Translations under genes and position numbers: made by a program | IMG/VR virus record: IMGVR_UViG_3300047322_000336 | Span: 1 to 48,345 of that record | From: a virus | Strand: one strand, 5' to 3' | DNA: 48,345 nucleotides | Notes under the pieces: generated by a model | Database searches by the model: none | The model's input: the letters and a program-made list of their open reading frames with translations, nothing else | What the model was told of the DNA's origin: nothing | In this document: one piece after another, positions 1-48,345 of the stretch | Layout: the number at the start of each line of letters is the position of its first letter | How positions within the stretch are numbered: the stretch's first letter is position 1

Positions 1-127
1 TGACCGCGACCCTAACGACGTTATCCGCGTTTACCGCTCGGAAGCCACCCTGGCTGAGTCGGCGCCGAAGTGGTACGGCTCGCCCGCTGCGAACGACCAC
101 CCACCGGGCGGCGAGTTCTTCAACACC
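1..127. repeat. Left copy of 127-bp terminal direct repeat
   Basis: These bases are identical to 48219-48345. The reading frame of the gene at the left edge continues exactly from the gene cut at the right edge, so the repeat marks where the circular contig was opened. The length 127 equals a common maximum assembly k-mer, so the repeat is more likely an assembly overlap than a biological terminal repeat. Confidence 0.95.
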
Positions 128-1021
128 GCCAACACCCCAAAGTTTCAGCGGGGTTCAGTTGTCGGTATGCCGCATATGGTCGGGCCGGTACTGCGTGCCG
201 ACTTGATGGTCACTGATTCCAAGACCATTACCGACATCGACAACGGCAAGACGGAACTGTCTTGTGGCTACTACAGCGGCTACGACTTCAAACCGGGCGT
301 CTCCCCTACCGGGGAACCCTACGACTGTGAACAACTGGCCTTACGCCCCAATCATGTTGCCGTTGTAGCGGAAGGCCGCTGTGGCGCAATTTGCAAAGTG
401 TCCGATTCTGCGGACTTAATCCCTAAGGAGGCCCCAAAAATGGGCACTGTAACCGTTAATGGCGTCACTTATGAAGCCACTGAACAACTGGCGCAAGTCA
501 TTGCCGCCCTGCAAGCGCAGCTGAACGAACTGCTGGCCAAGGTAGCCAACAGCGCTGCCGAGGCTCAAGTAGCTGTTGTAGCTGCGCAAACCGAAGCCGA
601 CGCCGCAACCGCTCAAGTTGTCGGCCTGACCGCACAGCTGGAAGTTGCAACCGCCCCTGATACCATGGACGCCATGCTCGATGAGCGTATGGAAGTTCTG
701 GACCATGCGCGCAAGTTCATCCCGAACCTGGACCACAAGGGTAAGACCAACGCTGACATCCGCCTGGAAGTTGTCAAGGCCAAATGCCCCGACCTGCCAG
801 TCAAGAACCTTGACAGCGCCGACTACGTTTCGGCCCGCTTCGACGCGCTGGCAGTAACAGCGGCAGAACCAATCCCACGGCGCGGCCTGGACAAAGCGCT
901 GGCGGATTCGGTGAAGAACTTGGACGCCAAGGACGAAAGCATCCCTGATGCAAACAAGGCGCGGGACGCCGCCATTGCCCGCCGCCAGTCGGCCCACCTC
1001 AAACCGTCGCAGCGCAAATAA
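2..1021 (+). CDS. DUF2213 head protein (putative prohead protease/scaffold), 3' part
   Basis: The frame is open from the window edge and joins the ORF that starts at 48067. Across the circular junction the gene is 1,173 bases and encodes about 390 residues. The N-terminal half matches DUF2213, a family found next to portal and capsid genes and usually annotated as prohead protease. The stretch containing GYYSGYDF and the following PYDCEQ and RPNHVAVV resembles the family core. The C-terminal half is Ala/Gln-rich and predicted helical, as expected for a scaffold. It lies between the Mu gpF-like protein and the capsid genes. An ATG at 167 is internal and is not the true start. The protease role is from family context; I did not assign catalytic residues. 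Confidence 0.85.
   Translation, partial: DRDPNDVIRVYRSEATLAESAPKWYGSPAANDHPPGGEFFNTANTPKFQRGSVVGMPHMVGPVLRADLMVTDSKTITDIDNGKTELSCGYYSGYDFKPGVSPTGEPYDCEQLALRPNHVAVVAEGRCGAICKVSDSADLIPKEAPKMGTVTVNGVTYEATEQLAQVIAALQAQLNELLAKVANSAAEAQVAVVAAQTEADAATAQVVGLTAQLEVATAPDTMDAMLDERMEVLDHARKFIPNLDHKGKTNADIRLEVVKAKCPDLPVKNLDSADYVSARFDALAVTAAEPIPRRGLDKALADSVKNLDAKDESIPDANKARDAAIARRQSAHLKPSQRK
440..1021 (+). CDS. Possible nested scaffold protein from an internal start
   Basis: An in-frame ATG at 440 is preceded by the consensus Shine-Dalgarno AAGGAG at 425-430, a better ribosome site than most true starts here. It lies exactly where the DUF2213 domain ends and the helical Ala/Gln-rich region begins. The product would be 193 residues with no protease domain, the same arrangement as lambda C/Nu3, where a scaffold is translated from an internal start of the protease gene. 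Seen: start, SD and frame. Inferred: separate expression and scaffold role. Confidence 0.55.
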   Translation: MGTVTVNGVTYEATEQLAQVIAALQAQLNELLAKVANSAAEAQVAVVAAQTEADAATAQVVGLTAQLEVATAPDTMDAMLDERMEVLDHARKFIPNLDHKGKTNADIRLEVVKAKCPDLPVKNLDSADYVSARFDALAVTAAEPIPRRGLDKALADSVKNLDAKDESIPDANKARDAAIARRQSAHLKPSQRK

Positions 1022-1059
1022 GCCCGGTTTAACTTTCCTACATTTCTGGAGTTCGCATC

Positions 1060-1521
1060 ATGGGCGTACAAACAACTTACACCAAACGCATGAAGAAAGG
1101 CACCCCCGGCCTTATTCTGTGGGATTTCGGCACTGCCGACTTGACCAGCGCCATTGCTGAGGGCGTTATTCCCTTCGGCTACGCGGTTGTCCAGGGCAGC
1201 AAGGCCCGTACCGCTATCGTCGGTAACGTAAAAGTTATCGGCTTCGCCACCCGCTCGCTGATGAGCATCTACTCGATCAACAACTTTGTTGACGCGTTCG
1301 GCCCGCAAGAGACTGTTCCGGTCATGCGTGAGGGCTACGTGTGGTGCGTGAACGAAGGTGGCGCAGCAGTGGGTGACGGCACTCAAGTTTACGCCGACGC
1401 AACGGGCAAGGTGGTCAACTCTGCAGCAGCAGGCGCGTTGGCTGTTCCGGGTTGCCGTTTCGAGATTGGCGGTGCTGTTGGCGCGCTGGTTCTCGTGCGC
1501 GTTGACATCATCACCGTCTAA
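1060..1521 (+). CDS. Putative capsid cement/decoration protein
   Basis: The product has 153 residues, many Gly, Val and Ala, and looks all-beta. It lies between the DUF2213 gene and the major capsid gene, the usual place for a decoration or cement protein (DUF2190 or gp24-like cement families) in this type of phage. A TGGAG Shine-Dalgarno precedes the ATG. The role rests mainly on position, size and composition. There are no cysteine or catalytic motifs that would suggest an enzyme. Confidence 0.6.
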   Translation: MGVQTTYTKRMKKGTPGLILWDFGTADLTSAIAEGVIPFGYAVVQGSKARTAIVGNVKVIGFATRSLMSIYSINNFVDAFGPQETVPVMREGYVWCVNEGGAAVGDGTQVYADATGKVVNSAAAGALAVPGCRFEIGGAVGALVLVRVDIITV

Positions 1522-1559
1522 CCGACCCTAACAACCCTTTTAAAGAGCGAGTAGTCAAT

Positions 1560-2489
1560 ATGGAACAGTTCAAAAACTTGGACGCGGCTTCGTCCATCTT
1601 CTTCCGCCGGGAACTGGAGTTTGTCAAGGCTAAGTCCTACGACATCGCCTATCAAGACCTGATGGCGCGCCAGTTGTTCCCGGTGTCCAGCGAAGCCGGT
1701 GCCTATGCACAGGTTATCACCTTCACCCAGTACGACCGCGTTGGTATGGCGCAGATTATCAGCAGCTACGCCAAAGACCTGCCACGCGCCGACATCACTG
1801 GCGAACAAATCTCCAGCCCGGTGCGTGCCATCGGCCTGAGCTTTGCCTACACCGTCGATGAAGTTATCACGGCAGAAGCAGTGGGCAAAAACCTGGAGCA
1901 ACGCCGCGTTAACGCTGTACAGCGCGGTTCCGAAGAAACCATCGATAACATCGCATGGTACGGTGATGCGGCAACCGGTCTGCCGGGCTTCCTGACCAAC
2001 CCCAACATCCCTACCGGCGCAGTGGCACCGGGCGTTGGCGGCGGCACCACCTGGGCGTCCAAGACGCCTAAGGAAATTCTGCAGGACGTCAACAACCTCT
2101 TCGGCACCATGTACGCTGTAACGCTGAAGAAAGAACGCGCTGACCGCCTGATGATTCCGGTTCTGCAGTGGAACTACATCACCACCACCCCGCGTTCGGA
2201 CAATTCGGACACCACCATTGCACAGTACCTTGTGCAGAACAGCCCTTTCCTCACTTCCATGGAAGACATCATGGCAGTGAACGAAATGGCCGGTGCGGGC
2301 ACTGGCGGCGCCGACATGATGGCGATTTACACCGCCGACCCGGACAAGCTGACCATGGAAGTTCCGCTGGAACTGCAATTCCTGCCAGCACAAGAAATCG
2401 GGCTTACCTTTGAAGTCCCGGCTTGGGCCAAGACTGGCGGCGTGATTATCTACAAGCCGCTCTCTGTTCGTTTCGCCTACGGCATTTAA
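1560..2489 (+). CDS. Major capsid protein (DUF2184 family)
   Basis: The 309-residue product matches the DUF2184/encapsulin-like capsid family found in Bcep781-type and related myophages. It starts with a helical segment (MEQFKNLDAASSIFF), has the long acidic-helix region EQRRVNAVQRGSEETIDN, then a Gly-rich PGVGGGTTW loop, and ends in a beta-rich C-terminus. I see no long N-terminal delta domain, which fits a separate scaffold as proposed for the preceding DUF2213 gene. The Shine-Dalgarno is AAAGAGCGAG. Its position after protease and cement genes supports the call. Confidence 0.85.
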   Translation: MEQFKNLDAASSIFFRRELEFVKAKSYDIAYQDLMARQLFPVSSEAGAYAQVITFTQYDRVGMAQIISSYAKDLPRADITGEQISSPVRAIGLSFAYTVDEVITAEAVGKNLEQRRVNAVQRGSEETIDNIAWYGDAATGLPGFLTNPNIPTGAVAPGVGGGTTWASKTPKEILQDVNNLFGTMYAVTLKKERADRLMIPVLQWNYITTTPRSDNSDTTIAQYLVQNSPFLTSMEDIMAVNEMAGAGTGGADMMAIYTADPDKLTMEVPLELQFLPAQEIGLTFEVPAWAKTGGVIIYKPLSVRFAYGI

Positions 2490-2503
2490 GCCTGGCGCTT
2501 CGG

Positions 2504-2519
2504 CCCGCTGAAAGGCGGG
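2504..2519 (+). terminator. Short hairpin after the capsid gene
   Basis: A 5-bp CCCGC/GCGGG stem with a 6-base loop follows the capsid stop codon. It has no T-run, so it is a weak or leaky terminator at best, or an RNA-stabilising structure that keeps capsid mRNA abundant. Confidence 0.3.
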
Positions 2520-2555
2520 TCACTAATTTCGTACTTTCCGCAAGAGGATTTAACC

Positions 2556-2954
2556 ATGGCTGGCATTATCAACAAACTGGCACGTCAACTGGATCTGCGC
2601 GGGCGTGATGCCAGCGGTATCGTTCACGTCGTGCTCAACCCTGGGTTCAACATCGTCGATGACGCGACCCTGAAAGTCCTGATGGAAAACAAGCACAATC
2701 AGGTTCTCGTGGATGAGGGCGCGCTCATTGTCGGCGCCAAGAAACGCCGTGAAGACGTTGAAGCGGAACAAGAGCAAGCGGCGCGTGATGCAGCTACCAG
2801 CACCATGCCAACCCCTGCCGCTGCCGCCGCTGCCGTCCGCACTGACGTTGTGTCGAAAGACCCAAACGTCAACGCTGAAACCGGCGAGCCAGTGACCAAA
2901 GCTGAACAGAAAGCCGCTGAAAAGGCTGCCGCTGATAGCAAATTGGACATCTAA
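2556..2954 (+). CDS. Hypothetical head-region protein
   Basis: The product has 132 residues. The first 65 or so look like a compact domain that includes NPGFNIVDD and LVDEGALIVGA. The rest is a charged helix followed by an Ala/Pro/Lys-rich, probably disordered tail. It sits between the capsid gene and the DUF4054 connector, so a head-completion or capsid-accessory role is likely. I do not recognise the family. An AGAGGA Shine-Dalgarno supports the start. Confidence 0.6.
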   Translation: MAGIINKLARQLDLRGRDASGIVHVVLNPGFNIVDDATLKVLMENKHNQVLVDEGALIVGAKKRREDVEAEQEQAARDAATSTMPTPAAAAAAVRTDVVSKDPNVNAETGEPVTKAEQKAAEKAAADSKLDI

Positions 2955-2957
2955 CCC

Positions 2958-3431
2958 ATGGACAACATAACGGCTACGGAATTTCGTACCCGTTTTGCCG
3001 AGTTTCGGGATACCACTGCGTATCCCGACTCTGTAATTAACATGTACATTGTTGATTCGGCAAACGAGGTTAACTTTGACCTGTTTGAAGCACGAGGGCC
3101 AAAAGCACAAGCTTACCTGTCGGCGCACTACCTTTGGCTGGGGCGTCCATTTGAAGAAGGCTACGCAGACGGCGGTACGCCTGTTCCGGGTGCCGGTGAA
3201 GCTATTCGGCTGTTGGCCAGCGAGTCCGAGGGTGATAGCAGCCAGTCGTTTGTCACCAGTGATGCAGTGGCTAAGGGCGGGTTGGACGGTTGGCTTGCCT
3301 TGTCGTCTTACGGCCAAGTATACCTGGCTATGCGGGATGTTTCTGTACCGGGCGTTACCAACACTGGCCAGATTCAATTCCAAATCCCACGCGGCGGCGG
3401 TCGTCGCGGGCCTTTTGGCTGGCTACGCTAA
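2958..3431 (+). CDS. Head-tail connector (DUF4054 family)
   Basis: The 157-residue product begins with the typical DUF4054 pattern: TEFRTRFAEF, then a D-x-x-x-YPDSVI segment and a helix. It continues with AHYLWLG, a common feature of adaptor proteins that bind below the portal. It is the first gene of a translationally coupled neck block, since its TAA overlaps the next ATG. The role is adaptor or connector in the neck. Confidence 0.75.
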   Translation: MDNITATEFRTRFAEFRDTTAYPDSVINMYIVDSANEVNFDLFEARGPKAQAYLSAHYLWLGRPFEEGYADGGTPVPGAGEAIRLLASESEGDSSQSFVTSDAVAKGGLDGWLALSSYGQVYLAMRDVSVPGVTNTGQIQFQIPRGGGRRGPFGWLR

Positions 3432-3937
3432 TGCTCAAGCCGCTGCTCAAGGTTAGACGCGGGCGCCCCGACTTCGCGGAAGTTAAGAAGCGCATTGAGG
3501 AAACCAAAACCAAGGTTTTCGACAAGATGCCCAAAATCGCGGTGGGGTTGCCTAAGAATTCCATGCCCTACCCCAATGGCGTTAGCGTCATTATGGTAGG
3601 GTTCTGGAACGAATTCGGGTCGGAGGACGGCGTTGTACCCGCCCGGCCTTGGCTGCGCACCGGGGCTCACAACAACCGGGATAAGTGGATTGACATGGCG
3701 CGGCGTATCGTAAAGCGCTGTATCGAAACCGGCCAGAACCCCTTGAACCATTTTTCGTTGCTCGGCCTGCAGATGGAGCGCGACATCAAGGCAAGCATTG
3801 ACGAAGGGGAATGGGAGCCGAACCAGGGTGCATATGCGGCGTGGAAGCTTTCAAAAGGGAAGACTAAACCGCTTAACCTGACTGGCCATATGCGTGCCTC
3901 GGTTCGCTACGTGATATATGAGGAAACGAAGAAATGA
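3431..3937 (+). CDS. Neck/tail-completion protein, HK97 gp10-like
   Basis: The start is ATG 3431, which overlaps the previous stop (TAATG), not the longer upstream extension. The 168 residues contain WNEFGSEDGVVPARPWLR and a later LTGHMRASVRY. These are hallmarks of the gp10-like/virion morphogenesis family, which forms the tail-completion or head-closure ring (N-E-F-G...P-x-RP-x-L-R, then L-x-x-TG-x-M). It fits between the DUF4054 connector and the putative terminator. Confidence 0.72.
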   Translation: MLKPLLKVRRGRPDFAEVKKRIEETKTKVFDKMPKIAVGLPKNSMPYPNGVSVIMVGFWNEFGSEDGVVPARPWLRTGAHNNRDKWIDMARRIVKRCIETGQNPLNHFSLLGLQMERDIKASIDEGEWEPNQGAYAAWKLSKGKTKPLNLTGHMRASVRYVIYEETKK

Positions 3938-4302
3938 CCATTCGCAGCAGTCGCCTACTACGCAACAAGAAAAGCACCCTGAACGTGGTCAGTAGCAGTT
4001 CGGCCCTTGTTGACCACGAATGGGTAAACACCCCGCTCCCGCCGCGCCCTATTTTTGCTAGCAGTCGCCCGCTGGGTAAGGCTGAAACCCAATTCCTACG
4101 CGAAGGCCAACGCCGCGACGATTACCGCATGGTAAATTGTGACGACGTATTGTTTGCAGCTGACGACAAGCTGGGGATTATAGGCGATATTATTGTCAAC
4201 CACTTGGGGTTTGACTGGTGTGTTATCCAGGAACTTAAGTGGGGCAACGGCACCCGGCACAACAGCTACCAAATCCAGAAGACCAAGAAGGCGACCCCAT
4301 GA
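3934..4302 (+). CDS. Hypothetical neck protein
   Basis: The product has 122 residues and overlaps both neighbours by 4 bases (ATGA). The N-terminus is Ser/Arg-rich. The C-terminal half, with DVLFAADDKLGIIGD and GFDWCVIQELKWGNG, looks like a small beta domain and resembles head-closure or stopper proteins in outline. Family not recognised; the neck role is from position. Confidence 0.6.
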   Translation: MTIRSSRLLRNKKSTLNVVSSSSALVDHEWVNTPLPPRPIFASSRPLGKAETQFLREGQRRDDYRMVNCDDVLFAADDKLGIIGDIIVNHLGFDWCVIQELKWGNGTRHNSYQIQKTKKATP

Positions 4303-4832
4303 CACCGGCCAAGACACTAGCGAAAGCGTTAGCCCGATACATCGGGGATGACGCCGTGCTGTCGTTTCAGGACGGCCCGAAGATGCAAGGGCAGTTCGTC
4401 GTTGTCCAGGTGCCGCGCAACAGCCCAATAGGCCAGCTGGAAATTCGCTACAAGAACGAACTTGGCGGGCTTGACGTACTGGAGCAGTTGAGCACTTTAC
4501 GCCAGGTCATGTTTACTGTTGACGCAGTGCGCGACGGCACACAAACGGCGGCCGACCGGGCTGAGGAATTGCGCATTAAGGTTCACAGTTCGGCAGCACG
4601 CCAAGAGCTTTTGGGTTTCGGGCTGGCACTGACTTCGGTCAGTGAAGTACGCGACCTCACAGCGCCGGGGGTTAACGCCGCTGCTGAACCCCGTTTTGGT
4701 TTCGACGTGTTTTACGCGGCGGTACAGACCATCGAAGAAGTTGTGCTCTCTATTGAAAGCATCGACATCAATGCCCGCTACCGTGGCATGTTCACCCCAA
4801 CTGATGCAATAATCGAAGTGAGGAAACCGTAA
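4299..4832 (+). CDS. Putative neck/tail terminator protein
   Basis: The start is ATG 4299, overlapping the preceding TGA. The product has 177 residues. It lies immediately before the sheath gene, where contractile phages carry the tail terminator. Segments such as RQVMFTVDAVRDGTQTAADRAEELR and the C-terminal beta-strand region fit a gpU/terminator-like alpha/beta fold. The call rests on order and size, so an alternative neck role is possible. Confidence 0.55.
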   Translation: MTPAKTLAKALARYIGDDAVLSFQDGPKMQGQFVVVQVPRNSPIGQLEIRYKNELGGLDVLEQLSTLRQVMFTVDAVRDGTQTAADRAEELRIKVHSSAARQELLGFGLALTSVSEVRDLTAPGVNAAAEPRFGFDVFYAAVQTIEEVVLSIESIDINARYRGMFTPTDAIIEVRKP

Positions 4833-6301
4833 TGGGCGATATTCCTGTATCTAGCGTGGTCAATGTCACCATTGGCACCGCTCCAACGTTCCCAAGCCGC
4901 CAGGGCTTCGGGACAATCAACATCATCGGGCCTTCGCCAGTTATTGGCGCGCTGGAACGTAGCCGCATTTACAACAGCATCCTTGGTGTTGGCGCCGATT
5001 TTGCCACCAACACCGAAGAGTTTTTGGCCGCTCAAGTTTACTACGGCCAGAACCCACGCCCGCGCCAGATTGTCATTTCGCGCCGGGTTGCAGCACCAAT
5101 CGGTGCGCAGTTGCGTGGCGGCTCCAATTCTGAACGGGTTTTGGCTAACTGGACAGCGGTAACGACCGGCTCCCTAAAACTGACGATTGGCGCAGTCACC
5201 AAAGACGTGTTGGCCATCAGCTTCGCAGCGGCTACCAACCTGCCCGGCGTAGCGGCTATCTTGCAGACGGCAATTCGTGCTGCTGATGTCAGCTCGGCGT
5301 TCGCGTCGGCTACGGTGCAGTACAAAGACAGCCGCTTCTACCTTACCAGCGGCGTGACCGGGGCAACATCGACCATTGGCTACGCAGCGGTAGCGGCAAG
5401 CGGCGTTGACATCAGCGGCGCTTTCCTCAACTGGACGGCTGCGACCGGCGCCCGCCCTGACGACGGGCATGATACCGAAACGCTGGTAGACGCCTTGACC
5501 GCCGCGCAGGACGCAAATCAGGACTGGTTCGGCTTTGCGTTCACCAAGGAAATGCGCGACGACCCGCAAAACCTGGACGCCGCCGCATGGGCGCAGGCCC
5601 GCGTGAAGATGTTCGCTTACGATTCCGACGACCGCACCAACCTGGACCCGCTGAACGATTCCAGCCTGGGTTACCAGATGGATCAAGCGACCTATGACCA
5701 CACCATGGGGGTGTTCAACCACACGCCGGACGGTTACGCGGCGGTTTCTGCAATGGCGCGGGCGTTCATCGTCAACTTCAACGTGGCTAACTCTACCATC
5801 ACCCTAAAGTTCAAAATCCTGCCGGGCATCTTGCCGGAAGTGGACTTGAAAGCCAGTGAAAAGGCCTCGCTGGACAAGATTCACATGAACGCCTACTACA
5901 ACGTCGGCGGCAACCCAATGTTCGGTGAAGGTTTCGTGTTCGGCGGGCGTTTCTTCGACGAAGTTCACGGCATTTTCTGGCTGCAGAACGCAATCGAAAC
6001 CAACGTGTTCGGCAAGTTGTACACCGACCAAACCAAAACCGCTATGACCGACCCCGGTGTTGCTTCGTTGCAGGGCAAGGTTGAAGAAGGCTTGGACCAG
6101 GGTGTCAATAACGGCCTGTTGGCGCCGGGCTACCTCCCTGATGGTACGTACTTGCAGAAAGGCTACCGGACTGAGGCGGTCAAAGTCAAGGACCATAACC
6201 AGTCTGATAAAGAGGCGCGTATCGGGCCACCTATCACCTTCGATTGCATCGGCGCCGGGGCTATCCACGGTATTTCGATTGTCGGCACCTTCCAACGTTA
6301 A
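4832..6301 (+). CDS. Tail sheath protein (DUF3383 family)
   Basis: The 489-residue product begins VSSVVNVTIG and matches DUF3383, the sheath family of Bcep781-like and related myophages. A middle region that includes DDPQNLDAAAWAQARVKMF and the conserved C-terminal part (RIGPPITFDCIGAGAIHGI) fit a sheath that contracts to push the tube into the host. The start overlaps the previous stop (TAATG). The next gene encodes the tube, the normal pair. Confidence 0.88.
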   Translation: MGDIPVSSVVNVTIGTAPTFPSRQGFGTINIIGPSPVIGALERSRIYNSILGVGADFATNTEEFLAAQVYYGQNPRPRQIVISRRVAAPIGAQLRGGSNSERVLANWTAVTTGSLKLTIGAVTKDVLAISFAAATNLPGVAAILQTAIRAADVSSAFASATVQYKDSRFYLTSGVTGATSTIGYAAVAASGVDISGAFLNWTAATGARPDDGHDTETLVDALTAAQDANQDWFGFAFTKEMRDDPQNLDAAAWAQARVKMFAYDSDDRTNLDPLNDSSLGYQMDQATYDHTMGVFNHTPDGYAAVSAMARAFIVNFNVANSTITLKFKILPGILPEVDLKASEKASLDKIHMNAYYNVGGNPMFGEGFVFGGRFFDEVHGIFWLQNAIETNVFGKLYTDQTKTAMTDPGVASLQGKVEEGLDQGVNNGLLAPGYLPDGTYLQKGYRTEAVKVKDHNQSDKEARIGPPITFDCIGAGAIHGISIVGTFQR

Positions 6302-6311
6302 GGAGTAGGCT

Positions 6312-6740
6312 ATGCGCCTCTACAGTTTCAAAGAAACGACATTGATCGTAGCGGGGCTGGAAATCACCGGTTTCGATGAGTCGGACGACTCCATCGTTAT
6401 GCGCCGGTTGGAAGACAGCATGGGTCACCAAGTCGGCAACAAGGGCGAAATGGCAGTATGGGTCCGCGCCAGCAAGGTAGGCGAAATCGTCTTCAAGTTG
6501 ATGCAGACCAGTGGCGATAACCAGCGCCTGAGTTTGGCCATGGCAGCAGCCGAAAACGGGTTGTTCGTACCCATTCCGGTGCTCTTCAAAGACAACCTGG
6601 GCGGCGACCTCATTACCGGCAACCGAGGCTATCTGCGCAAGCCTGCTGATGTCCAGCGCGGCACCGCCACCGGCTCCCAGTCTTGGAGCATTGTGGTAGA
6701 GCGTATGGACTTCGTGCTTGCAGGCGGTCAGGAAGTTTAA
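6312..6740 (+). CDS. Tail tube protein (DUF3277 family)
   Basis: The 142-residue product starts YSFKETTLIVAGLEITGF and has SMGHQVGNKGEMAVWVRAS, both typical of DUF3277, the inner tube protein of myophages with DUF3383 sheaths. It polymerises as stacked hexamers inside the sheath. The Shine-Dalgarno AAGGAG is strong. A hairpin follows the gene. Confidence 0.85.
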   Translation: MRLYSFKETTLIVAGLEITGFDESDDSIVMRRLEDSMGHQVGNKGEMAVWVRASKVGEIVFKLMQTSGDNQRLSLAMAAAENGLFVPIPVLFKDNLGGDLITGNRGYLRKPADVQRGTATGSQSWSIVVERMDFVLAGGQEV

Positions 6741-6747
6741 CCCCTTC

Positions 6748-6771
6748 GGCAGCCCGAGCAATTGGGCTGCC
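6748..6771 (+). terminator. Hairpin between tube and tail chaperone genes
   Basis: An 8-bp perfect stem (GGCAGCCC/GGGCTGCC) with an 8-base loop follows the tube stop codon. There is no T-run, so partial attenuation or mRNA 3'-end protection is likelier than full termination. It could help keep the abundant tube above the low-copy chaperone and tape measure. Confidence 0.4.
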
Positions 6772-6793
6772 TTACCGAATTTAGGAATTTACA

Positions 6794-7285
6794 ATGGCTT
6801 GCCAAGAAGAAACCAAAACCATCAACGGGCGCCACTACTACGTTGTGCAGATAGCGCCAGAAAAGGCCGTCCTGCTGCAATTGCGCCTCACCAAAATTCT
6901 CGGCGGGGCAATCGGCGCCCTGGCTCCCGCCCTCGACAGCAAAGCCAGCCCTGATGGCGCCGGGCGCACCGCTGCCATGGCAGGTGCTGTTTCTGCGCTG
7001 TTTGCCAACGCAACCGAAGAAGAGGTTTTCGGCCTCATTCGCGACTTGGTATGCACTGCCAAGGTCGATGGCGAGCGCATCAGCATCAATGAACATTTCA
7101 CTGGCGAGTATCTGGCCGACATTTACAAGGTGTTCTTTTGGGTCATGGGGGTAAACTTCTCCAGTTTTTTCGGCGCTGGCGGTCTGGACGGGTTACTGGA
7201 CAAGTTCAGGCGAGTGATGCTAAGCGAGTTAGCATCGCAGCAGCCACCGCCCCAAACCTCAACCCCTTCCTCTGGCGCCCAATAA
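6794..7285 (+). CDS. Tail assembly chaperone, short form (G/E-like)
   Basis: The 163-residue product lies between tube and tape-measure genes, the position of the lambda gpG or P2 gpE chaperone. These proteins coat the tape measure before tube assembly. The C-terminal end is low-complexity (QQPPPQTSTPSSG). Near its end lies a T_TTT_TTC slippery heptamer at 7165-7171, which leads into a -1 frame open to 7434. This makes it the zero-frame product of a G/GT-type pair. Confidence 0.75.
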   Translation: MACQEETKTINGRHYYVVQIAPEKAVLLQLRLTKILGGAIGALAPALDSKASPDGAGRTAAMAGAVSALFANATEEEVFGLIRDLVCTAKVDGERISINEHFTGEYLADIYKVFFWVMGVNFSSFFGAGGLDGLLDKFRRVMLSELASQQPPPQTSTPSSGAQ

Positions 7286-7434
7286 ACGCCGGGTGCTGCA
7301 CCTTGAGGGAGTTGCAGGACGGAACCTACAACCTGGACGATTTGCTGGACTTTCACGAATTCCTAGACCTCAAGGAAGCGCTGAACGCCCATGACCGCAT
7401 AGCACAACAAGGGGCAAATTTACATGGCTTCTAA
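6794..7434 (+). CDS. Tail assembly chaperone, -1 frameshift fusion (GT-like)
   Basis: A -1 slip at 7165-7171 would join the first 126 residues to 87 residues of the -1 frame, giving a 213-residue protein. The extension contains TLRELQDGTYNLDDLLDFHEFLDLKEA. This acidic helical segment resembles the T domains that bind the tape measure in lambda and P2. The -1 frame overlaps the tape-measure start at 7424, the usual arrangement, and has no ribosome site of its own. Confidence 0.72.
7165..7171 (+). promoter_or_regulatory. Programmed -1 frameshift slippery site TTTTTTC
   Basis: In the chaperone frame the codons read AGT TTT TTC, so the heptamer is T_TTT_TTC and fits X_XXY_YYZ exactly. The -1 frame is open from here to 7434. 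Frameshifting at this place, between tail tube and tape-measure genes, is conserved in most long-tailed phages. Confidence 0.75.
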
Positions 7435-9178
7435 CTTCGTAGAGGAATTCATCGTCGGGCTGGGTTTCCAGTTCGAAGGCGAAGACGGCGAACGCTTCAA
7501 GAAGCAGACACAGCAAATATCGTCTGCCTTCATGGCGTTGAGCGCGGCGGCGGCGGCAGCTACTGCCGCACTGTTTGCCATGACAAACCAGCAAGCCGCG
7601 GTAGCTCGCAACTCTGATAACACCGCTAAGGTTATGGACACCAACGCCCAATCGCTGGGCAAATGGCGGTACGCGGCTGAACGGGCGGGCGTTGCGGGCG
7701 ACGAAGTGGTTAACACCCTACAAGGGCTGAAGACTGCCAGCCAAGAAGCCATGCGCAACGGCACCGGCCCGTTTCGAGCGTTCCAGGAACTGGGGGTAGA
7801 TTTTAAAGGTATCGCCGACGGCAGTGTTGACGTCACTGATGCGCTGGACAAGATCATCGAAACCGCGCAAGGCATGGACCGTGCCATGGCCCAATCAGGG
7901 TTGCGCGAATTGGGTATCAACCCGAAGTTGCTTGATACGCCAATTACCAAGCTGCGCAATTACATGGAGGAATTCAAAAAGTTTGGCGGCGTTACTGACG
8001 ACCTGACGAAGAAAAGCCATGACCTGGACGCGGCCATGGGCGACGCCGCCATGAAGTTTGACGGCGTGGAAAACATGTTGGCAGTACGCCTGATACCGAC
8101 CTACGAAAAGTTTTTCAAGGTTATTTCGGAAGGGTTGGAGTGGGTCCAAACCAAGGGCTTCCCCATCTTGGACGAAACCGTTGAGAAACTCGGCGGCTGG
8201 GATAAAGTGTTAGGCGGCTTGGCAATCGTAGCCATTCCGGCCGTCATTGCCTCGCTCGGCACTTTGATAAAACTGCTAGGCGCTGTTACAGGCGGTTTTG
8301 GGGGTGCAGCGGCAGCGGCGGGCTTGCTTGCGCGGGGCGGGGCATTGGCAGCAGTAGGTGTTGGCGGCTATGTGGCAGGTGAGCAGATTCGCGAAGCTCT
8401 GCCCCAAGACCTTGTTGACGAAATCGACGCCTTCACTCTTAAATCGCTGGCCTTTCTTGGTGTGCGCAGCGCCAAAAACCAATTAGCGGGGCAGGAAGGG
8501 CGCCAAGATGAAGCCAATCAGTTCATTGACATGATGGATGCGCAGTCCAAAAACCCCCAACCGGAGGACTTTAAAACGGCCAAACCTGCGCGTTCAGGCC
8601 GTGACTTACTGATGGAAGCCGTCATAGGAAGGGAGTCGGGCGGCAAAACGGGCCTGACTTCCAGCAAAGGAGCTATGGGGCTTGCGCAGCTTATGGAGCC
8701 AACCGCCCGTGAAACCGCCGCTGAACTGAATATCCCGTTCGACAAAGACAAGCTGTTAAATGACGCTTCATACAACCGCATTTTGGGCACTGCCTACATG
8801 AACAAAATGCTGCAGAAGTACGGCAGCGAAGAACTGGCGGTTGCAGCCTACAACGCCGGTCCAGGTTCGGTTGACGGCTGGCTCAAGGATAATGGCGACC
8901 CGCGCACTGGCCAAATCTCCATGCAAGATTGGGTCAAATCTATCCCGTTCAAGGAAACCCGCGACTACACCCAAAATGTTATGGCCGACCGGGCAGGTAT
9001 CGTACCGCCAGGGTTAGGAGTGCCGGGCGTAGGGGCAGCCGCATCGCAGCCTAGCAAAGTTATCCATAACGAGTTCCACGGGCTGCGGCAGACCGAAATT
9101 GAAGCCATCATGCGTGACGCGGAAAATGAGCAGCAAACGCTCATGTCCAGCGAAGCCCGCGACGCAATAGTGAGGTAG
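7424..9178 (+). CDS. Tape measure protein with lytic transglycosylase domain
   Basis: The product has 584 residues. The N-terminal two thirds are helical, with hydrophobic Ala/Gly-rich stretches (residues 265-315) typical of tape measures. From about residue 395 comes an SLT-type lysozyme domain: GRESGG with the likely catalytic Glu, SSKGAMGLAQLMEPTA, and VAAYNAGPGSV. It would cut peptidoglycan when the tail penetrates the wall. At roughly 1.5 angstrom per residue the tail would be rather short, well under 100 nm. The start overlaps the chaperone extension. Confidence 0.85.
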   Translation: MASNFVEEFIVGLGFQFEGEDGERFKKQTQQISSAFMALSAAAAAATAALFAMTNQQAAVARNSDNTAKVMDTNAQSLGKWRYAAERAGVAGDEVVNTLQGLKTASQEAMRNGTGPFRAFQELGVDFKGIADGSVDVTDALDKIIETAQGMDRAMAQSGLRELGINPKLLDTPITKLRNYMEEFKKFGGVTDDLTKKSHDLDAAMGDAAMKFDGVENMLAVRLIPTYEKFFKVISEGLEWVQTKGFPILDETVEKLGGWDKVLGGLAIVAIPAVIASLGTLIKLLGAVTGGFGGAAAAAGLLARGGALAAVGVGGYVAGEQIREALPQDLVDEIDAFTLKSLAFLGVRSAKNQLAGQEGRQDEANQFIDMMDAQSKNPQPEDFKTAKPARSGRDLLMEAVIGRESGGKTGLTSSKGAMGLAQLMEPTARETAAELNIPFDKDKLLNDASYNRILGTAYMNKMLQKYGSEELAVAAYNAGPGSVDGWLKDNGDPRTGQISMQDWVKSIPFKETRDYTQNVMADRAGIVPPGLGVPGVGAAASQPSKVIHNEFHGLRQTEIEAIMRDAENEQQTLMSSEARDAIVR

Positions 9179-9181
9179 TCC

Positions 9182-9820
9182 ATGTCCTTTTTCAGCCGCA
9201 TGTTTATTGGCACCGACCGCGAATTTGGCGGGATTGAGATGGACGCTATTCTGGTAGAGCAGTACGCTATGTCGTCCACAACAACAGACCACCCTGTTGA
9301 TAAGCAGGCCGACATGACAGACCATATTATTCGGCTGCCCAAGGGCTACTTGATACAAGGCATCGTAACCGATACGCCTATGGGGCTCTTGGCCGCGTTG
9401 GAGCAGCTGGGCAACACAGCTTCAGCGGCTATCAACTACTTACGCTCCATTGTTGACGATACTCCAAGCGTAGCCCCTGTTTCGCGCAGCAACGCAGCGT
9501 TCCAGGCGCTTACCGCGCTATGGGAAGACGGCATAGTCTTTGACGTGCAGACGGGAATGGGCCTGTACCCAAACATGGCTATTGTGGACATTCAGGTAAC
9601 GGTTGACCAAGAGAAAGCGGGGCACCTCAACTTCACCGCCCGTCTTAAGTTCATGAACCGGGTTACCCTACTCACGGCGGGAGGTCCGGAAGCGCCGCAA
9701 AACCTGGAAGCTGGTGATATGCAAGAAGGGGCAGAACCGGTTAAAAAGGAAGGGCTCAAACAGAAAATCACGAATGTCGTGACTTCGGTTCAAAACTCTG
9801 TAAGGAACTTTTTCGAATGA
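9182..9820 (+). CDS. Dit-like baseplate/tail-tip protein
   Basis: The product has 212 residues and follows the tape measure. The stretch GGIEMDAILVEQY near the N-terminus and the later NMAIVDIQVTVDQEKAGHLNFTARLKF fit Dit-like baseplate proteins of simple contractile tails, which form the ring linking tube and hub. The last 40 residues are charged and probably flexible. The next gene starts inside its stop codon (ATGA). Confidence 0.6.
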   Translation: MSFFSRMFIGTDREFGGIEMDAILVEQYAMSSTTTDHPVDKQADMTDHIIRLPKGYLIQGIVTDTPMGLLAALEQLGNTASAAINYLRSIVDDTPSVAPVSRSNAAFQALTALWEDGIVFDVQTGMGLYPNMAIVDIQVTVDQEKAGHLNFTARLKFMNRVTLLTAGGPEAPQNLEAGDMQEGAEPVKKEGLKQKITNVVTSVQNSVRNFFE

Positions 9821-10143
9821 ACCTTATCAAGATAACCCCCAGCTCTACGGCGTCCTTTGACGTCGATTTGCAGGACACCCGCTACACCTTGACCTTTATT
9901 TACAACGCCCGGCTGGGCATTTGGACCATCAACCTGTTGCTGGCCGGGGTGGCGTTGGCTACAGGGCAGGCTGCCGTTATGGGGGTTCAGCTGTTCCGGG
10001 GCTATGCTGACCCGCGCATCCCAACCGGGCTGTACTTGGCCCCACTTGATGACAGCACAGAGGACGCTGATTACGCCGGACTGGGCAGCCGTGTTGTACT
10101 TATGGAGATCTTTCCCGAGGACGGAATAAATGTACCAGTTTAA
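9817..10143 (+). CDS. Baseplate plug protein (Pam3 gp18-like)
   Basis: The 108-residue product has the pattern of the cyanophage Pam3 baseplate plug family: a strand-rich start (DVDLQDTRYTLTFIYNARLGIW), then TGQAAVMGVQLFRGY, an R-x-P-x-G-L loop, and a late GSRVVLMEIFPEDG. Such proteins close the tube near the hub. It overlaps the Dit-like gene and the hub gene, so the three are translationally coupled. Confidence 0.7.
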   Translation: MNLIKITPSSTASFDVDLQDTRYTLTFIYNARLGIWTINLLLAGVALATGQAAVMGVQLFRGYADPRIPTGLYLAPLDDSTEDADYAGLGSRVVLMEIFPEDGINVPV

Positions 10144-10999
10144 CCGGCAATGCCGCGTCATTCTGTCGAACGCTGAAGAATTTCTGGAAATCGAAGAGCT
10201 TACTGTGCGCTTTGATATCCAGAAAACCTTGCTCGGCTATCCGGCGCGGGGGCGAATCGAAATCATGAACCTGGGTGTTGAGAACATCCAGAAAATCACC
10301 CAACGCTACACGTCGGTAGAGTTGTTCGGCGGCTACGTAGGCGCAGAAGCTTTGTTGTTCCGGGGCAACATCACCAACTACTACAAGGACCAAAACGGCC
10401 CGACTGGCATATTCGGCCTGATTGTGAAGTCCAGCACGTCAGCTTGGGAGGAAAGCACCTTTTCACGCACCTATGCAGCAGGCACCCCCGCCGCAACGAT
10501 AATCAACGAAGTGGCTGCCAGCTTCCAGGGCGTTATCAAAGGGCAGATTATCACAAACCCGGACTGGTCGCCTAGTCTGGCAGACGTTACCGTTGCGGGT
10601 AGTAGCCGCCGCATCATGGACCAACTCGCCCGTGATTATAACTTTGACTGGAATATTGTAGAAGGTGAAATTTTAGCTGTACCACGCGGCCAAGCCTTTC
10701 AGGATCAACCCCGCTTCATCATCCAGGCTGGGAACGGCCTTGTAGGCGTGCCTGTGGTCACAGACCTCGGTGTAGACTTCCGCATATTGTTGAATCCCGC
10801 TATAATGCTCGGCAGGGAAATTGAACTGCGCGCTGCCTCTGCACAGCTTGGGCAGCAGGGCGTTGACTTCCGGAAGGTTCGCAGCAACGCTGACGGGGTG
10901 TACAAGGTTATGGACATCCGGATGTCTGGCAGCAAACGCGACATCGACTGGTATTACGACATTGTAGCATGGGGCACTAACCGTGAAACCAGAAACTAG
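10130..10999 (+). CDS. Baseplate hub protein (gpD/gp27-like)
   Basis: The 289-residue product has the double beta-barrel pattern of hub proteins: an N-terminal RFDIQKTLLGYPARGRIEI barrel and a middle segment with RRIMDQLARDYNFDWNI, the conserved helix seen in gpD-like hubs. The C-terminal barrel has LLNPAIMLGREIEL. It forms the trimer to which the spike attaches. It overlaps the plug gene by 14 bases with a GAGG ribosome site. Confidence 0.75.
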   Translation: MYQFNRQCRVILSNAEEFLEIEELTVRFDIQKTLLGYPARGRIEIMNLGVENIQKITQRYTSVELFGGYVGAEALLFRGNITNYYKDQNGPTGIFGLIVKSSTSAWEESTFSRTYAAGTPAATIINEVAASFQGVIKGQIITNPDWSPSLADVTVAGSSRRIMDQLARDYNFDWNIVEGEILAVPRGQAFQDQPRFIIQAGNGLVGVPVVTDLGVDFRILLNPAIMLGREIELRAASAQLGQQGVDFRKVRSNADGVYKVMDIRMSGSKRDIDWYYDIVAWGTNRETRN

Positions 11000-11660
11000 G
11001 ACAACGGCGTCACAGCAGGTCATACGCCGAGAGCTTATGTACACGCGCACCATGACGGTAGGGCGCGTTACGAAAGTGTTCTCCAACGGCTGGGTTGAAG
11101 TTGACCCGCAAATCCAAATGGTTGCGCGTGATAACCAGGGGGCAGAAGCCCCAGTGAATATTGCGGTTTTGTCGCGTATCCCGGTCGGGCTCTTCAAGGC
11201 TGGTGGCTTTGTCTTGACGCTACCAGTTTCTGCAGGTGACGAAGGTATCATCCTGTTCAGCGACCGAAGCCTAAGCTTGTGGAAAGAAACCGGCAAGAAG
11301 GCCCCGCCCCGCGAAACCGAGTTTCACGGCCTTTCCGGCGCGGTGTTTGTGCCGTTCCCCACGTCCAAGCCTGGGGCCATTCAAGGGTTTGACGGTAGCG
11401 GCCTATACGCTGGTATGGAAGACAAGTCAGCGTATTTACGGGTCGGGAAAGCTGGTGACGTTAAGGTGTTCGCGGGCACAAAGATTACCTTTGATTCGCC
11501 GCTGACCGAAATTACAGGCGCGTTGACGGTAGACGGTGATACAACCTTGATGGCGGCGTTGCTTGTCCAGCTGCTGACGCACCTTAAAGGCGCTGTAACC
11601 ACTGATAATACGGTTACGTCTGCCGGTGACCATTTCGCCCCTCACTTCATTCCGGTGTAG
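10983..11660 (+). CDS. Baseplate spike protein (gp138/gpV-like)
   Basis: The product has 225 residues from a GTG start; ATG 11037 is an alternative. The N-terminal domain, with VTKVFSNGWVEVDPQIQ and LPVSAGDEGIILFSDRSLSLW, is the OB-fold of the Gp138 N-terminal family. It is followed by a repetitive beta region (FDSPLTEITGALTVDGDTT) like the beta-helix of gpV-type membrane-piercing spikes. A late H-x-H pair (GDHFAPHF) could bind a metal ion at the tip, as in gpV. Confidence 0.75.
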   Translation: MKPETRTTASQQVIRRELMYTRTMTVGRVTKVFSNGWVEVDPQIQMVARDNQGAEAPVNIAVLSRIPVGLFKAGGFVLTLPVSAGDEGIILFSDRSLSLWKETGKKAPPRETEFHGLSGAVFVPFPTSKPGAIQGFDGSGLYAGMEDKSAYLRVGKAGDVKVFAGTKITFDSPLTEITGALTVDGDTTLMAALLVQLLTHLKGAVTTDNTVTSAGDHFAPHFIPV

Positions 11661-11662
11661 CC

Positions 11663-12037
11663 ATGATAGGAAGAGCCCTCGACAGCAACAACGACATCTT
11701 TGTAGCGCGGCGCAGCATTGCCACGGTAAAAGACGGTGCGGAAGCGGTGCAATTCGTTCGCAGCTGCCTACTGTTTTACCTCGGTGAATGCAGTTGGGCG
11801 ACTGATAAAGGTGTGCCGTACTTCCAGCGCATCTTTGTCAAACCTATGAACCTGCCAGCGACCGAAGCCATTCTAAAATCCGTCGTTATCAAGGCGCCTA
11901 GCGTTGACAAGCTGTTGGACTTCTCAATGGCCTACAGCAGCAAAACCCGGCAACTGGCGGTAGCCTTTGAAGCGGATACCACTTACGGCGTGATTAACGG
12001 CGCCACACTCAATACTGTACGCGGGGAGGCAGCATAA
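11663..12037 (+). CDS. Baseplate wedge protein (gp25/gpW-like)
   Basis: The 124-residue product sits between spike and J-like wedge genes, the constant place of gp25. The pattern VRSCLLFYLGECSWATDKGVPYF, with a helix then G-E...G-V-P-Y, fits the GPW/gp25 family, which starts sheath polymerisation. Its stop overlaps the next start (TAATG). Confidence 0.68.
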   Translation: MIGRALDSNNDIFVARRSIATVKDGAEAVQFVRSCLLFYLGECSWATDKGVPYFQRIFVKPMNLPATEAILKSVVIKAPSVDKLLDFSMAYSSKTRQLAVAFEADTTYGVINGATLNTVRGEAA

Positions 12038-13212
12038 TGACAGGCTATACAGCAGAGGGGTTTGAGCGGAAGCGCTTTGACGAAATCCTCAACGATAAGA
12101 ACGAAGCGCAAAAGACGGCGCTCGGCCCTGACTTGAACCTGGACCCGCAAAGCCAGGATGGGCAAATCAGCGGGCTTCTGGCGCTATCCGACGACCAGCT
12201 TTGGCAAATCGCAGAGTTCGCGGTGAACGCTACCAGCCCGAGTAACGCAACCGGGGCAACGCTTTCCAACCTTGTGCAAATAAACTTCATTGAGCGCCTT
12301 GAGGAAAGCCCTACGCTGTTGGTTCTTAACAACGTGGGCGTGCCCGGCGTCACCATCCCAGCGGGGCAACTGATTCGGGAAGTTGACGGCAGCTATACAG
12401 CCATCACCACTTCGGCGTTCACTTTTGACGTTACGGGCAACGCCCCGGTTGCGGCCCAGTTGACGGTAAACGGCCCAATTGAAGTAGCAACTAACGTGTT
12501 CCAGGACATTGTCACGCCCCAAGCCGACTGGTTCAGCACCACCAACCCGTCCATTGGCATTGTTGGGCGTGACCGTGAGACTGATGCAGAGTTGCGCTTG
12601 CGGCGGTCGCGTTCCACCGGCACCAACTCACAGAACATGATTGATTCCCTTATCGGGAACTTGGCTAACCTGCCCGGCATGTTGGACGCTACTGTAATTC
12701 AGAACCGGGGCGACGCCGTTGACGCTAATGGCGTGGCGGGGCATAGCTTTGAAGCCATTGTGACCGGGGGCGACACCAACCAAATTGCCCAAACCATCTG
12801 GAACAACTTCCCCTACGGCATTGGCATTCAGGGCACTACGTCGGGCATTGCTATTGACAAACAAGGCATTCTTCAAACCGTGCCTTTTACGCGCACCGTA
12901 GAAGTCCCGATGTACATGACGCTGAGCCTTCACAAGCGCACGGGCTACCCGGCTGATGGTGATACCACAATTAAGACCAACGTGGTTGCCTACGCTGATG
13001 GCACCCTGGTTGAAGGGCGCGGTTTCGGAACCGGGGACACCGTTATTTACACTGAGCTTTACACCCCTGTAAACACGGTGCCCAACCTGGACATCATTGA
13101 CATGCGCGTAGGGCGTATCAACCCACCGCCTGCCGGTGTCGCGAACACCGCCATCACCTTGCGGGAGCGTTCGGTGTTTGATGTTTCGCGCATCACTATC
13201 ACAGGGGTTTGA
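12037..13212 (+). CDS. Baseplate J-like wedge protein (gp6/gpJ-like)
   Basis: The product has 391 residues. Features of the baseplate_J family are visible: an N-terminal helical domain (ALSDDQLWQIAEFAVNATSPS), a central PAGQLIREVDG beta region, the GRDRETDAELRLRRSRS motif that marks the core, and later beta-rich domains. It forms wedge dimers that link spike hub to fibres. A strong GGGGAGG ribosome site precedes the start. Confidence 0.85.
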   Translation: MTGYTAEGFERKRFDEILNDKNEAQKTALGPDLNLDPQSQDGQISGLLALSDDQLWQIAEFAVNATSPSNATGATLSNLVQINFIERLEESPTLLVLNNVGVPGVTIPAGQLIREVDGSYTAITTSAFTFDVTGNAPVAAQLTVNGPIEVATNVFQDIVTPQADWFSTTNPSIGIVGRDRETDAELRLRRSRSTGTNSQNMIDSLIGNLANLPGMLDATVIQNRGDAVDANGVAGHSFEAIVTGGDTNQIAQTIWNNFPYGIGIQGTTSGIAIDKQGILQTVPFTRTVEVPMYMTLSLHKRTGYPADGDTTIKTNVVAYADGTLVEGRGFGTGDTVIYTELYTPVNTVPNLDIIDMRVGRINPPPAGVANTAITLRERSVFDVSRITITGV

Positions 13213-13214
13213 CC

Positions 13215-13937
13215 ATGAAAGAGATTACCCCGCTTAACGTGGCGGACCTAATCGCCAAGAGCATTGCTACTCAGTACCGGGCGTCCGCAAACCTCATTGC
13301 TTATGTTCAAGCCCTGCTCTGCGACCACAACACATTGGACTCGCTACTTATACTCATTGCAGACCGCCTGAACATCGATACGCAGGAGGGCGTGAACCTG
13401 GACCGCATTGGGGAAATCGTTGGGCAGCCCCGCACCACTATCAACGCAAGCGGCATTGCGTTCTTTGGCTTTGCCCCGCACCCGCAAGCCCACAGCTTTG
13501 GCGACCCGTTTGACCCGTCGAAGGGCGGGCGGCTTCGGGCGCCGGGCGAGCCTCTTACCGGTAATAAGCGCCTCAACGATATTGAGTACCGGGTGTTCAT
13601 TCGGGCCAAGATCTTTAAGAACCACGCACGTTCCACCCCTGATGAACTGATAACGTTCCTTAAGCTCATTTTCGGTGCGAATACCCCAGTGTATTTAGAG
13701 AACGCCCGCCCAAAACCCGGCCACGCCTACATAAGCTTTGGCAGGCAGTTGAACTTAAACGAACAATATCTGCTTACGGGTACAGACATTCTACCGCAAA
13801 CAACGGGCGTAACGTACCATATCCGGGACTACGCTGAAGTTGCTTTCGGCTTTAACGGCGCCCCGTTCCCGGTTGGTGGTTTTGGTACGCCGGGCGTGCC
13901 GGGCACTGGCGCCCCTTTCCGCCGCTTTATTTCCTGA
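13215..13937 (+). CDS. Baseplate protein (DUF2612, gpI-like position)
   Basis: I chose ATG 13215 with AGGGG 7 bases upstream rather than the in-frame TTG at 13209. The 240-residue product shows DUF2612 features: IADRLNIDTQEGVNLDRIGEIVGQPR, then DIEYRVFIRAKIFKNHARSTPDELITFLKLIFG. This family follows J-like proteins and probably connects wedge to tail fibre. The C-terminus is Gly/Pro-rich. Confidence 0.78.
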   Translation: MKEITPLNVADLIAKSIATQYRASANLIAYVQALLCDHNTLDSLLILIADRLNIDTQEGVNLDRIGEIVGQPRTTINASGIAFFGFAPHPQAHSFGDPFDPSKGGRLRAPGEPLTGNKRLNDIEYRVFIRAKIFKNHARSTPDELITFLKLIFGANTPVYLENARPKPGHAYISFGRQLNLNEQYLLTGTDILPQTTGVTYHIRDYAEVAFGFNGAPFPVGGFGTPGVPGTGAPFRRFIS

Positions 13938-13962
13938 CTAACACCATAGGAGCATACAAAAC

Positions 13963-15273
13963 ATGCCTAGCCAAAGTAAGCCGAACGTCAACACGGTTTG
14001 GGCCAGCGCGGGGTTGGCAACGCCCGTTGACCCCACTAAACAAGCACTGGGCTACGTTGCAGAAATCCCTGATTACGACGATTTCAACGGCAACTTGCAA
14101 CAGATTTCGGCGTTTTTGAAACACGTTAACCAAGAGGGCATTCCGGTTTGGGACGCCGCTACAGCGTACTTTGCTACTGGCTACGCCAAGGGTAACGGCA
14201 CTATTTACGTAGCGCTCCAAGACAACACCAACCAAGCGCTTCCAGCCGCTGGGGCCGCTAACGCCTATTGGGCCGACTTGCTACGCGGGGCACGCAATTA
14301 TGCAGTGGGTGCGGGCAGTGCTAACGTCCATACAGCCACCTTTGTGCCCGCGCTCACCGTTGCGGACGGGGTTGTAGCTAAGTTTAAAGCGATAGCTGCC
14401 AACACCGGCGCAGCTACTTTTAACGGTGACCCTATTCTCGGCGGTGCAGGGGCGGCGCTCCAGGGTGGCGAAATTGCGCTGGGGGGCATAGTGACCTTGA
14501 TACGCCTCGGCGCCAACTGGATTATTGAGTCGAGCAGCGGCGGCGCCAAGCAAGGGCCGAACGCAACGCAAAGCCAGCAATTTGTAACGTTGAGCCAGGC
14601 ACAAACGCTCTTCGCACCCCCGACCGGTAAAGTCGAATGGTTTGCTACCATGGCGCCTCCAACCGGTTATATGGTAGCCCTCGGTAACGCCGTATCGAGA
14701 GCTGCATACGCCGCGCTGTTTGCTGCAATCACGGCGCAGCTTGTGGGCACCACAGCGTCCGGCAGCCCTACAGTTACCGCCGTTGCGAGTCCAGCGGCTA
14801 TGTGGGTGGGTATGCCAATTAGCGGCCCTGGCATCCCAGCGGGGGCTACAGTTACAGCGGTCGGCGCCAACACCCTCACCCTTTCGGCCAATGCTACAGC
14901 CACTGGCGTAGGCGTGGCACTCGTTATCGCCCCGTTTGGCGTAGGCGATGGAACCACAACGTTTAACGTTCCTGACGTGCGGGGCAAAAACATACGCGGT
15001 TGGGACAACGGTGCGGGTCTTGACCCAAGTCGTGTATTCGGTAGCTATCAGGCAGATGCTAACGCCTCCCACAACCACGGCGTAAATGACCCAGGGCACG
15101 CCCACCAACACAACTTTGTCAGCGGTACGGCATTCACAGCGGGCGGCGTGTACGGCCCTATGAACGGGTCCAGTAGTACGGCTGGGAATTTCACCGGCAT
15201 TACCATTCAGAACGCTGGCGGTACTGAATCCCGTGGCAAGAACATTGCCCTGTTACCTTGTGTTCGATATTAA
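13963..15273 (+). CDS. Tail fibre with collar domain
   Basis: The product has 436 residues. The N-terminal 150 or so attach to the baseplate. From about residue 221 a phage tail collar domain begins (GKVEWFATMAPPTGYM) and resumes at about 323 (GVGDGTTTFNVPDVRGKNIRGW), with a C-terminal HNHGVNDPGHAHQHN metal-binding type stretch like T4 short fibres. Between the halves, residues about 261-322 form an inserted Ala/Gly/Thr-rich domain not normally present. It is the host-recognition protein; the next gene is its probable chaperone. Confidence 0.82.
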   Translation: MPSQSKPNVNTVWASAGLATPVDPTKQALGYVAEIPDYDDFNGNLQQISAFLKHVNQEGIPVWDAATAYFATGYAKGNGTIYVALQDNTNQALPAAGAANAYWADLLRGARNYAVGAGSANVHTATFVPALTVADGVVAKFKAIAANTGAATFNGDPILGGAGAALQGGEIALGGIVTLIRLGANWIIESSSGGAKQGPNATQSQQFVTLSQAQTLFAPPTGKVEWFATMAPPTGYMVALGNAVSRAAYAALFAAITAQLVGTTASGSPTVTAVASPAAMWVGMPISGPGIPAGATVTAVGANTLTLSANATATGVGVALVIAPFGVGDGTTTFNVPDVRGKNIRGWDNGAGLDPSRVFGSYQADANASHNHGVNDPGHAHQHNFVSGTAFTAGGVYGPMNGSSSTAGNFTGITIQNAGGTESRGKNIALLPCVRY

Positions 15274-15284
15274 GAGGAAATACC

Positions 15285-15752
15285 ATGCTTGCCTATAACT
15301 ACAGCTTCGAAACCAAAGAATACACCGGTGTATGCGACATTTATGAATCGCCTTTGGAGCCGGGCGTCTGGCTCTACCCGGCAAATTCTACTGATGTAGT
15401 GCCCCCGGATTTCAACGCCGCAACCCAGGTTTGCGAGTACAACGAAGAACTCAAAGTTTGGAATGTACGGGCGCGCACCGAAACCCCACTCCCGCCGCTG
15501 CCTACCCAAGAGGAATTGGACGCCGCGCTTAGCTTAGACATGCGCAACGCCCGCAATGCAGCGCTGGCAACAACTGACTGGATGATGATGCGCCAGCAAG
15601 ATCAAGAGCGGGCTGGAGGGGTGCCCACACTCTCAAGCGACAAAGTAGCGGTATTGCTGACCTACCGGCAGGCGCTGCGCGACTTGCCCGCCTTGGCTGG
15701 CTTCCCGCATGTAACGCTGCCCATTTTGACATGGGGAGACGCCCCGCTGTAA
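15285..15752 (+). CDS. Tail fibre assembly chaperone
   Basis: The start is ATG 15285 after AGAGGAAA. The 155 residues comprise an N-terminal beta part and a C-terminal helical segment (RNARNAALATTDWMMMRQQ ... LLTYRQALRDLP) typical of tail fibre assembly proteins such as the T4 gp38/Mu gpU groups. It directly follows the fibre gene and ends the late transcript, just before a bidirectional terminator. Confidence 0.78.
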   Translation: MLAYNYSFETKEYTGVCDIYESPLEPGVWLYPANSTDVVPPDFNAATQVCEYNEELKVWNVRARTETPLPPLPTQEELDAALSLDMRNARNAALATTDWMMMRQQDQERAGGVPTLSSDKVAVLLTYRQALRDLPALAGFPHVTLPILTWGDAPL

Positions 15753-15768
15753 CAAAATGCAGCCCATG

Positions 15769-15796
15769 AAAAAGCCCCTCTTAAGGGGCTTTTTTG
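15769..15796. terminator. Bidirectional intrinsic terminator
   Basis: AAAAAGCCCC, a 6-base loop and GGGGCTTTTTT form a stem flanked by A-run and T-run, so it works on both strands. It separates the converging late operon (+) and nucleotide-metabolism operon (-). Confidence 0.88.
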
Positions 15797-16221
15797 TTGC
15801 TCAACGTTAGCCATGTTCGACCAAAACGCTTCCAGACTGCTTCAGTGCTATCCCGGTCGGGCCACGTATCGCCAGTGACGATAACCTGCACCGGGCTGTC
15901 CAACAGATACGGCAGACATTTGATGCAGGGCGGGCGGGTAACCACAGCCGTGTGCAAGAAGGGGTAGCTGCCCTCCTTTGCAGCCTGGAGCAGCGCCCGA
16001 ACTTCGCTATGCATGGCGCAGCACGTAGCGCTTGCCGTGGTTAGCGTGTCCGCGCCGTCGTTGCAGTCGCACTTGCCGTCAAACCGGGCGTTGGCCGACC
16101 GCACCACGCGGTAGCCGTCTTCGTTGTAAAGGTAGGTCGCAACAGCGGCGCGGGGGCAACCCCCCGCAACCTCTGCGAACCTGTTAGCGTGCTCAAGCGC
16201 TTCTGACAGGTCAAGTTGCAT
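15781..16221 (-). CDS. Deoxycytidylate (dCMP) deaminase-like protein
   Basis: The 146-residue product has the cytidine/deoxycytidylate deaminase zinc site: H71-S-E73 within CAMHSEVRAL and C99-x-x-C102 in PPCIKC. Such enzymes turn dCMP into dUMP. The start ATG overlaps the upstream gene's stop (TGATG), with GAGGTGG before it. It is the last gene of the operon with the hydroxymethylase-like gene. It might act on dCMP, on a modified dCMP, or keep the dCMP/dUMP balance. Extra cysteines (CDC, residues 51-53) could bind a second zinc as in T4 Cd. Confidence 0.8.
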   Translation of the reverse strand: MQLDLSEALEHANRFAEVAGGCPRAAVATYLYNEDGYRVVRSANARFDGKCDCNDGADTLTTASATCCAMHSEVRALLQAAKEGSYPFLHTAVVTRPPCIKCLPYLLDSPVQVIVTGDTWPDRDSTEAVWKRFGRTWLTLSNKKAP

Positions 16222-17024
16222 CACGCCACCTCAATTCCCAACTCAAGACAGCGGGCAACAAAGGCTTTCCAGGCCGCATCCCATTCAGCGTTCCAGGCTG
16301 CCGGGCCGCAGGAGTTTGTATAGGCCTGGCAGTAGGTGCGCAAGATTTCAGCGGCTCGCGCTTCTTCGCCTTTAAAGACGTGCCCCGAAGCCGCGTAGTG
16401 GTAGTAGTCGCCTACCGGCACTCCCAGCTGCAACGCTACATGTTCCTGCAACCGGGCAAAGACAAAGATGTCTTGGCACACGGTTGTAGTGTAGTTGTTG
16501 GAGCGCATAACCCCGACAAGGTCCAGTTTGCCGCTACGCAGCCGGAAGTTATACGCATACGTGCAAAGGTACTCACACTTGGTATCGCCCGCCGCCATGG
16601 CTTCAGCAACCATTTGGTCAGTAGAACCCAACATCATGATGTTGGCGCGGCGGCTGCCTGGGTCGCGTTGCAGTTCACTGATAACAAAGCTCAGTTGTGA
16701 CTTGATGCGCGGGCCGTAGGCGGTAACGTGGTAGCCGTACTTTTCGTCGTCCAAGATGGTGGCGAACTTGGCGGCGTTGGGGTTGAGCGCCAGCATTTCC
16801 GGCGACACATGGACCTTGCCCGAAATGATCCATTCAGCCATAACACCGGAAAATTCCGTGCGGAAGCCCCGCGCCGGGTTGGCAATGCAGCGCTCGGTAG
16901 GGTGGCGCGGCGCCGGAAGTTGGAACGTATGGTTAATCAATTCCATGTCAGGCGCCAGAAACGCTTGCAACAGATTAGCGTGGTACACGTCTTCCCAATA
17001 TTTCGAAATGGGGGTGAGGTTCAT
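16221..17024 (-). CDS. Thymidylate-synthase-fold dCMP hydroxymethylase candidate
   Basis: The 267-residue product has the TS fold landmarks: KYGYHV...YG near 96-104, S124-R-R phosphate site, and nucleophile C154 in YLCTYAYNF, 11 residues before GKL as in TS and T4 gp42. MRSNN follows at 173-177, then D185, and finally GHVF with H215. The MRSN motif and D185 match T4 dCMP hydroxymethylase (MRSND ... ND), where Asp replaces the TS Asn that selects uracil. I therefore favour dCMP over dUMP as substrate. Methylation instead of hydroxymethylation cannot be excluded. It lies 1 base after the methyltransferase gene and is translationally coupled to the deaminase. Confidence 0.78.
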   Translation of the reverse strand: MNLTPISKYWEDVYHANLLQAFLAPDMELINHTFQLPAPRHPTERCIANPARGFRTEFSGVMAEWIISGKVHVSPEMLALNPNAAKFATILDDEKYGYHVTAYGPRIKSQLSFVISELQRDPGSRRANIMMLGSTDQMVAEAMAAGDTKCEYLCTYAYNFRLRSGKLDLVGVMRSNNYTTTVCQDIFVFARLQEHVALQLGVPVGDYYHYAASGHVFKGEEARAAEILRTYCQAYTNSCGPAAWNAEWDAAWKAFVARCLELGIEVA

Positions 17025-17025
17025 A

Positions 17026-17988
17026 TCAGACTTGCTCCAACCGAATGCCAAAGTGACTGAGGCTATGTATACCAGAAACGGCCATGAAACCGGCGTCTTG
17101 CGCCTCGGCTGCAACCATTTGTTCGCTGATGCACTGCCCCGCCTCAGTCATGTCATGCATACGCCACTCCAGGCGCAGGTTCGGGTACTGTTCAATGACC
17201 AGCAAAACACCACTTAGCTTCAACAGTGACTTGGCGCGCTGCAACAGAAACTGGCGTTCGGCAGGGCCTTTACAGTGCAGGATTTCGCTCAACAGTACAA
17301 CGTCATACGCCCCGGCGTGATTGGCAAAGAACTGGTCGTCCTTGAACGCGTCACCGGCTTTGATACCCATGCGGGCGAGCACAGCGCCGGAAGCCTTGGT
17401 AAGCCCTGGCTCACGGTCGTACAGCAAACCTTGCGCCGTCGGATTTGCGGCCAAAAAGCTGGCCAGGTAGCCACCGTTACCGCCGCAATAGTCAAAGAAC
17501 TTCAACGGATTTGGCACACTCAACTTGCCCTGTTCTGCGACCCACTGATGCATATCAGGGAGAAACGCAACCGAGTAGTTTTCCAACCCGCCGCGCAGTG
17601 CAACGTACTTGGCCGGGTCCGTCTCGAAAGCGCCGTCCAGCTGTTGCTGCATCATGCTGAACTCGTATTCCAACAGCGCTTGGCAGTCGATAACGCGCTT
17701 ACCCGCGCCGGTCAGATAGACTTGCGGGCCTTCCTGCTCCCGGTTGAGGTCAATACCTCGGTCTTCAACTTCGATGAGACCCAAGCGCGCCCAACAGGTA
17801 GCAACCGGGTTGGCCTCAGTCGGGTTGGATTCCCACACTTTCTGGCGAATGCCCTTGATGAGCGCGGCAAACATCCAGGCGCCTTCCATCACAGCGTAGA
17901 TTGACGGGCCGTCTTCGGTGCGTGGGAACAGGAACTGCATACCGTTGGAAAACAGGCCGGTGGTTTCTTGCATTGTCGATTCGGTCAT
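17026..17988 (-). CDS. SAM-dependent O-methyltransferase-like protein (COMT type)
   Basis: The product has 320 residues. The N-terminal third looks like the winged-helix dimerisation domain of plant-type O-methyltransferases (LGLIEVEDRG ... VYLTGAGKRV). The C-terminal Rossmann domain has motif I DYCGGNGG at 166-173, acidic D191 after strand 2, and YDVVLLSEILHCKGPAERQFLLQRAKSLLKLSG near 228-260, typical of the Methyltransf_2 family. It lacks the DPPY and PC motifs of DNA methyltransferases. The family acts on small hydroxylated molecules. Here it lies between the kinase fusion and the hydroxymethylase candidate, so a hydroxymethyl-nucleotide or hydroxymethyl-DNA substrate is a reasonable guess but not shown. 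Confidence 0.7.
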   Translation of the reverse strand: MTESTMQETTGLFSNGMQFLFPRTEDGPSIYAVMEGAWMFAALIKGIRQKVWESNPTEANPVATCWARLGLIEVEDRGIDLNREQEGPQVYLTGAGKRVIDCQALLEYEFSMMQQQLDGAFETDPAKYVALRGGLENYSVAFLPDMHQWVAEQGKLSVPNPLKFFDYCGGNGGYLASFLAANPTAQGLLYDREPGLTKASGAVLARMGIKAGDAFKDDQFFANHAGAYDVVLLSEILHCKGPAERQFLLQRAKSLLKLSGVLLVIEQYPNLRLEWRMHDMTEAGQCISEQMVAAEAQDAGFMAVSGIHSLSHFGIRLEQV

Positions 17989-17991
17989 GGC

Positions 17992-19356
17992 TTACCCCTT
18001 AACCTTGAGAACTGGGAGGACGTACTGTTGGATGTAATCGTCGATACTGTGATTGTCCAAGCTGGCCATTTCCCATTGTTGCATGTCAAACACTTCGACG
18101 TTTTGTGGTTGGCGTTCTGGCCCTGCTGCACCGCTGAACGCGTCACGGAAACCTTCGTACACGGCGCGGGCTTTGGCCTCATTCGGGCCATGAAGCTCTA
18201 CACGGGTGCCGCACATGTGTTGGTAGCCCGCAAACCATTGATCTTCATCGGCAGGGAGGGCGATGATGTTGAGTAGCGAGTCAACTTCAGTGTGGTCTTT
18301 CCAGACACGCACGTCGGAGGCGTTGTACTCGCCAGCGCGGTACACTTCAGAGTAGACAGGGTGCGACAACCAAGGCCGTTCTAGTACCACAACGCAGTTA
18401 TGCGCCAACGCTGCCGCGTATTGAATCGCGTGGTAGCGGTAGTCGTGCATGACGGCTTCCAGCTGCTTGCTCCAGGTCAGGTGAATAACCTGCCCGCTGA
18501 ACAACTCGGCAATGCGGGCAGCCAGGGTGCTTTTGCCGCTGGCGTCCGGGCCGTCAATGGTGATGAGGCCACAAAGGTTCTTTGGCCCTGCGGTTTGGCT
18601 GTTGGAGCCTGGCGCGGCGTAGTCCATCGAAACGTGGTTGGCGCTAATAGGCTGTTGCGCGGTTTCGTACACCGGTTCTTCGATGTAAGGCCCCTGCCCG
18701 CAAAGGTCGCCAAGGTACGGCGGTAGCCAGCCATCAGGTTTGGTGATTTCCAGCCCGTGCCCTGTGTCCAAACCCTGCTCTTTGAGCGCTTGGCTACGGC
18801 GCTGTTTAGCTGGGTCAATGTCCTTGTTCATGTTGGCAGCGTGAACGCGGCGCAGCGCTTCATCAATATCGAAACAGTGCATTTGAGCCGTGGCGCGGAA
18901 AGCGCGAATGGCTTCGTTGAGCGCCATGCCTTGGCCAATCAGGTCACCCCGGCGCACGCGCTCTTCATAGCTGTGCAGTACGGCAGCGTGGCGGGCGGCG
19001 CGCATGTTGTTGGCGTCTTGGGCCAGCATATGCGGCTTAACGTCGCGGTAGCCCAGTGCGATTGGGGCGGTAGTGATGTATTCGCCCAACCCTTGACGAT
19101 GAACGGTGCCGGTCAAGAAATAAAGTTCGTCAGCCAGGGCGTCCAAACAGTCGACAATTTCAAAGTCCTTAACCGCGTCCAGGTACTCTTGAGCTTCTTC
19201 CAGGTGGCATTCCATGCGAAACGCCGATTCAGGTTTGCTCAATTCACGCGGCTGGCCGTCGTAGGGCTGGCCGAACTTGTTGTGGAATTGGGTCAACATC
19301 TGGAGCAGCGTCATTTTGGCATACGGCGTGGTGTCATACATTTTAAACTTTGGCAT
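17992..19356 (-). CDS. MazG-like NTP pyrophosphohydrolase fused to dNMP kinase
   Basis: The product has 454 residues. The N-terminal 215 or so are an all-alpha MazG/phosphoribosyl-ATP-pyrophosphohydrolase-like domain: E49, E53, E54, E57 in ECHLEEAQEYL, then DCLDALADELY at 69-79, and a second conserved block VHAANMNK (171-178) with KPDGWLPPYL. From about 262 a P-loop kinase begins: IDGPDASGKST (Walker A 269-277) and ERPWLSHPVYSEVYRAG near 326-342, like dTMP/dNMP kinases. Hydrolysis of a dNTP to dNMP and rephosphorylation of a modified dNMP would bracket the hydroxymethylase step. The gene is 3 bases from the methyltransferase gene. Confidence 0.8.
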   Translation of the reverse strand: MPKFKMYDTTPYAKMTLLQMLTQFHNKFGQPYDGQPRELSKPESAFRMECHLEEAQEYLDAVKDFEIVDCLDALADELYFLTGTVHRQGLGEYITTAPIALGYRDVKPHMLAQDANNMRAARHAAVLHSYEERVRRGDLIGQGMALNEAIRAFRATAQMHCFDIDEALRRVHAANMNKDIDPAKQRRSQALKEQGLDTGHGLEITKPDGWLPPYLGDLCGQGPYIEEPVYETAQQPISANHVSMDYAAPGSNSQTAGPKNLCGLITIDGPDASGKSTLAARIAELFSGQVIHLTWSKQLEAVMHDYRYHAIQYAAALAHNCVVVLERPWLSHPVYSEVYRAGEYNASDVRVWKDHTEVDSLLNIIALPADEDQWFAGYQHMCGTRVELHGPNEAKARAVYEGFRDAFSGAAGPERQPQNVEVFDMQQWEMASLDNHSIDDYIQQYVLPVLKVKG

Positions 19357-19369
19357 GCTTGACTCACTA

Positions 19370-19642
19370 TCAATAGGGGGTTGGATACACTTCGGCGGTG
19401 CAGCTTTGCGGGAACACTTGCATGAGGCTGTGCTTGAGCACCATGCGGCCTGTTGCCAAATTCATGAGCAAATGCTTGTCCAGCGGGACTTTGATGAACT
19501 CGGCTTCTTTGGAACTGAACTTGGCCACTTGATAATATTCGGCGCGGCCTTCGGGGTTGTCAAAACGAACAACGCGACCGGGCTTGACAGTATAAAGGGC
19601 TACGGGGAGGGATATATCAGAATTTGCACAAACCACTTTCAT
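19370..19642 (-). CDS. Hypothetical small protein
   Basis: The product has 90 residues with no recognised family. It has a beta-rich N-terminal part, then VPLDKHLLMNLATGRMVLKHSLMQVF. The ribosome site TGGAAG sits in a leader (CTACTCGACTGGAAG) resembling the shared ACTCAACTGGAG leader of other early genes. It is the first gene upstream of the nucleotide-modification genes and probably belongs to the same transcript. Confidence 0.65.
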   Translation of the reverse strand: MKVVCANSDISLPVALYTVKPGRVVRFDNPEGRAEYYQVAKFSSKEAEFIKVPLDKHLLMNLATGRMVLKHSLMQVFPQSCTAEVYPTPY

Positions 19643-19672
19643 ATGTTACTTCCAGTCGAGTAGAGAGGGGCG

Positions 19673-19903
19673 TTACAGTTGCATCCAGGCTTTTGGCAGC
19701 GGGCGCTTGCCGGGGTGTTGATTATGGAGTCGGGTCACTAGCGAAGCGGCTAATATACGCCATTTATGAGGGGGGCAGGTGGAGCGGGCTGACCGGCTTC
19801 CACAAGTGACCTCGACTGTACAAGTGAGGCCTATGTGGTTAAACCGAACCAGGGCCACGGCGTTGTTGCCGCGAACCCTGATACGAAGCCGCTTAGATTT
19901 CAA
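19673..19903 (-). CDS. Possible small hypothetical gene
   Basis: A 76-codon frame begins with TTG 10 bases inside the upstream gene's end and fills an otherwise empty 230-base gap on the coding strand of a compact operon. The product is basic (RLRIRVRGNN, GKRPLPKAW). There is no clear ribosome site, and TTG is an uncommon start here, so expression is uncertain. It would need re-initiation after the preceding gene. Confidence 0.35.
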   Translation of the reverse strand: MKSKRLRIRVRGNNAVALVRFNHIGLTCTVEVTCGSRSARSTCPPHKWRILAASLVTRLHNQHPGKRPLPKAWMQL

Positions 19904-20408
19904 GGGCGTCGGCAGCAGCCTTAGCCTTTGGAGCGGCTTTGGCTTTCGGTGCTGCTTTGGTAGTAGCCTTGGGCGCGGTGCCTTTCTTCGGCGCAGCGGG
20001 TGCAGAAGCAGCCTTGGACGCCACAGCCTTTTTTGCTGGTGTGGCCTTCACAGGTGCTTTGGCTACCGGCGCTGGCTTTGCAGCTGGCTTGGCCTTGGCA
20101 ACTACAGCGGCTTCCTTGGCTTTCGCTTCGTTGGCCTTGTGGTACTCGGCGTGGGGGCCTTTCTTGGCAGCAGCCATGTTAGCGGCTGCCCATTCGCGGT
20201 GGTCGGGGCTGCCTACAGCGGCCAAGTCAGCGCCGATGAGGCCCTCAACCAACAGTTCGCGGCGGTACTTGGTGCAGTGCTTTTTGTCAACACTGGATTC
20301 CGGGAACGCGGTTTGAACTTCGCTGATGATGGCATCATCGGTTTTCTTCTTGATGATGAGGGCGCGAATCAGGTCTTTAGCGGTTTTGCGTTCGGTTGGC
20401 TTAGCCAT
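19893..20408 (-). CDS. Possible nested product of the H1-like gene
   Basis: An in-frame ATG at 20408 has an excellent ribosome site (TAGGAG, 8 bases spacing). The 171-residue product would keep the helical domain and Lys/Ala tail but lose the cysteine domain. The boundary falls between domains. Seen: SD and frame. Inferred: expression. Confidence 0.45.
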   Translation of the reverse strand: MAKPTERKTAKDLIRALIIKKKTDDAIISEVQTAFPESSVDKKHCTKYRRELLVEGLIGADLAAVGSPDHREWAAANMAAAKKGPHAEYHKANEAKAKEAAVVAKAKPAAKPAPVAKAPVKATPAKKAVASKAASAPAAPKKGTAPKATTKAAPKAKAAPKAKAAADALEI

Positions 20409-20957
20409 GGGTGTAGCTCCTATTTCTGAGATGAGTGCGGTTAAGCGGTCTATTGGCAACTGTACGTGGTGTCCACGTTTCAGGCCGTTTGGCAGGTCAC
20501 CAGCAAGGCGAATAACCACCATGCCGGGGAGTCTAGCTGTTGCCAAATCAGTTGTCAAGTCGCTTTCCACCGCCGCGTTTACAGACACTGGGGTACTGTC
20601 GTTCGAGGTTGGGTTATTGAGCGCATTGCAAGCCAGTTTGGCAGCCTTTTCGGACTTCTTGAGCGTGGCAACCGCGCCGGTTTGGCGGTGGATTACAGCC
20701 CATTCGGATTTGACGTTTTCGATGTAGTACGGCAGACCTCGGCAGGTGGTGCAGCAGTCGGTTTCCAGGTCGTCGGCCAATTCGGTACGCGCTGGCAACT
20801 GCTGCTCGCCCCAAATCTTAACGCCGCTCGGCATACTGGCCATGTGCTTTACATGGGCAGCTGCCGTGCCATTGCAGAACGCGCAACGGGTCAACTCAAA
20901 CAGCGAGTTTGTCAGCGGGTGGAAATGGGAAGCCGGGGTGAGGACTAATTCGGACAT
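19893..20957 (-). CDS. Protein with Cys-rich N-terminus and histone H1-like tail
   Basis: The product has 354 residues. The N-terminal 100 hold CAFC and CCTTC pairs, possible zinc ligands, then a stretch with Trp and basic residues. The middle (about 184-270) looks like a folded helical domain. The last 90 residues are almost only Ala, Lys and Pro (KAPVKATPAKKAV and repeats), like histone H1 or AlgP tails that bind nucleic acid. The start follows CTGGAGA. The function may be DNA compaction or regulation; family not recognised. Confidence 0.7.
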   Translation of the reverse strand: MSELVLTPASHFHPLTNSLFELTRCAFCNGTAAAHVKHMASMPSGVKIWGEQQLPARTELADDLETDCCTTCRGLPYYIENVKSEWAVIHRQTGAVATLKKSEKAAKLACNALNNPTSNDSTPVSVNAAVESDLTTDLATARLPGMVVIRLAGDLPNGLKRGHHVQLPIDRLTALISEIGATPMAKPTERKTAKDLIRALIIKKKTDDAIISEVQTAFPESSVDKKHCTKYRRELLVEGLIGADLAAVGSPDHREWAAANMAAAKKGPHAEYHKANEAKAKEAAVVAKAKPAAKPAPVAKAPVKATPAKKAVASKAASAPAAPKKGTAPKATTKAAPKAKAAPKAKAAADALEI

Positions 20958-21029
20958 GGTGTATCTCCAGTTGAGTTGGGCGTTGCACTGACTTAGCCCC
21001 AGTTAAGGGGCTTGTCGGTTGCGGGTGGG

Positions 21030-21146
21030 TTAGCGATACCAAACACACCAATCAAATTTACTGAAGCATTCAACTTCATGGTAGGTGGTCAAGGTCGCTG
21101 CAAAAGCGCGGGCGGCTTCTTCGGTTTTAAAGTTTTGAAAGTTCAT
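21030..21146 (-). CDS. Small 38-residue protein
   Basis: The ATG at 21146 lies just after the conserved leader ACTCAACTGGAG of the phage promoter family. The frame runs 38 codons to TAA with several aromatic residues (ends FDWCVWYR). The good ribosome site and dedicated promoter argue that it is real despite its length. Function unknown. Confidence 0.6.
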   Translation of the reverse strand: MNFQNFKTEEAARAFAATLTTYHEVECFSKFDWCVWYR

Positions 21147-21190
21147 GTCGTTTCTCCAGTTGAGTAGGGCGCCGCGCCCCTGTAGAACGA

Positions 21191-21219
21191 ATCATCGTCG
21201 ACCAAAACGGGGTTGTCCA
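21191..21219 (-). promoter_or_regulatory. Sigma70-like promoter, family P1
   Basis: On the minus strand TGGACA (21219-21214), a 17-base spacer and GATGAT (21196-21191) are followed by the leader with an AGGGCG hairpin (21166-21181) and ACTCAACTGGAG. The same block occurs at 41019 and 42091, and in part at 33214. It overlaps the 3' end of the helicase gene and should drive the 38-residue gene and the genes after it. Confidence 0.65.
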
Positions 21220-22664
21220 CTCTTTTCGTCGACCGCTGGTCGGATTCTATCGCGGTACATTTTCACCGCCGTCTTAAAATCGGTTTGGGCTTGTGTCTTC
21301 AGGCCCAAACGTTCCATCATTACTTCATCAATTGTCCCTTCGGCTATCAGGTGGTGGATTCGCACGCATTTGCCCTTGTGCCCCTGCCGCCAAAGGCGCT
21401 GAATGTATTGCAGATACTGCTCCAAGTCCCACGTTTGTGTAAACCAACAAATGTCAGCGCCGGGGCCTTCTTGCAGGTTCAAGCCGTGGCTGATAGAGCC
21501 AGGGTGTCCGGCCAGCACTCTTATTTGGCCTTTGTTCCACGCCGCTTCAATACGCTCGCCCTCTTTCGGGGTAACACCGCTGCCGATATGCGCGATGTCG
21601 TACTTAAACGCCTTCTTTACGGCCTCTCTTATGCGTACAAGTTCGTGGTGGAAGTCATACGCGACTAACAGCGGCTTGCCCTGTAATTCGTCGATTAGCT
21701 CAATGAGCCCCTCGGTCTTTACGTCATGCAACCGGTAGAACGGGCGCCGGGCTTGTGGCACTGGCGCTTCACCTTCCTTGCGCGGGTGGTACAGCGCACC
21801 GCCTGTTATTTGGCGGCATGCCCCGGTTGCAACCGCCGAGTTCTTAATTTCAACGCCTTCGTCAGCGATAGCCGTGAACAGTTCTTTCTCAACTTCTTGG
21901 TAGTGCAGCCGCGCTTGCGGTGGTAGCTGTACGGTTCGCTCAACAAACACAATTTCGGGCATGTCAAGATAGTCCTTGGCTTCCATAACGATGCACATAT
22001 GAGCAGCACGGCGGTATATGTAATCCTTGTGTTTGTCGGAAGCAATCTCATAACCTTTCCCCTTGTACCCAGCGCGCTTGAAATACTGCAGCCGGTAATC
22101 GTTAATGGTCCTGCCGAACTTCGCTCCCATATCCACAATGAGGAACTGACCCCATAAATCCTCAAGGCCGTTAGGGGCGGGGGTGCCATTCATCACGTAG
22201 CGATGCTTAAACTTGGGCAGGCGCGGCTTGAGCAGCTTTAGCCGGGCGCTGGCCGGGTTCTTGAACTTGCCCGATTCATCTACGAACAGGATGTCGAATG
22301 GCCAGTTGCGCTTGCCCTTAAGCGCGACGGTGAAGAGCCACTTGAGCCCTTCCGGGTTGATTACATAAATGTCGGCAGGTTGGCTTAACTCCCACAGCTT
22401 GTTTGGCCCGTGCAGGACGCGTACCTTCATGCCGATAGCAAACGTCCACTTTTTAACTTCCTTAGGCCACACGGTGTAGCACGGGCGCAGCGGGGCAACC
22501 ACCAACGCTGCCCGGCCCCGCTTCATGCGCTGAAGGTTCTTGAGGATGCGTAGCGCAATGCTAGTCTTGCCCATCCCTGGGTCAAGGAAGAACGCCATGT
22601 TGGCGCGCCGTACCCCCAATGCAATGGCCTTAATTTGGTACATGTGAGGTACGAACGTCTTCAT
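21192..22664 (-). CDS. SNF2-type DNA helicase/translocase
   Basis: The 490-residue product has Walker A DPGMGKTS (28-35), Walker B FVDES (127-131), a motif III-like NGTPAPNG, and a C-terminal helicase domain with GHPGSISHGLNLQ and WDLEQYLQYIQRLWRQGHKG (motifs V and VI with arginine finger). This short SNF2 type recurs next to VRR-NUC, family A polymerase, DUF2815 and DUF2800 genes in many phages. It probably remodels or unwinds DNA in replication and recombination. The ATG overlaps the VRR-NUC stop. Confidence 0.88.
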   Translation of the reverse strand: MKTFVPHMYQIKAIALGVRRANMAFFLDPGMGKTSIALRILKNLQRMKRGRAALVVAPLRPCYTVWPKEVKKWTFAIGMKVRVLHGPNKLWELSQPADIYVINPEGLKWLFTVALKGKRNWPFDILFVDESGKFKNPASARLKLLKPRLPKFKHRYVMNGTPAPNGLEDLWGQFLIVDMGAKFGRTINDYRLQYFKRAGYKGKGYEIASDKHKDYIYRRAAHMCIVMEAKDYLDMPEIVFVERTVQLPPQARLHYQEVEKELFTAIADEGVEIKNSAVATGACRQITGGALYHPRKEGEAPVPQARRPFYRLHDVKTEGLIELIDELQGKPLLVAYDFHHELVRIREAVKKAFKYDIAHIGSGVTPKEGERIEAAWNKGQIRVLAGHPGSISHGLNLQEGPGADICWFTQTWDLEQYLQYIQRLWRQGHKGKCVRIHHLIAEGTIDEVMMERLGLKTQAQTDFKTAVKMYRDRIRPAVDEKSGQPRFGRR

Positions 22665-22969
22665 ATGATGAGCGCCATCTTCCCTAGTTCGATTTCGAGC
22701 GCTTCAAGAGCGTCGGCCAACGTATCACACACATAAACGCTGTAGCCCTTGGCGCGCAAATCCTTGATACGGTAGACTTGCCCAGGTCGCGGCTCTTCAC
22801 CTTCGCGCTTGAACTCGATGAAGAACACGTAGCCATGGCCCAGCAATACCTGCCGGTCGGGCCAGTTGCGCCAACCAGCGATTTCCATTTTCAGCGCCAA
22901 GAACCCGCGCCGAAACGCCTCTTCAACGAACTGGTCTTCGACTACTTTTTCCACTTTTGGCTTAGCCAC
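22661..22969 (-). CDS. VRR-NUC domain nuclease
   Basis: The 102-residue product from GTG 22969 has the VRR-NUC core: an early acidic residue, GWRNWPDRQVLL with the catalytic Asp, FFIEFKREGEEP with the E-x-K pair, then Q and GYSVYVCDT. Stand-alone VRR-NUC proteins of this size accompany the SNF2 helicase in phage replication modules and may cut branched DNA. Starts upstream (TTG 22999) are less likely. Confidence 0.82.
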   Translation of the reverse strand: MAKPKVEKVVEDQFVEEAFRRGFLALKMEIAGWRNWPDRQVLLGHGYVFFIEFKREGEEPRPGQVYRIKDLRAKGYSVYVCDTLADALEALEIELGKMALII

Positions 22970-23147
22970 ACTGCACCGCCTGTTGCCCAAGCTGTTCAAA
23001 CTGGCGCTCTACTTCGCGGAAGTCGTCGTAACCCCAAAGCGGGTAGTCCCCTCGGATGGCGGCTACAACATTTGCTGCCTTCATTGCTTCCATTTGCGCG
23101 TTCAACGCAAAAATCTCTGCCATAACACGTACCAATTCGCTATTCAT
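22962..23147 (-). CDS. Small helical protein in replication operon
   Basis: The start is ATG 23147, overlapping the polymerase stop (ATGA). The 61 residues are mostly helical (NSELVRVMAEIFALNAQMEAMKA), and the end overlaps the VRR-NUC start. Family not recognised. Translational coupling on both sides suggests a co-factor of the replication proteins. Confidence 0.65.
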   Translation of the reverse strand: MNSELVRVMAEIFALNAQMEAMKAANVVAAIRGDYPLWGYDDFREVERQFEQLGQQAVQCG

Positions 23148-25306
23148 TTTCTGTACCTTGGCCCTTGCCAGCCTTCGCTGGTAACTGGTAGCCCTACCGC
23201 CCATTGGGGCAGGGTGCATAGCAGCAGTTCAAAGTCTTCTAGCGACCCGAACCCGTCTTCATCTTCGCTTGCCGCTTCGTCGTGTACCGTCATGATGAGG
23301 TAGTACCCAACGCAGTCGAGCAGCAGCATACCGAACGCCATCAGGTCACGGCTGCCGCCCTGGGTGTTGTTTTCGACCAGCTTCCCGCCGTAGGTGCTCA
23401 ACTCAACCCATTTGTGCGTTTTGCTATCGTACCCCTGATAGCGCAACTCATACATCATGTTACCGTTGCCCCACTTGTCAATCTCAACGACACGCGGGTA
23501 CGGGTAGCCGGTCTTGCGCCCTGATGGGAAACGGCATTCCAGAATCGGCATTTTACCATATTTCGTGACACGGTACTTGAAGCCCCGATACTCAGTCACC
23601 CGCCCAGGGTGTTGAACCGCTTCGATGCTGGCGCGTTCCAGCTGTTTCCACAGGCCCTTTGGCCCGGCAACCGACACGTACTTGTTGCGGTAGGTGTTGA
23701 TAGCCTTCTTGGCCATTGGAATATCAATCTGGATGTTCGCCACTTCGTCGCAGCGGGTTTGGAATTTCTCGTGGCCCATGCCATACCCAGCGCCGAGAAT
23801 GGTTTCCTTACCCAGCGGTCGTTCATCCGACTCTTTGTCAAGCGCTGCCAGCGGTACGCCATAAATGGCTGATGCCATGTCCAGGTACACGTCAACGCCT
23901 TGGCGGAACAACTCCAGGGCGCGTTCGTCACCGGCCTCCCAAACCAGAAACCGCGCTTCAATGGCTGAATAGTCGGCGCTTTTGAAATGGTGGTCGTACA
24001 TGGCGCAGATTACAGACCGGATACTAGAGGTCAGAATCTGCATAACGTTGAACGTCCACCACGTATCCTTACCCTTGGCGGTGCGCTGCTTCTTATCCAT
24101 AGCCTCAAGTTTGCGGGCGTAGGCTTCCAATTCGGCCACGTTGCCGCGTTTGAGCATACGCAGCACTTCTTCGTAGTCGGTTCCCTTGGGCAGTACAGGC
24201 CGGGGGAAGTTCTGAATCTGGATGCCCTTGCCACCCCAGCGCCCGGTACGCGCCTTGTGGTAGTTTAGCAGTTCATGCACTCGGCCATCGTCGCACACAT
24301 AGTTCAGCATGGAACTGAACTTAGCAACCGACGATGAACCGGCTACCGTGTACAACTCCAGCATGCGGCGGACGTGTGGCTTGAGGTCTTTGCGCAACCA
24401 CTTGGTAATGGTTTTGCCCTGCATGTTGGGCATAACGATGCCCTGCAACGCCATCCAGGCTTTCACCTTGGCGCGTTGGGTGCATTTTTGGAACATGCCG
24501 CCGCTGAGCTTAGCCGCCTCGGCGTTGTACTGAACCTTGACAGCGTCTGCCAGCTTGTCAGCGCCTCGAATAGCCGCTTGGTCAACATAGACGCCGCGCC
24601 AGTTAATGCGGTTCGTCAGCCATGCTACAAGCTGCTCAATCGGAAGCAGGTCGGGCAGCAGCAGGTCAATTTCAAGTTCGGCGTCGGTGTCTCGTATGGC
24701 GTAGTCGCAAAACCGCTGCCACTCTGCCGGGTGCGTGTATTCGTCGTTAAAGGTGCCGTCTTTCTTGGGTTTGCAGAACAGTTGAATCAGTGCCTTGCCT
24801 TCGGCGTCCTTGGGCATGTCCAACTGCAGAACTTCACCGGCCTCGGCCAAGTTGGCGGGCAGGGCCAGGGCCTTACACTTGTCGGCAACGTCAATCATGT
24901 CCTCAAGTTCGATATCCGGCCAACCCATCTTGGCAACGCAGACGTGTTTCCAGATACAGAACTCAAAGTAGGAGTTGAACGCGCCGAGGATAGCGCCGGA
25001 TTGAAGCATGGTGAACAACCCTTTTGGGGGTTTATCACCCTGGAGCCACAGCTTTGTGTCGCCCTTCTTGCCGGTCAGGTTGTAGGACATCATCAGCACT
25101 TCGCAGCTTTCGTGCTGGCTGTACTTGTATGCACCTACTTGCTTAAGGTCGATACGGCAACGGGTTTCAAAGTCGATGATCTTGCGCGGTGCTGCCAGTC
25201 GGCGCTTGGCGTCCTGTAGGCGGGTGTTGAGGATATCCAACGCTTCCCGTTGTCGGGGGTTGTACTCAATCTTCTTGTCGAAGGGTGGGGTTTTCATACT
25301 GCCCAT
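23144..25306 (-). CDS. Family A DNA polymerase with proofreading exonuclease
   Basis: The 720-residue product has an exonuclease domain with IIDFET (D45, E47) and a later YAIRDTDAELEI (Exo III-like). The polymerase motifs are A (DYSAIEARFLVW), B (RPLGKETILGAGYGMG) and C (VHDEA). It is the replicative polymerase. I chose ATG 25306 because GGAG lies 6 bases upstream, rather than the ATG 18 bases earlier. It should be able to use modified dCTP if the modification pathway is real. A promoter lies at 25347-25375. Confidence 0.93.
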   Translation of the reverse strand: MGSMKTPPFDKKIEYNPRQREALDILNTRLQDAKRRLAAPRKIIDFETRCRIDLKQVGAYKYSQHESCEVLMMSYNLTGKKGDTKLWLQGDKPPKGLFTMLQSGAILGAFNSYFEFCIWKHVCVAKMGWPDIELEDMIDVADKCKALALPANLAEAGEVLQLDMPKDAEGKALIQLFCKPKKDGTFNDEYTHPAEWQRFCDYAIRDTDAELEIDLLLPDLLPIEQLVAWLTNRINWRGVYVDQAAIRGADKLADAVKVQYNAEAAKLSGGMFQKCTQRAKVKAWMALQGIVMPNMQGKTITKWLRKDLKPHVRRMLELYTVAGSSSVAKFSSMLNYVCDDGRVHELLNYHKARTGRWGGKGIQIQNFPRPVLPKGTDYEEVLRMLKRGNVAELEAYARKLEAMDKKQRTAKGKDTWWTFNVMQILTSSIRSVICAMYDHHFKSADYSAIEARFLVWEAGDERALELFRQGVDVYLDMASAIYGVPLAALDKESDERPLGKETILGAGYGMGHEKFQTRCDEVANIQIDIPMAKKAINTYRNKYVSVAGPKGLWKQLERASIEAVQHPGRVTEYRGFKYRVTKYGKMPILECRFPSGRKTGYPYPRVVEIDKWGNGNMMYELRYQGYDSKTHKWVELSTYGGKLVENNTQGGSRDLMAFGMLLLDCVGYYLIMTVHDEAASEDEDGFGSLEDFELLLCTLPQWAVGLPVTSEGWQGPRYRK

Positions 25307-25346
25307 CTTAGCTCCATATTGCAATATTAGCGCAGGGGTTCCCGGG

Positions 25347-25375
25347 AGTATAACCGGTATATGTTAAACGCGCAA
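25347..25375 (-). promoter_or_regulatory. Promoter upstream of the DNA polymerase gene
   Basis: Reading the minus strand: TTGCGC (25375-25370), a 17-base spacer and TATACT (25352-25347). The -10 box matches 5 of 6 consensus bases. It lies directly after the terminator of the DUF2815 gene and 41 bases before the polymerase start. Confidence 0.55.
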
Positions 25376-25377
25376 TA

Positions 25378-25405
25378 AAAATCCCCGCCGAAGCAGGGAT
25401 TTATG
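25378..25405 (-). terminator. Intrinsic terminator after the DUF2815 gene
   Basis: On the minus strand AAATCCC, a 10-base loop and GGGATTT are followed by TTATT. It ends the DUF2815 transcript just before the polymerase promoter. Confidence 0.75.
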
Positions 25406-25419
25406 TAACCGACTAACCC

Positions 25420-26112
25420 TTACAGGTCGAAGTCGTCAAATTCATCAGCAGGCTTGGCCGGTTTGCGGTTAGGCTTGCCCCGAGCCGGTGCATCATCGAA
25501 ACCGTCGTCTTCGCCGAAAGGGATTTCGTCGTCATCACTGATGAGGTCAGCGAATTCGTCTTCAACGTCAACGCTGCCGTCCAGGCGCTTGCCGTCTGCC
25601 CACTTCATGACGTTGTTCAGCGCAAGAGCCACGCCCTTGTTGCCGCTGTTGTCGTAGTAGAAGGCGGTAACGGAAATCTGGTACTTGGCGCCGCTGAACA
25701 TTTCGTCGCGGATTTCGTCCGGGTCAGTCAACTTTGTACCGTTGCGCAGTACGCAACCTGGACGGCCTTTCTTGTCGTTGGTGCCGACGTTGAAGAAGTA
25801 GCAGCCCTGATATTCAGCGCCTTCGCGGTCTTCTTCGTCCGCATCACGCACTGGCTTGCCAAACTTGGGATTGTTCAGCAGCTTCTTGGCTTTGGCTGGG
25901 TCGTTGCCGGCCAGCGGGCAGGCCAAAATAGCGGCGTAGACGATCTTGTCCAACTTGGCCTTCACAGCCTTGTCGGTTTTGGGGAAGATGCCTTGCATGG
26001 AATAACGCATTTCGCCGTGGTCGTTCGCTTTCGGGGTGGCGAGCACCACATAGGAGCCAATGACGGGGCCAATGATGGCGCGGCGGGCGTTGGTTTTAGT
26101 CGGTTCAGCCAT
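25420..26112 (-). CDS. DUF2815 protein (putative ssDNA-binding protein)
   Basis: The product has 230 residues from ATG 26112. The upstream in-frame start would add 20 unrelated residues. The core (IIGPVIGSYVVLATPKA, NDKKGRPGC, DEMFSGAKYQISVTAFYY, KGVALALNNVMKWADGKRLDG) matches DUF2815, an OB-fold-like family next to DUF2800 and phage polymerase genes. The acidic C-terminus ending DEFDDFDL resembles the interaction tail of single-stranded DNA-binding proteins. It probably coats ssDNA at the fork. Confidence 0.85.
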   Translation of the reverse strand: MAEPTKTNARRAIIGPVIGSYVVLATPKANDHGEMRYSMQGIFPKTDKAVKAKLDKIVYAAILACPLAGNDPAKAKKLLNNPKFGKPVRDADEEDREGAEYQGCYFFNVGTNDKKGRPGCVLRNGTKLTDPDEIRDEMFSGAKYQISVTAFYYDNSGNKGVALALNNVMKWADGKRLDGSVDVEDEFADLISDDDEIPFGEDDGFDDAPARGKPNRKPAKPADEFDDFDL

Positions 26113-26114
26113 TT

Positions 26115-26372
26115 TTACAGTCTCACTGTATAAGAGGTTTCGCGTATTCGCGGGTTCACTGTCTTCTCCCATTTAAGGGCTGCCGTGTGTCGTTTCCAAC
26201 TTCGCGTGTGCAGGCGCCACGGCGCGCCTTTTGTTTCACCAGTTTTCGCGGTAACAAACGTCGTACTGGCTGGTACAGTGTGGATTAAACCACTTGCTAG
26301 AGCCCCTGGCCGGGCTGGCGGTTTTTGCAGTCCGCCAACTGATGGGGTTAGAGGCTCAAAACCGCATCCCAT
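26115..26372 (-). CDS. Possible hypothetical gene in a 300-base gap
   Basis: An 85-codon frame (ATG 26372) ends 2 bases before the DUF2815 ATG, and the same frame is open back into the DUF2800 gene. The product is basic with no recognised family. There is only a weak AGAG ribosome site 9 bases upstream. The same stretch contains several hairpins, including GGCGG/CCGCC and AGCCC/GGGCT stems near 26306-26340 and an AGGCGC stem near 26212-26229. It may instead be a structured leader for DUF2815. Confidence 0.35.
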   Translation of the reverse strand: MGCGFEPLTPSVGGLQKPPARPGALASGLIHTVPASTTFVTAKTGETKGAPWRLHTRSWKRHTAALKWEKTVNPRIRETSYTVRL

Positions 26373-26412
26373 GGAGCCGCACTCTACAGAAAGCAGCGCG
26401 GCTTGTCCAGTG

Positions 26413-27816
26413 TCAAAGTTCCAGCCAATCGTCTGGTTTGTCGATAAGGTGCGCGAACTCGCTTTCGATGGCTGGTGCAATAGCAGGGCGTGGGTCCGAT
26501 TCGAGCACCAACGCTACACCGGCGTCGGGCTTGACCACGCACTTCTTCATGAACGCTTCGACCTTCTTCGGGTCAATAGCTTTGGCCTTGAATGCCTTCT
26601 CAAGCTGCGCCGGGCTCTTGAGGCCGGGGATTTCCATGTAATCATGCGGGGCAAGGCCAAGGCGCTTGCACTGCTCTTTTACGGTTTCGTCTGATGCACT
26701 GTACTTGCGCCGGGCGCCTCCCTTCTCTACCAGTTTGTGGTTTAACACACGCTCGCCACGTTCAGCCCTGATATGTGCCCGCTCTTGCACCGATTTAACA
26801 AACGCAATGATACCCTCTGCGTTTTTGAGGATGAACGCCTCTTGTTCGGGGGTGATGAGCGCAAGGTCTGGCAGACGACCAACAGTTTCAACGTCCAGGT
26901 CTTCGTTGATAATCTCTTGGAACTCAATCAACGCGCCGCCGCACGCTGCATCATGCGCAGCTCTACACCGGGCTTTGGCCGGGCACCATGTGCAATGGCC
27001 TTCAAGGTCAGCAACAAGATATTCGGCGCACCACTCAATATCGTCAACGGCGTCTTCAATAGCTGCCAATGCGTGGATAGCCTCAACAGCCTTTTCAGCG
27101 CCCGGTAGGAAAGTTGACTCGACCCACTCCCATACTTCATCAACAGTCAGCACCCATTCGCGTATCGCTTCACCCGGCCCGTTCGGTTGGATGATGGTCA
27201 TACGAACATGCGTGAAGTCGTATTCATCGTTTAGGTCAATCAGCGCGCAGACGGCGTAGATCAAAAGTTGGGTGTTGTCAACGGCACCAACCCAACCACG
27301 CCCGTTCTTGTAGTCGCCCAAGTCTAGGTAGCCGAATAGTTCAGCGCCTACTAAGTCGCCTGTACCGCCGTATTCAGAGCCGGTCAAGCACAGATACGCG
27401 CCCTGGCTGCCCTGAATACCGGTGATATAGTCCTGCATGCTTCCAGGCCGCTCAAGTTCAACGTAGTCACACTTGTCGATCTTGTCACGGCCCCACTTCA
27501 CGTACACCAGCGCACCGGCTACGATTTCTTCGTCAACTACCACGCCCTCAACCGTCTGGCCTAAGTAGTCTTCGGGCCAAGTGGCATGTTCAGGGTTGTG
27601 CTGATAGCTGACAAGGCACATTTCACCTACGGCGTGGGCGCAGGTGCCGCGCTTGCTCCAGATGGTGTCAGAGCGCTTACGTTCGTGTGCTGGTAGCGAT
27701 TCGGTCAGCGCAATACTACCGGCGCAGGTCAGCCACTGTTTGGAGTTGGACGCGCCAAAACGTTTATGGCCACTCGGGCCTTGCTTCTTCTTAGCGGGCT
27801 TCTTTGGCTTCGCCAT
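26413..27816 (-). CDS. DUF2800 protein (Cas4/RecB-like nuclease family)
   Basis: The product has 467 residues from ATG 27816 with AGGAGA upstream. The start region RFGASNSKQWLTCAGSIALTESLP, the RGTCAHAVGEMC segment and the later CTWCPAKARCRAAH cysteine cluster are typical of DUF2800, a PD-(D/E)XK nuclease family with an iron-sulfur-like Cys motif. It is part of the conserved polymerase/DUF2815/helicase module and is probably a recombination exonuclease. Confidence 0.85.
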   Translation of the reverse strand: MAKPKKPAKKKQGPSGHKRFGASNSKQWLTCAGSIALTESLPAHERKRSDTIWSKRGTCAHAVGEMCLVSYQHNPEHATWPEDYLGQTVEGVVVDEEIVAGALVYVKWGRDKIDKCDYVELERPGSMQDYITGIQGSQGAYLCLTGSEYGGTGDLVGAELFGYLDLGDYKNGRGWVGAVDNTQLLIYAVCALIDLNDEYDFTHVRMTIIQPNGPGEAIREWVLTVDEVWEWVESTFLPGAEKAVEAIHALAAIEDAVDDIEWCAEYLVADLEGHCTWCPAKARCRAAHDAACGGALIEFQEIINEDLDVETVGRLPDLALITPEQEAFILKNAEGIIAFVKSVQERAHIRAERGERVLNHKLVEKGGARRKYSASDETVKEQCKRLGLAPHDYMEIPGLKSPAQLEKAFKAKAIDPKKVEAFMKKCVVKPDAGVALVLESDPRPAIAPAIESEFAHLIDKPDDWLEL

Positions 27817-27985
27817 AGTGGCCAGTCTCCTGCAAAATAGCTTCAAACAGGTCAGATGATACGCACATGGTCTGCGTTGTGTCTTCAATCTCGTACACTT
27901 GCACCATACGCCCGCCTAACTCCAAGCACACGCATTTGGGGCGGCGCTTCCTTATAGGCGGGTGCGGCTTGCGTTCAACGACCAT
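27791..27985 (-). CDS. Small protein, paralogue-like with the next gene
   Basis: The product has 64 residues from ATG 27985 with GGAGG upstream. It overlaps the DUF2800 start by 26 bases. The C-terminal part TQTMCVSSDLFEAILQE resembles GTMVVSDDVFKLLEAV of the neighbouring protein, which suggests a tandem duplication. The N-terminus is basic. Function unknown. Confidence 0.65.
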   Translation of the reverse strand: MVVERKPHPPIRKRRPKCVCLELGGRMVQVYEIEDTTQTMCVSSDLFEAILQETGHYGEAKEAR

Positions 27986-28184
27986 TTGGGACTGCCTCCA
28001 GCAATTTGAACACGTCGTCGGACACAACCATGGTGCCGGGCGGTAGGTAGGGGTTGCGCAGGATCTTCAACTCAACGACGGGTGCAGCCGCTTCCGCCAT
28101 TGCCTGTTGAGCGCGTTTGATATCAGTGAGTATCTGTTCAGGCGTTTTGGCCGCCCAACTTTCACCGGGTTCCAGTGGCTTCAT
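27975..28184 (-). CDS. Small protein with helical N-terminus
   Basis: The product has 69 residues from ATG 28184, overlapping the previous stop (ATGA) with AGGGG upstream. A helix (PEQILTDIKRAQQAMAEAA) is followed by the shared V-x-V-S-x-D-x-F segment also seen in the next gene. It is part of a chain of four overlapping genes leading into DUF2800. Confidence 0.65.
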   Translation of the reverse strand: MKPLEPGESWAAKTPEQILTDIKRAQQAMAEAAAPVVELKILRNPYLPPGTMVVSDDVFKLLEAVPNGR

Positions 28185-28402
28185 TTGTATTGCCCCTGTG
28201 TTTCGTCGAATTGGTATGCGCGCACGCACACGTTAATTCTACCTGTTGAGCGGTCGCCTACGCCAAACTCTTTGAGCATGTCGGCGCAGCGTTTACGCGC
28301 ATCTTCAACAGGTAGGTGGGAGAAATTGGTTTGCGGAATGTACGCAGAGCACTGGCCCTGTGCATTCAACAGGCAAATCGCGAATATCCAAGTCAGTGCC
28401 AT
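28181..28402 (-). CDS. Small exported protein
   Basis: The product has 73 residues. The first 18 (MALTWIFAICLLNAQGQC) look like a signal peptide or membrane segment. The rest is a soluble domain with two cysteines. AAGAGGG precedes the ATG. It is similar in design, not clearly in sequence, to the small exported protein at 35235-35471. Function unknown. Confidence 0.6.
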   Translation of the reverse strand: MALTWIFAICLLNAQGQCSAYIPQTNFSHLPVEDARKRCADMLKEFGVGDRSTGRINVCVRAYQFDETQGQYK

Positions 28403-28423
28403 GATACAGCCCTCTTAAACGAG

Positions 28424-28451
28424 AAAGCCCCAGCGCTTAGGCCGGGGCTTT
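28424..28451 (-). terminator. Intrinsic terminator
   Basis: On the minus strand AAAGCCCC, a 12-base loop and GGGGCTTT are followed by a T-rich stretch. It ends the transcript of the 28471-29061 gene. Confidence 0.75.
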
Positions 28452-28470
28452 GATTATTGCAGGCCGAGTG

Positions 28471-29061
28471 TTACTTGACGGCTTTGGCGATTGCAGCCAG
28501 GGTTTTGTTGTCAGCCGAGGCCAGACCGCGCACGGTGTTCAGACCGTTCTTGACCAGGATGGCTTGAGCTTTTTCCTTGCCGTGTTTCTTGGCATAGGCT
28601 TGCACAGCGGTTTTGACTTCGTCAGCGTCAACTTCACCGCCTTCATCGTCGTCCAGGCCGAAACCGTCGTCGCCTTCATCGTCGTCCAGGCCGAAACCGT
28701 CGTCGCCTTCACCGCCGCCAGCCAGTGCAGCGTTGGCAGCAGCAACCAGTGCAGGCCAGTCGGACTTGTCAACGCCACGCAGATTTTCAGCGCCGAACGC
28801 GGTCAGGATTTCGCTGACGGTATCGTCACCCAGCTCGTCGCGGACCTTGGTCATTGCGGTTTTGACTTGGTCGGCGGTGACCGGCTTCAGGGTTTCTTGT
28901 TCCAGCTCTTCTTCAACTTCCGGCGCAGCTTTGGCAGCCGGTTTGCCTTTGCCAGCGGGCAGAGTGACCGGAGCAGAAGCAACGCCGAGTTTCGACAGAG
29001 CAGCCAGGGCTTTGTTCAGTTCTTCGGTGTCGGAAGGCAGGATAATCAGGCCGATTTGCAT
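28471..29061 (-). CDS. Acidic protein with duplicated helical domain
   Basis: The product has 196 residues and a GGAG ribosome site. Two similar domains are visible: one at about 84-134 (DQVKTAMTKVRDELG, then ILTAFGAENLRGVDKSDW) and one at about 148-196 (DEVKTAVQAYAKKHG, then ILVKNGLNTVRGLASAD). They are joined by two exact copies of GDDGFGLDDDE. It is a single-gene transcript with its own leader containing a large inverted repeat, and it ends in a terminator. Family not recognised. The acidic linker and independent transcription suggest an abundant early protein. Confidence 0.7.
   Translation of the reverse strand: MQIGLIILPSDTEELNKALAALSKLGVASAPVTLPAGKGKPAAKAAPEVEEELEQETLKPVTADQVKTAMTKVRDELGDDTVSEILTAFGAENLRGVDKSDWPALVAAANAALAGGGEGDDGFGLDDDEGDDGFGLDDDEGGEVDADEVKTAVQAYAKKHGKEKAQAILVKNGLNTVRGLASADNKTLAAIAKAVK
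28641..28706. repeat. Two tandem 33-bp units inside a gene
   Basis: 28641-28673 is repeated exactly at 28674-28706, in frame, and encodes the duplicated acidic Gly-Asp linker. It is likely to vary in copy number by slippage. Confidence 0.9.
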
Positions 29062-29109
29062 GTGAGTTGCTCCATTTACAGTTGGGTGGCGAAAATGCCG
29101 GGGTAGTTA

Positions 29110-29207
29110 AGCCGCTTCCGTGTGGTGCCTTAAGTGAACCAGTGGTTCGATGGAACTCTTGCATAAAAGGCCGTTGTCGCCAGCAAGGGCACCACACGGA
29201 AGCGGCT
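29110..29207. repeat. Perfect 20-bp inverted repeat in divergent intergenic region
   Basis: The arms at 29110-29129 and 29188-29207 are exact reverse complements separated by 58 bases. Inside is a small GAACCA/TGGTTC hairpin at 29136-29148. It lies in the 458-base gap between the divergent acidic-protein gene and the primase-helicase gene. It may be a regulator site, a long leader hairpin, or part of a replication origin. Confidence 0.85.
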
Positions 29208-29424
29208 GCAACGTAGGGAGAATGTTGGACGCTTCTTGCGTTCTTGTCTAGTGGGAATTTCTGGTTTCTTGCTGTTTGTGTAAGCCACTGGCAGGCTTCT
29301 TCACGGGGTAGGGCTGTATAAATAGCTTTAGCGCATTGGCAGTGTGTAAGGGTGGGCCAGGGCGGTTGCGCGGGACAAGCGGCTAGGGCGGTCATATACT
29401 TGGCGGCTCTTGACCACTACAAGA

Positions 29425-29468
29425 CGGGCATTAAAAAGCCCGCTTAAGTGGAGCAAACCTAAGCGGGC
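29425..29468 (+). promoter_or_regulatory. Competing hairpins in the primase leader
   Basis: The segment GCCCGCTTA (29438-29446) can pair downstream with TAAGCGGGC (29460-29468). Its first five bases can instead pair upstream with CGGGC (29425-29429). The two folds exclude each other, as in attenuators. The 29520 start lies 51 bases downstream. No functional evidence beyond sequence. Confidence 0.45.
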
Positions 29469-29519
29469 CGACAACCCCAACACTGTAACCCGTCCGAAAG
29501 AGTCACAACGGAGCCGAGT

Positions 29520-32147
29520 ATGACTGACCGCCGTAAAAGTGTCCCGGCACTTAAAATTGCAACAGCGCCACAGTTGTGGCATGGGATAAGACACACCGAG
29601 ACTGTCAAAGGCGTCGAGAAACAGAAAGTCCATGCCACCGTAAAGGTGCGTAGCGCTTCGTGGAGTTCGATTGTAGGCGCCCTCTCCAAGCTCAAAATTG
29701 CCGTCAAGAAAGAGAAGTCGCCCTACTTTGTATTCGCGTCATTCACCGACAAGGCCGAGAACGGCGAAATGCACCGCCGCAACAACGGTGTCGAACAGTT
29801 CTACGGTGTTGTGCTCGACATTGACACCCCTGATGCACCCCCGCCGGAAGAAATTAAGAGCCAGCTGGACGCCCTCGGCTTGGCTTATGCGGTGTACACA
29901 ACGTTCAGCTACGACCCGCTCACGCCGGGGAAAGAAAATAAGTTTCGCGTGGTCGTACCCTACGCTGAACCGGTGGCGCCGCGTGACCAGCCTTTCGTGG
30001 TCCTTGGCTTTGCAGAGATGCTCGGCGTGTCGCAGACCTTTGACCACTGCTCCCAGGTGGCGTCACAGCCCATGTACTGGCACAGCGCCCCAAGAGAACG
30101 CGCCGATGAGGCCATGTTCTGGTCATGCGTTGACGGGGAGCCCCTGGACCCGGAAGGTGTACTAGCCATTGGTAAGATGATGGTCGGTGACAACCCTGGA
30201 CGCACGTACTCTACAAGTCCGGCTGACATGCACGTTGGCATGAAGATGGAAGCAGGCGAGCGCCACAACCAGTTCGTCGGTTTCATGCGCTGGCAGAAGG
30301 ATAAAGGCGAGTCGCTTGAGAACATTATGGTCCAGATTGGGGCTATGAACGACAAGTTGGATGAACCGCTTGATGAAGAACAGTTGGACGGGCTGCGCCG
30401 CGTGTGGGTGTCGTTCGAGCGCAACAATAACGCGTTCGGTTTTGAACACCACCGTAGCAGTATTGAAAACGCGCCTATGGAGAGTCGCGAAGTATACCGT
30501 GCCGTTGTACAGCAAATTGCCAACAGCCAAAGCATGCTCAATGCCAGTGACCGCAAAGACCTGTTCAAGCTAATTAAAGAGAAGCGTGTCGGGGCTACCT
30601 TTAAGGAAATTGAAGAACTGTACAAGGGGTTCACGGTTGAGGTCGAAGAACGCGACACAACTGAACTTGCTGAAGTCCGCGCCCGAGTTGACAAGCTGCT
30701 GCTGCGCAAGCTTGAAAAGTACGTGTGGATTCTTTCGGACGACAGCCTCATTGACCTGGAAGACGGCACGCCCCGGCCCAAGTCGGCGTTTAAGAACCTG
30801 CTCATTACCTACTATGATGAGTGCGCTGAACGTGTGGGCTTTGCCGACTTTGCAGAGTTGAAGCTGGGTCGAGAATACCCTTTTGACAAGAAGCTGTTGC
30901 TGACCGCCTCGGCCAAGGGCTACCACCCTGGCAAGGAAGAAAACGCGGTATACGAGTACAAGGACGTCAAGTACCTCAACCGCTACCGTGTGCCGCGTGG
31001 CGAGATTAAGCGCGGCAACGTCAAGCCCCTGCTGCAACACCTTGAATACCTGATACCCGTCAAGGTTGAACGCGATTGGTTCATTAGCATGGTGGCTTAT
31101 ACACTGCAACAGCCGGGCAAGCTGATTAAGTACATGTACGTCATTGAGGGCGGCAAGGGCATTGGTAAGTCGATCTTGCGGGAGCGGGTGTTTGCTGCCA
31201 TCTTCGGAGATAGCAACGTCCAAGAAGTCACGGCTGAAATGTTGGTCGACGACAAGAAGGGGTGGATTAGCAACGCGCATGTTGACGTGTTCGAGGAATT
31301 CAAGTTCCCGTCTAAGCGCGACGGCCAGGATGCAGTGTACAACTTTCTGAAAAAGTACACGGCCAACCCGAACGTTCAGCGCCGTGCCATGCAAAAGGAC
31401 TATCAGGAAGTTCCGAACTTCTCGCTTAAGGTGGCTTTTCGCAACCCCGAAGACCGGTTGCAGCTTGAGCCAGGGGATCGGCGGTACGTTATCGTTGAAG
31501 GGCCTAAGCGCCAGCTGGAGCGGTCCTATTATGATGAGTTGTGCGACTGGCTTGATGAGCCCGACAATCAGGCAGCCATGCGCCACTTTTTCAAAAACTG
31601 GGACTGGAAATCAACAGCGTTCGACCCGAACGAACCACTTAAGACGGCGGCAACCGCTGAATTGGAATCACAGAACGACAATTGGCCACACTGCGCCCTG
31701 GCTCGGGCCTTTGACCAGCCGAACAACCCATTCGACGTTAACGCACCGCTCATGTATGAATCGGACCTTATCAACATTGTCAAGGCGTTCAGTACCGGGC
31801 AATTTGAATCAGGGCGTGCCGAAGGGTTAGTAGGCGGTGACGTGCATACACGCCGCAACTTTGTCAATGCGCTTGAGGCCAGCGGTTTTACACGGCTGGG
31901 CGGTGGCTCGGCTTCGGAGTCACGCTTTCGCAGGACAAGTCCAAGGGGTGTTCAGTTCTGGGACCGGGCGTGGGCAATGAAGGGAGTGTCGCTGAAGATC
32001 TTGCGGAAGCTGCAAAGCGGGTTCCACTGGACGACCTACGCGGACGACCTGGACGACTTTCATATTGAGGCGCGGGCCTTTGTCAAGACGTTCAAGCAAT
32101 GGCAAGAGGAACTTGAAAGCGGCGAAAGTGGGGAGTGGGAGAGCTAA
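29520..32147 (+). CDS. Primase-helicase (AEP-like primase, SF3/VapE-type helicase)
   Basis: The product has 875 residues. The N-terminal region has a D-x-D pair (D100, D102 in VVLDIDTP), then FRVVVPYAEPV and QPMYWHSAP, as in archaeo-eukaryotic-type phage primases. The C-terminal half has a P-loop near 544-551 (GGKGIGKS) followed by GWISNAHVDVFEEFKFPSKRD and AFRNPEDRLQLEPGDRRYV, the DUF5906/VapE-like superfamily 3 helicase core. It should open the origin and prime synthesis for the phage polymerase. A GGAG ribosome site precedes the ATG and a strong terminator follows. Confidence 0.85.
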   Translation: MTDRRKSVPALKIATAPQLWHGIRHTETVKGVEKQKVHATVKVRSASWSSIVGALSKLKIAVKKEKSPYFVFASFTDKAENGEMHRRNNGVEQFYGVVLDIDTPDAPPPEEIKSQLDALGLAYAVYTTFSYDPLTPGKENKFRVVVPYAEPVAPRDQPFVVLGFAEMLGVSQTFDHCSQVASQPMYWHSAPRERADEAMFWSCVDGEPLDPEGVLAIGKMMVGDNPGRTYSTSPADMHVGMKMEAGERHNQFVGFMRWQKDKGESLENIMVQIGAMNDKLDEPLDEEQLDGLRRVWVSFERNNNAFGFEHHRSSIENAPMESREVYRAVVQQIANSQSMLNASDRKDLFKLIKEKRVGATFKEIEELYKGFTVEVEERDTTELAEVRARVDKLLLRKLEKYVWILSDDSLIDLEDGTPRPKSAFKNLLITYYDECAERVGFADFAELKLGREYPFDKKLLLTASAKGYHPGKEENAVYEYKDVKYLNRYRVPRGEIKRGNVKPLLQHLEYLIPVKVERDWFISMVAYTLQQPGKLIKYMYVIEGGKGIGKSILRERVFAAIFGDSNVQEVTAEMLVDDKKGWISNAHVDVFEEFKFPSKRDGQDAVYNFLKKYTANPNVQRRAMQKDYQEVPNFSLKVAFRNPEDRLQLEPGDRRYVIVEGPKRQLERSYYDELCDWLDEPDNQAAMRHFFKNWDWKSTAFDPNEPLKTAATAELESQNDNWPHCALARAFDQPNNPFDVNAPLMYESDLINIVKAFSTGQFESGRAEGLVGGDVHTRRNFVNALEASGFTRLGGGSASESRFRRTSPRGVQFWDRAWAMKGVSLKILRKLQSGFHWTTYADDLDDFHIEARAFVKTFKQWQEELESGESGEWES

Positions 32148-32169
32148 AAGTGCGCTGATGAACTTTTTT

Positions 32170-32195
32170 AAGGGTGCCTTCGGGTGCCCTTTTTA
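32170..32195 (+). terminator. Intrinsic terminator after the primase gene
   Basis: AAGGGTGCC, a TTCG tetraloop and GGTGCCCTT form a 9-bp stem with two G-T pairs, followed by a T-run. This is a classic strong terminator. Confidence 0.85.
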
Positions 32196-32273
32196 ATGAG
32201 CGTAAGTTTGGCGGTTCTTTGGGGTTGTTGGGCGAAGAGCGCTAGAAGCAAAGAAGAAAGAAAGAAAGAAAGT

Positions 32274-32593
32274 AAGAACAGTAAGACCAGTAAAAAGAAC
32301 AGTAAGAAGTTAGTTACTGTACTTGATTTTGCCCTACGACTGATAGGGTCCGGTGCCAAAAAGAACAGTAATCTCAGTAAAACGGTGATCGCCAATGGGG
32401 TTTAAGTTCATCCCCACTCCATGACTCACCGGTAGTGCCTAAAATCATAATATAGGCAGTATGGCCAATTTTACTGTTCTTATAGGTCTTACTGTTCTGG
32501 GCGGGCTGAAACCCTAGCCTAGTCTAGCGCCGCCTCCAGACGGTAAGCCAGAACAGTAAACTAGCTGCCGTTCTTGCCCTTGTTACTGTTCTT
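32274..32593. repeat. Cluster of AAGAACAGTAA repeats in a gene-free region
   Basis: The 545-base gap after the primase gene contains forward copies of AAGAACAGTAA near 32275, 32296, 32361 and (as CAGAACAGTAA) 32549. Inverted copies, TTACTGTTCTT, lie at 32471, 32489 (last base changed), 32583 and, with one mismatch, 32314. An A/G-rich run precedes the first copy. The same element recurs at 40776-40965. No credible gene lies here. Confidence 0.8.
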
Positions 32594-32692
32594 GATACCA
32601 GCGCAAAAGACAGTCCCTAGCGCGCAAGAAGGGTTTTTAAGCTAAAGTGCCTCCACTGGATTATAAGAAGGCCAACTACTTAGGAGAACAAC

Positions 32693-32995
32693 ATGACCAG
32701 CAAATCCTTCTTTAAAGAGCCGTTTTCGGCGCACTTCGTCGGTAAAGAACATGAGAAGAGAACGCACATTTATAAAGAGGGTCGTTGGGTCGGCAGTGTG
32801 TATTGCGAAGTTAAACGCCTCAACGACGGCTTCTCTTGGATGGTGCTTTTGGACACCCGCAACAACGGCAAACAAGCATTGCAATGGGAAAATGGGTGCA
32901 GGCACCTTTGGCAAGCGCGCCACCGCGCTAAAGAAGCGATGCATGAATACTGCGCCACCTTGCATGATAAAGGCTACCCCGGCCTGGAGTTCTGA
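32693..32995 (+). CDS. Hypothetical early protein
   Basis: The 100-residue product is rich in aromatic and basic residues (GRWVGSVYCEV, FSWMVLLDTRNNGK). AGGAG lies 8 bases upstream. It is the first gene of a group of small genes and may be made early. Family not recognised. Confidence 0.65.
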   Translation: MTSKSFFKEPFSAHFVGKEHEKRTHIYKEGRWVGSVYCEVKRLNDGFSWMVLLDTRNNGKQALQWENGCRHLWQARHRAKEAMHEYCATLHDKGYPGLEF

Positions 32996-32996
32996 C

Positions 32997-33194
32997 ATGA
33001 AACATCTTTACTACGTCTACGACCTTCTGCTAGCTGCTTACGGGGGTTTCATCACCGGGCTGCTCTTGTTGCCTCAAGGAGTGTCAAGGAGTTATTTCCT
33101 ACTCTTGTTAGGGGGCGTTTTGGGCGTGCAGCTTCTTAAGGAGGTCACGACTTTGGTTTTGCGCTGCTTCCGACCAGCGGTCGAAGAGAGTTGA
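32997..33194 (+). CDS. Small membrane protein
   Basis: The 65-residue product starts at ATG 32997, 1 base after the previous stop, with TGGAG upstream. It has two hydrophobic segments (about 8-26 and 33-50) separated by QGVSRS, predicted to form a membrane hairpin. Function unknown; superinfection exclusion or host membrane takeover are options. Confidence 0.6.
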   Translation: MKHLYYVYDLLLAAYGGFITGLLLLPQGVSRSYFLLLLGGVLGVQLLKEVTTLVLRCFRPAVEES

Positions 33195-33213
33195 AGAAAA
33201 ACGGCGAAAAAGA

Positions 33214-33242
33214 TGGACAACCCTGTCGAAGTCGACCATAAA
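33214..33242 (+). promoter_or_regulatory. Sigma70-like promoter, family P1
   Basis: TGGACA, 17 bases, CATAAA. The spacer shares ACCCTGTCGAAGT with the copy at 42091. A GGGGCGCCGTGCCC hairpin and CTGGAG ribosome site follow in the leader. Confidence 0.65.
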
Positions 33243-33288
33243 TATTTCCACCGGGGCGCCGTGCCCTGGATTCGACTGGAGCTACACC

Positions 33289-33456
33289 ATGACCTCTATT
33301 GCTCAAGAACTTCGCGCCAAAGAACAAGCCGCCATGCCCCAACGCGCCGCTGACTTCAAACTTGTGATGGAAGCAGGCGACAAAGAGCAAAACCCGAAAG
33401 CACGTAAAGCGCTGCGCCTCTTGGCGTTGGATACACTTCTCGGTTTGAAACGCTAG
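33289..33456 (+). CDS. Small 55-residue basic protein
   Basis: ATG 33289 follows CTGGAG and the P1 promoter at 33214. The product is helical, with many Ala, Lys and Arg, and ends in ALRLLALDTLLGLKR. Its own promoter and ribosome site argue it is real. Function unknown. Confidence 0.6.
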   Translation: MTSIAQELRAKEQAAMPQRAADFKLVMEAGDKEQNPKARKALRLLALDTLLGLKR

Positions 33457-33526
33457 CCCGCCCGCTGAACCTCAACCCCTTAATTGGGGCTAAGTCATTG
33501 CAACCCTACTCAACTGGAGAGACACC

Positions 33527-33817
33527 ATGCACACCATCCACAAGTACCCCGTCCCTGTATCCGCTGATGCGTTCCTCATTGTCCTGCCTAAAGGCGCCAA
33601 GTTCTTGGCTGCCCGTGTCCAATGCGGCCACCCCCACCTATGGTTTGAAGTCGACTCCATGCAACCCATGGAAAAGGTCATTTTCTGCCTCATTGGCACC
33701 GGCCAGCGCTTCCCTGAAATAGCCACTAAACACCACTGGCCGTACCTGGACACCTTTTTGGTACACGACGGCATGGACACGTTGCACTTATATGGAGGGG
33801 TTCCTTTTGCCGGTTGA
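33527..33817 (+). CDS. Conserved small phage protein (DUF7352-like)
   Basis: The 96-residue product resembles a widespread small phage family: a start of the type T-I-x-K-Y-x-V, then LPKGAKFLAARVQ, HPHLWFEVD and FCLIGTGQRFP. The family has no known function. The leader carries an ACTCAACTGGAG ribosome site after a CCCCTTAATTGGGG hairpin (33476-33489). Confidence 0.65.
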   Translation: MHTIHKYPVPVSADAFLIVLPKGAKFLAARVQCGHPHLWFEVDSMQPMEKVIFCLIGTGQRFPEIATKHHWPYLDTFLVHDGMDTLHLYGGVPFAG

Positions 33818-33833
33818 GCCTACCTGCTATACT
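33805..33833 (+). promoter_or_regulatory. Extended -10 promoter
   Basis: TTTTGC, 17 bases, TATACT, with TG one base before the -10 box (TGCTATACT). The start point would fall in the 5' arm of the hairpin AGCCCC/GGGGCT at 33838-33855. It drives the gene at 33893. Confidence 0.55.
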
Positions 33834-33892
33834 TCTAAGCCCCTTCATTGGGGCTTAGTCAGTACAACCACCCAACCTGCAGAGGTATCACT

Positions 33893-34690
33893 ATGAAACT
33901 TGTCTCCCCCGCCCTGCTCATTGAAGCATTGGCTGCCCGCTGGAACTCTGACGATAAGCCAGAAATGGAAATCGTCGCAGACTTCATCACCGACTACGCC
34001 AAAGACAGCGGCTTTGACATCCCGTTGAAAATCGTGTTGGCGCACTACGTCGGTGAGGCCGACTTGTTCAACCCCCAGGCCGAGTTGCCGTTGACGCCGG
34101 GCCAGTACAGTGATTTGTACAGTCAAGAGTACGACTACAAGGCCCACGGCGACCCTACTCCGCGTGATTGCCATTTCCCAACTAACGAACTCGGCTCTGA
34201 TGCAATCCCGGCTGCCCCTACCCGCCCTGCTGCGTTCAACCGCAAGCAAATTGACGACATGATGCAGTCCGATTGGGTGCATAGCAGTGAAGGTGAAATG
34301 CACTCCTTTGGCCCGGCTGGCAATGGCGATGTTGCAGCGCTGCTAGTCGGTGAGCTAAGGGGCGGCAGGCTGTTTGTCCACACGACCTACAAGGGCAAAG
34401 CTGCCGAAGCTGCTGCGCGTAAGTACCTGTTTCGCTTAACCCGCCCCACCCCAAGGGAACCAATTGGCGGCGAGCACGGTGACAGCTCAAAACCCGCTAA
34501 GCCGTTTTTGTCGCCAACAGGCCGCTTCCCTACGCAACCTGAAATGCAAGAACTTCCAGGGCGCCGTATGGCAGCTAAGTACACCACCCTACCACTGCAA
34601 CTTAAGTGCGATGGTTGCGGCAAGATGTTCCACCCCACCCTGACAGCTGATGTCCTTTGCTTCGACTGCAAAGAAGCGAATTCGCTATGA
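33893..34690 (+). CDS. Hypothetical protein with C-terminal zinc ribbon
   Basis: The product has 265 residues from ATG 33893 (AGAGGT upstream). The N-terminal 45 are helical; a middle domain contains GRLFVHTTYKGKAAEAAARKYL. The end has CDGCGKMFHPTLTADVLCFDC, a CxxC...CxxC zinc ribbon. Its stop overlaps the DenV-like start, so the two are co-translated and may share a DNA-related role. Family not recognised. Confidence 0.65.
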   Translation: MKLVSPALLIEALAARWNSDDKPEMEIVADFITDYAKDSGFDIPLKIVLAHYVGEADLFNPQAELPLTPGQYSDLYSQEYDYKAHGDPTPRDCHFPTNELGSDAIPAAPTRPAAFNRKQIDDMMQSDWVHSSEGEMHSFGPAGNGDVAALLVGELRGGRLFVHTTYKGKAAEAAARKYLFRLTRPTPREPIGGEHGDSSKPAKPFLSPTGRFPTQPEMQELPGRRMAAKYTTLPLQLKCDGCGKMFHPTLTADVLCFDCKEANSL

Positions 34691-35241
34691 CCCGCATAAA
34701 CACCATTGACGTTGACCTACTCCCTATGCCCTGGCTTGTTGCAGAGTACCGTGAATTGCCGCGTATCCTGAACCGTGTTGCGGCGGGCAAGCCCTTCCCG
34801 CTCATTCCCGTAAACTACTGCATGGGCACCGGCCACGTTAGCTTCTTCGGCAACAAACTGAACTGGCTGTACGCACGTCATGAAGCGTTGCGCGCTGAAC
34901 TTAAGAAGCGCGCTGAACTTAAGAAGCGCGCTGAACTTAAGAAGCGCGGCGGCAAGGCTGATATGGACTGCAACGCAGCCTACAGGCTTTGTATGGAGCG
35001 CTACCCTAAGTTCTGCAAAAGCCGTTGGGTGCCAGACCTGCGCGACCACGAAACCAACCTCTGCCGCCTTGTAGAAAGCTGGGCACGGGCCAAGCGTATG
35101 GACAACGCGGGCCTAGAGGCTTGGCTGACGAAGGCATTGCAGCGTCACATGATGCCCAAGTTTGAATACAAGTTGACGCCGTTGGAGAACGATCCAGTGG
35201 CCCGAACCCTTAACTTTACAGTGGATATACAGCCATGCTAA
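34687..35241 (+). CDS. denV: DenV-like pyrimidine dimer DNA glycosylase
   Basis: The start TRIN...AEYRELPR aligns directly with T4 endonuclease V: Thr2 (the Schiff-base N-terminus after Met removal), Arg3, E23 and R26 are at the same positions. GTGHVSFFGNKL matches the T4 GAGHVTFFYDKL segment. The enzyme cuts out UV-made pyrimidine dimers. The 184-residue product is longer than T4 DenV (138), partly because of three exact AELKKR repeats after residue 68 and a longer C-terminus with Cys residues. Confidence 0.88.
   Translation: MTRINTIDVDLLPMPWLVAEYRELPRILNRVAAGKPFPLIPVNYCMGTGHVSFFGNKLNWLYARHEALRAELKKRAELKKRAELKKRGGKADMDCNAAYRLCMERYPKFCKSRWVPDLRDHETNLCRLVESWARAKRMDNAGLEAWLTKALQRHMMPKFEYKLTPLENDPVARTLNFTVDIQPC
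34893..34946. repeat. Three tandem 18-bp units inside denV-like gene
   Basis: The 18-bp unit starting CGCTGAACTTAAG is present three times without change and in frame, giving three AELKKR hexapeptides that lengthen one helix. Absence of any mismatch suggests recent expansion. Confidence 0.93.
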
Positions 35242-35471
35242 TCGTAACCATGCTTATCGGTATTGCCTGTCAAGGTGCAATTGACGCGCCCGCTGGCAAG
35301 TGCAACCCGCCGAACATGCAATACAGCGTTGCGCTGACCCAGGCGGCTGCTGCAGAAGACCTCAAAACCTGCCTCGACTCCCGCGACAAGTTGCGCCTTG
35401 AGCTAAAGGCCCGTGGCGCTGAATTCGACACGCTGCTATACTGCGACCAGCGTCAAATCCCCTACAGCTAA
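35235..35471 (+). CDS. Small exported protein
   Basis: The 78-residue product begins MLIVTMLIGIACQGA, a likely signal peptide, followed by a Cys-containing helical domain (LTQAAAAEDLKTCLDSRDKLRLELKA). ATG 35250 is an alternative start. It overlaps the end of the denV-like gene. The location outside the cytoplasm is inferred; function unknown. Confidence 0.55.
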   Translation: MLIVTMLIGIACQGAIDAPAGKCNPPNMQYSVALTQAAAAEDLKTCLDSRDKLRLELKARGAEFDTLLYCDQRQIPYS

Positions 35472-35486
35472 TTTGGAGCAGCAGAA

Positions 35487-36260
35487 ATGAAGTCACTCAT
35501 TGTATATGGCCCTAAAGGTTGCGGCAAGACCACACGCGCCGCTGAACTGGTTACGCGCCATGGTTTGAAGCATGTTTGCGAATTGGATAATTTCATAACC
35601 CGTACTGCGTTGCAAGACACGCTGCGCCGTGACGCCGAAGGGTTTTTGTTCCTCACTAGTGGCGCACAAGAGGCAGCCGAGGGGCAGGCAAAGCATTTTG
35701 GCTTGCGCGTTATGAGCTACGAAACTGCCATGCGCACTATCACGGTTGACGGCGTGTACGAGTTCAACGGTGTAGTTAAACCTTTGGCGTACAAGATTGA
35801 CTGGAAAGAAGTTGAAAAGGTGTACGCCGAACTGGTTACAGGGCCAAACATTCGCGAACAGTTTGAACAACAGTTCCAGCAAACGCCCTCCCCCACTTTC
35901 CAGGCGCTCAACGAATTCACGGGCGCAATGGCTCGCAAGCTGGAAAAGCACCGAATGGAGAAGGGCGACCGCTGGCAAACTGCCCCGCTTGCACGTCTGC
36001 AAGACCTGTTTAACGAAGAGCTTACCAAGCCCAACCCTGACATGGTCGATATCGCCAACTACGCAATGATGATTTGGGGCTTGACGAACATCCAGCCTGG
36101 GCACGGCGGGCGTAAAACCGGTTTCAGCCCCTTACACGCTGCGCCGTATGATGTTGAGTTGGGTAGCAAAATTAACGCCGGTTGCGACGCAGCGCCCGAA
36201 GGCTGGAAATGCACCCGTGCTTATGGGCACACTGGCCCTTGCGCTGCTGTAGAGCAGTAG
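35487..36260 (+). CDS. P-loop protein with C-terminal MazG-like segment
   Basis: The product has 257 residues. Residues 1-90 form a P-loop domain (VYGPKGCGKTT, Walker A about 8-16). Residues about 135-200 contain MARKLEKHRMEKGDRWQ, LQDLFNEELTK and DMVDIANYAMMIWGL, a pattern like phage dATP/dGTP diphosphohydrolase or MazG-type helices (K-G-x-W, E-E-x-x-x, D-x-x-NYAMM). The end has a Cys motif (GWKCTRAYGHTGPC). It may link NTP binding to nucleotide hydrolysis. The usual acidic residues are fewer than in MazG, so activity is uncertain. Confidence 0.6.
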   Translation: MKSLIVYGPKGCGKTTRAAELVTRHGLKHVCELDNFITRTALQDTLRRDAEGFLFLTSGAQEAAEGQAKHFGLRVMSYETAMRTITVDGVYEFNGVVKPLAYKIDWKEVEKVYAELVTGPNIREQFEQQFQQTPSPTFQALNEFTGAMARKLEKHRMEKGDRWQTAPLARLQDLFNEELTKPNPDMVDIANYAMMIWGLTNIQPGHGGRKTGFSPLHAAPYDVELGSKINAGCDAAPEGWKCTRAYGHTGPCAAVEQ

Positions 36261-36286
36261 ACAACCCCGCATAAGGCGCTTACATT
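36258..36286 (+). promoter_or_regulatory. Sigma70-like promoter inside a hairpin
   Basis: TAGACA, 17 bases, TACATT. The hairpin AAGGCG/CGCCTT (36273-36295) encloses the -10 box, so only transcripts coming from upstream would contain both arms. Confidence 0.5.
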
Positions 36287-36320
36287 AGGCGCCTTAACCC
36301 CAACCGCTGGAGCACGCAAC

Positions 36321-36551
36321 ATGCAAATCACGCCACAAGAAGCTGCAATTATCTGCCAACTGATGCAGGAAGCCAAAACCGATACAGACGGTAGCGGCAA
36401 GAGCCTCGGCGCCCATGCTGAAGTGCTGTACGCCCGCTTCCTAGCTTGCGCCCGCCGCCAACCTGAACCGAAATGCCCGCACAAGTGGCTCGACGATACC
36501 AACGGCCCCGTTTGCGAGTACTGCCACGTCCAGGCCAAGGTGCCAGCATGA
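36321..36551 (+). CDS. Small protein with Cys/His C-terminus
   Basis: The 76-residue product is helical in the first 50 residues and ends with CPHKW...CEYCHV, a likely zinc site. CTGGAG lies upstream. The stop overlaps the next ATG. Family not recognised. Confidence 0.6.
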   Translation: MQITPQEAAIICQLMQEAKTDTDGSGKSLGAHAEVLYARFLACARRQPEPKCPHKWLDDTNGPVCEYCHVQAKVPA

Positions 36552-37006
36552 GCCAGTCCAAACGCCATTCCGCCGTTGAGACAGCCACCAATACGGCTGT
36601 AGGGTTCTTCGGCAGCTACGCCATCACCCTGGCTTGCCTTCACGTTCCAGGCACCAACCTCGCAACCCAAACGCTGTACGCCACCCTCGGCTGCACCGCT
36701 TGGTCGCTTCTGCGCGGCTACTACTTGCGGCGGTTCTTCAACCATTTGCACGCTAAACAGACACCCCCTGCCCCGCCCGAAGAACTGCTGCGCCAAGTGC
36801 CCGCTTGCCATCACTTGTTTGTTGACGGCTTTGGCGGTATGGGTGACGCGCTGGCCTGCTGCAAGTGCGGCCTGTCAAAGTACCCAGAAGCGCTGCCCGG
36901 TGGCGTACTGGAGTTAGCCAAACGCCAAGGCCGCGTTATCGAATTGAACCACCCCGAATACAACCGCTACGCCGAGTTGGCCCGCGTAGCCTCAAGGAGA
37001 CACTAA
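36548..37006 (+). CDS. Membrane protein (DUF7220-like)
   Basis: ATG 36548 overlaps the preceding TGA. The 152-residue product starts SQSKRHSAVETATNTAVGF, then two hydrophobic segments and SLLRGYYLRRFFNHL. This pattern resembles a widespread small phage membrane family (DUF7220). Here it is extended by a C-terminal domain with CHHLF...ACCKCG, a possible zinc site. Function unknown. Confidence 0.65.
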   Translation: MSQSKRHSAVETATNTAVGFFGSYAITLACLHVPGTNLATQTLYATLGCTAWSLLRGYYLRRFFNHLHAKQTPPAPPEELLRQVPACHHLFVDGFGGMGDALACCKCGLSKYPEALPGGVLELAKRQGRVIELNHPEYNRYAELARVASRRH

Positions 37007-37314
37007 TGGAAATTTCACGCCGCCACTTGCAAGTTCAAGAGCTACAAGAACGTGTTGACGCTGCCCTACAACAAGGGCTTGAAACCGGTGAAGCTAAGCG
37101 CGTGTACAACCCCGACGACGTAGTCATTGTTGTGGACGGACGCGTTATTGAGGGCTACGCAGACGACAAGCTGAAGTTCACTGAACCGAACGACTACTAC
37201 GTCAACCGCCAAGAGGAACAGCGCCGCCTTGCCAACGCGCTGGAAGGCAGCACCCGCAACCAGCGCCGTGTAGCCATGAAGCGCGCCAAGAAAGCGGCAC
37301 AAAAGGCCAAATGA
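37006..37314 (+). CDS. Hypothetical basic protein
   Basis: The 102-residue product starts at ATG 37006, overlapping the previous stop, with AAGGAG upstream. It has a helical start, a beta part (DDVVIVVDGRVIEGY) and a strongly basic end (KRAKKAAQKAK) that could bind nucleic acid. Family not recognised. Confidence 0.65.
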   Translation: MEISRRHLQVQELQERVDAALQQGLETGEAKRVYNPDDVVIVVDGRVIEGYADDKLKFTEPNDYYVNRQEEQRRLANALEGSTRNQRRVAMKRAKKAAQKAK

Positions 37315-37388
37315 ATGATTTCGCCTGGCTTATGCTGATATACAACTGGGAATGGTGGAACGCCGACCCGGACGAATGGAACGCGTAA
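37311..37388 (+). CDS. 25-residue micro-protein
   Basis: An ATGA overlap couples this 25-codon frame to the preceding gene. The peptide is rich in Trp and acidic residues (NWEWWNADPDEWNA), an unusual composition. It is short, and translation depends on coupling. Confidence 0.4.
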   Translation: MNDFAWLMLIYNWEWWNADPDEWNA

Positions 37389-37398
37389 ACTAAAACAC

Positions 37399-37427
37399 TG
37401 GACAAGGGGCAAGTCGTGGCTTACACT
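37399..37427 (+). promoter_or_regulatory. Sigma70-like promoter inside a 10-bp hairpin
   Basis: TGGACA, 17 bases, TACACT. The stem GGGCAAGTCG (37407-37416)/CGACTTGCCC (37429-37438) encloses the -10 box. Confidence 0.55.
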
Positions 37428-37463
37428 GCGACTTGCCCTAACCTCATTTGGAGTACACAACGC

Positions 37464-37577
37464 ATGTTTTGCTTCTCGCACGACTGGAAGTACCACGGCC
37501 CCGGCGGCGGGCACTTTTCTGTTTTTCGCTGCACCAAATGTGGCAAGTTTGACACCAAGCCTGACACTGACCATTAA
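37464..37577 (+). CDS. 37-residue zinc-finger-like micro-protein
   Basis: ATG 37464 with TTGGAG upstream. The peptide contains CFSHDWKYH and RCTKCGKF, giving Cys/His pairs able to bind one zinc ion, like small phage zinc ribbons. Family not recognised. Confidence 0.55.
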   Translation: MFCFSHDWKYHGPGGGHFSVFRCTKCGKFDTKPDTDH

Positions 37578-37593
37578 TACTGGAGTAAGCGCA

Positions 37594-38430
37594 ATGAAGT
37601 ACATCGTAATCGAAGGGCGTATGCCTCAAGACGGTAGCAAAGCGCAACAGGCGTTGATCCTGTTCCCTAAATGGATGTCCCCCACCCTTGTGTGCGCGGG
37701 CATCACCGGGCGCGTCATTGAAATGACGGATGGCAGCGTTATTGACACCGGTGACACGCTTATGACGGAAGAACAGGTGTTCGCCGGTTTGGTTATTGGC
37801 GATTTGGCACAAGAAGCCGGTGCGCCGGAAGAATTCCCTGAACCGCCCACTGTTGAAATGCCCCCACAAACTGCCACTGACGCAGCGCAACAGCGTGATG
37901 ACGCCTACCGCGAAGGTATGCAGGCAATGCGTACCAAATTGGCTGAACTGCTTCTGCCCTTCGGTATGCCCACTGACGCGAAGGTGCCAAACTGGCTCAA
38001 AGAGCAACTGGAAGAACTGGCGAAGTTGCAAGCCCAACTGAAAGCTTTCGAGGGCGGCGCTACTCGACAGGCCTATGACGAAACGCTGGCGAAGCTGCAA
38101 GCCGCTGAAGACAACCTGGACGCATGGCGTGATGCAGCCGGTGCCGCCGGCCTGGGGCAAGAGTGCGAAGTGGAAAGCGGGCGTATCAAGCGGCTGTTTG
38201 TGGTCACGGACAACGCTAGCGACGACCTTAACACCCTTTGCGCCGCATACGGCTGCCTGCCCGGCCAGGACCGCCTGTCGTGGCTGCAGACTAAGCTGAA
38301 CGCACTGATTGAGGTTGAGGCTGATTTGCATGAAGCCAACAGCGCCGCCGACGATCAAGACCGGCAAATTCGAGATTTGCATGAAGCGTTGAGCAAAATC
38401 CGCAAACTGGCAAAGAACGCACTGAAATGA
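37594..38430 (+). CDS. Hypothetical coiled-coil protein
   Basis: The product has 278 residues from ATG 37594. The N-terminal 70 form a beta-rich domain (VIEGRMPQDG ... VIDTGDTLM). The remainder is largely helical and probably coiled coil (LKEQLEELAKLQAQL, LDAWRDAAGAAG, EVEADLHEANSAADDQDRQI). A GGAG ribosome site lies 12 bases upstream. Family not recognised. Confidence 0.65.
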   Translation: MKYIVIEGRMPQDGSKAQQALILFPKWMSPTLVCAGITGRVIEMTDGSVIDTGDTLMTEEQVFAGLVIGDLAQEAGAPEEFPEPPTVEMPPQTATDAAQQRDDAYREGMQAMRTKLAELLLPFGMPTDAKVPNWLKEQLEELAKLQAQLKAFEGGATRQAYDETLAKLQAAEDNLDAWRDAAGAAGLGQECEVESGRIKRLFVVTDNASDDLNTLCAAYGCLPGQDRLSWLQTKLNALIEVEADLHEANSAADDQDRQIRDLHEALSKIRKLAKNALK

Positions 38431-38606
38431 TGAACAACCCCACCGCCGCCCTGCAAGAACAAATTATCTTGGCAGGCTACAGCTTTATCAAGTGCAACCA
38501 AAGCCACTACTGGGTATGCCAGGATGATACCGACTTGAGCGAAGTGGCGGCGGGGTTGCAACTAGGCCCTTTGATATATCGCGTTGCAGCGATGCTGGGA
38601 GTTTGA
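38427..38606 (+). CDS. 59-residue hypothetical protein
   Basis: ATG 38427 overlaps the previous stop (ATGATGA; ATG 38430 in the same frame is an equal choice). The peptide has a helical start, CNQSHYWVCQDD in the middle, and a hydrophobic end (GPLIYRVAAMLGV). Function unknown. Confidence 0.55.
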   Translation: MMNNPTAALQEQIILAGYSFIKCNQSHYWVCQDDTDLSEVAAGLQLGPLIYRVAAMLGV

Positions 38607-38607
38607 C

Positions 38608-38694
38608 ATGTACAGCCTTTGTAGCTATTGTGGTACGCGGGTGTTCTACCCTAAAACCCGTTGTGTTTGTGGCAATCCGGTAGCAGGAGTGTGA
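38608..38694 (+). CDS. 28-residue double-Cys-knuckle micro-protein
   Basis: ATG 38608 follows GGGAG. The peptide has C-x-x-C and C-x-C pairs (CSYCG and CVCG), spaced as in the smallest zinc knuckles. It ends 3 bases before the next gene. Confidence 0.5.
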   Translation: MYSLCSYCGTRVFYPKTRCVCGNPVAGV

Positions 38695-38697
38695 CGT

Positions 38698-38949
38698 ATG
38701 GTTCCAGAACAAGCAAAGTGGCTTCTGCGCCACGCTAACGGGTGCGGCGAACCGGCGTTTTACCTTTCGCGGGAACCGTATGCGGGTATGTGTCCTGCAG
38801 CCCAAGAGGTATGGTTTCCAGACGGCACCCAACCAAAGCCCGGTGATGGCTTTAAATGTGGTTCGTGCGGCGCCCTGCTCGAACAGGGGAGCGTATACGA
38901 CCCGGCATACAAGAAAGACCTGTCAATGGAATATATCGAAGAACGCTAG
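38698..38949 (+). CDS. Small Cys-containing protein
   Basis: The 83-residue product has AGGAG upstream. CGEP, MCP and FKCGSCGALL give a possible zinc site. It ends the + strand block before a bidirectional terminator. Family not recognised. Confidence 0.6.
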   Translation: MVPEQAKWLLRHANGCGEPAFYLSREPYAGMCPAAQEVWFPDGTQPKPGDGFKCGSCGALLEQGSVYDPAYKKDLSMEYIEER

Positions 38950-38954
38950 GCAAC

Positions 38955-38983
38955 AAAAAGCCCCTTCTGTGAGGGGCTTGTTT
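38955..38983. terminator. Bidirectional terminator
   Basis: AAAAAGCCCC, a loop and GGGGCTTG/TTT lie between the + strand small genes and the - strand spanin operon. Confidence 0.75.
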
Positions 38984-39510
38984 CACTTCTGCTTCGCCAC
39001 CCCTCCCCCGCGACAAATCGCCCCTTGCGCCTCAGTCCAGGCCAATAACCCTTCGTACCGCGTGGCTAGCTGCCAGTAGAGGCTGGCCCATTGGCTTGCG
39101 GTGCTGACAACGGTACTAAAGGCAACACCGCTGGCGCCGTCTTGAATTCCGCTGGGGTTTCCGGGAAGTAGCACATTTGAGGCGGCGGCGTTGAGCACGC
39201 TAACAGCACCGTTGGTAACAGTACACTTATTATCAGCTTTCGTGGTGACATAAACTGGAACCTTCTGAATGATGGTGTCGCCCTTAACCTTTACCTCAAC
39301 GATCTTCTCAACGGTTTGGGTGACAACACGGGTTGTGGCTTGAGCGCTATCCCGCTGCGCCCGTGCCTCGGTAGTTTCACTCTGCGCCTTCACAACGTCT
39401 GCGCGTAAACCGCTGATGGTGCTTTGCAGATGGCCCCAGTACAACCACGCGCTCCCCGCGCATAGCAGTACCAGTACGGCACCGGCCAACCACTTGTACA
39501 GCGCCGTCAT
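38983..39510 (-). CDS. Rz: Inner-membrane spanin (Rz-like)
   Basis: The start is ATG 39510, overlapping the preceding stop. The 175 residues begin with one membrane segment (about 8-25), then a periplasmic coiled coil (TISGLRADVVKAQSETTEAR, AQRDSAQ) as in Rz. The C-terminal half is beta/helical. A second frame inside it encodes a lipoprotein (39066-39251). This is the embedded Rz/Rz1 arrangement, which fuses inner and outer membranes at the end of lysis. Confidence 0.82.
   Translation of the reverse strand: MTALYKWLAGAVLVLLCAGSAWLYWGHLQSTISGLRADVVKAQSETTEARAQRDSAQATTRVVTQTVEKIVEVKVKGDTIIQKVPVYVTTKADNKCTVTNGAVSVLNAAASNVLLPGNPSGIQDGASGVAFSTVVSTASQWASLYWQLATRYEGLLAWTEAQGAICRGGGVAKQK
39066..39251 (-). 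CDS. Rz1: Outer-membrane spanin (Rz1-like lipoprotein), nested
   Basis: The 61-residue product is read in another frame entirely inside the Rz-like gene. It begins MSPRKLIISVLLPTVLLAC, a signal peptide with lipobox ending at C19, and the mature part is Pro-rich, as usual for Rz1. The nested position and lipobox make the call good despite a weak ribosome site. Confidence 0.8.
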   Translation of the reverse strand: MSPRKLIISVLLPTVLLACSTPPPQMCYFPETPAEFKTAPAVLPLVPLSAPQANGPASTGS

Positions 39511-39803
39511 TCCCGGCACCCCCGCCGCTGCCTACAACGCCCTTGCAGGTAGGCAAACAGCATTGAGTTCACGAATACGATGATGTACCAGATGTTCCAC
39601 GCGTATTCACGAAGTATGGTGTAGTTGCCTTCCCAACCCATCACGGTAGGCAGGCGCAGCGCGAAGAACGCAAGCGCCAGGGCCAAGGCGGGAGCCAGGG
39701 GCCGGGGGTCACGTTCAGGAGGCCAGCGAAACATAATGATAAGCAGGAAAATAGCCGTAAGTAGCGCTACCCCAAGACTTGCAAAGTCCAGTATTCGTAT
39801 CAT
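39507..39803 (-). CDS. Small membrane protein of lysis block (holin/antiholin candidate)
   Basis: The 98-residue product has three hydrophobic stretches (about 6-26, 35-53, 70-88) and a basic C-terminus (GRCRQRRGCRE). It overlaps both neighbours by 4 bases (ATGA), so it is co-translated with the other holin candidate and the spanin. Confidence 0.6.
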   Translation of the reverse strand: MIRILDFASLGVALLTAIFLLIIMFRWPPERDPRPLAPALALALAFFALRLPTVMGWEGNYTILREYAWNIWYIIVFVNSMLFAYLQGRCRQRRGCRE

Positions 39804-40126
39804 TTCTTTTTAAACCTCGATAGCGTATCGATTAAGAAACCTGCTGGGTCCTTCGCGAATTGCGTGCTTAGGTGGATGAAGCCGCTCAAGACGTTCGGGA
39901 TGACGAAACCAATGAGCATGGAAGCCAGTGCAATCTCTTCGGCCCCGTAGTCGTGTTTCGCCATGTACGGCCCCAACAACCAAGCCAGCATCCCAGCGGC
40001 TATAAGATAACCCACAACCCGCATGGGCGTTTCCCTCCCCCCGGTAATCATAAAGCGCACCGCCGCCGCCGTTAGAGCGATAACCCCCGGCGCTGACAGC
40101 CACTTTCGAAATTCTTCTGTATCCAC
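39800..40126 (-). CDS. Holin candidate
   Basis: The 108-residue product has membrane segments around 13-28, 36-52 and 65-84 and a basic end (SRFKKK), typical of class I-like holins. It is first in the - strand lysis operon, upstream of a second membrane protein and the spanins. The endolysin gene lies next door on the other strand. Confidence 0.65.
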   Translation of the reverse strand: MDTEEFRKWLSAPGVIALTAAAVRFMITGGRETPMRVVGYLIAAGMLAWLLGPYMAKHDYGAEEIALASMLIGFVIPNVLSGFIHLSTQFAKDPAGFLIDTLSRFKKK

Positions 40127-40255
40127 TCTGGCGCCCCTATAAGTGTCTGTTATGATGTACGAGCCTTAACAGGCCCTGTGCATAATATAAGTCATTGGGT
40201 TAAGGCCACACCCTGGCTAGGTTTCGCTTGCCTACATTATTTCGAGGAAGTTCTT

Positions 40256-40768
40256 ATGCCTTTTATCAGCGCCGCGCAATGCCCTAACCCTAACGTGCCC
40301 GCATTCCTGGACATGCTAGCCTGGAGCGAGTTGGGTTCTGACTACCTAAGCCGCTCCGACAACGGCTACAACATTATTGTAACCGGCACCGACGGCAAAA
40401 TGGAAACGTTTACCGGCTACGCAGACCACCCTTTTGCAGCCGGGCGCCCTTCTAAGGTAATCAACAGTAAAGGACTCACGTCCAACGCCGCTGGCCGCTA
40501 CCAGCAAATGCTGCGCGATTGGCCGCACTACAAAGCGCAACTTAAACTACCTGACTTCGGCAAGTTGAGCCAAGACCTGTTGGCCATTCAGCATATTCGC
40601 GAATGCCGCGCACTAGCTGCCATTGCCTCGGGCAACATTCCAGCAGCCATTGCCCAGTGCGCCAATATTTGGGCCAGCTTACCGGGTAACGCCTACGGCC
40701 AGCCAGTACGCCCAACCGCCGCCCTGCTCGCCCGATACCAAGCAGCAGGCGGCGTACTGGCAGTTTAA
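40256..40768 (+). CDS. Endolysin, lambda R-like lytic transglycosylase (GH104)
   Basis: The 170-residue product aligns with lambda R: AFLDMLAWSE (lambda uses the same words, with catalytic Glu at E25 here), GYNIIVTG, TGYADHPF, SNAAGRYQQM, SQDLLAIQHIRE and CANIWASLPGNAYGQ. Lambda R cuts peptidoglycan without water to leave anhydro ends. There is no signal peptide, so a holin is required. GAGGAA lies before the ATG. It is transcribed away from the holin/spanin operon. Confidence 0.92.
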   Translation: MPFISAAQCPNPNVPAFLDMLAWSELGSDYLSRSDNGYNIIVTGTDGKMETFTGYADHPFAAGRPSKVINSKGLTSNAAGRYQQMLRDWPHYKAQLKLPDFGKLSQDLLAIQHIRECRALAAIASGNIPAAIAQCANIWASLPGNAYGQPVRPTAALLARYQAAGGVLAV

Positions 40769-40775
40769 GAACCAT

Positions 40776-40965
40776 AAGAACAGTAACCAGAACAGTAACA
40801 GGAAGTTTCTGTTCTGGCTTATACCCTAATCAGCTATGGCCCAAATCGGAAAGAGAACAGAAGAACGGCAACCGGCCAACCCAGCAATAGCGCCCCGACT
40901 GCTGATATATCTGCACTGATACATATAGGGCAAATGGCGGGTGGGTTTTACCGTTCTTCTGTTCT
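40776..40965. repeat. Second AAGAACAGTAA cluster and 15-bp inverted repeat
   Basis: After the endolysin, AAGAACAGTAA (40776-40786) and CAGAACAGTAA (40788-40798) are followed by an inverted TTTCTGTTCTGG copy (about 40806). A perfect 15-bp inverted repeat lies at 40854-40868 and 40951-40965 (AGAACAGAAGAACGG and its complement). The gap of 324 bases to the next gene contains no credible gene. The element is shared with 32274-32593. Confidence 0.8.
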
Positions 40966-41018
40966 TCCAGTTCTGGCAAAAACCCGACGAACGGTAGCAT
41001 TTTCGAAGACGGAAAAAG

Positions 41019-41047
41019 TGGACAACGCTGTCGAAGTAAACCAGAAT
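41019..41047 (+). promoter_or_regulatory. Sigma70-like promoter, family P1
   Basis: TGGACA, 17 bases, CAGAAT, then a leader with hairpin AGGGC...GCCCT (41057-41071) and ACTCAACTGGAG before ATG 41093. It is nearly identical to the copy at 42091. Confidence 0.7.
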
Positions 41048-41092
41048 TCGTTCTACAGGGCGCGGTGCCCTACTCAACTGGAGCGACACGAC

Positions 41093-41272
41093 ATGTTTAA
41101 TTTCTACCAAGCAAAAGTGACCCTGGACGGCGTAACCTACGGCGGCGACTGCTTCAGCGGTGAAGACTTCGCTATCCGTTCGCTTATCACCGAAGTGGCG
41201 CAGTCGTTGCGCCTGACCTTCTTGGACGCGGTTGTGCTGGTACGCGGCAAAGTTATCGTAGGGGTGCTGTAA
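41093..41272 (+). CDS. 59-residue hypothetical protein
   Basis: ATG 41093 follows the P1 promoter leader and CTGGAG. The peptide (FNFYQAKVTLDGVTYGGD ...) looks like a small alpha/beta domain and ends VRGKVIVGVL. Its stop overlaps the next start (TAATG). Function unknown. Confidence 0.65.
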   Translation: MFNFYQAKVTLDGVTYGGDCFSGEDFAIRSLITEVAQSLRLTFLDAVVLVRGKVIVGVL

Positions 41273-41688
41273 TGGATATGCAACGCGAAGATTTCCTGGC
41301 CCTCACCCGTGGCCCAATGGGCTATGACATGAATGGCGAGCCCGGCTACTACGGCAACAAAACGTTCATTAAACAGCCGTATTTTAAGGGTGTTGTGCCA
41401 GTCATTGGCAGCGCTCGCTACTACAACCAGTGCCGTATCCTGCAAGACCAGTTCCCGGCTGGCACCATCTTTGAGTTCCTTGGAACCACCTGCTTTAGCC
41501 GTGGTATTGCCCAACCCAATAAGCGCCAAGAACCCAGCGGTTCGGCGTACTTGCGCGTGCTCGCCCCTGCTAAAGAAGGCGGCATGGAAGAGGTTCTCTT
41601 CAGCGTTCGGGAGGCGCTGTCAATCGCTAAACAGATTTCCGTAGACACCATCAACCGCATGAATGGAGTAAACCACCGTGAGCCATAA
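41272..41688 (+). CDS. Hypothetical protein
   Basis: The 138-residue product overlaps the previous stop (TAATG). The segments CRILQDQFPAGTIFEFLGTT and PSGSAYLRVLAPAK look beta-rich; the last third is helical. Family not recognised; probably an early host-interaction or accessory protein given its promoter. Confidence 0.65.
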   Translation: MDMQREDFLALTRGPMGYDMNGEPGYYGNKTFIKQPYFKGVVPVIGSARYYNQCRILQDQFPAGTIFEFLGTTCFSRGIAQPNKRQEPSGSAYLRVLAPAKEGGMEEVLFSVREALSIAKQISVDTINRMNGVNHREP

Positions 41689-42025
41689 GACCATTGAAAA
41701 GACTGACAACTTTCGCGTAGTCACGTTCGACCCGGCACCAACCGCTGTTGACATGCAAGAGCTGTACGAAAAGGGTTGGACGTTGCATATGGGGCCGTTC
41801 GCTGTTCAGGCGGGCAAGTTTCATACAGCAATGTTCTTTCGCGCTGTTGTACCTTCAGCTGTTGTAGAGGTGCCTGCGCAGCGCAACGTCTGCGTTGTGC
41901 AAGACAAAAAGACAAAGTATTACAGCGTAGTGGACGCGCATTCTGACGAAGTTATTTCTGACAACTGGCCCACTTTCGGGTCGGCAGCGGCTAGCGCAGA
42001 GCAAGCCGGCTTCGCAGTCCTATAA
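41678..42025 (+). CDS. Hypothetical protein
   Basis: The 115-residue product from GTG 41678 (GGAG about 11 bases upstream) overlaps the previous gene. The C-terminal half (VVQDKKTKYYSVVDAHSDEVI) has a strand pattern with a long turn. It ends the transcript before a terminator. Family not recognised. Confidence 0.6.
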   Translation: MSHKTIEKTDNFRVVTFDPAPTAVDMQELYEKGWTLHMGPFAVQAGKFHTAMFFRAVVPSAVVEVPAQRNVCVVQDKKTKYYSVVDAHSDEVISDNWPTFGSAAASAEQAGFAVL

Positions 42026-42044
42026 ACACTAACCCGCACACCCC

Positions 42045-42077
42045 GCCCCTACCGTTCGTCGGCTAGGGGCATTTTTG
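42045..42077 (+). terminator. Intrinsic terminator
   Basis: GCCCCTA, a 12-base loop and TAGGGGC are followed by ATTTTTG. It ends the 41019 transcript just before the next P1 promoter. Confidence 0.8.
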
Positions 42078-42090
42078 TTGAAGAAAGTGG

Positions 42091-42119
42091 TGGACAACCC
42101 TGTCGAAGTAAACCAGAAT
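42091..42119 (+). promoter_or_regulatory. Sigma70-like promoter, family P1
   Basis: TGGACA, 17 bases, CAGAAT. The leader has a perfect AGGGCG/CGCCCT hairpin (42129-42143) and ACTCAACTGGAG before ATG 42163. Confidence 0.7.
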
Positions 42120-42162
42120 TCGTTCTACAGGGCGCGGCGCCCTACTCAACTGGAGATTCGAC

Positions 42163-42360
42163 ATGAACACACAAATTGCCCTTATCGAAACTGAAATGCA
42201 GACTGTTAGCGCTGAACTCAACCGCTTGTCGGAAAAGCGCGCTATCACTGGTTTGACCTTTGACGAAGACATGCAAGAAGATGCGTTGCAAGTTCGCTAT
42301 TTTGGTCTGGCCGACGACCTGGAAAGTACCCGCGACTTGGACATTGCTACTTCCTGCTAA
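42163..42360 (+). CDS. Small helical acidic protein
   Basis: The 65-residue product has a long first helix (QIALIETEMQTVSAELNRLSEKRA) and an acidic second half. It is the first gene after a P1 promoter. Function unknown. Confidence 0.65.
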   Translation: MNTQIALIETEMQTVSAELNRLSEKRAITGLTFDEDMQEDALQVRYFGLADDLESTRDLDIATSC

Positions 42361-42387
42361 CACCCTACTCAACTGGAGCGCCAAGAC

Positions 42388-42816
42388 ATGACTTATTCTA
42401 CCTTCGACGTTGCCCAAGCCGCAGCCGCTTACCAGTTGGACTGCGCCGGCGAGCTGCTCACCGTGACCAAGGTCAAAACCGCCCGGTGGTTGCTGTGTAA
42501 AGAAGATGGTACTGTAGTCGTGTCGAAGCGCTCCGAAACCGAAGTTCTGGCGCAAGCTGCTAAAATTGAGGTTCGCCGGTTGAATGGCAACCTGCACGGC
42601 TTCCGGTTCGGCTCCCGCGTTGACACCGGCACCGTTATGAAATACGCCAAGGCCGTTTGGGCCGACCGGTTCAGCTACTCGGCTGTTGAGTTCGACGGCC
42701 ATTACTGGTTTGCTGATATCACTGATACAAAAACTGGCCAGACTGCCGAACATCTGCGCCTTGACTACCATATCAACTACGAACGCCTGCCGGAATTCGC
42801 CGTCAAGGCTGCTTAA
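42388..42816 (+). CDS. Hypothetical protein
   Basis: The 142-residue product is preceded by another copy of the ACTCAACTGGAG ribosome-site block but without the P1 -35/-10. It has several aromatic strands (ARWLLCKEDGTVVVS, VEFDGHYWFADITD). Family not recognised. Confidence 0.65.
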   Translation: MTYSTFDVAQAAAAYQLDCAGELLTVTKVKTARWLLCKEDGTVVVSKRSETEVLAQAAKIEVRRLNGNLHGFRFGSRVDTGTVMKYAKAVWADRFSYSAVEFDGHYWFADITDTKTGQTAEHLRLDYHINYERLPEFAVKAA

Positions 42817-42831
42817 CCTGGAGCGATACGC

Positions 42832-43080
42832 ATGGGTGAATTACTTATCTTGGAATGGCTGCGCAAAAAGTACGTACAACGCGCTGATGAACGCCAAAAG
42901 GCAATGGGGTTGCAGTACACGGAAGCTGAAACCCACGACTTGGCGCGGGAGTTTTACAACGCCCATGTCGCGCCATTGAAAGCAGAAATTGCGCAACTCA
43001 AAGCAGGTGGCCAAGTTACTAGGGGCGAGCTTGAGCGCCTTGAGGAATTTAAGCGGCAGGTTCGGGAGAATCGCAGATGA
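42832..43080 (+). CDS. Small coiled-coil protein
   Basis: The 82-residue product is nearly all helical (HVAPLKAEIAQLKAGGQ, RGELERLEEFKRQVRENRR). CTGGAG lies upstream; the stop overlaps the next ATG. Function unknown. Confidence 0.6.
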   Translation: MGELLILEWLRKKYVQRADERQKAMGLQYTEAETHDLAREFYNAHVAPLKAEIAQLKAGGQVTRGELERLEEFKRQVRENRR

Positions 43081-43601
43081 ACAGCCTTGACCTGGACGTT
43101 GAAGACGACCTGCTTGACCTCCCCGGCACCCGTGCGCCAGCTGAAAAGCTGTACCCGATGCTACCGCCCATCAACATGCAACTGGACCGCTGCGCCAAGT
43201 TCGCGGCTGACTTCAAGGTTGGTAAAGTCAAAGACGTGGATTACAGCGGCACCCTCCCCGACTTGCAGCTGTGGACCTATGCTGAACTGTTTGCCTACTG
43301 GTACGCGCTGTACTGGAAGAAGCCGAACCCTGTGATTCTCGGCAACGCCTTCCTAGCGGCTGCCAAGTGCCGGGCGGGCAGCAGCTGGCACAAAGTCAAG
43401 TCGCCAAAGTTGCGGGATTGGACTGGCCGGGCTGAAGCTATCGACGCTTCTGCAACTGCCGTGCGCCTGCTCATTGACCTACCCTTCGATTGCAGCCGGG
43501 TGCGCCCCAACGTGGAAAATTCTACGCACTGGCGGGCGGTGTGGTTTAACATGGCAACACGCACCCCTGTGATTCCAACAGAGCCGTTTCGCATACTCTA
43601 G
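43077..43601 (+). CDS. Hypothetical protein
   Basis: The 174-residue product starts with an acidic segment (LDLDVEDDLLDLPG), followed by a Trp/Tyr-rich part (LQLWTYAELFAYWYALYWKKPNP). It ends right at the promoter before the packaging genes, so it is the last gene of the early-type block. Family not recognised. Confidence 0.62.
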   Translation: MNSLDLDVEDDLLDLPGTRAPAEKLYPMLPPINMQLDRCAKFAADFKVGKVKDVDYSGTLPDLQLWTYAELFAYWYALYWKKPNPVILGNAFLAAAKCRAGSSWHKVKSPKLRDWTGRAEAIDASATAVRLLIDLPFDCSRVRPNVENSTHWRAVWFNMATRTPVIPTEPFRIL

Positions 43602-43627
43602 ACACCCTGCCCTCGCCGCCCTATAAT
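43599..43627 (+). promoter_or_regulatory. Strong promoter for the packaging/head operon
   Basis: TAGACA (5 of 6), 17 bases, TATAAT (6 of 6). The -10 box lies in the 5' arm of a terminator-like hairpin, so transcripts starting near 43634 would lack that arm. Confidence 0.7.
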
Positions 43628-43658
43628 CCCCTGCATGCGCAAGCTCCAGGGGATTTTT
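43625..43658 (+). terminator. Terminator-like hairpin overlapping the promoter
   Basis: AATCCCCTG (43625-43633) pairs with CAGGGGATT (43647-43655), followed by TTT. It would stop RNA arriving from the upstream genes. The AGGGGA ribosome site of the next gene lies in its 3' arm. Confidence 0.65.
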
Positions 43659-43659
43659 A

Positions 43660-44046
43660 ATGAGTGCGGTTGACCTTACACTCGAAGACGATAGCACCGG
43701 CAACAGTGAGGAACCTCTAGAGTTCCTAGCTAAAGTCATGTCGGGCGTAGACCCGCGCCAGCGTTCTGAACTGCTCAAGCTTATCGATACTATCGAAGAA
43801 GAAAATTTTGGCGACCCACCCGATGAAGAACAGTGGGAAGCCATCAAACGTACAGTTTCCCTTTACCATGAATACCAGCCAGTGCCGCTTGGCTTGTCCA
43901 CCGCTGCCGCCAGAACCATTGCGGAGTACATGCACGCTAAGCGTAAATCGCTTGAAATCAGCGAACATGGCGCCCATGCAGCGGTAACGCCGCTGGAAGC
44001 CGACGAACTTGATTTGTTCGAGGCGTGGTTTCATGACCAGTTTTGA
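43660..44046 (+). CDS. Putative terminase small subunit
   Basis: The 128-residue product is acidic and helical (PRQRSELLKLIDTIEEENF, STAAARTIAEYMHAKRK) and lies directly before TerL, overlapping it by 14 bases. Position and size support a TerS role (packaging-site recognition), but no clear helix-turn-helix is visible. It is the first gene of the late operon. Confidence 0.5.
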   Translation: MSAVDLTLEDDSTGNSEEPLEFLAKVMSGVDPRQRSELLKLIDTIEEENFGDPPDEEQWEAIKRTVSLYHEYQPVPLGLSTAAARTIAEYMHAKRKSLEISEHGAHAAVTPLEADELDLFEAWFHDQF

Positions 44047-45610
44047 GGATATCAAGGGCAAGCCCCTGGACGAACTGCCACCCGCGCTGGCGTTGCAGTT
44101 TAAGCGCATTCTCAAGGAGTACCTCAAGCGCGACGGCAACGCCTTCGACCGGTATTTCTTCAAGACCCGCGAAGCCGCCCGCTGGATTGCCAATAAACAC
44201 CACGAACTGATTGACGAAACGCTTCAGCGCGTACTCAATGGCGAGATAACACGGCTTATCATCAACATTTCGCCGGGCTACACCAAAACAGAGAAGGCGG
44301 TGATAAACTTCATCAGCCGGGGCTTGGCCATCAACCCCCAAGCCAAGTTCATCCACGCCTCCTACTCTGACGACCTTGCGCTTGTAAACTCACAAGTCAT
44401 TCGTGACCAAATATCGCTGCCGGAATTCCAAGAACTGTTCCCCATGGCTGTACGGGAGGACGTTAGCGCCAAGAAACGTTGGTTCACCGACCAGGGCGGC
44501 GGTATGCTGGCGGCGGCAAGCGGCGGCTCCATCACAGGCTTCCGGGCCGGGCGTATGCGCAAGGGCGAGTTCACCGGGGCCTTGATTATCGATGACCCTA
44601 TCAAGCCTGATGATGCGTACTCGGCTGCCAAGCGGCGCAGGATCAACAACCGCTTCAACAACACCATCAAATCGCGTCTAGCCGTTGAAGAAGTTCCGAT
44701 TATCGTAATCATGCAGCGGCTGCATGAAGAGGACTTGTGCGGCTTTCTGCTCAAAGGCGGCAGCGGCGACAAGTGGCACCACCTTTGCCTCCCCGCGCTG
44801 ATTGAAGAAAAGCCCGAAGTTTACCCGATAGACTACACGCACGGCATACCGATTGAGCACGGTTTCGAGCCCGGCGCCATTTGGCCGTTCAAGCACACCA
44901 CTGAGCAGCTGCAACACCTTAAAGAGTCGGACCCGTACACCTACGCTTCGCAATACGGCCAGCGCCCCTCCCCGCTTGGCGGCGGCATGTTCAAGGCAAA
45001 ATGGTGGTCCTACTACGCCATGCACCCGGAGCAGCACAACGGCGAATACCCTGGCCTGCCAATCGATATTCTGTTTAAGTGGATTTACGCGGATACTGCG
45101 CAGAAGACGGCAGAACACAACGACTACACCGTGTTCCAATGCTGGGGTTTCAGCCCGTCCAAAGGTGTTTTCCTGCTTGACCAAGTGCGGGGCAAATGGG
45201 AAGCCCCCGACCTCAAGGCGCAGGCTATTGCGTTTTGGTCCAAGCACAAGGACGCCACGGTTGATAACAACTTTGTCGGCGCACGCGGCATGAAGATTGA
45301 GGACAAGTCTAGCGGTTCTAGCTTGATCCAAGACCTGCAGAAAAAGAGCTTCATTCCGGTGGAAGCCGTCCAGAAGAACACCGACAAGGTGTTTGAGGCT
45401 ATCGGTTGCATTCCGCAGATTGCAGCGGGCAACGTGCATATTCCGGTTGACGCCCCTTACATTGCCGAGTACCTGCATGAGTTTGCAGCGTTCACGCCAC
45501 TTATGACCCACGCACACGACGACCAAATTGACGTAACTTTGATGGCTATCAAGGACATGTTAATTAACCGTTCCAATTTCTATGACCAGTTCGGGAGAAA
45601 TGGCAGATGA
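44033..45610 (+). CDS. terL: Terminase large subunit
   Basis: The product has 525 residues from ATG 44033; the longer start is inside the previous gene without support. The ATPase part has the Walker A-like ISPGYTKTEKAV and Walker B ALIIDDPIKP. The C-terminal nuclease has IYADTAQKT and a late HDDQIDV, the RNase H-like metal sites. It packages DNA into proheads. The circularly permuted assembly suggests headful packaging. The portal gene overlaps its stop (ATGA). Confidence 0.93.
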   Translation: MTSFEDIKGKPLDELPPALALQFKRILKEYLKRDGNAFDRYFFKTREAARWIANKHHELIDETLQRVLNGEITRLIINISPGYTKTEKAVINFISRGLAINPQAKFIHASYSDDLALVNSQVIRDQISLPEFQELFPMAVREDVSAKKRWFTDQGGGMLAAASGGSITGFRAGRMRKGEFTGALIIDDPIKPDDAYSAAKRRRINNRFNNTIKSRLAVEEVPIIVIMQRLHEEDLCGFLLKGGSGDKWHHLCLPALIEEKPEVYPIDYTHGIPIEHGFEPGAIWPFKHTTEQLQHLKESDPYTYASQYGQRPSPLGGGMFKAKWWSYYAMHPEQHNGEYPGLPIDILFKWIYADTAQKTAEHNDYTVFQCWGFSPSKGVFLLDQVRGKWEAPDLKAQAIAFWSKHKDATVDNNFVGARGMKIEDKSSGSSLIQDLQKKSFIPVEAVQKNTDKVFEAIGCIPQIAAGNVHIPVDAPYIAEYLHEFAAFTPLMTHAHDDQIDVTLMAIKDMLINRSNFYDQFGRNGR

Positions 45611-47064
45611 GCGCCAAAGTAGTCAACATTAGCGGGCCAAAACGTACCACCGCCCTGCCCCCCGCTGGCGAGTTCTTTAAGCAGCTTGACGCGCTGCAGA
45701 ACTTCGTGGCTAACATGGGCACCGGCAGCGACCGCCGCATGCATACAACGTATGTTGAGCAGTACCAGCTTGACGACCGCACCCTTGAGGCGTTGTACGT
45801 TGAAAACTGGGTAGCTGGGGCTATCGTTGATTCGGTGCCTGACGACATGACGCGCAAGTGGCGTTCGTTCGACGCTTCCCAGGCCAAACCGGCCAAGCTT
45901 GAAGAGTTCATACAGTTGGAAACTGACCTGGACGTTTCCGGCAAGTTCAATGAGGCTATGAAGTGGGCGCGGCTCTACGGCGGTGCAGGCATCATCATTG
46001 GCCTGGACGAAGGGCAAGCGGGCGCAGCTGATGAGCCGTTGGACATTAACCGGCTGGGCAAGGGCTGCCTGACCCACCTTACCGTCATTGACTGCACCCG
46101 CCTGCAAGCGCTGCCGGATTGGACGCAGTTGGACCCAACCAAACCGTTTTTTGGCGAGCCGGAATACTACACGCTGGCAAACGCTAGCACGTTCAAAATC
46201 CACCGCTCCCGCGTGCTGCCGTTCATTGGCTTGAAACTGCCCTTCTACCAGAAGCAACGCGGCTTTCACCCGTATTGGGGCGCTTCGGTACTGCGCCGGG
46301 TTATGGAAGCCCTGATTAACAAGGACATGGCTATGGGGGCAGCGGGCAGCCTTGTAACTGAAGCGTCTGTTGACGTTATCAAGTATAAGGGCCTGACCAA
46401 CTTCCTGCTGCAACCAGGGGGTGAAGAGAAAATTCAAACCCGCTTTGCACTGGCCAAGCTGCTTAAGTCCGTCAACAACACAATGCTGCTGGATGAAGAC
46501 GAAAGTTTTGAGCAGCACACGCAAACGTTTAGCGGGTTGAGCGACCTGTTGAAAGAGTTCAAGGGTGAAACTTCAGGTGCAGCGCGCATCCCCGTGACGC
46601 GTTTGTACGGCGTGGCGGCAAGTGGCCTGAACAACACGGGTGAAGGTGATATGAACAACTATCACGACACCGTTGAGCAAGATCAATCGACCGACTTCGA
46701 CCCGAACCTACGCGTACTGGACAAAATCATTCAGCGGTCGTTGTGGGGCTCCGAAGTTAAGGATTGGGGCTACAAGTGGCTGCCGCTGGCACAGGAAAGC
46801 GCAACCGATAAAGCCACCGCTGAACAGGCCCGCTCTGTACGCGATGCAGCTTACTTGGCCGCTGGTGTAGTAGACGAATACATCGTTGCACAGCAGCTGT
46901 ATGAGGACGGCACCTACACCAACATCACGCCGGAATATCTGGCGGAATTGGAGAAGGCAGTAGCAGAAGCCAACAAAGCCGAGGAACTGCTTGCCCTGGC
47001 GCAGCCTGACCCAGTGGCGCAAGATCCAGCCGCCAAACCCGCTGACGACCGCCTGGACCTTTGA
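45607..47064 (+). CDS. Portal protein (DUF1073 family)
   Basis: The 485-residue product matches the DUF1073 portal group: TYVEQYQLDDRTLEALY near the start, MKWARLYGGAGIIIGLD, and ARIPVTRLYGVAASGLNNTGEGDMNNYHD, the conserved core. The C-terminus is helical and acidic. It forms the 12-mer through which DNA enters the head. Confidence 0.9.
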   Translation: MSAKVVNISGPKRTTALPPAGEFFKQLDALQNFVANMGTGSDRRMHTTYVEQYQLDDRTLEALYVENWVAGAIVDSVPDDMTRKWRSFDASQAKPAKLEEFIQLETDLDVSGKFNEAMKWARLYGGAGIIIGLDEGQAGAADEPLDINRLGKGCLTHLTVIDCTRLQALPDWTQLDPTKPFFGEPEYYTLANASTFKIHRSRVLPFIGLKLPFYQKQRGFHPYWGASVLRRVMEALINKDMAMGAAGSLVTEASVDVIKYKGLTNFLLQPGGEEKIQTRFALAKLLKSVNNTMLLDEDESFEQHTQTFSGLSDLLKEFKGETSGAARIPVTRLYGVAASGLNNTGEGDMNNYHDTVEQDQSTDFDPNLRVLDKIIQRSLWGSEVKDWGYKWLPLAQESATDKATAEQARSVRDAAYLAAGVVDEYIVAQQLYEDGTYTNITPEYLAELEKAVAEANKAEELLALAQPDPVAQDPAAKPADDRLDL

Positions 47065-47066
47065 CT

Positions 47067-47990
47067 ATGGCTGGCAAGATCCGGGGCCGGGTTTCCCCGC
47101 TATCCAAAACTCAAAAGTTAAGGGAGGCCCGCGCCCGCCGCGTGGGTGTTTATTTTGCGCCCGGCGTACACCCGCCAGTTGAAGAGGAAAACTGGTACAA
47201 CGCGCAGCTGCAAGCGCACGTCGATGGCCTACACAACGCCATTGAGCAAACGCTGTTCCCCCTGTTGCGCCATGATTCGGACGAAATCGTAAACGTTGAT
47301 TCGAAATGGTTCAAGAACCAAGACGGCTTCATTGACGACCTGATGCGGGGCCTGGACAAGCTGCGCAAGCAATGGAGTTTTGCCGACGTAACTGCCCGCG
47401 CACTGGCTTCGCAGTTTGTTGGCAAAGTCGACAAGAAGACCCAGGCCAACATTGAGAAGATCGTTGGCAATGCCATGGGCGTTGACCTTGTCAAGATTTT
47501 ACGCAACGAAGGGATTGCGGATGTTGTTGACGCGGGTATTGCCGCCAACGTACAGCTGATTAAGTCCATCCCTAGTAGTTATCTGGATAAGGTTCAGATG
47601 ATTATTACACAGGAGGGCACTAAAGGCCGCACGGGCAAAAGCCTGATTGCGCAGATTCAGGAAGTCTACCCGGTTACGCAGAACAAGGCCCGATTCATTG
47701 CGCGTGACCAGACGGCCAAGCTCAACGGCGACATCAGCCGCCAGCGCCAAATGGCAGCAGGGATTCGCGGCTACCGTTGGCGCACCATTGGCGATAACGC
47801 TGTACGGGAAAGTCACAAAGAACGCAACGGCAAGTGCTATGCATGGGCGCCTGAATTTGTAGGGCAGACGCTTGAGGACGGCACCGTACTGCTCGACCCT
47901 GAAAAAGACGACATTGGCAACCCTGGCGACGATTACAACTGCCGCTGCGTGGCTGAACCCATTATTGAGATTGACCGCATTATACAATAG
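47067..47990 (+). CDS. Head morphogenesis protein (Mu gpF-like)
   Basis: The product has 307 residues from ATG 47067; an in-frame TTG lies 6 bases upstream. The C-terminal Mu F domain is clear: ARFIARDQTAKLNGDISRQR, YRWRTIGDNAVRESHKERNGK and GDDYNCRCVAEP. These proteins are minor head components made next to the portal, and a few copies enter the capsid. The gene ends the first late transcript segment before a promoter at 48032. Confidence 0.87.
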   Translation: MAGKIRGRVSPLSKTQKLREARARRVGVYFAPGVHPPVEEENWYNAQLQAHVDGLHNAIEQTLFPLLRHDSDEIVNVDSKWFKNQDGFIDDLMRGLDKLRKQWSFADVTARALASQFVGKVDKKTQANIEKIVGNAMGVDLVKILRNEGIADVVDAGIAANVQLIKSIPSSYLDKVQMIITQEGTKGRTGKSLIAQIQEVYPVTQNKARFIARDQTAKLNGDISRQRQMAAGIRGYRWRTIGDNAVRESHKERNGKCYAWAPEFVGQTLEDGTVLLDPEKDDIGNPGDDYNCRCVAEPIIEIDRIIQ

Positions 47991-48004
47991 CCTAATACAG
48001 TTGC

Positions 48005-48040
48005 GCCCCTGACTTGGGGGCTACTTTACGCTGTTATAAT
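48005..48040 (+). promoter_or_regulatory. Hairpin plus extended -10 promoter before the DUF2213 gene
   Basis: GCCCC/GGGGC (48005-48021) forms a terminator-like hairpin without a long T-run. It is followed by TGTTATAAT (48032-48040), a full extended -10 box; the -35 region is weak. It would drive the DUF2213, cement and capsid genes. Confidence 0.5.
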
Positions 48041-48066
48041 CGCCAACAGTACACAGAGGATGCGTT

Positions 48067-48345
48067 ATGGAATTCCAAGTTACCGACCGGTCAATGTCAG
48101 CTAAAGAGAGCAAGCGCACCATGACTGAGCATGGCTACATGCTTATTCGTGACTGCGCGCTTTCCGTTGCAGGCGTTACCGAGTACGCAGCGGCGAATTT
48201 TCAGCCGCGCATGTACAATGACCGCGACCCTAACGACGTTATCCGCGTTTACCGCTCGGAAGCCACCCTGGCTGAGTCGGCGCCGAAGTGGTACGGCTCG
48301 CCCGCTGCGAACGACCACCCACCGGGCGGCGAGTTCTTCAACACC
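48067..48345 (+). CDS. DUF2213 head protein, 5' part
   Basis: ATG 48067 follows AGAGGA. The frame is open to the window end and continues at position 2 of the window through the repeated 127 bases, ending at 1021. This part encodes the N-terminal residues that start the DUF2213 domain (MTEHGYMLIRDCALSVAGVT). Confidence 0.85.
   Translation, partial: MEFQVTDRSMSAKESKRTMTEHGYMLIRDCALSVAGVTEYAAANFQPRMYNDRDPNDVIRVYRSEATLAESAPKWYGSPAANDHPPGGEFFNT
48219..48345. repeat. Right copy of 127-bp terminal direct repeat
   Basis: Identical to 1-127; it marks circular closure of the contig. Confidence 0.95.

Follow-up and report, generated by a model that had tools for sequence, protein, structure and literature searches.

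What would a virus make with a MazG-like/kinase fusion, a methyltransferase, a thymidylate synthase (TS)-fold protein and a dCMP deaminase encoded side by side? This question is raised by a 48,345-base record of an uncultured virus, the whole of which we refer to as the window. Its four genes are tightly packed, all on the - strand. They encode a fusion of a MazG (PRA-PH) pyrophosphohydrolase with a P-loop dNMP-kinase-like domain (17992..19356, -; PF01503, phrog_761), a COMT-like SAM-dependent O-methyltransferase of 320 aa (17026..17988, -; PF00891, AF2 fold), a TS-fold cytidylate-modifying enzyme of the D169N clade described below, apparently of the 5-hydroxy-dCMP synthase type (16221..17024, -; PF00303, residues, trees and hhalign), and a dCMP deaminase (15781..16224, -; PF00383, phrog_174, zinc motifs). 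All of the open reading frames are present and their domains were matched in Pfam, in agreement with the sequence-only reading that first described the run. For the TS gene, an ATG at 17024 is better placed as the start than the TTG of the mechanically called frame.

The operon and its recurrence

A run of leftward replication genes, encoding an exonuclease, an ssDNA-binding protein, a PolA-type polymerase, a nuclease and a SNF2-type helicase, ends downstream with the operon. A terminator-like hairpin with a T-run lies at the deaminase stop codon (15775..15787, -) and is likely the operon end, the number of terminator-like sites in the region being not above chance. On the same strand, 19893-20957 (-) encodes a protein of 354 aa whose low-complexity tail is rich in Ala and Lys and for which no Pfam family scored above cut-off. 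Its domain (TAKDLIRALIIKKKTDD...KHCTKYRREL) is kept upstream of the cassette in related contigs and is recognisable in Pseudoxanthomonas phage PW916. Elsewhere in the window, 34657-35241 (+) encodes a T4 DenV-like pyrimidine-dimer glycosylase (phrog_1183).

We found the operon in six uncultured phage contigs, the window and five others. The identical four-gene order is present in the IMG/VR contigs L001 and L003, and also in G004. L044 has the MazG-kinase, methyltransferase and TS genes in the same order and stops just before the deaminase gene, which was found at the opposite end of the contig. L010 carries the MazG-kinase, methyltransferase and deaminase genes followed by a peptidase-U32 gene, and no TS gene was found on this 26.7 kb fragment. 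In five contigs (window, L001, L003, G004 and L044) the methyltransferase gene sits between the kinase and TS genes. Identities to the window proteins were 80% (TS) and 77% (methyltransferase) for L001, 65% and 60% for L003, and 43% and 35% for G004/L020, with 57% for the TS of L044; the MazG-kinase is 80% identical in L001, 57% in L003 and 38% in L020. Because the same gene order recurs in related contigs, the operon is more than a chance arrangement; it and its conservation are real. In pattern-seeded searches the methyltransferase family was seen in these six contigs only; neither bacterial or archaeal genome collections nor a set of 50,697 phage records gave a match. A DNA-level search of named phages also gave no match.

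Cytosine as the probable target and the class of the TS-fold enzyme

We next consider which base the operon would modify. The TS-fold protein matches PF00303 and, in E. coli numbering, has Asp at N177 and Thr at H147 and keeps the catalytic Cys146. Asp177 and Cys146 are present in its relatives as well, as in T4 gp42. Asp rather than Asn at position 177 is known to disfavour dUMP. In the MetaGPA study, the TS proteins of modified and unmodified contigs are told apart by residues 147 and 177 (Asn to Asp at the latter). PF00303, PF01503 and PF00383 form the set enriched in contigs with experimentally modified cytosine, where PF00303, PF01503 and PF00383/PF14437 are found together with a 5hmC carbamoyltransferase (PMC8670742). 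The domain set of the operon matches that of the modified-cytosine contigs, which supports the earlier proposal of a dedicated pathway to a modified dC nucleotide. With the cytosine-selecting Asp177 and the catalytic Cys in the TS-fold protein, cytosine modification is well supported, and as judged from these sequences the operon very probably targets cytosine.

The class of the enzyme was then addressed with residues and trees. D169, the Asp that contacts the folate pterin in TS, is Asn in the window protein, and E58 is Met. Both residues are retained in T4 gp42 and Aeromonas 25 gp42, and E58 is also kept in the Mosigvirus enzymes. The dCMP-hydroxymethylase hallmarks originally ascribed to this protein thus stand in part, with Asp177, Thr147 and the catalytic Cys present and D169 and E58 replaced. 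In the trees, the window group clustered with the enzymes of Mosigvirus (RB69-like), Serratia CBH8 and Thanatos with 100/99 support, together with those of Acinetobacter Acj9, DLP3, PAU, Atu_ph04 and P10VF, and all three trees left T4 and Aeromonas gp42 outside this clade. D169N occurs in 13 of 13 clade members and in none of the 10 sequences outside, and maps to one change on the tree. Profile comparison by hhalign agreed, with an E-value of 4.3e-24 to the Mosigvirus-type profile versus 1.4e-8 to the T4 gp42 type. The protein therefore does not lie among plain thymidylate synthases, an outcome that would have spoken against the original proposal, but groups with enzymes of the 5-hydroxy-dCMP synthase type. 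A T4-type dCMP hydroxymethylase was rejected as its class, given Asn at D169, Met at E58 and the failure of a forced clade with T4/Aeromonas gp42 (AU p 0.0027), and the description of the operon as a T4-like dHMP triad is accordingly not supported.

What the clade makes is indicated by two groups of phages. According to one report, the modified cytidines of Mosigvirus derive from 5-hydroxy-dCMP made by the TS homologue, and the DNA contains arabinosylated 5-hydroxy-dC with the sugar ether-linked at C5 (PMC13390438). The cytosine of Thanatos DNA bears a deoxypentose attached directly through an O-glycosidic linkage (PMC12838424). Clade membership and D169N make a 5-hydroxy-dCMP synthase the better-supported assignment for the window enzyme. 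The window group is a deep branch, sister to the characterised clade enzymes, and its product could for that reason differ from 5-hydroxy-dCMP. Met at position 58, where the Mosigvirus enzymes keep Glu, also speaks against this assignment. These comparisons also suggest that D169N in TS homologues may be a sequence marker that separates C5-hydroxylation from C5-hydroxymethylation; if this is true, many phages annotated with a ‘dCMP hydroxymethylase’ could be re-read.

In the main alternative, the enzyme would be a genuine dCMP hydroxymethylase and the methyltransferase would act on 5-hydroxymethyl-dC, converting it to 5-methoxymethyl-dC or methylating it in another way. Asp177 and the catalytic Cys, being common to the window protein and T4 gp42, are compatible with this reading, as is the partnership of the MetaGPA MazG, TS and deaminase cassette with a carbamoyltransferase that modifies 5hmC (PMC8670742). 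Stenotrophomonas phage AXL3, whose analogous cassette has a TS that keeps D169, lends it further weight, since its DNA resisted all 35 G/C-site enzymes tested and was cut only by two A/T-site enzymes of the 37 tried (PMC7504290). However, the window enzyme has lost the folate-binding D169 and also E58, and its forced grouping with the AXL3 TS was rejected (p 0.0009) in the same way as that with T4 gp42. We judge this alternative unlikely, though it deserves to be taken seriously. Since the TS groups with 5-hydroxy-dCMP-synthase-type enzymes and the gp42 grouping is rejected, the methylated group is more likely the ring hydroxyl, giving 5-methoxycytosine, than the hydroxymethyl group originally envisaged. 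On this sequence evidence a C5-hydroxyl, not a hydroxymethyl, is probably the group that is modified.

Regarding structure, an AF2 model of the TS built from three sequences was too poor to use (pLDDT 47). The closest solved structures, 9iqc and 9iqu, differ very little in sequence from the Mosigvirus-type TS homologue. The same is true of 9ir2, and all three PDB entries are labelled only ‘thymidylate synthase’; a structure of the D169N clade thus exists.

The methyltransferase and a possible route to 5-methoxycytosine

The methyltransferase scored 23.0 bits against PF00891 (gathering cut-off 22.3), and relatives reached 25.2 and 41.3 bits; the more distant L010 protein had no PF00891 match. 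Its AF2 model had a pLDDT of 65.7 overall and mostly 80-93 in the C-terminal domain, and matched the tyrosine O-methyltransferase MfnG (Z 21.5) and the O-methyltransferase 3mcz (Z 21.1). As modelled, the protein has the fold of small-molecule O-methyltransferases of the COMT/ASMT-like kind. These results support its role as the candidate decorating enzyme. Phages with 5-hydroxycytosine carry a gene of sugar-transferase type next to the TS gene. We found no sugar transferase, in keeping with the earlier remark that no glucosyltransferase is visible, and a search for the Mosigvirus C5-sugar transferase in the window and its relatives found none. Pfam and PHROGs comparisons of the remaining right-arm genes, beyond the structural block at 0-15.7 kb, showed no glycosyltransferase or other modification domain, although several of the genes compared had no match.

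The remaining genes are consistent with a nucleotide pathway. The MazG half of the fusion matches PF01503 (PRA-PH/MazG) at 32.1 bits and carries an EExxE...D acidic motif (EEAQE...DALADE). The kinase half has a P-loop match to cytidylate/thymidylate kinases that falls under the cut-off and also matches phrog_761. As a whole, the fusion is distantly similar to the MazG and kinase of AXL3, which are separate genes there. A distant MazG/kinase-like homologue, with 26% identity over 84% of the window protein, is also encoded at L006:6001-7086 (Vibrio phage VP-1), in the Vapseptimavirus phages. The deaminase matches PF00383 at 28.8 bits (cut-off 25) and phrog_174 (dCMP deaminase), with its zinc motifs kept as HxE (CAMHSE) and PCxxC (PPCIKC).

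Together, these features suggest that the operon would make a modified deoxycytidine triphosphate during infection. The MazG half would convert dCTP to dCMP, on which the TS-fold enzyme, to judge from its clade and residues, would place an oxygen at C5 to give 5-hydroxy-dCMP. The methyltransferase would then cap the phenol-like hydroxyl with a methyl group from SAM, yielding 5-methoxy-dCMP, while the deaminase would turn surplus dCMP towards dUMP/dTMP. The modified dCMP would be phosphorylated by the kinase half and then by host NDP kinase, and the phage PolA-type polymerase would incorporate the triphosphate in place of dC. The product would be restriction-resistant DNA with 5-methoxycytosine. 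Methylation is more likely to occur on the nucleotide than on DNA, since mononucleotides are the substrates of all the neighbouring enzymes and the methyltransferase shares its fold with enzymes that O-methylate small molecules. We put forward this reading, 5-methoxycytosine replacing dC and made at the nucleotide level, tentatively, at or somewhat below an even chance.

The proposed route follows the logic of the T4 gp56/gp42/gp1 pathway to 5hmC, in which dCTP is destroyed and dCMP is modified, phosphorylated and incorporated. Unlike the window, T4 has a TS-type enzyme of another clade with the folate-site Asp kept, and glucosyltransferases instead of a methyltransferase. The MetaGPA 5-carbamoyloxymethyl-C cassette also combines PF00303, PF01503 and PF00383 with one decorating enzyme, which there is a carbamoyltransferase acting on 5hmC and in the window a methyltransferase (PMC8670742). 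A precedent for hydroxylation followed by O-methylation is found in Bacillus subtilis tRNA, where TrhP (U32) is needed for ho5U and the COMT-like YrrM methylates it to mo5U, both encoded in one operon (PMC6599085). As in our proposal, a pyrimidine is hydroxylated at C5 and then O-methylated; the Bacillus system acts on uridine 34 of tRNA, whereas a cytosine nucleotide or DNA is proposed here, and YrrM is likened to the window protein by its COMT-like description.

To our knowledge, 5-hydroxycytosine has been recognised as a scaffold in phage DNA only recently, and its known decorations are sugars. Our literature search, in which the primary 5-hydroxycytosine phage papers were known through papers citing them, returned no 5-methoxycytosine in phage DNA and no account of it as a natural DNA base, and O-methyl capping of 5-hydroxycytosine was absent from the phage DNA-modification papers so surveyed. 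A methyl cap, if true, would be the simplest neutral decoration and would stabilise an oxidation-prone base. It might also escape type IV defences that sense sugars or hydroxymethyl groups, and 5-methoxycytosine would hide the phage from bacterial defences.

Peptidase-U32 genes and parallel cassettes

The peptidase-U32 family includes RlhA and TrhP, factors for C5-hydroxylation of rRNA and tRNA pyrimidines. U32 genes accompany D169N TS homologues in phages; the Mosigvirus one lies two genes ahead of TS. We found them in Mosigvirus, CBH8, Thanatos, L010, L014 and G004; family members lie at L010:9415-10524, L014:2-688 and L021:2334-3494. Searches of the window, L003, L044, T4 and AXL3 found none, one of them being run without an internal positive control; one search that was negative for the window matched two other records in the same run. 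Nor was U32 found in DLP3, Acj9, PAU, Atu_ph04 and P10VF, which belong to the window TS clade, or in the D169-type phages tested. The failure to find it in the window, L003 and L044 counts against the 5-methoxycytosine reading, although DLP3 and Acj9 lack it too. By its distribution, U32 appears tied to the D169N clade but is not universal in it, and possibly is not essential. By analogy with the RNA enzymes, it is a possible partner in 5-hydroxycytosine synthesis.

These observations bear on a second alternative, in which cytosine is modified but the methyltransferase-fold protein methylates N4, O2 or a carboxylate, or aids hydroxylation in the manner of RdmB. RdmB (aclacinomycin-10-hydroxylase) shares the fold and is the second Foldseek match. 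In addition, the His of the RMHDMT motif, a candidate catalytic base whose equivalence to the plant His is putative, is replaced by T, Y, E or A in relatives, and a window without U32 may need another oxidising partner. However, the best structural and sequence matches (MfnG, 3mcz) are O-methyltransferases. L010 pairs the methyltransferase with a U32 gene and G004 holds U32, TS and methyltransferase together, indicating that the methyltransferase is no simple replacement for U32. We hold this alternative to be quite unlikely, and O-methylation of the ring hydroxyl remains our preferred role for the protein.

Known loci resemble the window to different degrees. Those of Mosigvirus (RB69/NP), the CBH8 type and Thanatos share a D169N-clade TS, an adjoining P-loop TMP-kinase-like gene and a decorating enzyme next door. 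They add a pentose through a glycosyltransferase and sugar-nucleotide genes, whereas the window carries an O-methyltransferase at this point, the search for such a glycosyltransferase having been negative. AXL3 and PW916 have methyltransferase, MazG, kinase, TS and dCMP deaminase genes in one run, and in PW916 a gene similar to that at 19893-20957 lies upstream. The papers on these two phages read their genes as ordinary nucleotide metabolism, but for the window a supply of dTTP by dCTPase, deaminase, TS and kinase with an unrelated methyltransferase is very improbable, in view of Asp rather than Asn at TS position 177 in every relative, the loss of D169 and the methyltransferase gene kept between kinase and TS in five contigs. 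The parallel AXL3/PW916 cassettes (L007:3569-7603 and L005:934-4846) further differ from the window in their folate-type TS with D169 and in having MazG and kinase as separate genes; Asp177 is present in the AXL3 TS. Their methyltransferases, with no PF00891 match at E 0.01 and a best match to PF13489, belong to a different family from that of the window.

Follow-up and report, generated by a model that had tools for sequence, protein, structure and literature searches.

Phages are already known to cap hydroxymethyl- and hydroxycytosines with glucose, arabinose or carbamoyl groups. In RB69-type phages, the DNA contains arabinosylated 5-hydroxy-dC, for which a synthase of the thymidylate synthase (TS) superfamily supplies 5-hydroxy-dCMP at the mononucleotide level (PMC13390438, 2026). 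Within this superfamily, an Asp at the position of E. coli TS residue 177 selects dCMP (PMC8670742, PMC5175136). Enzymes with A/T-only sites are the only ones that cut the DNA of Stenotrophomonas phage AXL3, which resists those with G/C in their sites (PMC7504290).

We analyzed a 48,345-nucleotide stretch of DNA from one uncultured virus (IMG/VR record IMGVR_UViG_3300047322_000336, positions 1 to 48,345), hereafter called the window. Its minus strand carries a run of four genes encoding, in order, a MazG-kinase fusion, a methyltransferase, a TS homologue and a deaminase. Based on sequence, fold and gene context, we propose, with confidence slightly better than even, that this cassette makes a C5-methoxy cytosine nucleotide for phage DNA, proceeding from dCMP to 5-hydroxy-dCMP, then to 5-methoxy-dCMP and finally to the triphosphate. 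The features concerned are as follows.

17992-19356, minus strand: 454-aa fusion of a MazG-like (PRA-PH) pyrophosphohydrolase and a P-loop (deoxy)nucleotide kinase; opens the cassette.
17026-17988, minus strand: COMT/Methyltransf_2-type SAM methyltransferase, ORF of 320 aa with an ATG start; proposed 5-hydroxy-dCMP O-methyltransferase.
17275-17277, minus strand: codon of methyltransferase His238, aligned with the LH-motif His of the family; proposed general base.
16221-17024, minus strand: TS-superfamily dCMP enzyme, 267 aa; proposed flavin-dependent dCMP 5-hydroxylase (AfhB / 5-hodCMP synthase type).
16839-16841, minus strand: codon of Met62 in the TS homologue, at the position of E. coli TS Glu58 (alignment).
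16563-16565, minus strand: codon of Cys154 in the TS homologue, the catalytic Cys (alignment and sequence).
16494-16496, minus strand: codon of Asn177 in the TS homologue, at the position of E. coli TS Asp169, a folate position (alignment and sequence).
16470-16472, minus strand: codon of Asp185 in the TS homologue, at the position of E. coli TS Asn177, which governs cytosine over uracil (alignment and sequence).
15781-16224, minus strand: dCMP-deaminase-like zinc deaminase, 147 aa, GTG start (PF00383, PHROG).

The ORF coordinates place the methyltransferase 3 bases after the end of the kinase fusion and 1 base before the start of the TS homologue, the same tight spacing that the first-pass annotation had reported, and the deaminase ORF shares 4 bases with that of the TS homologue. 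The fusion protein matched Pfam PF01503 over residues 22-90 (E = 1.6e-7) and gave weak P-loop matches to cytidylate and thymidylate kinases, while the deaminase matched Pfam PF00383 (E = 1.1e-6) and the PHROG dCMP deaminase family (E = 1.2e-10). A search of IMG/VR identified four further uncultured phages with a relative of the methyltransferase, which was 77% identical to that of the window in L002, 61% in L003 and 36% in L004, and more distant in G004, a contig reached via its U32 gene (L040). The kinase fusion is conserved in all four and the deaminase is likewise conserved in relatives. Alignment showed ~130 more residues in the window-type fusion than in its L004 counterpart (7036-8004), mostly owing to an insert inside the MazG part. 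No glycosyltransferase was found among the four cassette genes or among the window proteins scanned, which represent part of the ORFs. Elsewhere in the window, a Pyr_excise domain (pyrimidine-dimer DNA glycosylase) was detected at 34657-35241 on the plus strand (E = 1e-10).

The methyltransferase matched Pfam PF00891 (Methyltransf_2) with 23.0 bits, a narrow margin over the cut-off of 22.3, together with further weak matches to general SAM-methyltransferase models, and its L004 relative scored 14.4 bits with PF00891, below that cut-off. An AlphaFold model built from four sequences (mean pLDDT 65.5) contained a mostly confident Rossmann C-terminal domain. In Foldseek and VIA-align comparisons this model matched Methyltransf_2 O-methyltransferases over nearly its whole length, including MfnG (7ux6; Z 21.4, rmsd 4.0, 280 residues) and 3mcz (Z 21.1, rmsd 4.5, 275 residues). 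These results bear out the earlier assignment to the COMT/Methyltransf_2 class, including its Rossmann C-terminus. The winged-helix-like N-terminus described at the same time can be kept only tentatively because residues 1-60 have a pLDDT < 50, though the alignments to 7ux6 and 4a6d run over nearly the full length.

The SAM-binding glycine-rich motif (GGNGGY) lies in the Rossmann domain, and a sequence profile aligned His238 with the LH motif of TnmH, MfnG and 3mcz. The LH-motif His is the catalytic base in COMT. His238 is present in all five methyltransferases, which also share the SAM motif, the surrounding SE(I/V)LH, an EQ pair and the motif N(L/F)RL(E/D)WRM..MT..G.C; the arginines of the last may hold the nucleotide phosphate. 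The dN/dS ratio against the nearest relative was ~0.15 (0.155/1.03), indicating that the gene is under purifying selection and, together with the presence of relatives in the same neighborhood, that it is not a chance ORF.

No Pfam DNA methyltransferase model matched the protein encoded at 17026-17988, in line with the earlier remark that it lacks DNA-methyltransferase features. Assignment as a DNA or tRNA methyltransferase was rejected on this basis, the PHROGs tRNA methyltransferase family giving only a weak match (E = 0.07). A related alternative, which survives best of those considered and which we regard as unlikely, is that 5-hydroxy-dCMP is indeed made and the methyltransferase acts on DNA after incorporation, or on N4 or another atom. 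COMT-type folds also carry out N- and C-methylation and, in the case of RdmB, hydroxylation, and the fold matches obtained here included N-methyltransferases (for example 8zn0 and 4d7k), RdmB and TamK. Other fold matches act on phenolic hydroxyls, which, together with the kept family His, speaks for the proposed O-methylation. In T4, capping takes place on DNA. It does so in RB69 too (PMC13390438), and the MetaGPA carbamoyltransferase acts on both DNA and the triphosphate (PMC8670742). Methylation of DNA or of another atom nevertheless fits poorly with a gene that sits between the kinase and the dCMP enzyme, among nucleotide-level enzymes, and with a fold of small-molecule type in which no DNA-binding domain was recognised. 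Methylation of 5-hydroxy-dCMP at the C5 hydroxyl is the reading that we carry forward, and gene context, fold and chemistry make this nucleotide probably the methyl acceptor.

The first-pass annotation had taken the neighboring TS homologue for a hydroxymethylase and the acceptor for a 5-hydroxymethyl pyrimidine, yielding a methoxymethyl base. A folate-dependent dCMP hydroxymethylase working with the methyltransferase to give 5-methoxymethyl-dC now appears quite improbable. It would be compatible with the catalytic Cys154 and with Asp185 at E. coli position 177, both of which are kept along with the nucleotide-binding Arg, Ser and His residues, and similar phage genes are automatically annotated as hydroxymethylases. 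To place the homologue, we aligned it with six folate-type or outgroup enzymes (T4 gp42, E. coli ThyA, AXL3, PW916, nattely and VAP7) and with an RB69-side set (RB69, PSTRCR_121, VR5, Atu_ph04, PAU, RHph_N34 and OLIVR5). Among the positions invariant in 6/6 folate-type or outgroup enzymes, the RB69-side set loses exactly Glu58, Asp169 and Gly173 (E. coli numbering), which in the window, L002, L003 and G004 are replaced by Met, Asn and Thr, respectively. Trp80, present in four of the six, is also replaced in the window homologue. All ten enzymes of the window/RB69 group share R97, E143, Y144 and N169, and G004 has the same states. According to the title of PDB entry 1bjg, a fold match, a D169N thymidylate synthase mutant does not promote cofactor ring opening. 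The missing Glu58, Asp169, Gly173 and Trp80 thus argue against a folate-dependent hydroxymethylase.

Searches of solved structures with phmmer pointed the same way, ranking 9iqu and 9iqc first (75 bits, E = 5e-20). These near-copies of the RB69-type enzyme are titled "phage HY126 dCMP hydroxylase-AfhB with sustrate dCMP" and "Monooxygenase dependent on riboflavin with dCMP and FAD", respectively. MilA, a CMP hydroxymethylase, was the second-best solved relative (60 bits, E = 2e-15), a point in favor of the methoxymethyl route, whereas T4 hydroxymethylase scored 12 bits (E = 0.69), a point against it. Identity between the window homologue and the RB69, PAU and Pootjesviridae members is low, at 25-29%. 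In the tree, the window TS enzymes grouped with the RB69-type side with support of 94/97 (97/97 with G004), and AU tests rejected their grouping with the T4, AXL3, PW916 and nattely enzymes (p = 0.0025 and 0.003). When positions 58, 80, 169 and 173 were left out, the window-RB69 split appeared in only 18% of the bootstrap trees, so the hydroxylase argument rests mainly on those residues and on the nearest-relative scores. The Foldseek ranking adds weak support, the AlphaFold model of the TS homologue being poor (pLDDT 47.8). Taken together, the residues and nearest relatives suggest that the TS homologue is probably a flavin-dependent dCMP 5-hydroxylase rather than a T4-type hydroxymethylase.

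In the RB69-side set, the TS homologues of PAU (L021 4538-5731), RHph_N34 (L022 4711-5733) and OLIVR5 (L025 4809-5816) carry E58F and D169N, and directly downstream of them lie uncharacterised proteins of 335-397 aa that could be further capping enzymes.

Both the hydroxymethylase reading of the neighbor and the methoxymethyl product are therefore probably wrong, and 5-methoxy-dC is the likelier product because the TS homologue lacks the folate residues and is closest to flavin-dependent dCMP hydroxylases. This changes what a mass measurement would look for. 5-Methoxy-dC and 5-hydroxymethyl-dC are isomers with the same exact mass (257.1012), while methoxymethyl-dC has a mass of 271.1168. A search for a nucleoside 14 Da above hydroxymethyl-dC, as the first-pass annotation had advised, would consequently miss 5-methoxy-dC, and surveys based on mass only could already have filed DNA containing it as hydroxymethylcytosine.

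The relatives provided a view of the cassette across five phages in all, whose IMG/VR records are possibly fragments. The order kinase-methyltransferase-TS homologue-deaminase is identical in the window, L002, L003 and G004, and in L004 the contiguous order is kinase-methyltransferase-deaminase-U32, with the contig ending ~300 bases past the U32 gene. Relatives of the methyltransferase were absent from 50,697 phage records searched by tblastn, none was confirmed in a collection of genomes from 84,980 species with the patterns used, and other kinase/MazG loci (L032-L038) contained no methyltransferase of this COMT-type family. The retention of cassette order among relatives upholds the previously suggested tie to a modified-pyrimidine nucleotide pathway. 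It also weighs against the idea that the methyltransferase has no part in base modification, sits in the operon merely to be co-expressed, and acts on some other metabolite, such as a cofactor or a molecule of host defence. Most substrates of this broad family are natural products, but the methyltransferase lies between kinase and TS homologue in four phages, down to ~30-36% identity, and in the fifth it adjoins kinase and deaminase, which makes such a role distinctly doubtful. Finally, a COMT-fold protein that is not a methyltransferase and performs another reaction, such as nucleotide hydroxylation, as the fold matches to RdmB and TamK might hint, is very improbable given that the SAM motif and LH-motif His are kept in all members and that the cassette already holds a hydroxylase candidate.

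A U32-family protein is encoded in two of the five methyltransferase phages (L004 9415-10524 and L040 2-688, the latter being the U32 gene of G004), and both proteins are ~40% identical to one encoded close to the TS homologue of RB69-type phages, which ties the phages carrying the methyltransferase cassette to the RB69-type system. The idea that U32 replaces the TS homologue in L004 was dropped, as that contig ends so soon after U32 and G004 has both genes. U32 as an obligatory partner was not supported either, VR5 having an RB69-type enzyme and no U32 match.

In the 5-methoxy-dCMP pathway that we favor, the MazG domain would first remove host dCTP, giving dCMP, as its family and the precedents of T4 and MetaGPA suggest. 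The TS-like protein would then bind dCMP via its catalytic Cys and the Asp at E. coli position 177 and, using flavin instead of folate, hydroxylate C5 to give 5-hydroxy-dCMP, a step suggested by its residues and nearest relatives. The hydroxyl of 5-hydroxypyrimidines is acidic and phenol-like, and phenols are typical substrates of the Methyltransf_2-type family. The COMT-type enzyme is predicted to transfer a methyl group from SAM to this hydroxyl, with His238 as base, producing 5-methoxy-dCMP. The kinase domain and then host kinases would convert this product to the triphosphate, which the phage polymerase may use instead of dCTP, and the deaminase, judging from its family, would turn dCMP into dUMP for dTMP supply. 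Uncapped 5-hydroxycytosine is easily oxidised and mispairs; methyl would take the role of the RB69-type arabinose in capping its hydroxyl. The cassette product could also feed a further tailoring step encoded elsewhere in the genome.

In the literature searched (subscription papers and most preprints lay outside it), we found no report of natural 5-methoxycytosine or of a methyl cap, and the 5-methoxycytidine literature appears to deal with RNA that is synthetic or therapeutic, or with the sensing of viral RNA. We give an even chance to the full proposition that 5-methoxycytosine stands in for cytosine in the phage DNA and is built as a nucleotide by a dCMP hydroxylase using flavin and an O-methyltransferase dedicated to 5-hydroxy-dCMP, which would constitute both a new base and a new activity. 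If true, it would add a natural DNA base, present the recently described 5-hydroxycytosine route as a platform whose cap (sugar or methyl) can be swapped, methyl being the smallest, offer a candidate enzyme for the synthesis of methoxy-pyrimidine nucleotides, and make testable how restriction and type IV systems handle a small, uncharged C5 ether.

Compared with described systems, the clusters of Stenotrophomonas phage AXL3 and Pseudoxanthomonas phage PW916 resemble the window in uniting a methyltransferase, MazG, a kinase, an Asp177 TS homologue and a deaminase, but their methyltransferase is of the Methyltransf_23 family and their TS homologue keeps Glu58, Asp169 and Gly173. The AXL3 methyltransferase was rejected as an orthologue, having only a short BLASTP match and a weak profile match that reflects the common SAM fold only. 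These Methyltransf_23 clusters with folate-residue-keeping TS homologues (AXL3, L015 1569-4711; PW916, L013 934-4098), rather than the window, are the better candidates for methoxymethyl-dC. The MetaGPA 5-hydroxymethylcytosine carbamoyltransferase system (PMC8670742) similarly sets a small capping enzyme next to an Asp177 TS homologue and to PRA-PH and deaminase domains, although its cap is a carbamoyl on hydroxymethyl and the capping enzyme belongs to another family. With the T4 pathway (gp42, dCTPase, kinase and glucosyltransferases) the cassette would share dCTP removal, dCMP modification, phosphorylation and a C5-linked hydroxyl cap, and differs in a TS homologue without the folate residues and in having a methyltransferase as the capping enzyme. 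In tRNA, TrmR converts 5-hydroxyuridine to 5-methoxyuridine, so that pyrimidine C5 hydroxylation is likewise followed by SAM-dependent O-methylation, there on RNA uridine and not on deoxycytidine nucleotides. The 5-hydroxycytosine pathway of RB69/Mosigvirus, HY126 and LC53-type phages, which combines 5-hodCMP synthase/AfhB with arabinosyltransferases, has a TS-superfamily dCMP enzyme that has lost the same folate positions, at only ~25% identity to the window homologue. In RB69 a kinase gene lies nearby and a U32-family protein occurs, as in two relatives of the window phage; the cap is arabinose in those phages, whereas in the window it is predicted to be methyl from SAM.

Follow-up and report, generated by a model that had tools for sequence, protein, structure and literature searches.

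The window is the whole stretch of DNA that was analysed, the 48,345 nucleotides of IMG/VR virus record IMGVR_UViG_3300047322_000336. On its minus strand a single open reading frame joins a MazG-type pyrophosphohydrolase to a dNMP kinase. The gene order on this strand is fusion, methyltransferase, TS-fold enzyme and dCMP deaminase. The four form a tight run: 3 bases lie between the first two genes and a single base between the second and third, and the last two overlap by 4 bases. The features are as follows.

17992..19356, minus strand: MazG-kinase fusion protein, ATG start, 454 aa
18715..19356, minus strand: MazG-type NTP pyrophosphohydrolase half, residues 1-214 (PF01503, phrog_671)
19186..19200, minus strand: EExxE motif, residues 53-57, found in 7/7 fused proteins and in split homologues
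19129..19143, minus strand: second acidic motif, D72-x-x-x-D76
18571..18714, minus strand: linker, residues 215-262, variable, with in-frame indels among relatives
17992..18570, minus strand: TMK-like P-loop dNMP kinase half, residues 263-454 (phrog_761, TS adjacency)
18526..18552, minus strand: Walker A, GPDASGKST, residues 269-277
17026..17988, minus strand: SAM-dependent methyltransferase of the Methyltransf_2 (O-methyltransferase) type (PF00891; H238 in SEILHCKG)
16221..17024, minus strand: TS-fold enzyme, predicted 5-hydroxy-dCMP synthase (PF00303; key residues; RB69 clade)
15781..16224, minus strand: dCMP deaminase (PF00383 at 28.8 bits, cut-off 25; phrog_174)

The dCMP deaminase has a GTG start that overlaps the TS stop. 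The TTG start listed for the TS gene at 17114 is too early, and relatives agree on the ATG at 17024. Upstream of the fusion on the same strand are an SNF2-type helicase, a family A DNA polymerase, an ssDNA-binding protein and a DUF2800 nuclease. The larger ORFs of the window were scanned for DHFR, ThyX and Glycos_transf_1 and none of these families matched. No sugar genes are among the window's scanned genes. Two other genes on the plus strand are worth recording. One is a T4 denV-like pyrimidine dimer DNA glycosylase (34657-35241, PF03013 at 1e-10), and the other encodes an 875-aa protein with a VapE-like/DUF5906 domain that is probably a primase-helicase (29520-32147).

The fused protein

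A sequence-only reading of this DNA had placed MazG and kinase motifs in one ORF. Its coordinates were right, and domain searches match both halves. The N-terminal half matches PF01503 (PRA-PH) over residues 22-90 (1.6e-7, 32.1 bits, cut-off 21.3), a cut-off also passed by the fusions of contigs L129 and L010, and it matches phrog_671, 'nucleotide pyrophosphohydrolase', over residues 5-218 (9.7e-20). The C-terminal half matches phrog_761, 'thymidylate kinase' (1.1e-8). The Pfam kinase models stay below their cut-offs on this half (Cytidylate_kin 19.3 bits of 26, Thymidylate_kin 15.2 bits of 27). We call it TMK-like because Thymidylate_kin is below cut-off.

The EExxE and Walker A motifs had been read correctly, but the D-x-x-D proposed for the MazG half is actually D72-x-x-x-D76. 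This DxxxD form is common to the aligned MazG proteins of related phages; T4 gp56 has ExxD. About 50 residues of the MazG half, at about 95-150, form an additional helical hairpin. This hairpin is absent from the fusions of L010, L030 and L031 and present in other phage MazG proteins (VAP7, RF1, yarpen). In the kinase half, the putative nucleoside monophosphate site (DR motif) reads DRxWxSExxY in most relatives and ERPWxSHPVY in the window clade. The stretches IHLTWS and ERPWLSHPVY are shared with relatives.

The same fused frame is found in IMG/VR contigs L005 (81% identity) and L009 (54%), and again in L129. Since it recurs, it is neither a chance frame nor an assembly slip, and the fusion is real. 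Against L005 the dN/dS is 0.16 for the MazG half, 0.35 for the linker and 0.11 for the kinase half, so both halves are under purifying selection and the linker is more weakly so. The linker shows no recurring start codon that is both in frame and served by a clear ribosome site.

An AlphaFold model of the fusion, made from a four-row alignment, is fair in the MazG half and has pLDDT below 50 in the kinase half. Foldseek alone returned nothing significant for this model. Six dimeric dUTPase entries top the VIA list for the MazG half (Z 8.0-9.5), from Trypanosoma brucei and staphylococcal elements. We give this likeness little weight because unrelated helical proteins come next and score nearly as high (7.9).

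Distribution of fused and split pairs

The distribution of the kinase was examined with kinase-profile searches of IMG/VR. Together with earlier loci these gave 97 loci, which fall into 54 clusters when grouped at 90% identity. Two short motifs were used to pick the sample, and ranking was by score; its fractions are therefore not unbiased frequencies. Seven distinct viral contigs have the fusion: the window, L005, L009, L129, L010, L030 and L031 (six of them among the 54 clusters, plus L129). In each of the seven a TS-fold gene and a dCMP deaminase accompany the fusion, and all seven fused proteins retain the MazG acidic motifs. Two doubts that went with the sequence-only reading are answered by these counts. 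The N-terminal part does not lack catalytic residues, and the fusion does not occur mostly without hydroxymethylase-like genes. A SAM methyltransferase is also in the cluster of every fusion, but its family and position differ. In the window clade an O-methyltransferase follows the fusion. In the more distant L010, L030 and L031 a Methyltransf_23 gene lies just before it.

That second arrangement is not confined to fusions. In 14 of the 54 kinase clusters a Methyltransf_23 gene directly precedes MazG or the fusion, with a TS of the Glu58 type, and perhaps it caps a hydroxymethyl group. Such loci include these.

L010:2498-3310
L030:4730-5548
L031:4826-5647
L003:934-1758
L012:5569-6393
L014:3451-4347

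Split genes for MazG and kinase are common, and they adjoin each other, often with an overlap of a few bases, in AXL3, PW916, MedDCM, MW202510 and phages of Curtobacterium and Microbacterium. MazG is coupled to the TS/kinase operon in three independent ways: as an adjacent gene, fused to the kinase, or fused to the TS (contig L131). A kinase tree puts six fused kinases in one clade of eight (97/90), together with the split kinase of VAP7 and one locus from an Alteromonadaceae MAG. A single origin of the fusion is only partly supported by this tree, since two members of the clade are unfused, two changes are needed and long branches meet there. A search of genome contigs with a two-row fusion profile found no relative of the fusion, and the kinase profile found six distant kinases only.

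Several of these loci deserve comment. In Vibrio phage VAP7 (L002:11911-13233) the MazG and kinase genes share one reading frame and are separated by 21 codons and two in-frame stops, and this may be a split fusion or a forerunner of one. Its MazG gene is annotated as a haloacid dehalogenase. Rhizobium phage RHph_N34 (Pootjesviridae, L124:1428-3283) has an annotated dNMP kinase, an NTP pyrophosphohydrolase and a Glu58-less TS in a row, which is a split version of the set. Some kinases have a C-terminal extension of about 130 residues (L003:2319-3299, L012:6938-7921, L011:723-1760, L033, L036, L039, L083, L101), which may be UDG-like, judging from its look (VGD/VGE, WPF, HPQxxxRF). The Alteromonadaceae MAG contig (JAESPQ010000022.1, 219 kb) holds the same phage stretch four times about 65 kb apart (L109-L112), so it probably represents a phage genome of 65 kb in concatemeric form. 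After the kinase there comes a TS-like ORF that lacks both the catalytic Cys and Asp177. We considered L109 as a possible case of co-loss, in which a degenerate fusion goes with a dead TS. This was rejected; the 140-residue N-terminal extension of the TS-like ORF has no detectable MazG similarity.

A probable cytosine pathway of the RB69 type

A TS-fold gene is in the locus of 50 of the 54 kinase clusters and directly adjacent in 46. The residue at ThyA N177 is Asp, the dCMP type, in all 49 readable TS sequences. According to papers cited in PMC8670742, changing this Asn to Asp switches the preference from dUMP to dCMP. Phage AXL3 has a split version of this operon and, for thymidylate, a ThyX-like gene apart from it, and its DNA provides a line of evidence. 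Of 37 enzymes, 35 fail to cut this DNA, and the two that do cut it have sites made up solely of A and T (PMC7504290). AXL3 DNA supports this kind of pathway but not a 5-hydroxy step, since its TS is of the Glu58/Asp169 type. The sequence-only reading had argued that opposite reactions in one protein make sense only if a nucleotide is modified between them. That argument holds up, with a TS-fold gene and a dCMP deaminase near every fusion, and a modification between hydrolysis and re-phosphorylation is well supported on this pattern of genes. We argue that the fusion very probably belongs to a cytosine-replacement pathway.

The next question is which one. With the ThyA residues in brackets, the window TS has C154 (C146), D185 (N177), M62 (E58), N177 (D169) and F217 (Y209). 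Its clade shares Met for Glu58, Asn for Asp169 and Phe for Tyr209, giving the signature M58, N169, D177 where RB69 has F58, N169, D177. In a tree of 45 rows the 12 proteins that lack Glu58 and have Asn169 form one clade (100/95, and in 200 of 200 bootstrap trees): the window, L005, L009, RB69, PSTRCR, CHI14, Thanatos-2, four Pootjesviridae and PAU. T4 gp42 and the Glu58-type TS fall outside it. The clade persists at 98/98 when L129 and L131 are added. The nearest solved sequence is PDB 9iqc/9iqu, which matches the RB69 TS-like protein end to end. An AlphaFold model of the TS from a three-row alignment had a pLDDT of 44; fold searches derived from it are meaningless and were discarded. The TS-like enzyme of RB69-type phages is reported to work at the mononucleotide stage, where it yields 5-hydroxy-dCMP (PMC13390438). 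In Thanatos DNA a pentose is joined directly to cytosine through an O-glycosidic bond (PMC12838424).

One can imagine the T4 scenario instead, which is what the sequence-only reading had proposed. MazG would turn dCTP into dCMP, a gp42-like TS would make 5-hydroxymethyl-dCMP for the kinase, and the methyltransferase would cap the hydroxymethyl group or be unrelated. The roles of the genes are indeed those of T4 56, 42, 1 and cd, and the window TS does have the catalytic Cys of gp42 and its Asp at ThyA N177. It lacks Glu58 and Asp169, however, and groups with RB69. At the five columns that separate the two types it has 0 gp42-type states, 3 of the RB69 type and 2 of its own. The T4 scenario is therefore unlikely for the window in the strict sense, and the RB69 label should replace the T4 label. 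It must be noted that the fusions in L010, L030 and L031 do neighbour a TS of the Glu58/Asp169 type, and for these a hydroxymethyl reading is possible. For the window, the clade and the residues make it likely that the TS produces 5-hydroxy-dCMP rather than 5-hydroxymethyl-dCMP.

The kinase family does not distinguish between the two. Its profile matches the RB69 'thymidylate kinase' (1e-10), two genes from the RB69 TS, and kinases near the TS in PSTRCR, Thanatos-2, CHI14 and Efa140. Because it is also found beside the RB69-type TS, this family accompanies both types. The RB69 kinase (L120:4048-6214) lies beside a 5-hydroxy-dCMP synthase and is a candidate 5-hydroxy-dCMP kinase of the same family as the window kinase. 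The substrate of the window kinase is argued from gene company, because this half is below the Pfam cut-offs and its model is poor. That it acts on a 5-substituted dCMP is nonetheless quite likely. It is likely, with a little less confidence, that the MazG half acts on dCTP.

We consider it reasonably likely, judging from the operon, that the fusion is a bifunctional nucleotide-pool enzyme in a pathway that replaces cytosine by way of 5-hydroxy-dCMP, possibly with O-methylation, before the kinase and incorporation. The fusion and the genes around it stand on firm sequence evidence; the substrates, the order of steps and the final base given here are those we infer. The MazG half would split pyrophosphate from dCTP, and perhaps from dUTP as well, to leave dCMP. 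This would remove the normal precursor and supply the substrate. The TS-fold enzyme would convert dCMP to 5-hydroxy-dCMP as in RB69. The SAM enzyme could then O-methylate this to 5-methoxy-dCMP, or act at the DNA level. The kinase half would phosphorylate the 5-substituted dCMP and ignore dCMP, by analogy with T4 gp1, which is annotated as active on HMdCMP and not on dCMP. Host NDK would make the triphosphate, the family A polymerase of the phage would incorporate it, and the dCMP deaminase would turn spare dCMP into dUMP for thymidylate.

MazG could have a different role. MazG proteins have broad substrates and the two reactions are formally opposite, so the MazG half might, late in infection, destroy free 5-substituted dCTP or damaged nucleotides (or else ppGpp), with the fusion acting as a regulatory cycle and not as a one-way route. 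We find this improbable, since the three independent couplings of MazG to the operon fit substrate supply better. Weaker still is a scheme of thymidylate supply, in which MazG is a dUTPase, the TS makes dTMP and a dTMP kinase follows, so that joining the two would do no more than channel the synthesis of dTTP. In its favour, annotations of this sort are usual for such genes in many phages, dimeric dUTPases head the structural matches of the MazG half and a dCMP deaminase is present. But the Asp in all 49 readable TS, the lack of DHFR and ThyX matches among the larger ORFs of the window, the C/G-site resistance and separate ThyX-like gene of AXL3, and the reported action of RB69-type TS on dCMP make it very improbable.

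The O-methyltransferase and comparison with known systems

The sequence-only reading did not include the methyltransferase between the fusion and the TS. This protein matches PF00891 at 23.0 bits (cut-off 22.3). Its relatives in L009 and L129 reach 26.1 and 41.2, and the distant one in L131 is below the cut-off at 17.0. Its best PDB profile match is CalO1 (6.3e-8). H238 stands at the 'lHdw' position of the catalytic His. It lines up with the corresponding His in CalO1 and in 3mcz, and L131 has it too. The family was detected in five contigs, all of them (5/5) beside a TS without Glu58 and all with the His kept, and in none of the loci with a Glu58 TS. The search used short patterns on a finite collection, which makes 5/5 suggestive, not conclusive.

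L131 (IMGVR_UViG_3300017716_002237, 4818-7061) is informative here. This 35-kb contig is unrelated to the window and has the O-methyltransferase, a TS-MazG fusion and a dCMP deaminase. Its TS lacks Glu58 and has MazG fused at the C-terminus (PF00303 5.2e-12, PF03819 1.3e-5). MazG was thus joined to the putative 5-hydroxycytosine route twice and differently, to the kinase in the window and to the TS in L131.

Methyltransf_2 enzymes act on phenol-like hydroxyls, and 5-hydroxycytosine has one. That the methyl ends up on the 5-oxygen has nearly an even chance; the enzyme might instead methylate DNA or some other target. The full prediction is more tentative. Cytosine would be replaced by 5-methoxycytosine, with 5-hydroxy-dCMP made as in RB69, an O-methyl cap, and a dCTPase-kinase fusion that clears dCTP and charges the product. 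The 5-methoxyuridine of tRNA is made from 5-hydroxyuridine. If the prediction is true, 5-methoxycytosine is the DNA counterpart of that base and a sugar-free protection of 5-hydroxycytosine. It would be a new base, and a small candidate O-methyltransferase would join the known set. A literature search that was thin on subscription papers, and is therefore weak evidence of novelty, found neither the fusion nor 5-methoxycytosine in phage DNA.

Phage base replacement usually takes four separate enzymes. Here the enzymes on either side of the modification step are combined in a single polypeptide. Since the fusion lineage is spread over several phage groups, selection seems to favour the joining of clearance and charging. 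The operon ties the fusion to the recently described 5-hydroxycytosine route and to an O-methyltransferase found consistently with that type of TS, and it points to a substitute for cytosine that has yet to be described from phage DNA. The fusion is real and its pathway is of a known kind, in a new arrangement and probably with a new end product.

Each known system shares only part of this arrangement. In MetaGPA modified-cytosine contigs the TS, PRA-PH and dCMP deaminase domains co-occur as they do in the window, but with carbamoyltransferases alongside, and the words MazG, kinase and methyltransferase are all absent from the text of that paper (PMC8670742). Stenotrophomonas phage AXL3 and Pseudoxanthomonas phage PW916 have a methyltransferase, MazG, kinase, TS and deaminase in overlapping genes, in an order like that of the window. 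Their MazG and kinase are separate, however. The kinase is extended by a further C-terminal domain, Glu58 and Asp169 are both present in the TS, and the methyltransferase is of another family and lies upstream. T4 has the same roles in genes 56, 42, 1 and cd (dCTP pyrophosphohydrolase, dCMP-modifying TS fold, modified-dNMP kinase and dCMP deaminase). Genes 56, 42 and 1 are separate and scattered there, gp42 keeps Glu58 and Asp169, and gp1 has no clear similarity to the window kinase. RB69 (Mosigvirus) attaches arabinose (PMC13390438), while the window has an O-methyltransferase and no sugar genes were found among its scanned genes. No MazG is present in the 12 kb of RB69 examined, whereas MazG is fused in the window. 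The RB69 kinase is a separate gene, but it is of the same family as the window kinase and lies in the same cluster as the RB69 TS. That TS, of the RB69 5-hydroxycytosine pathway, falls in one clade with the window TS and shares its residue signature.
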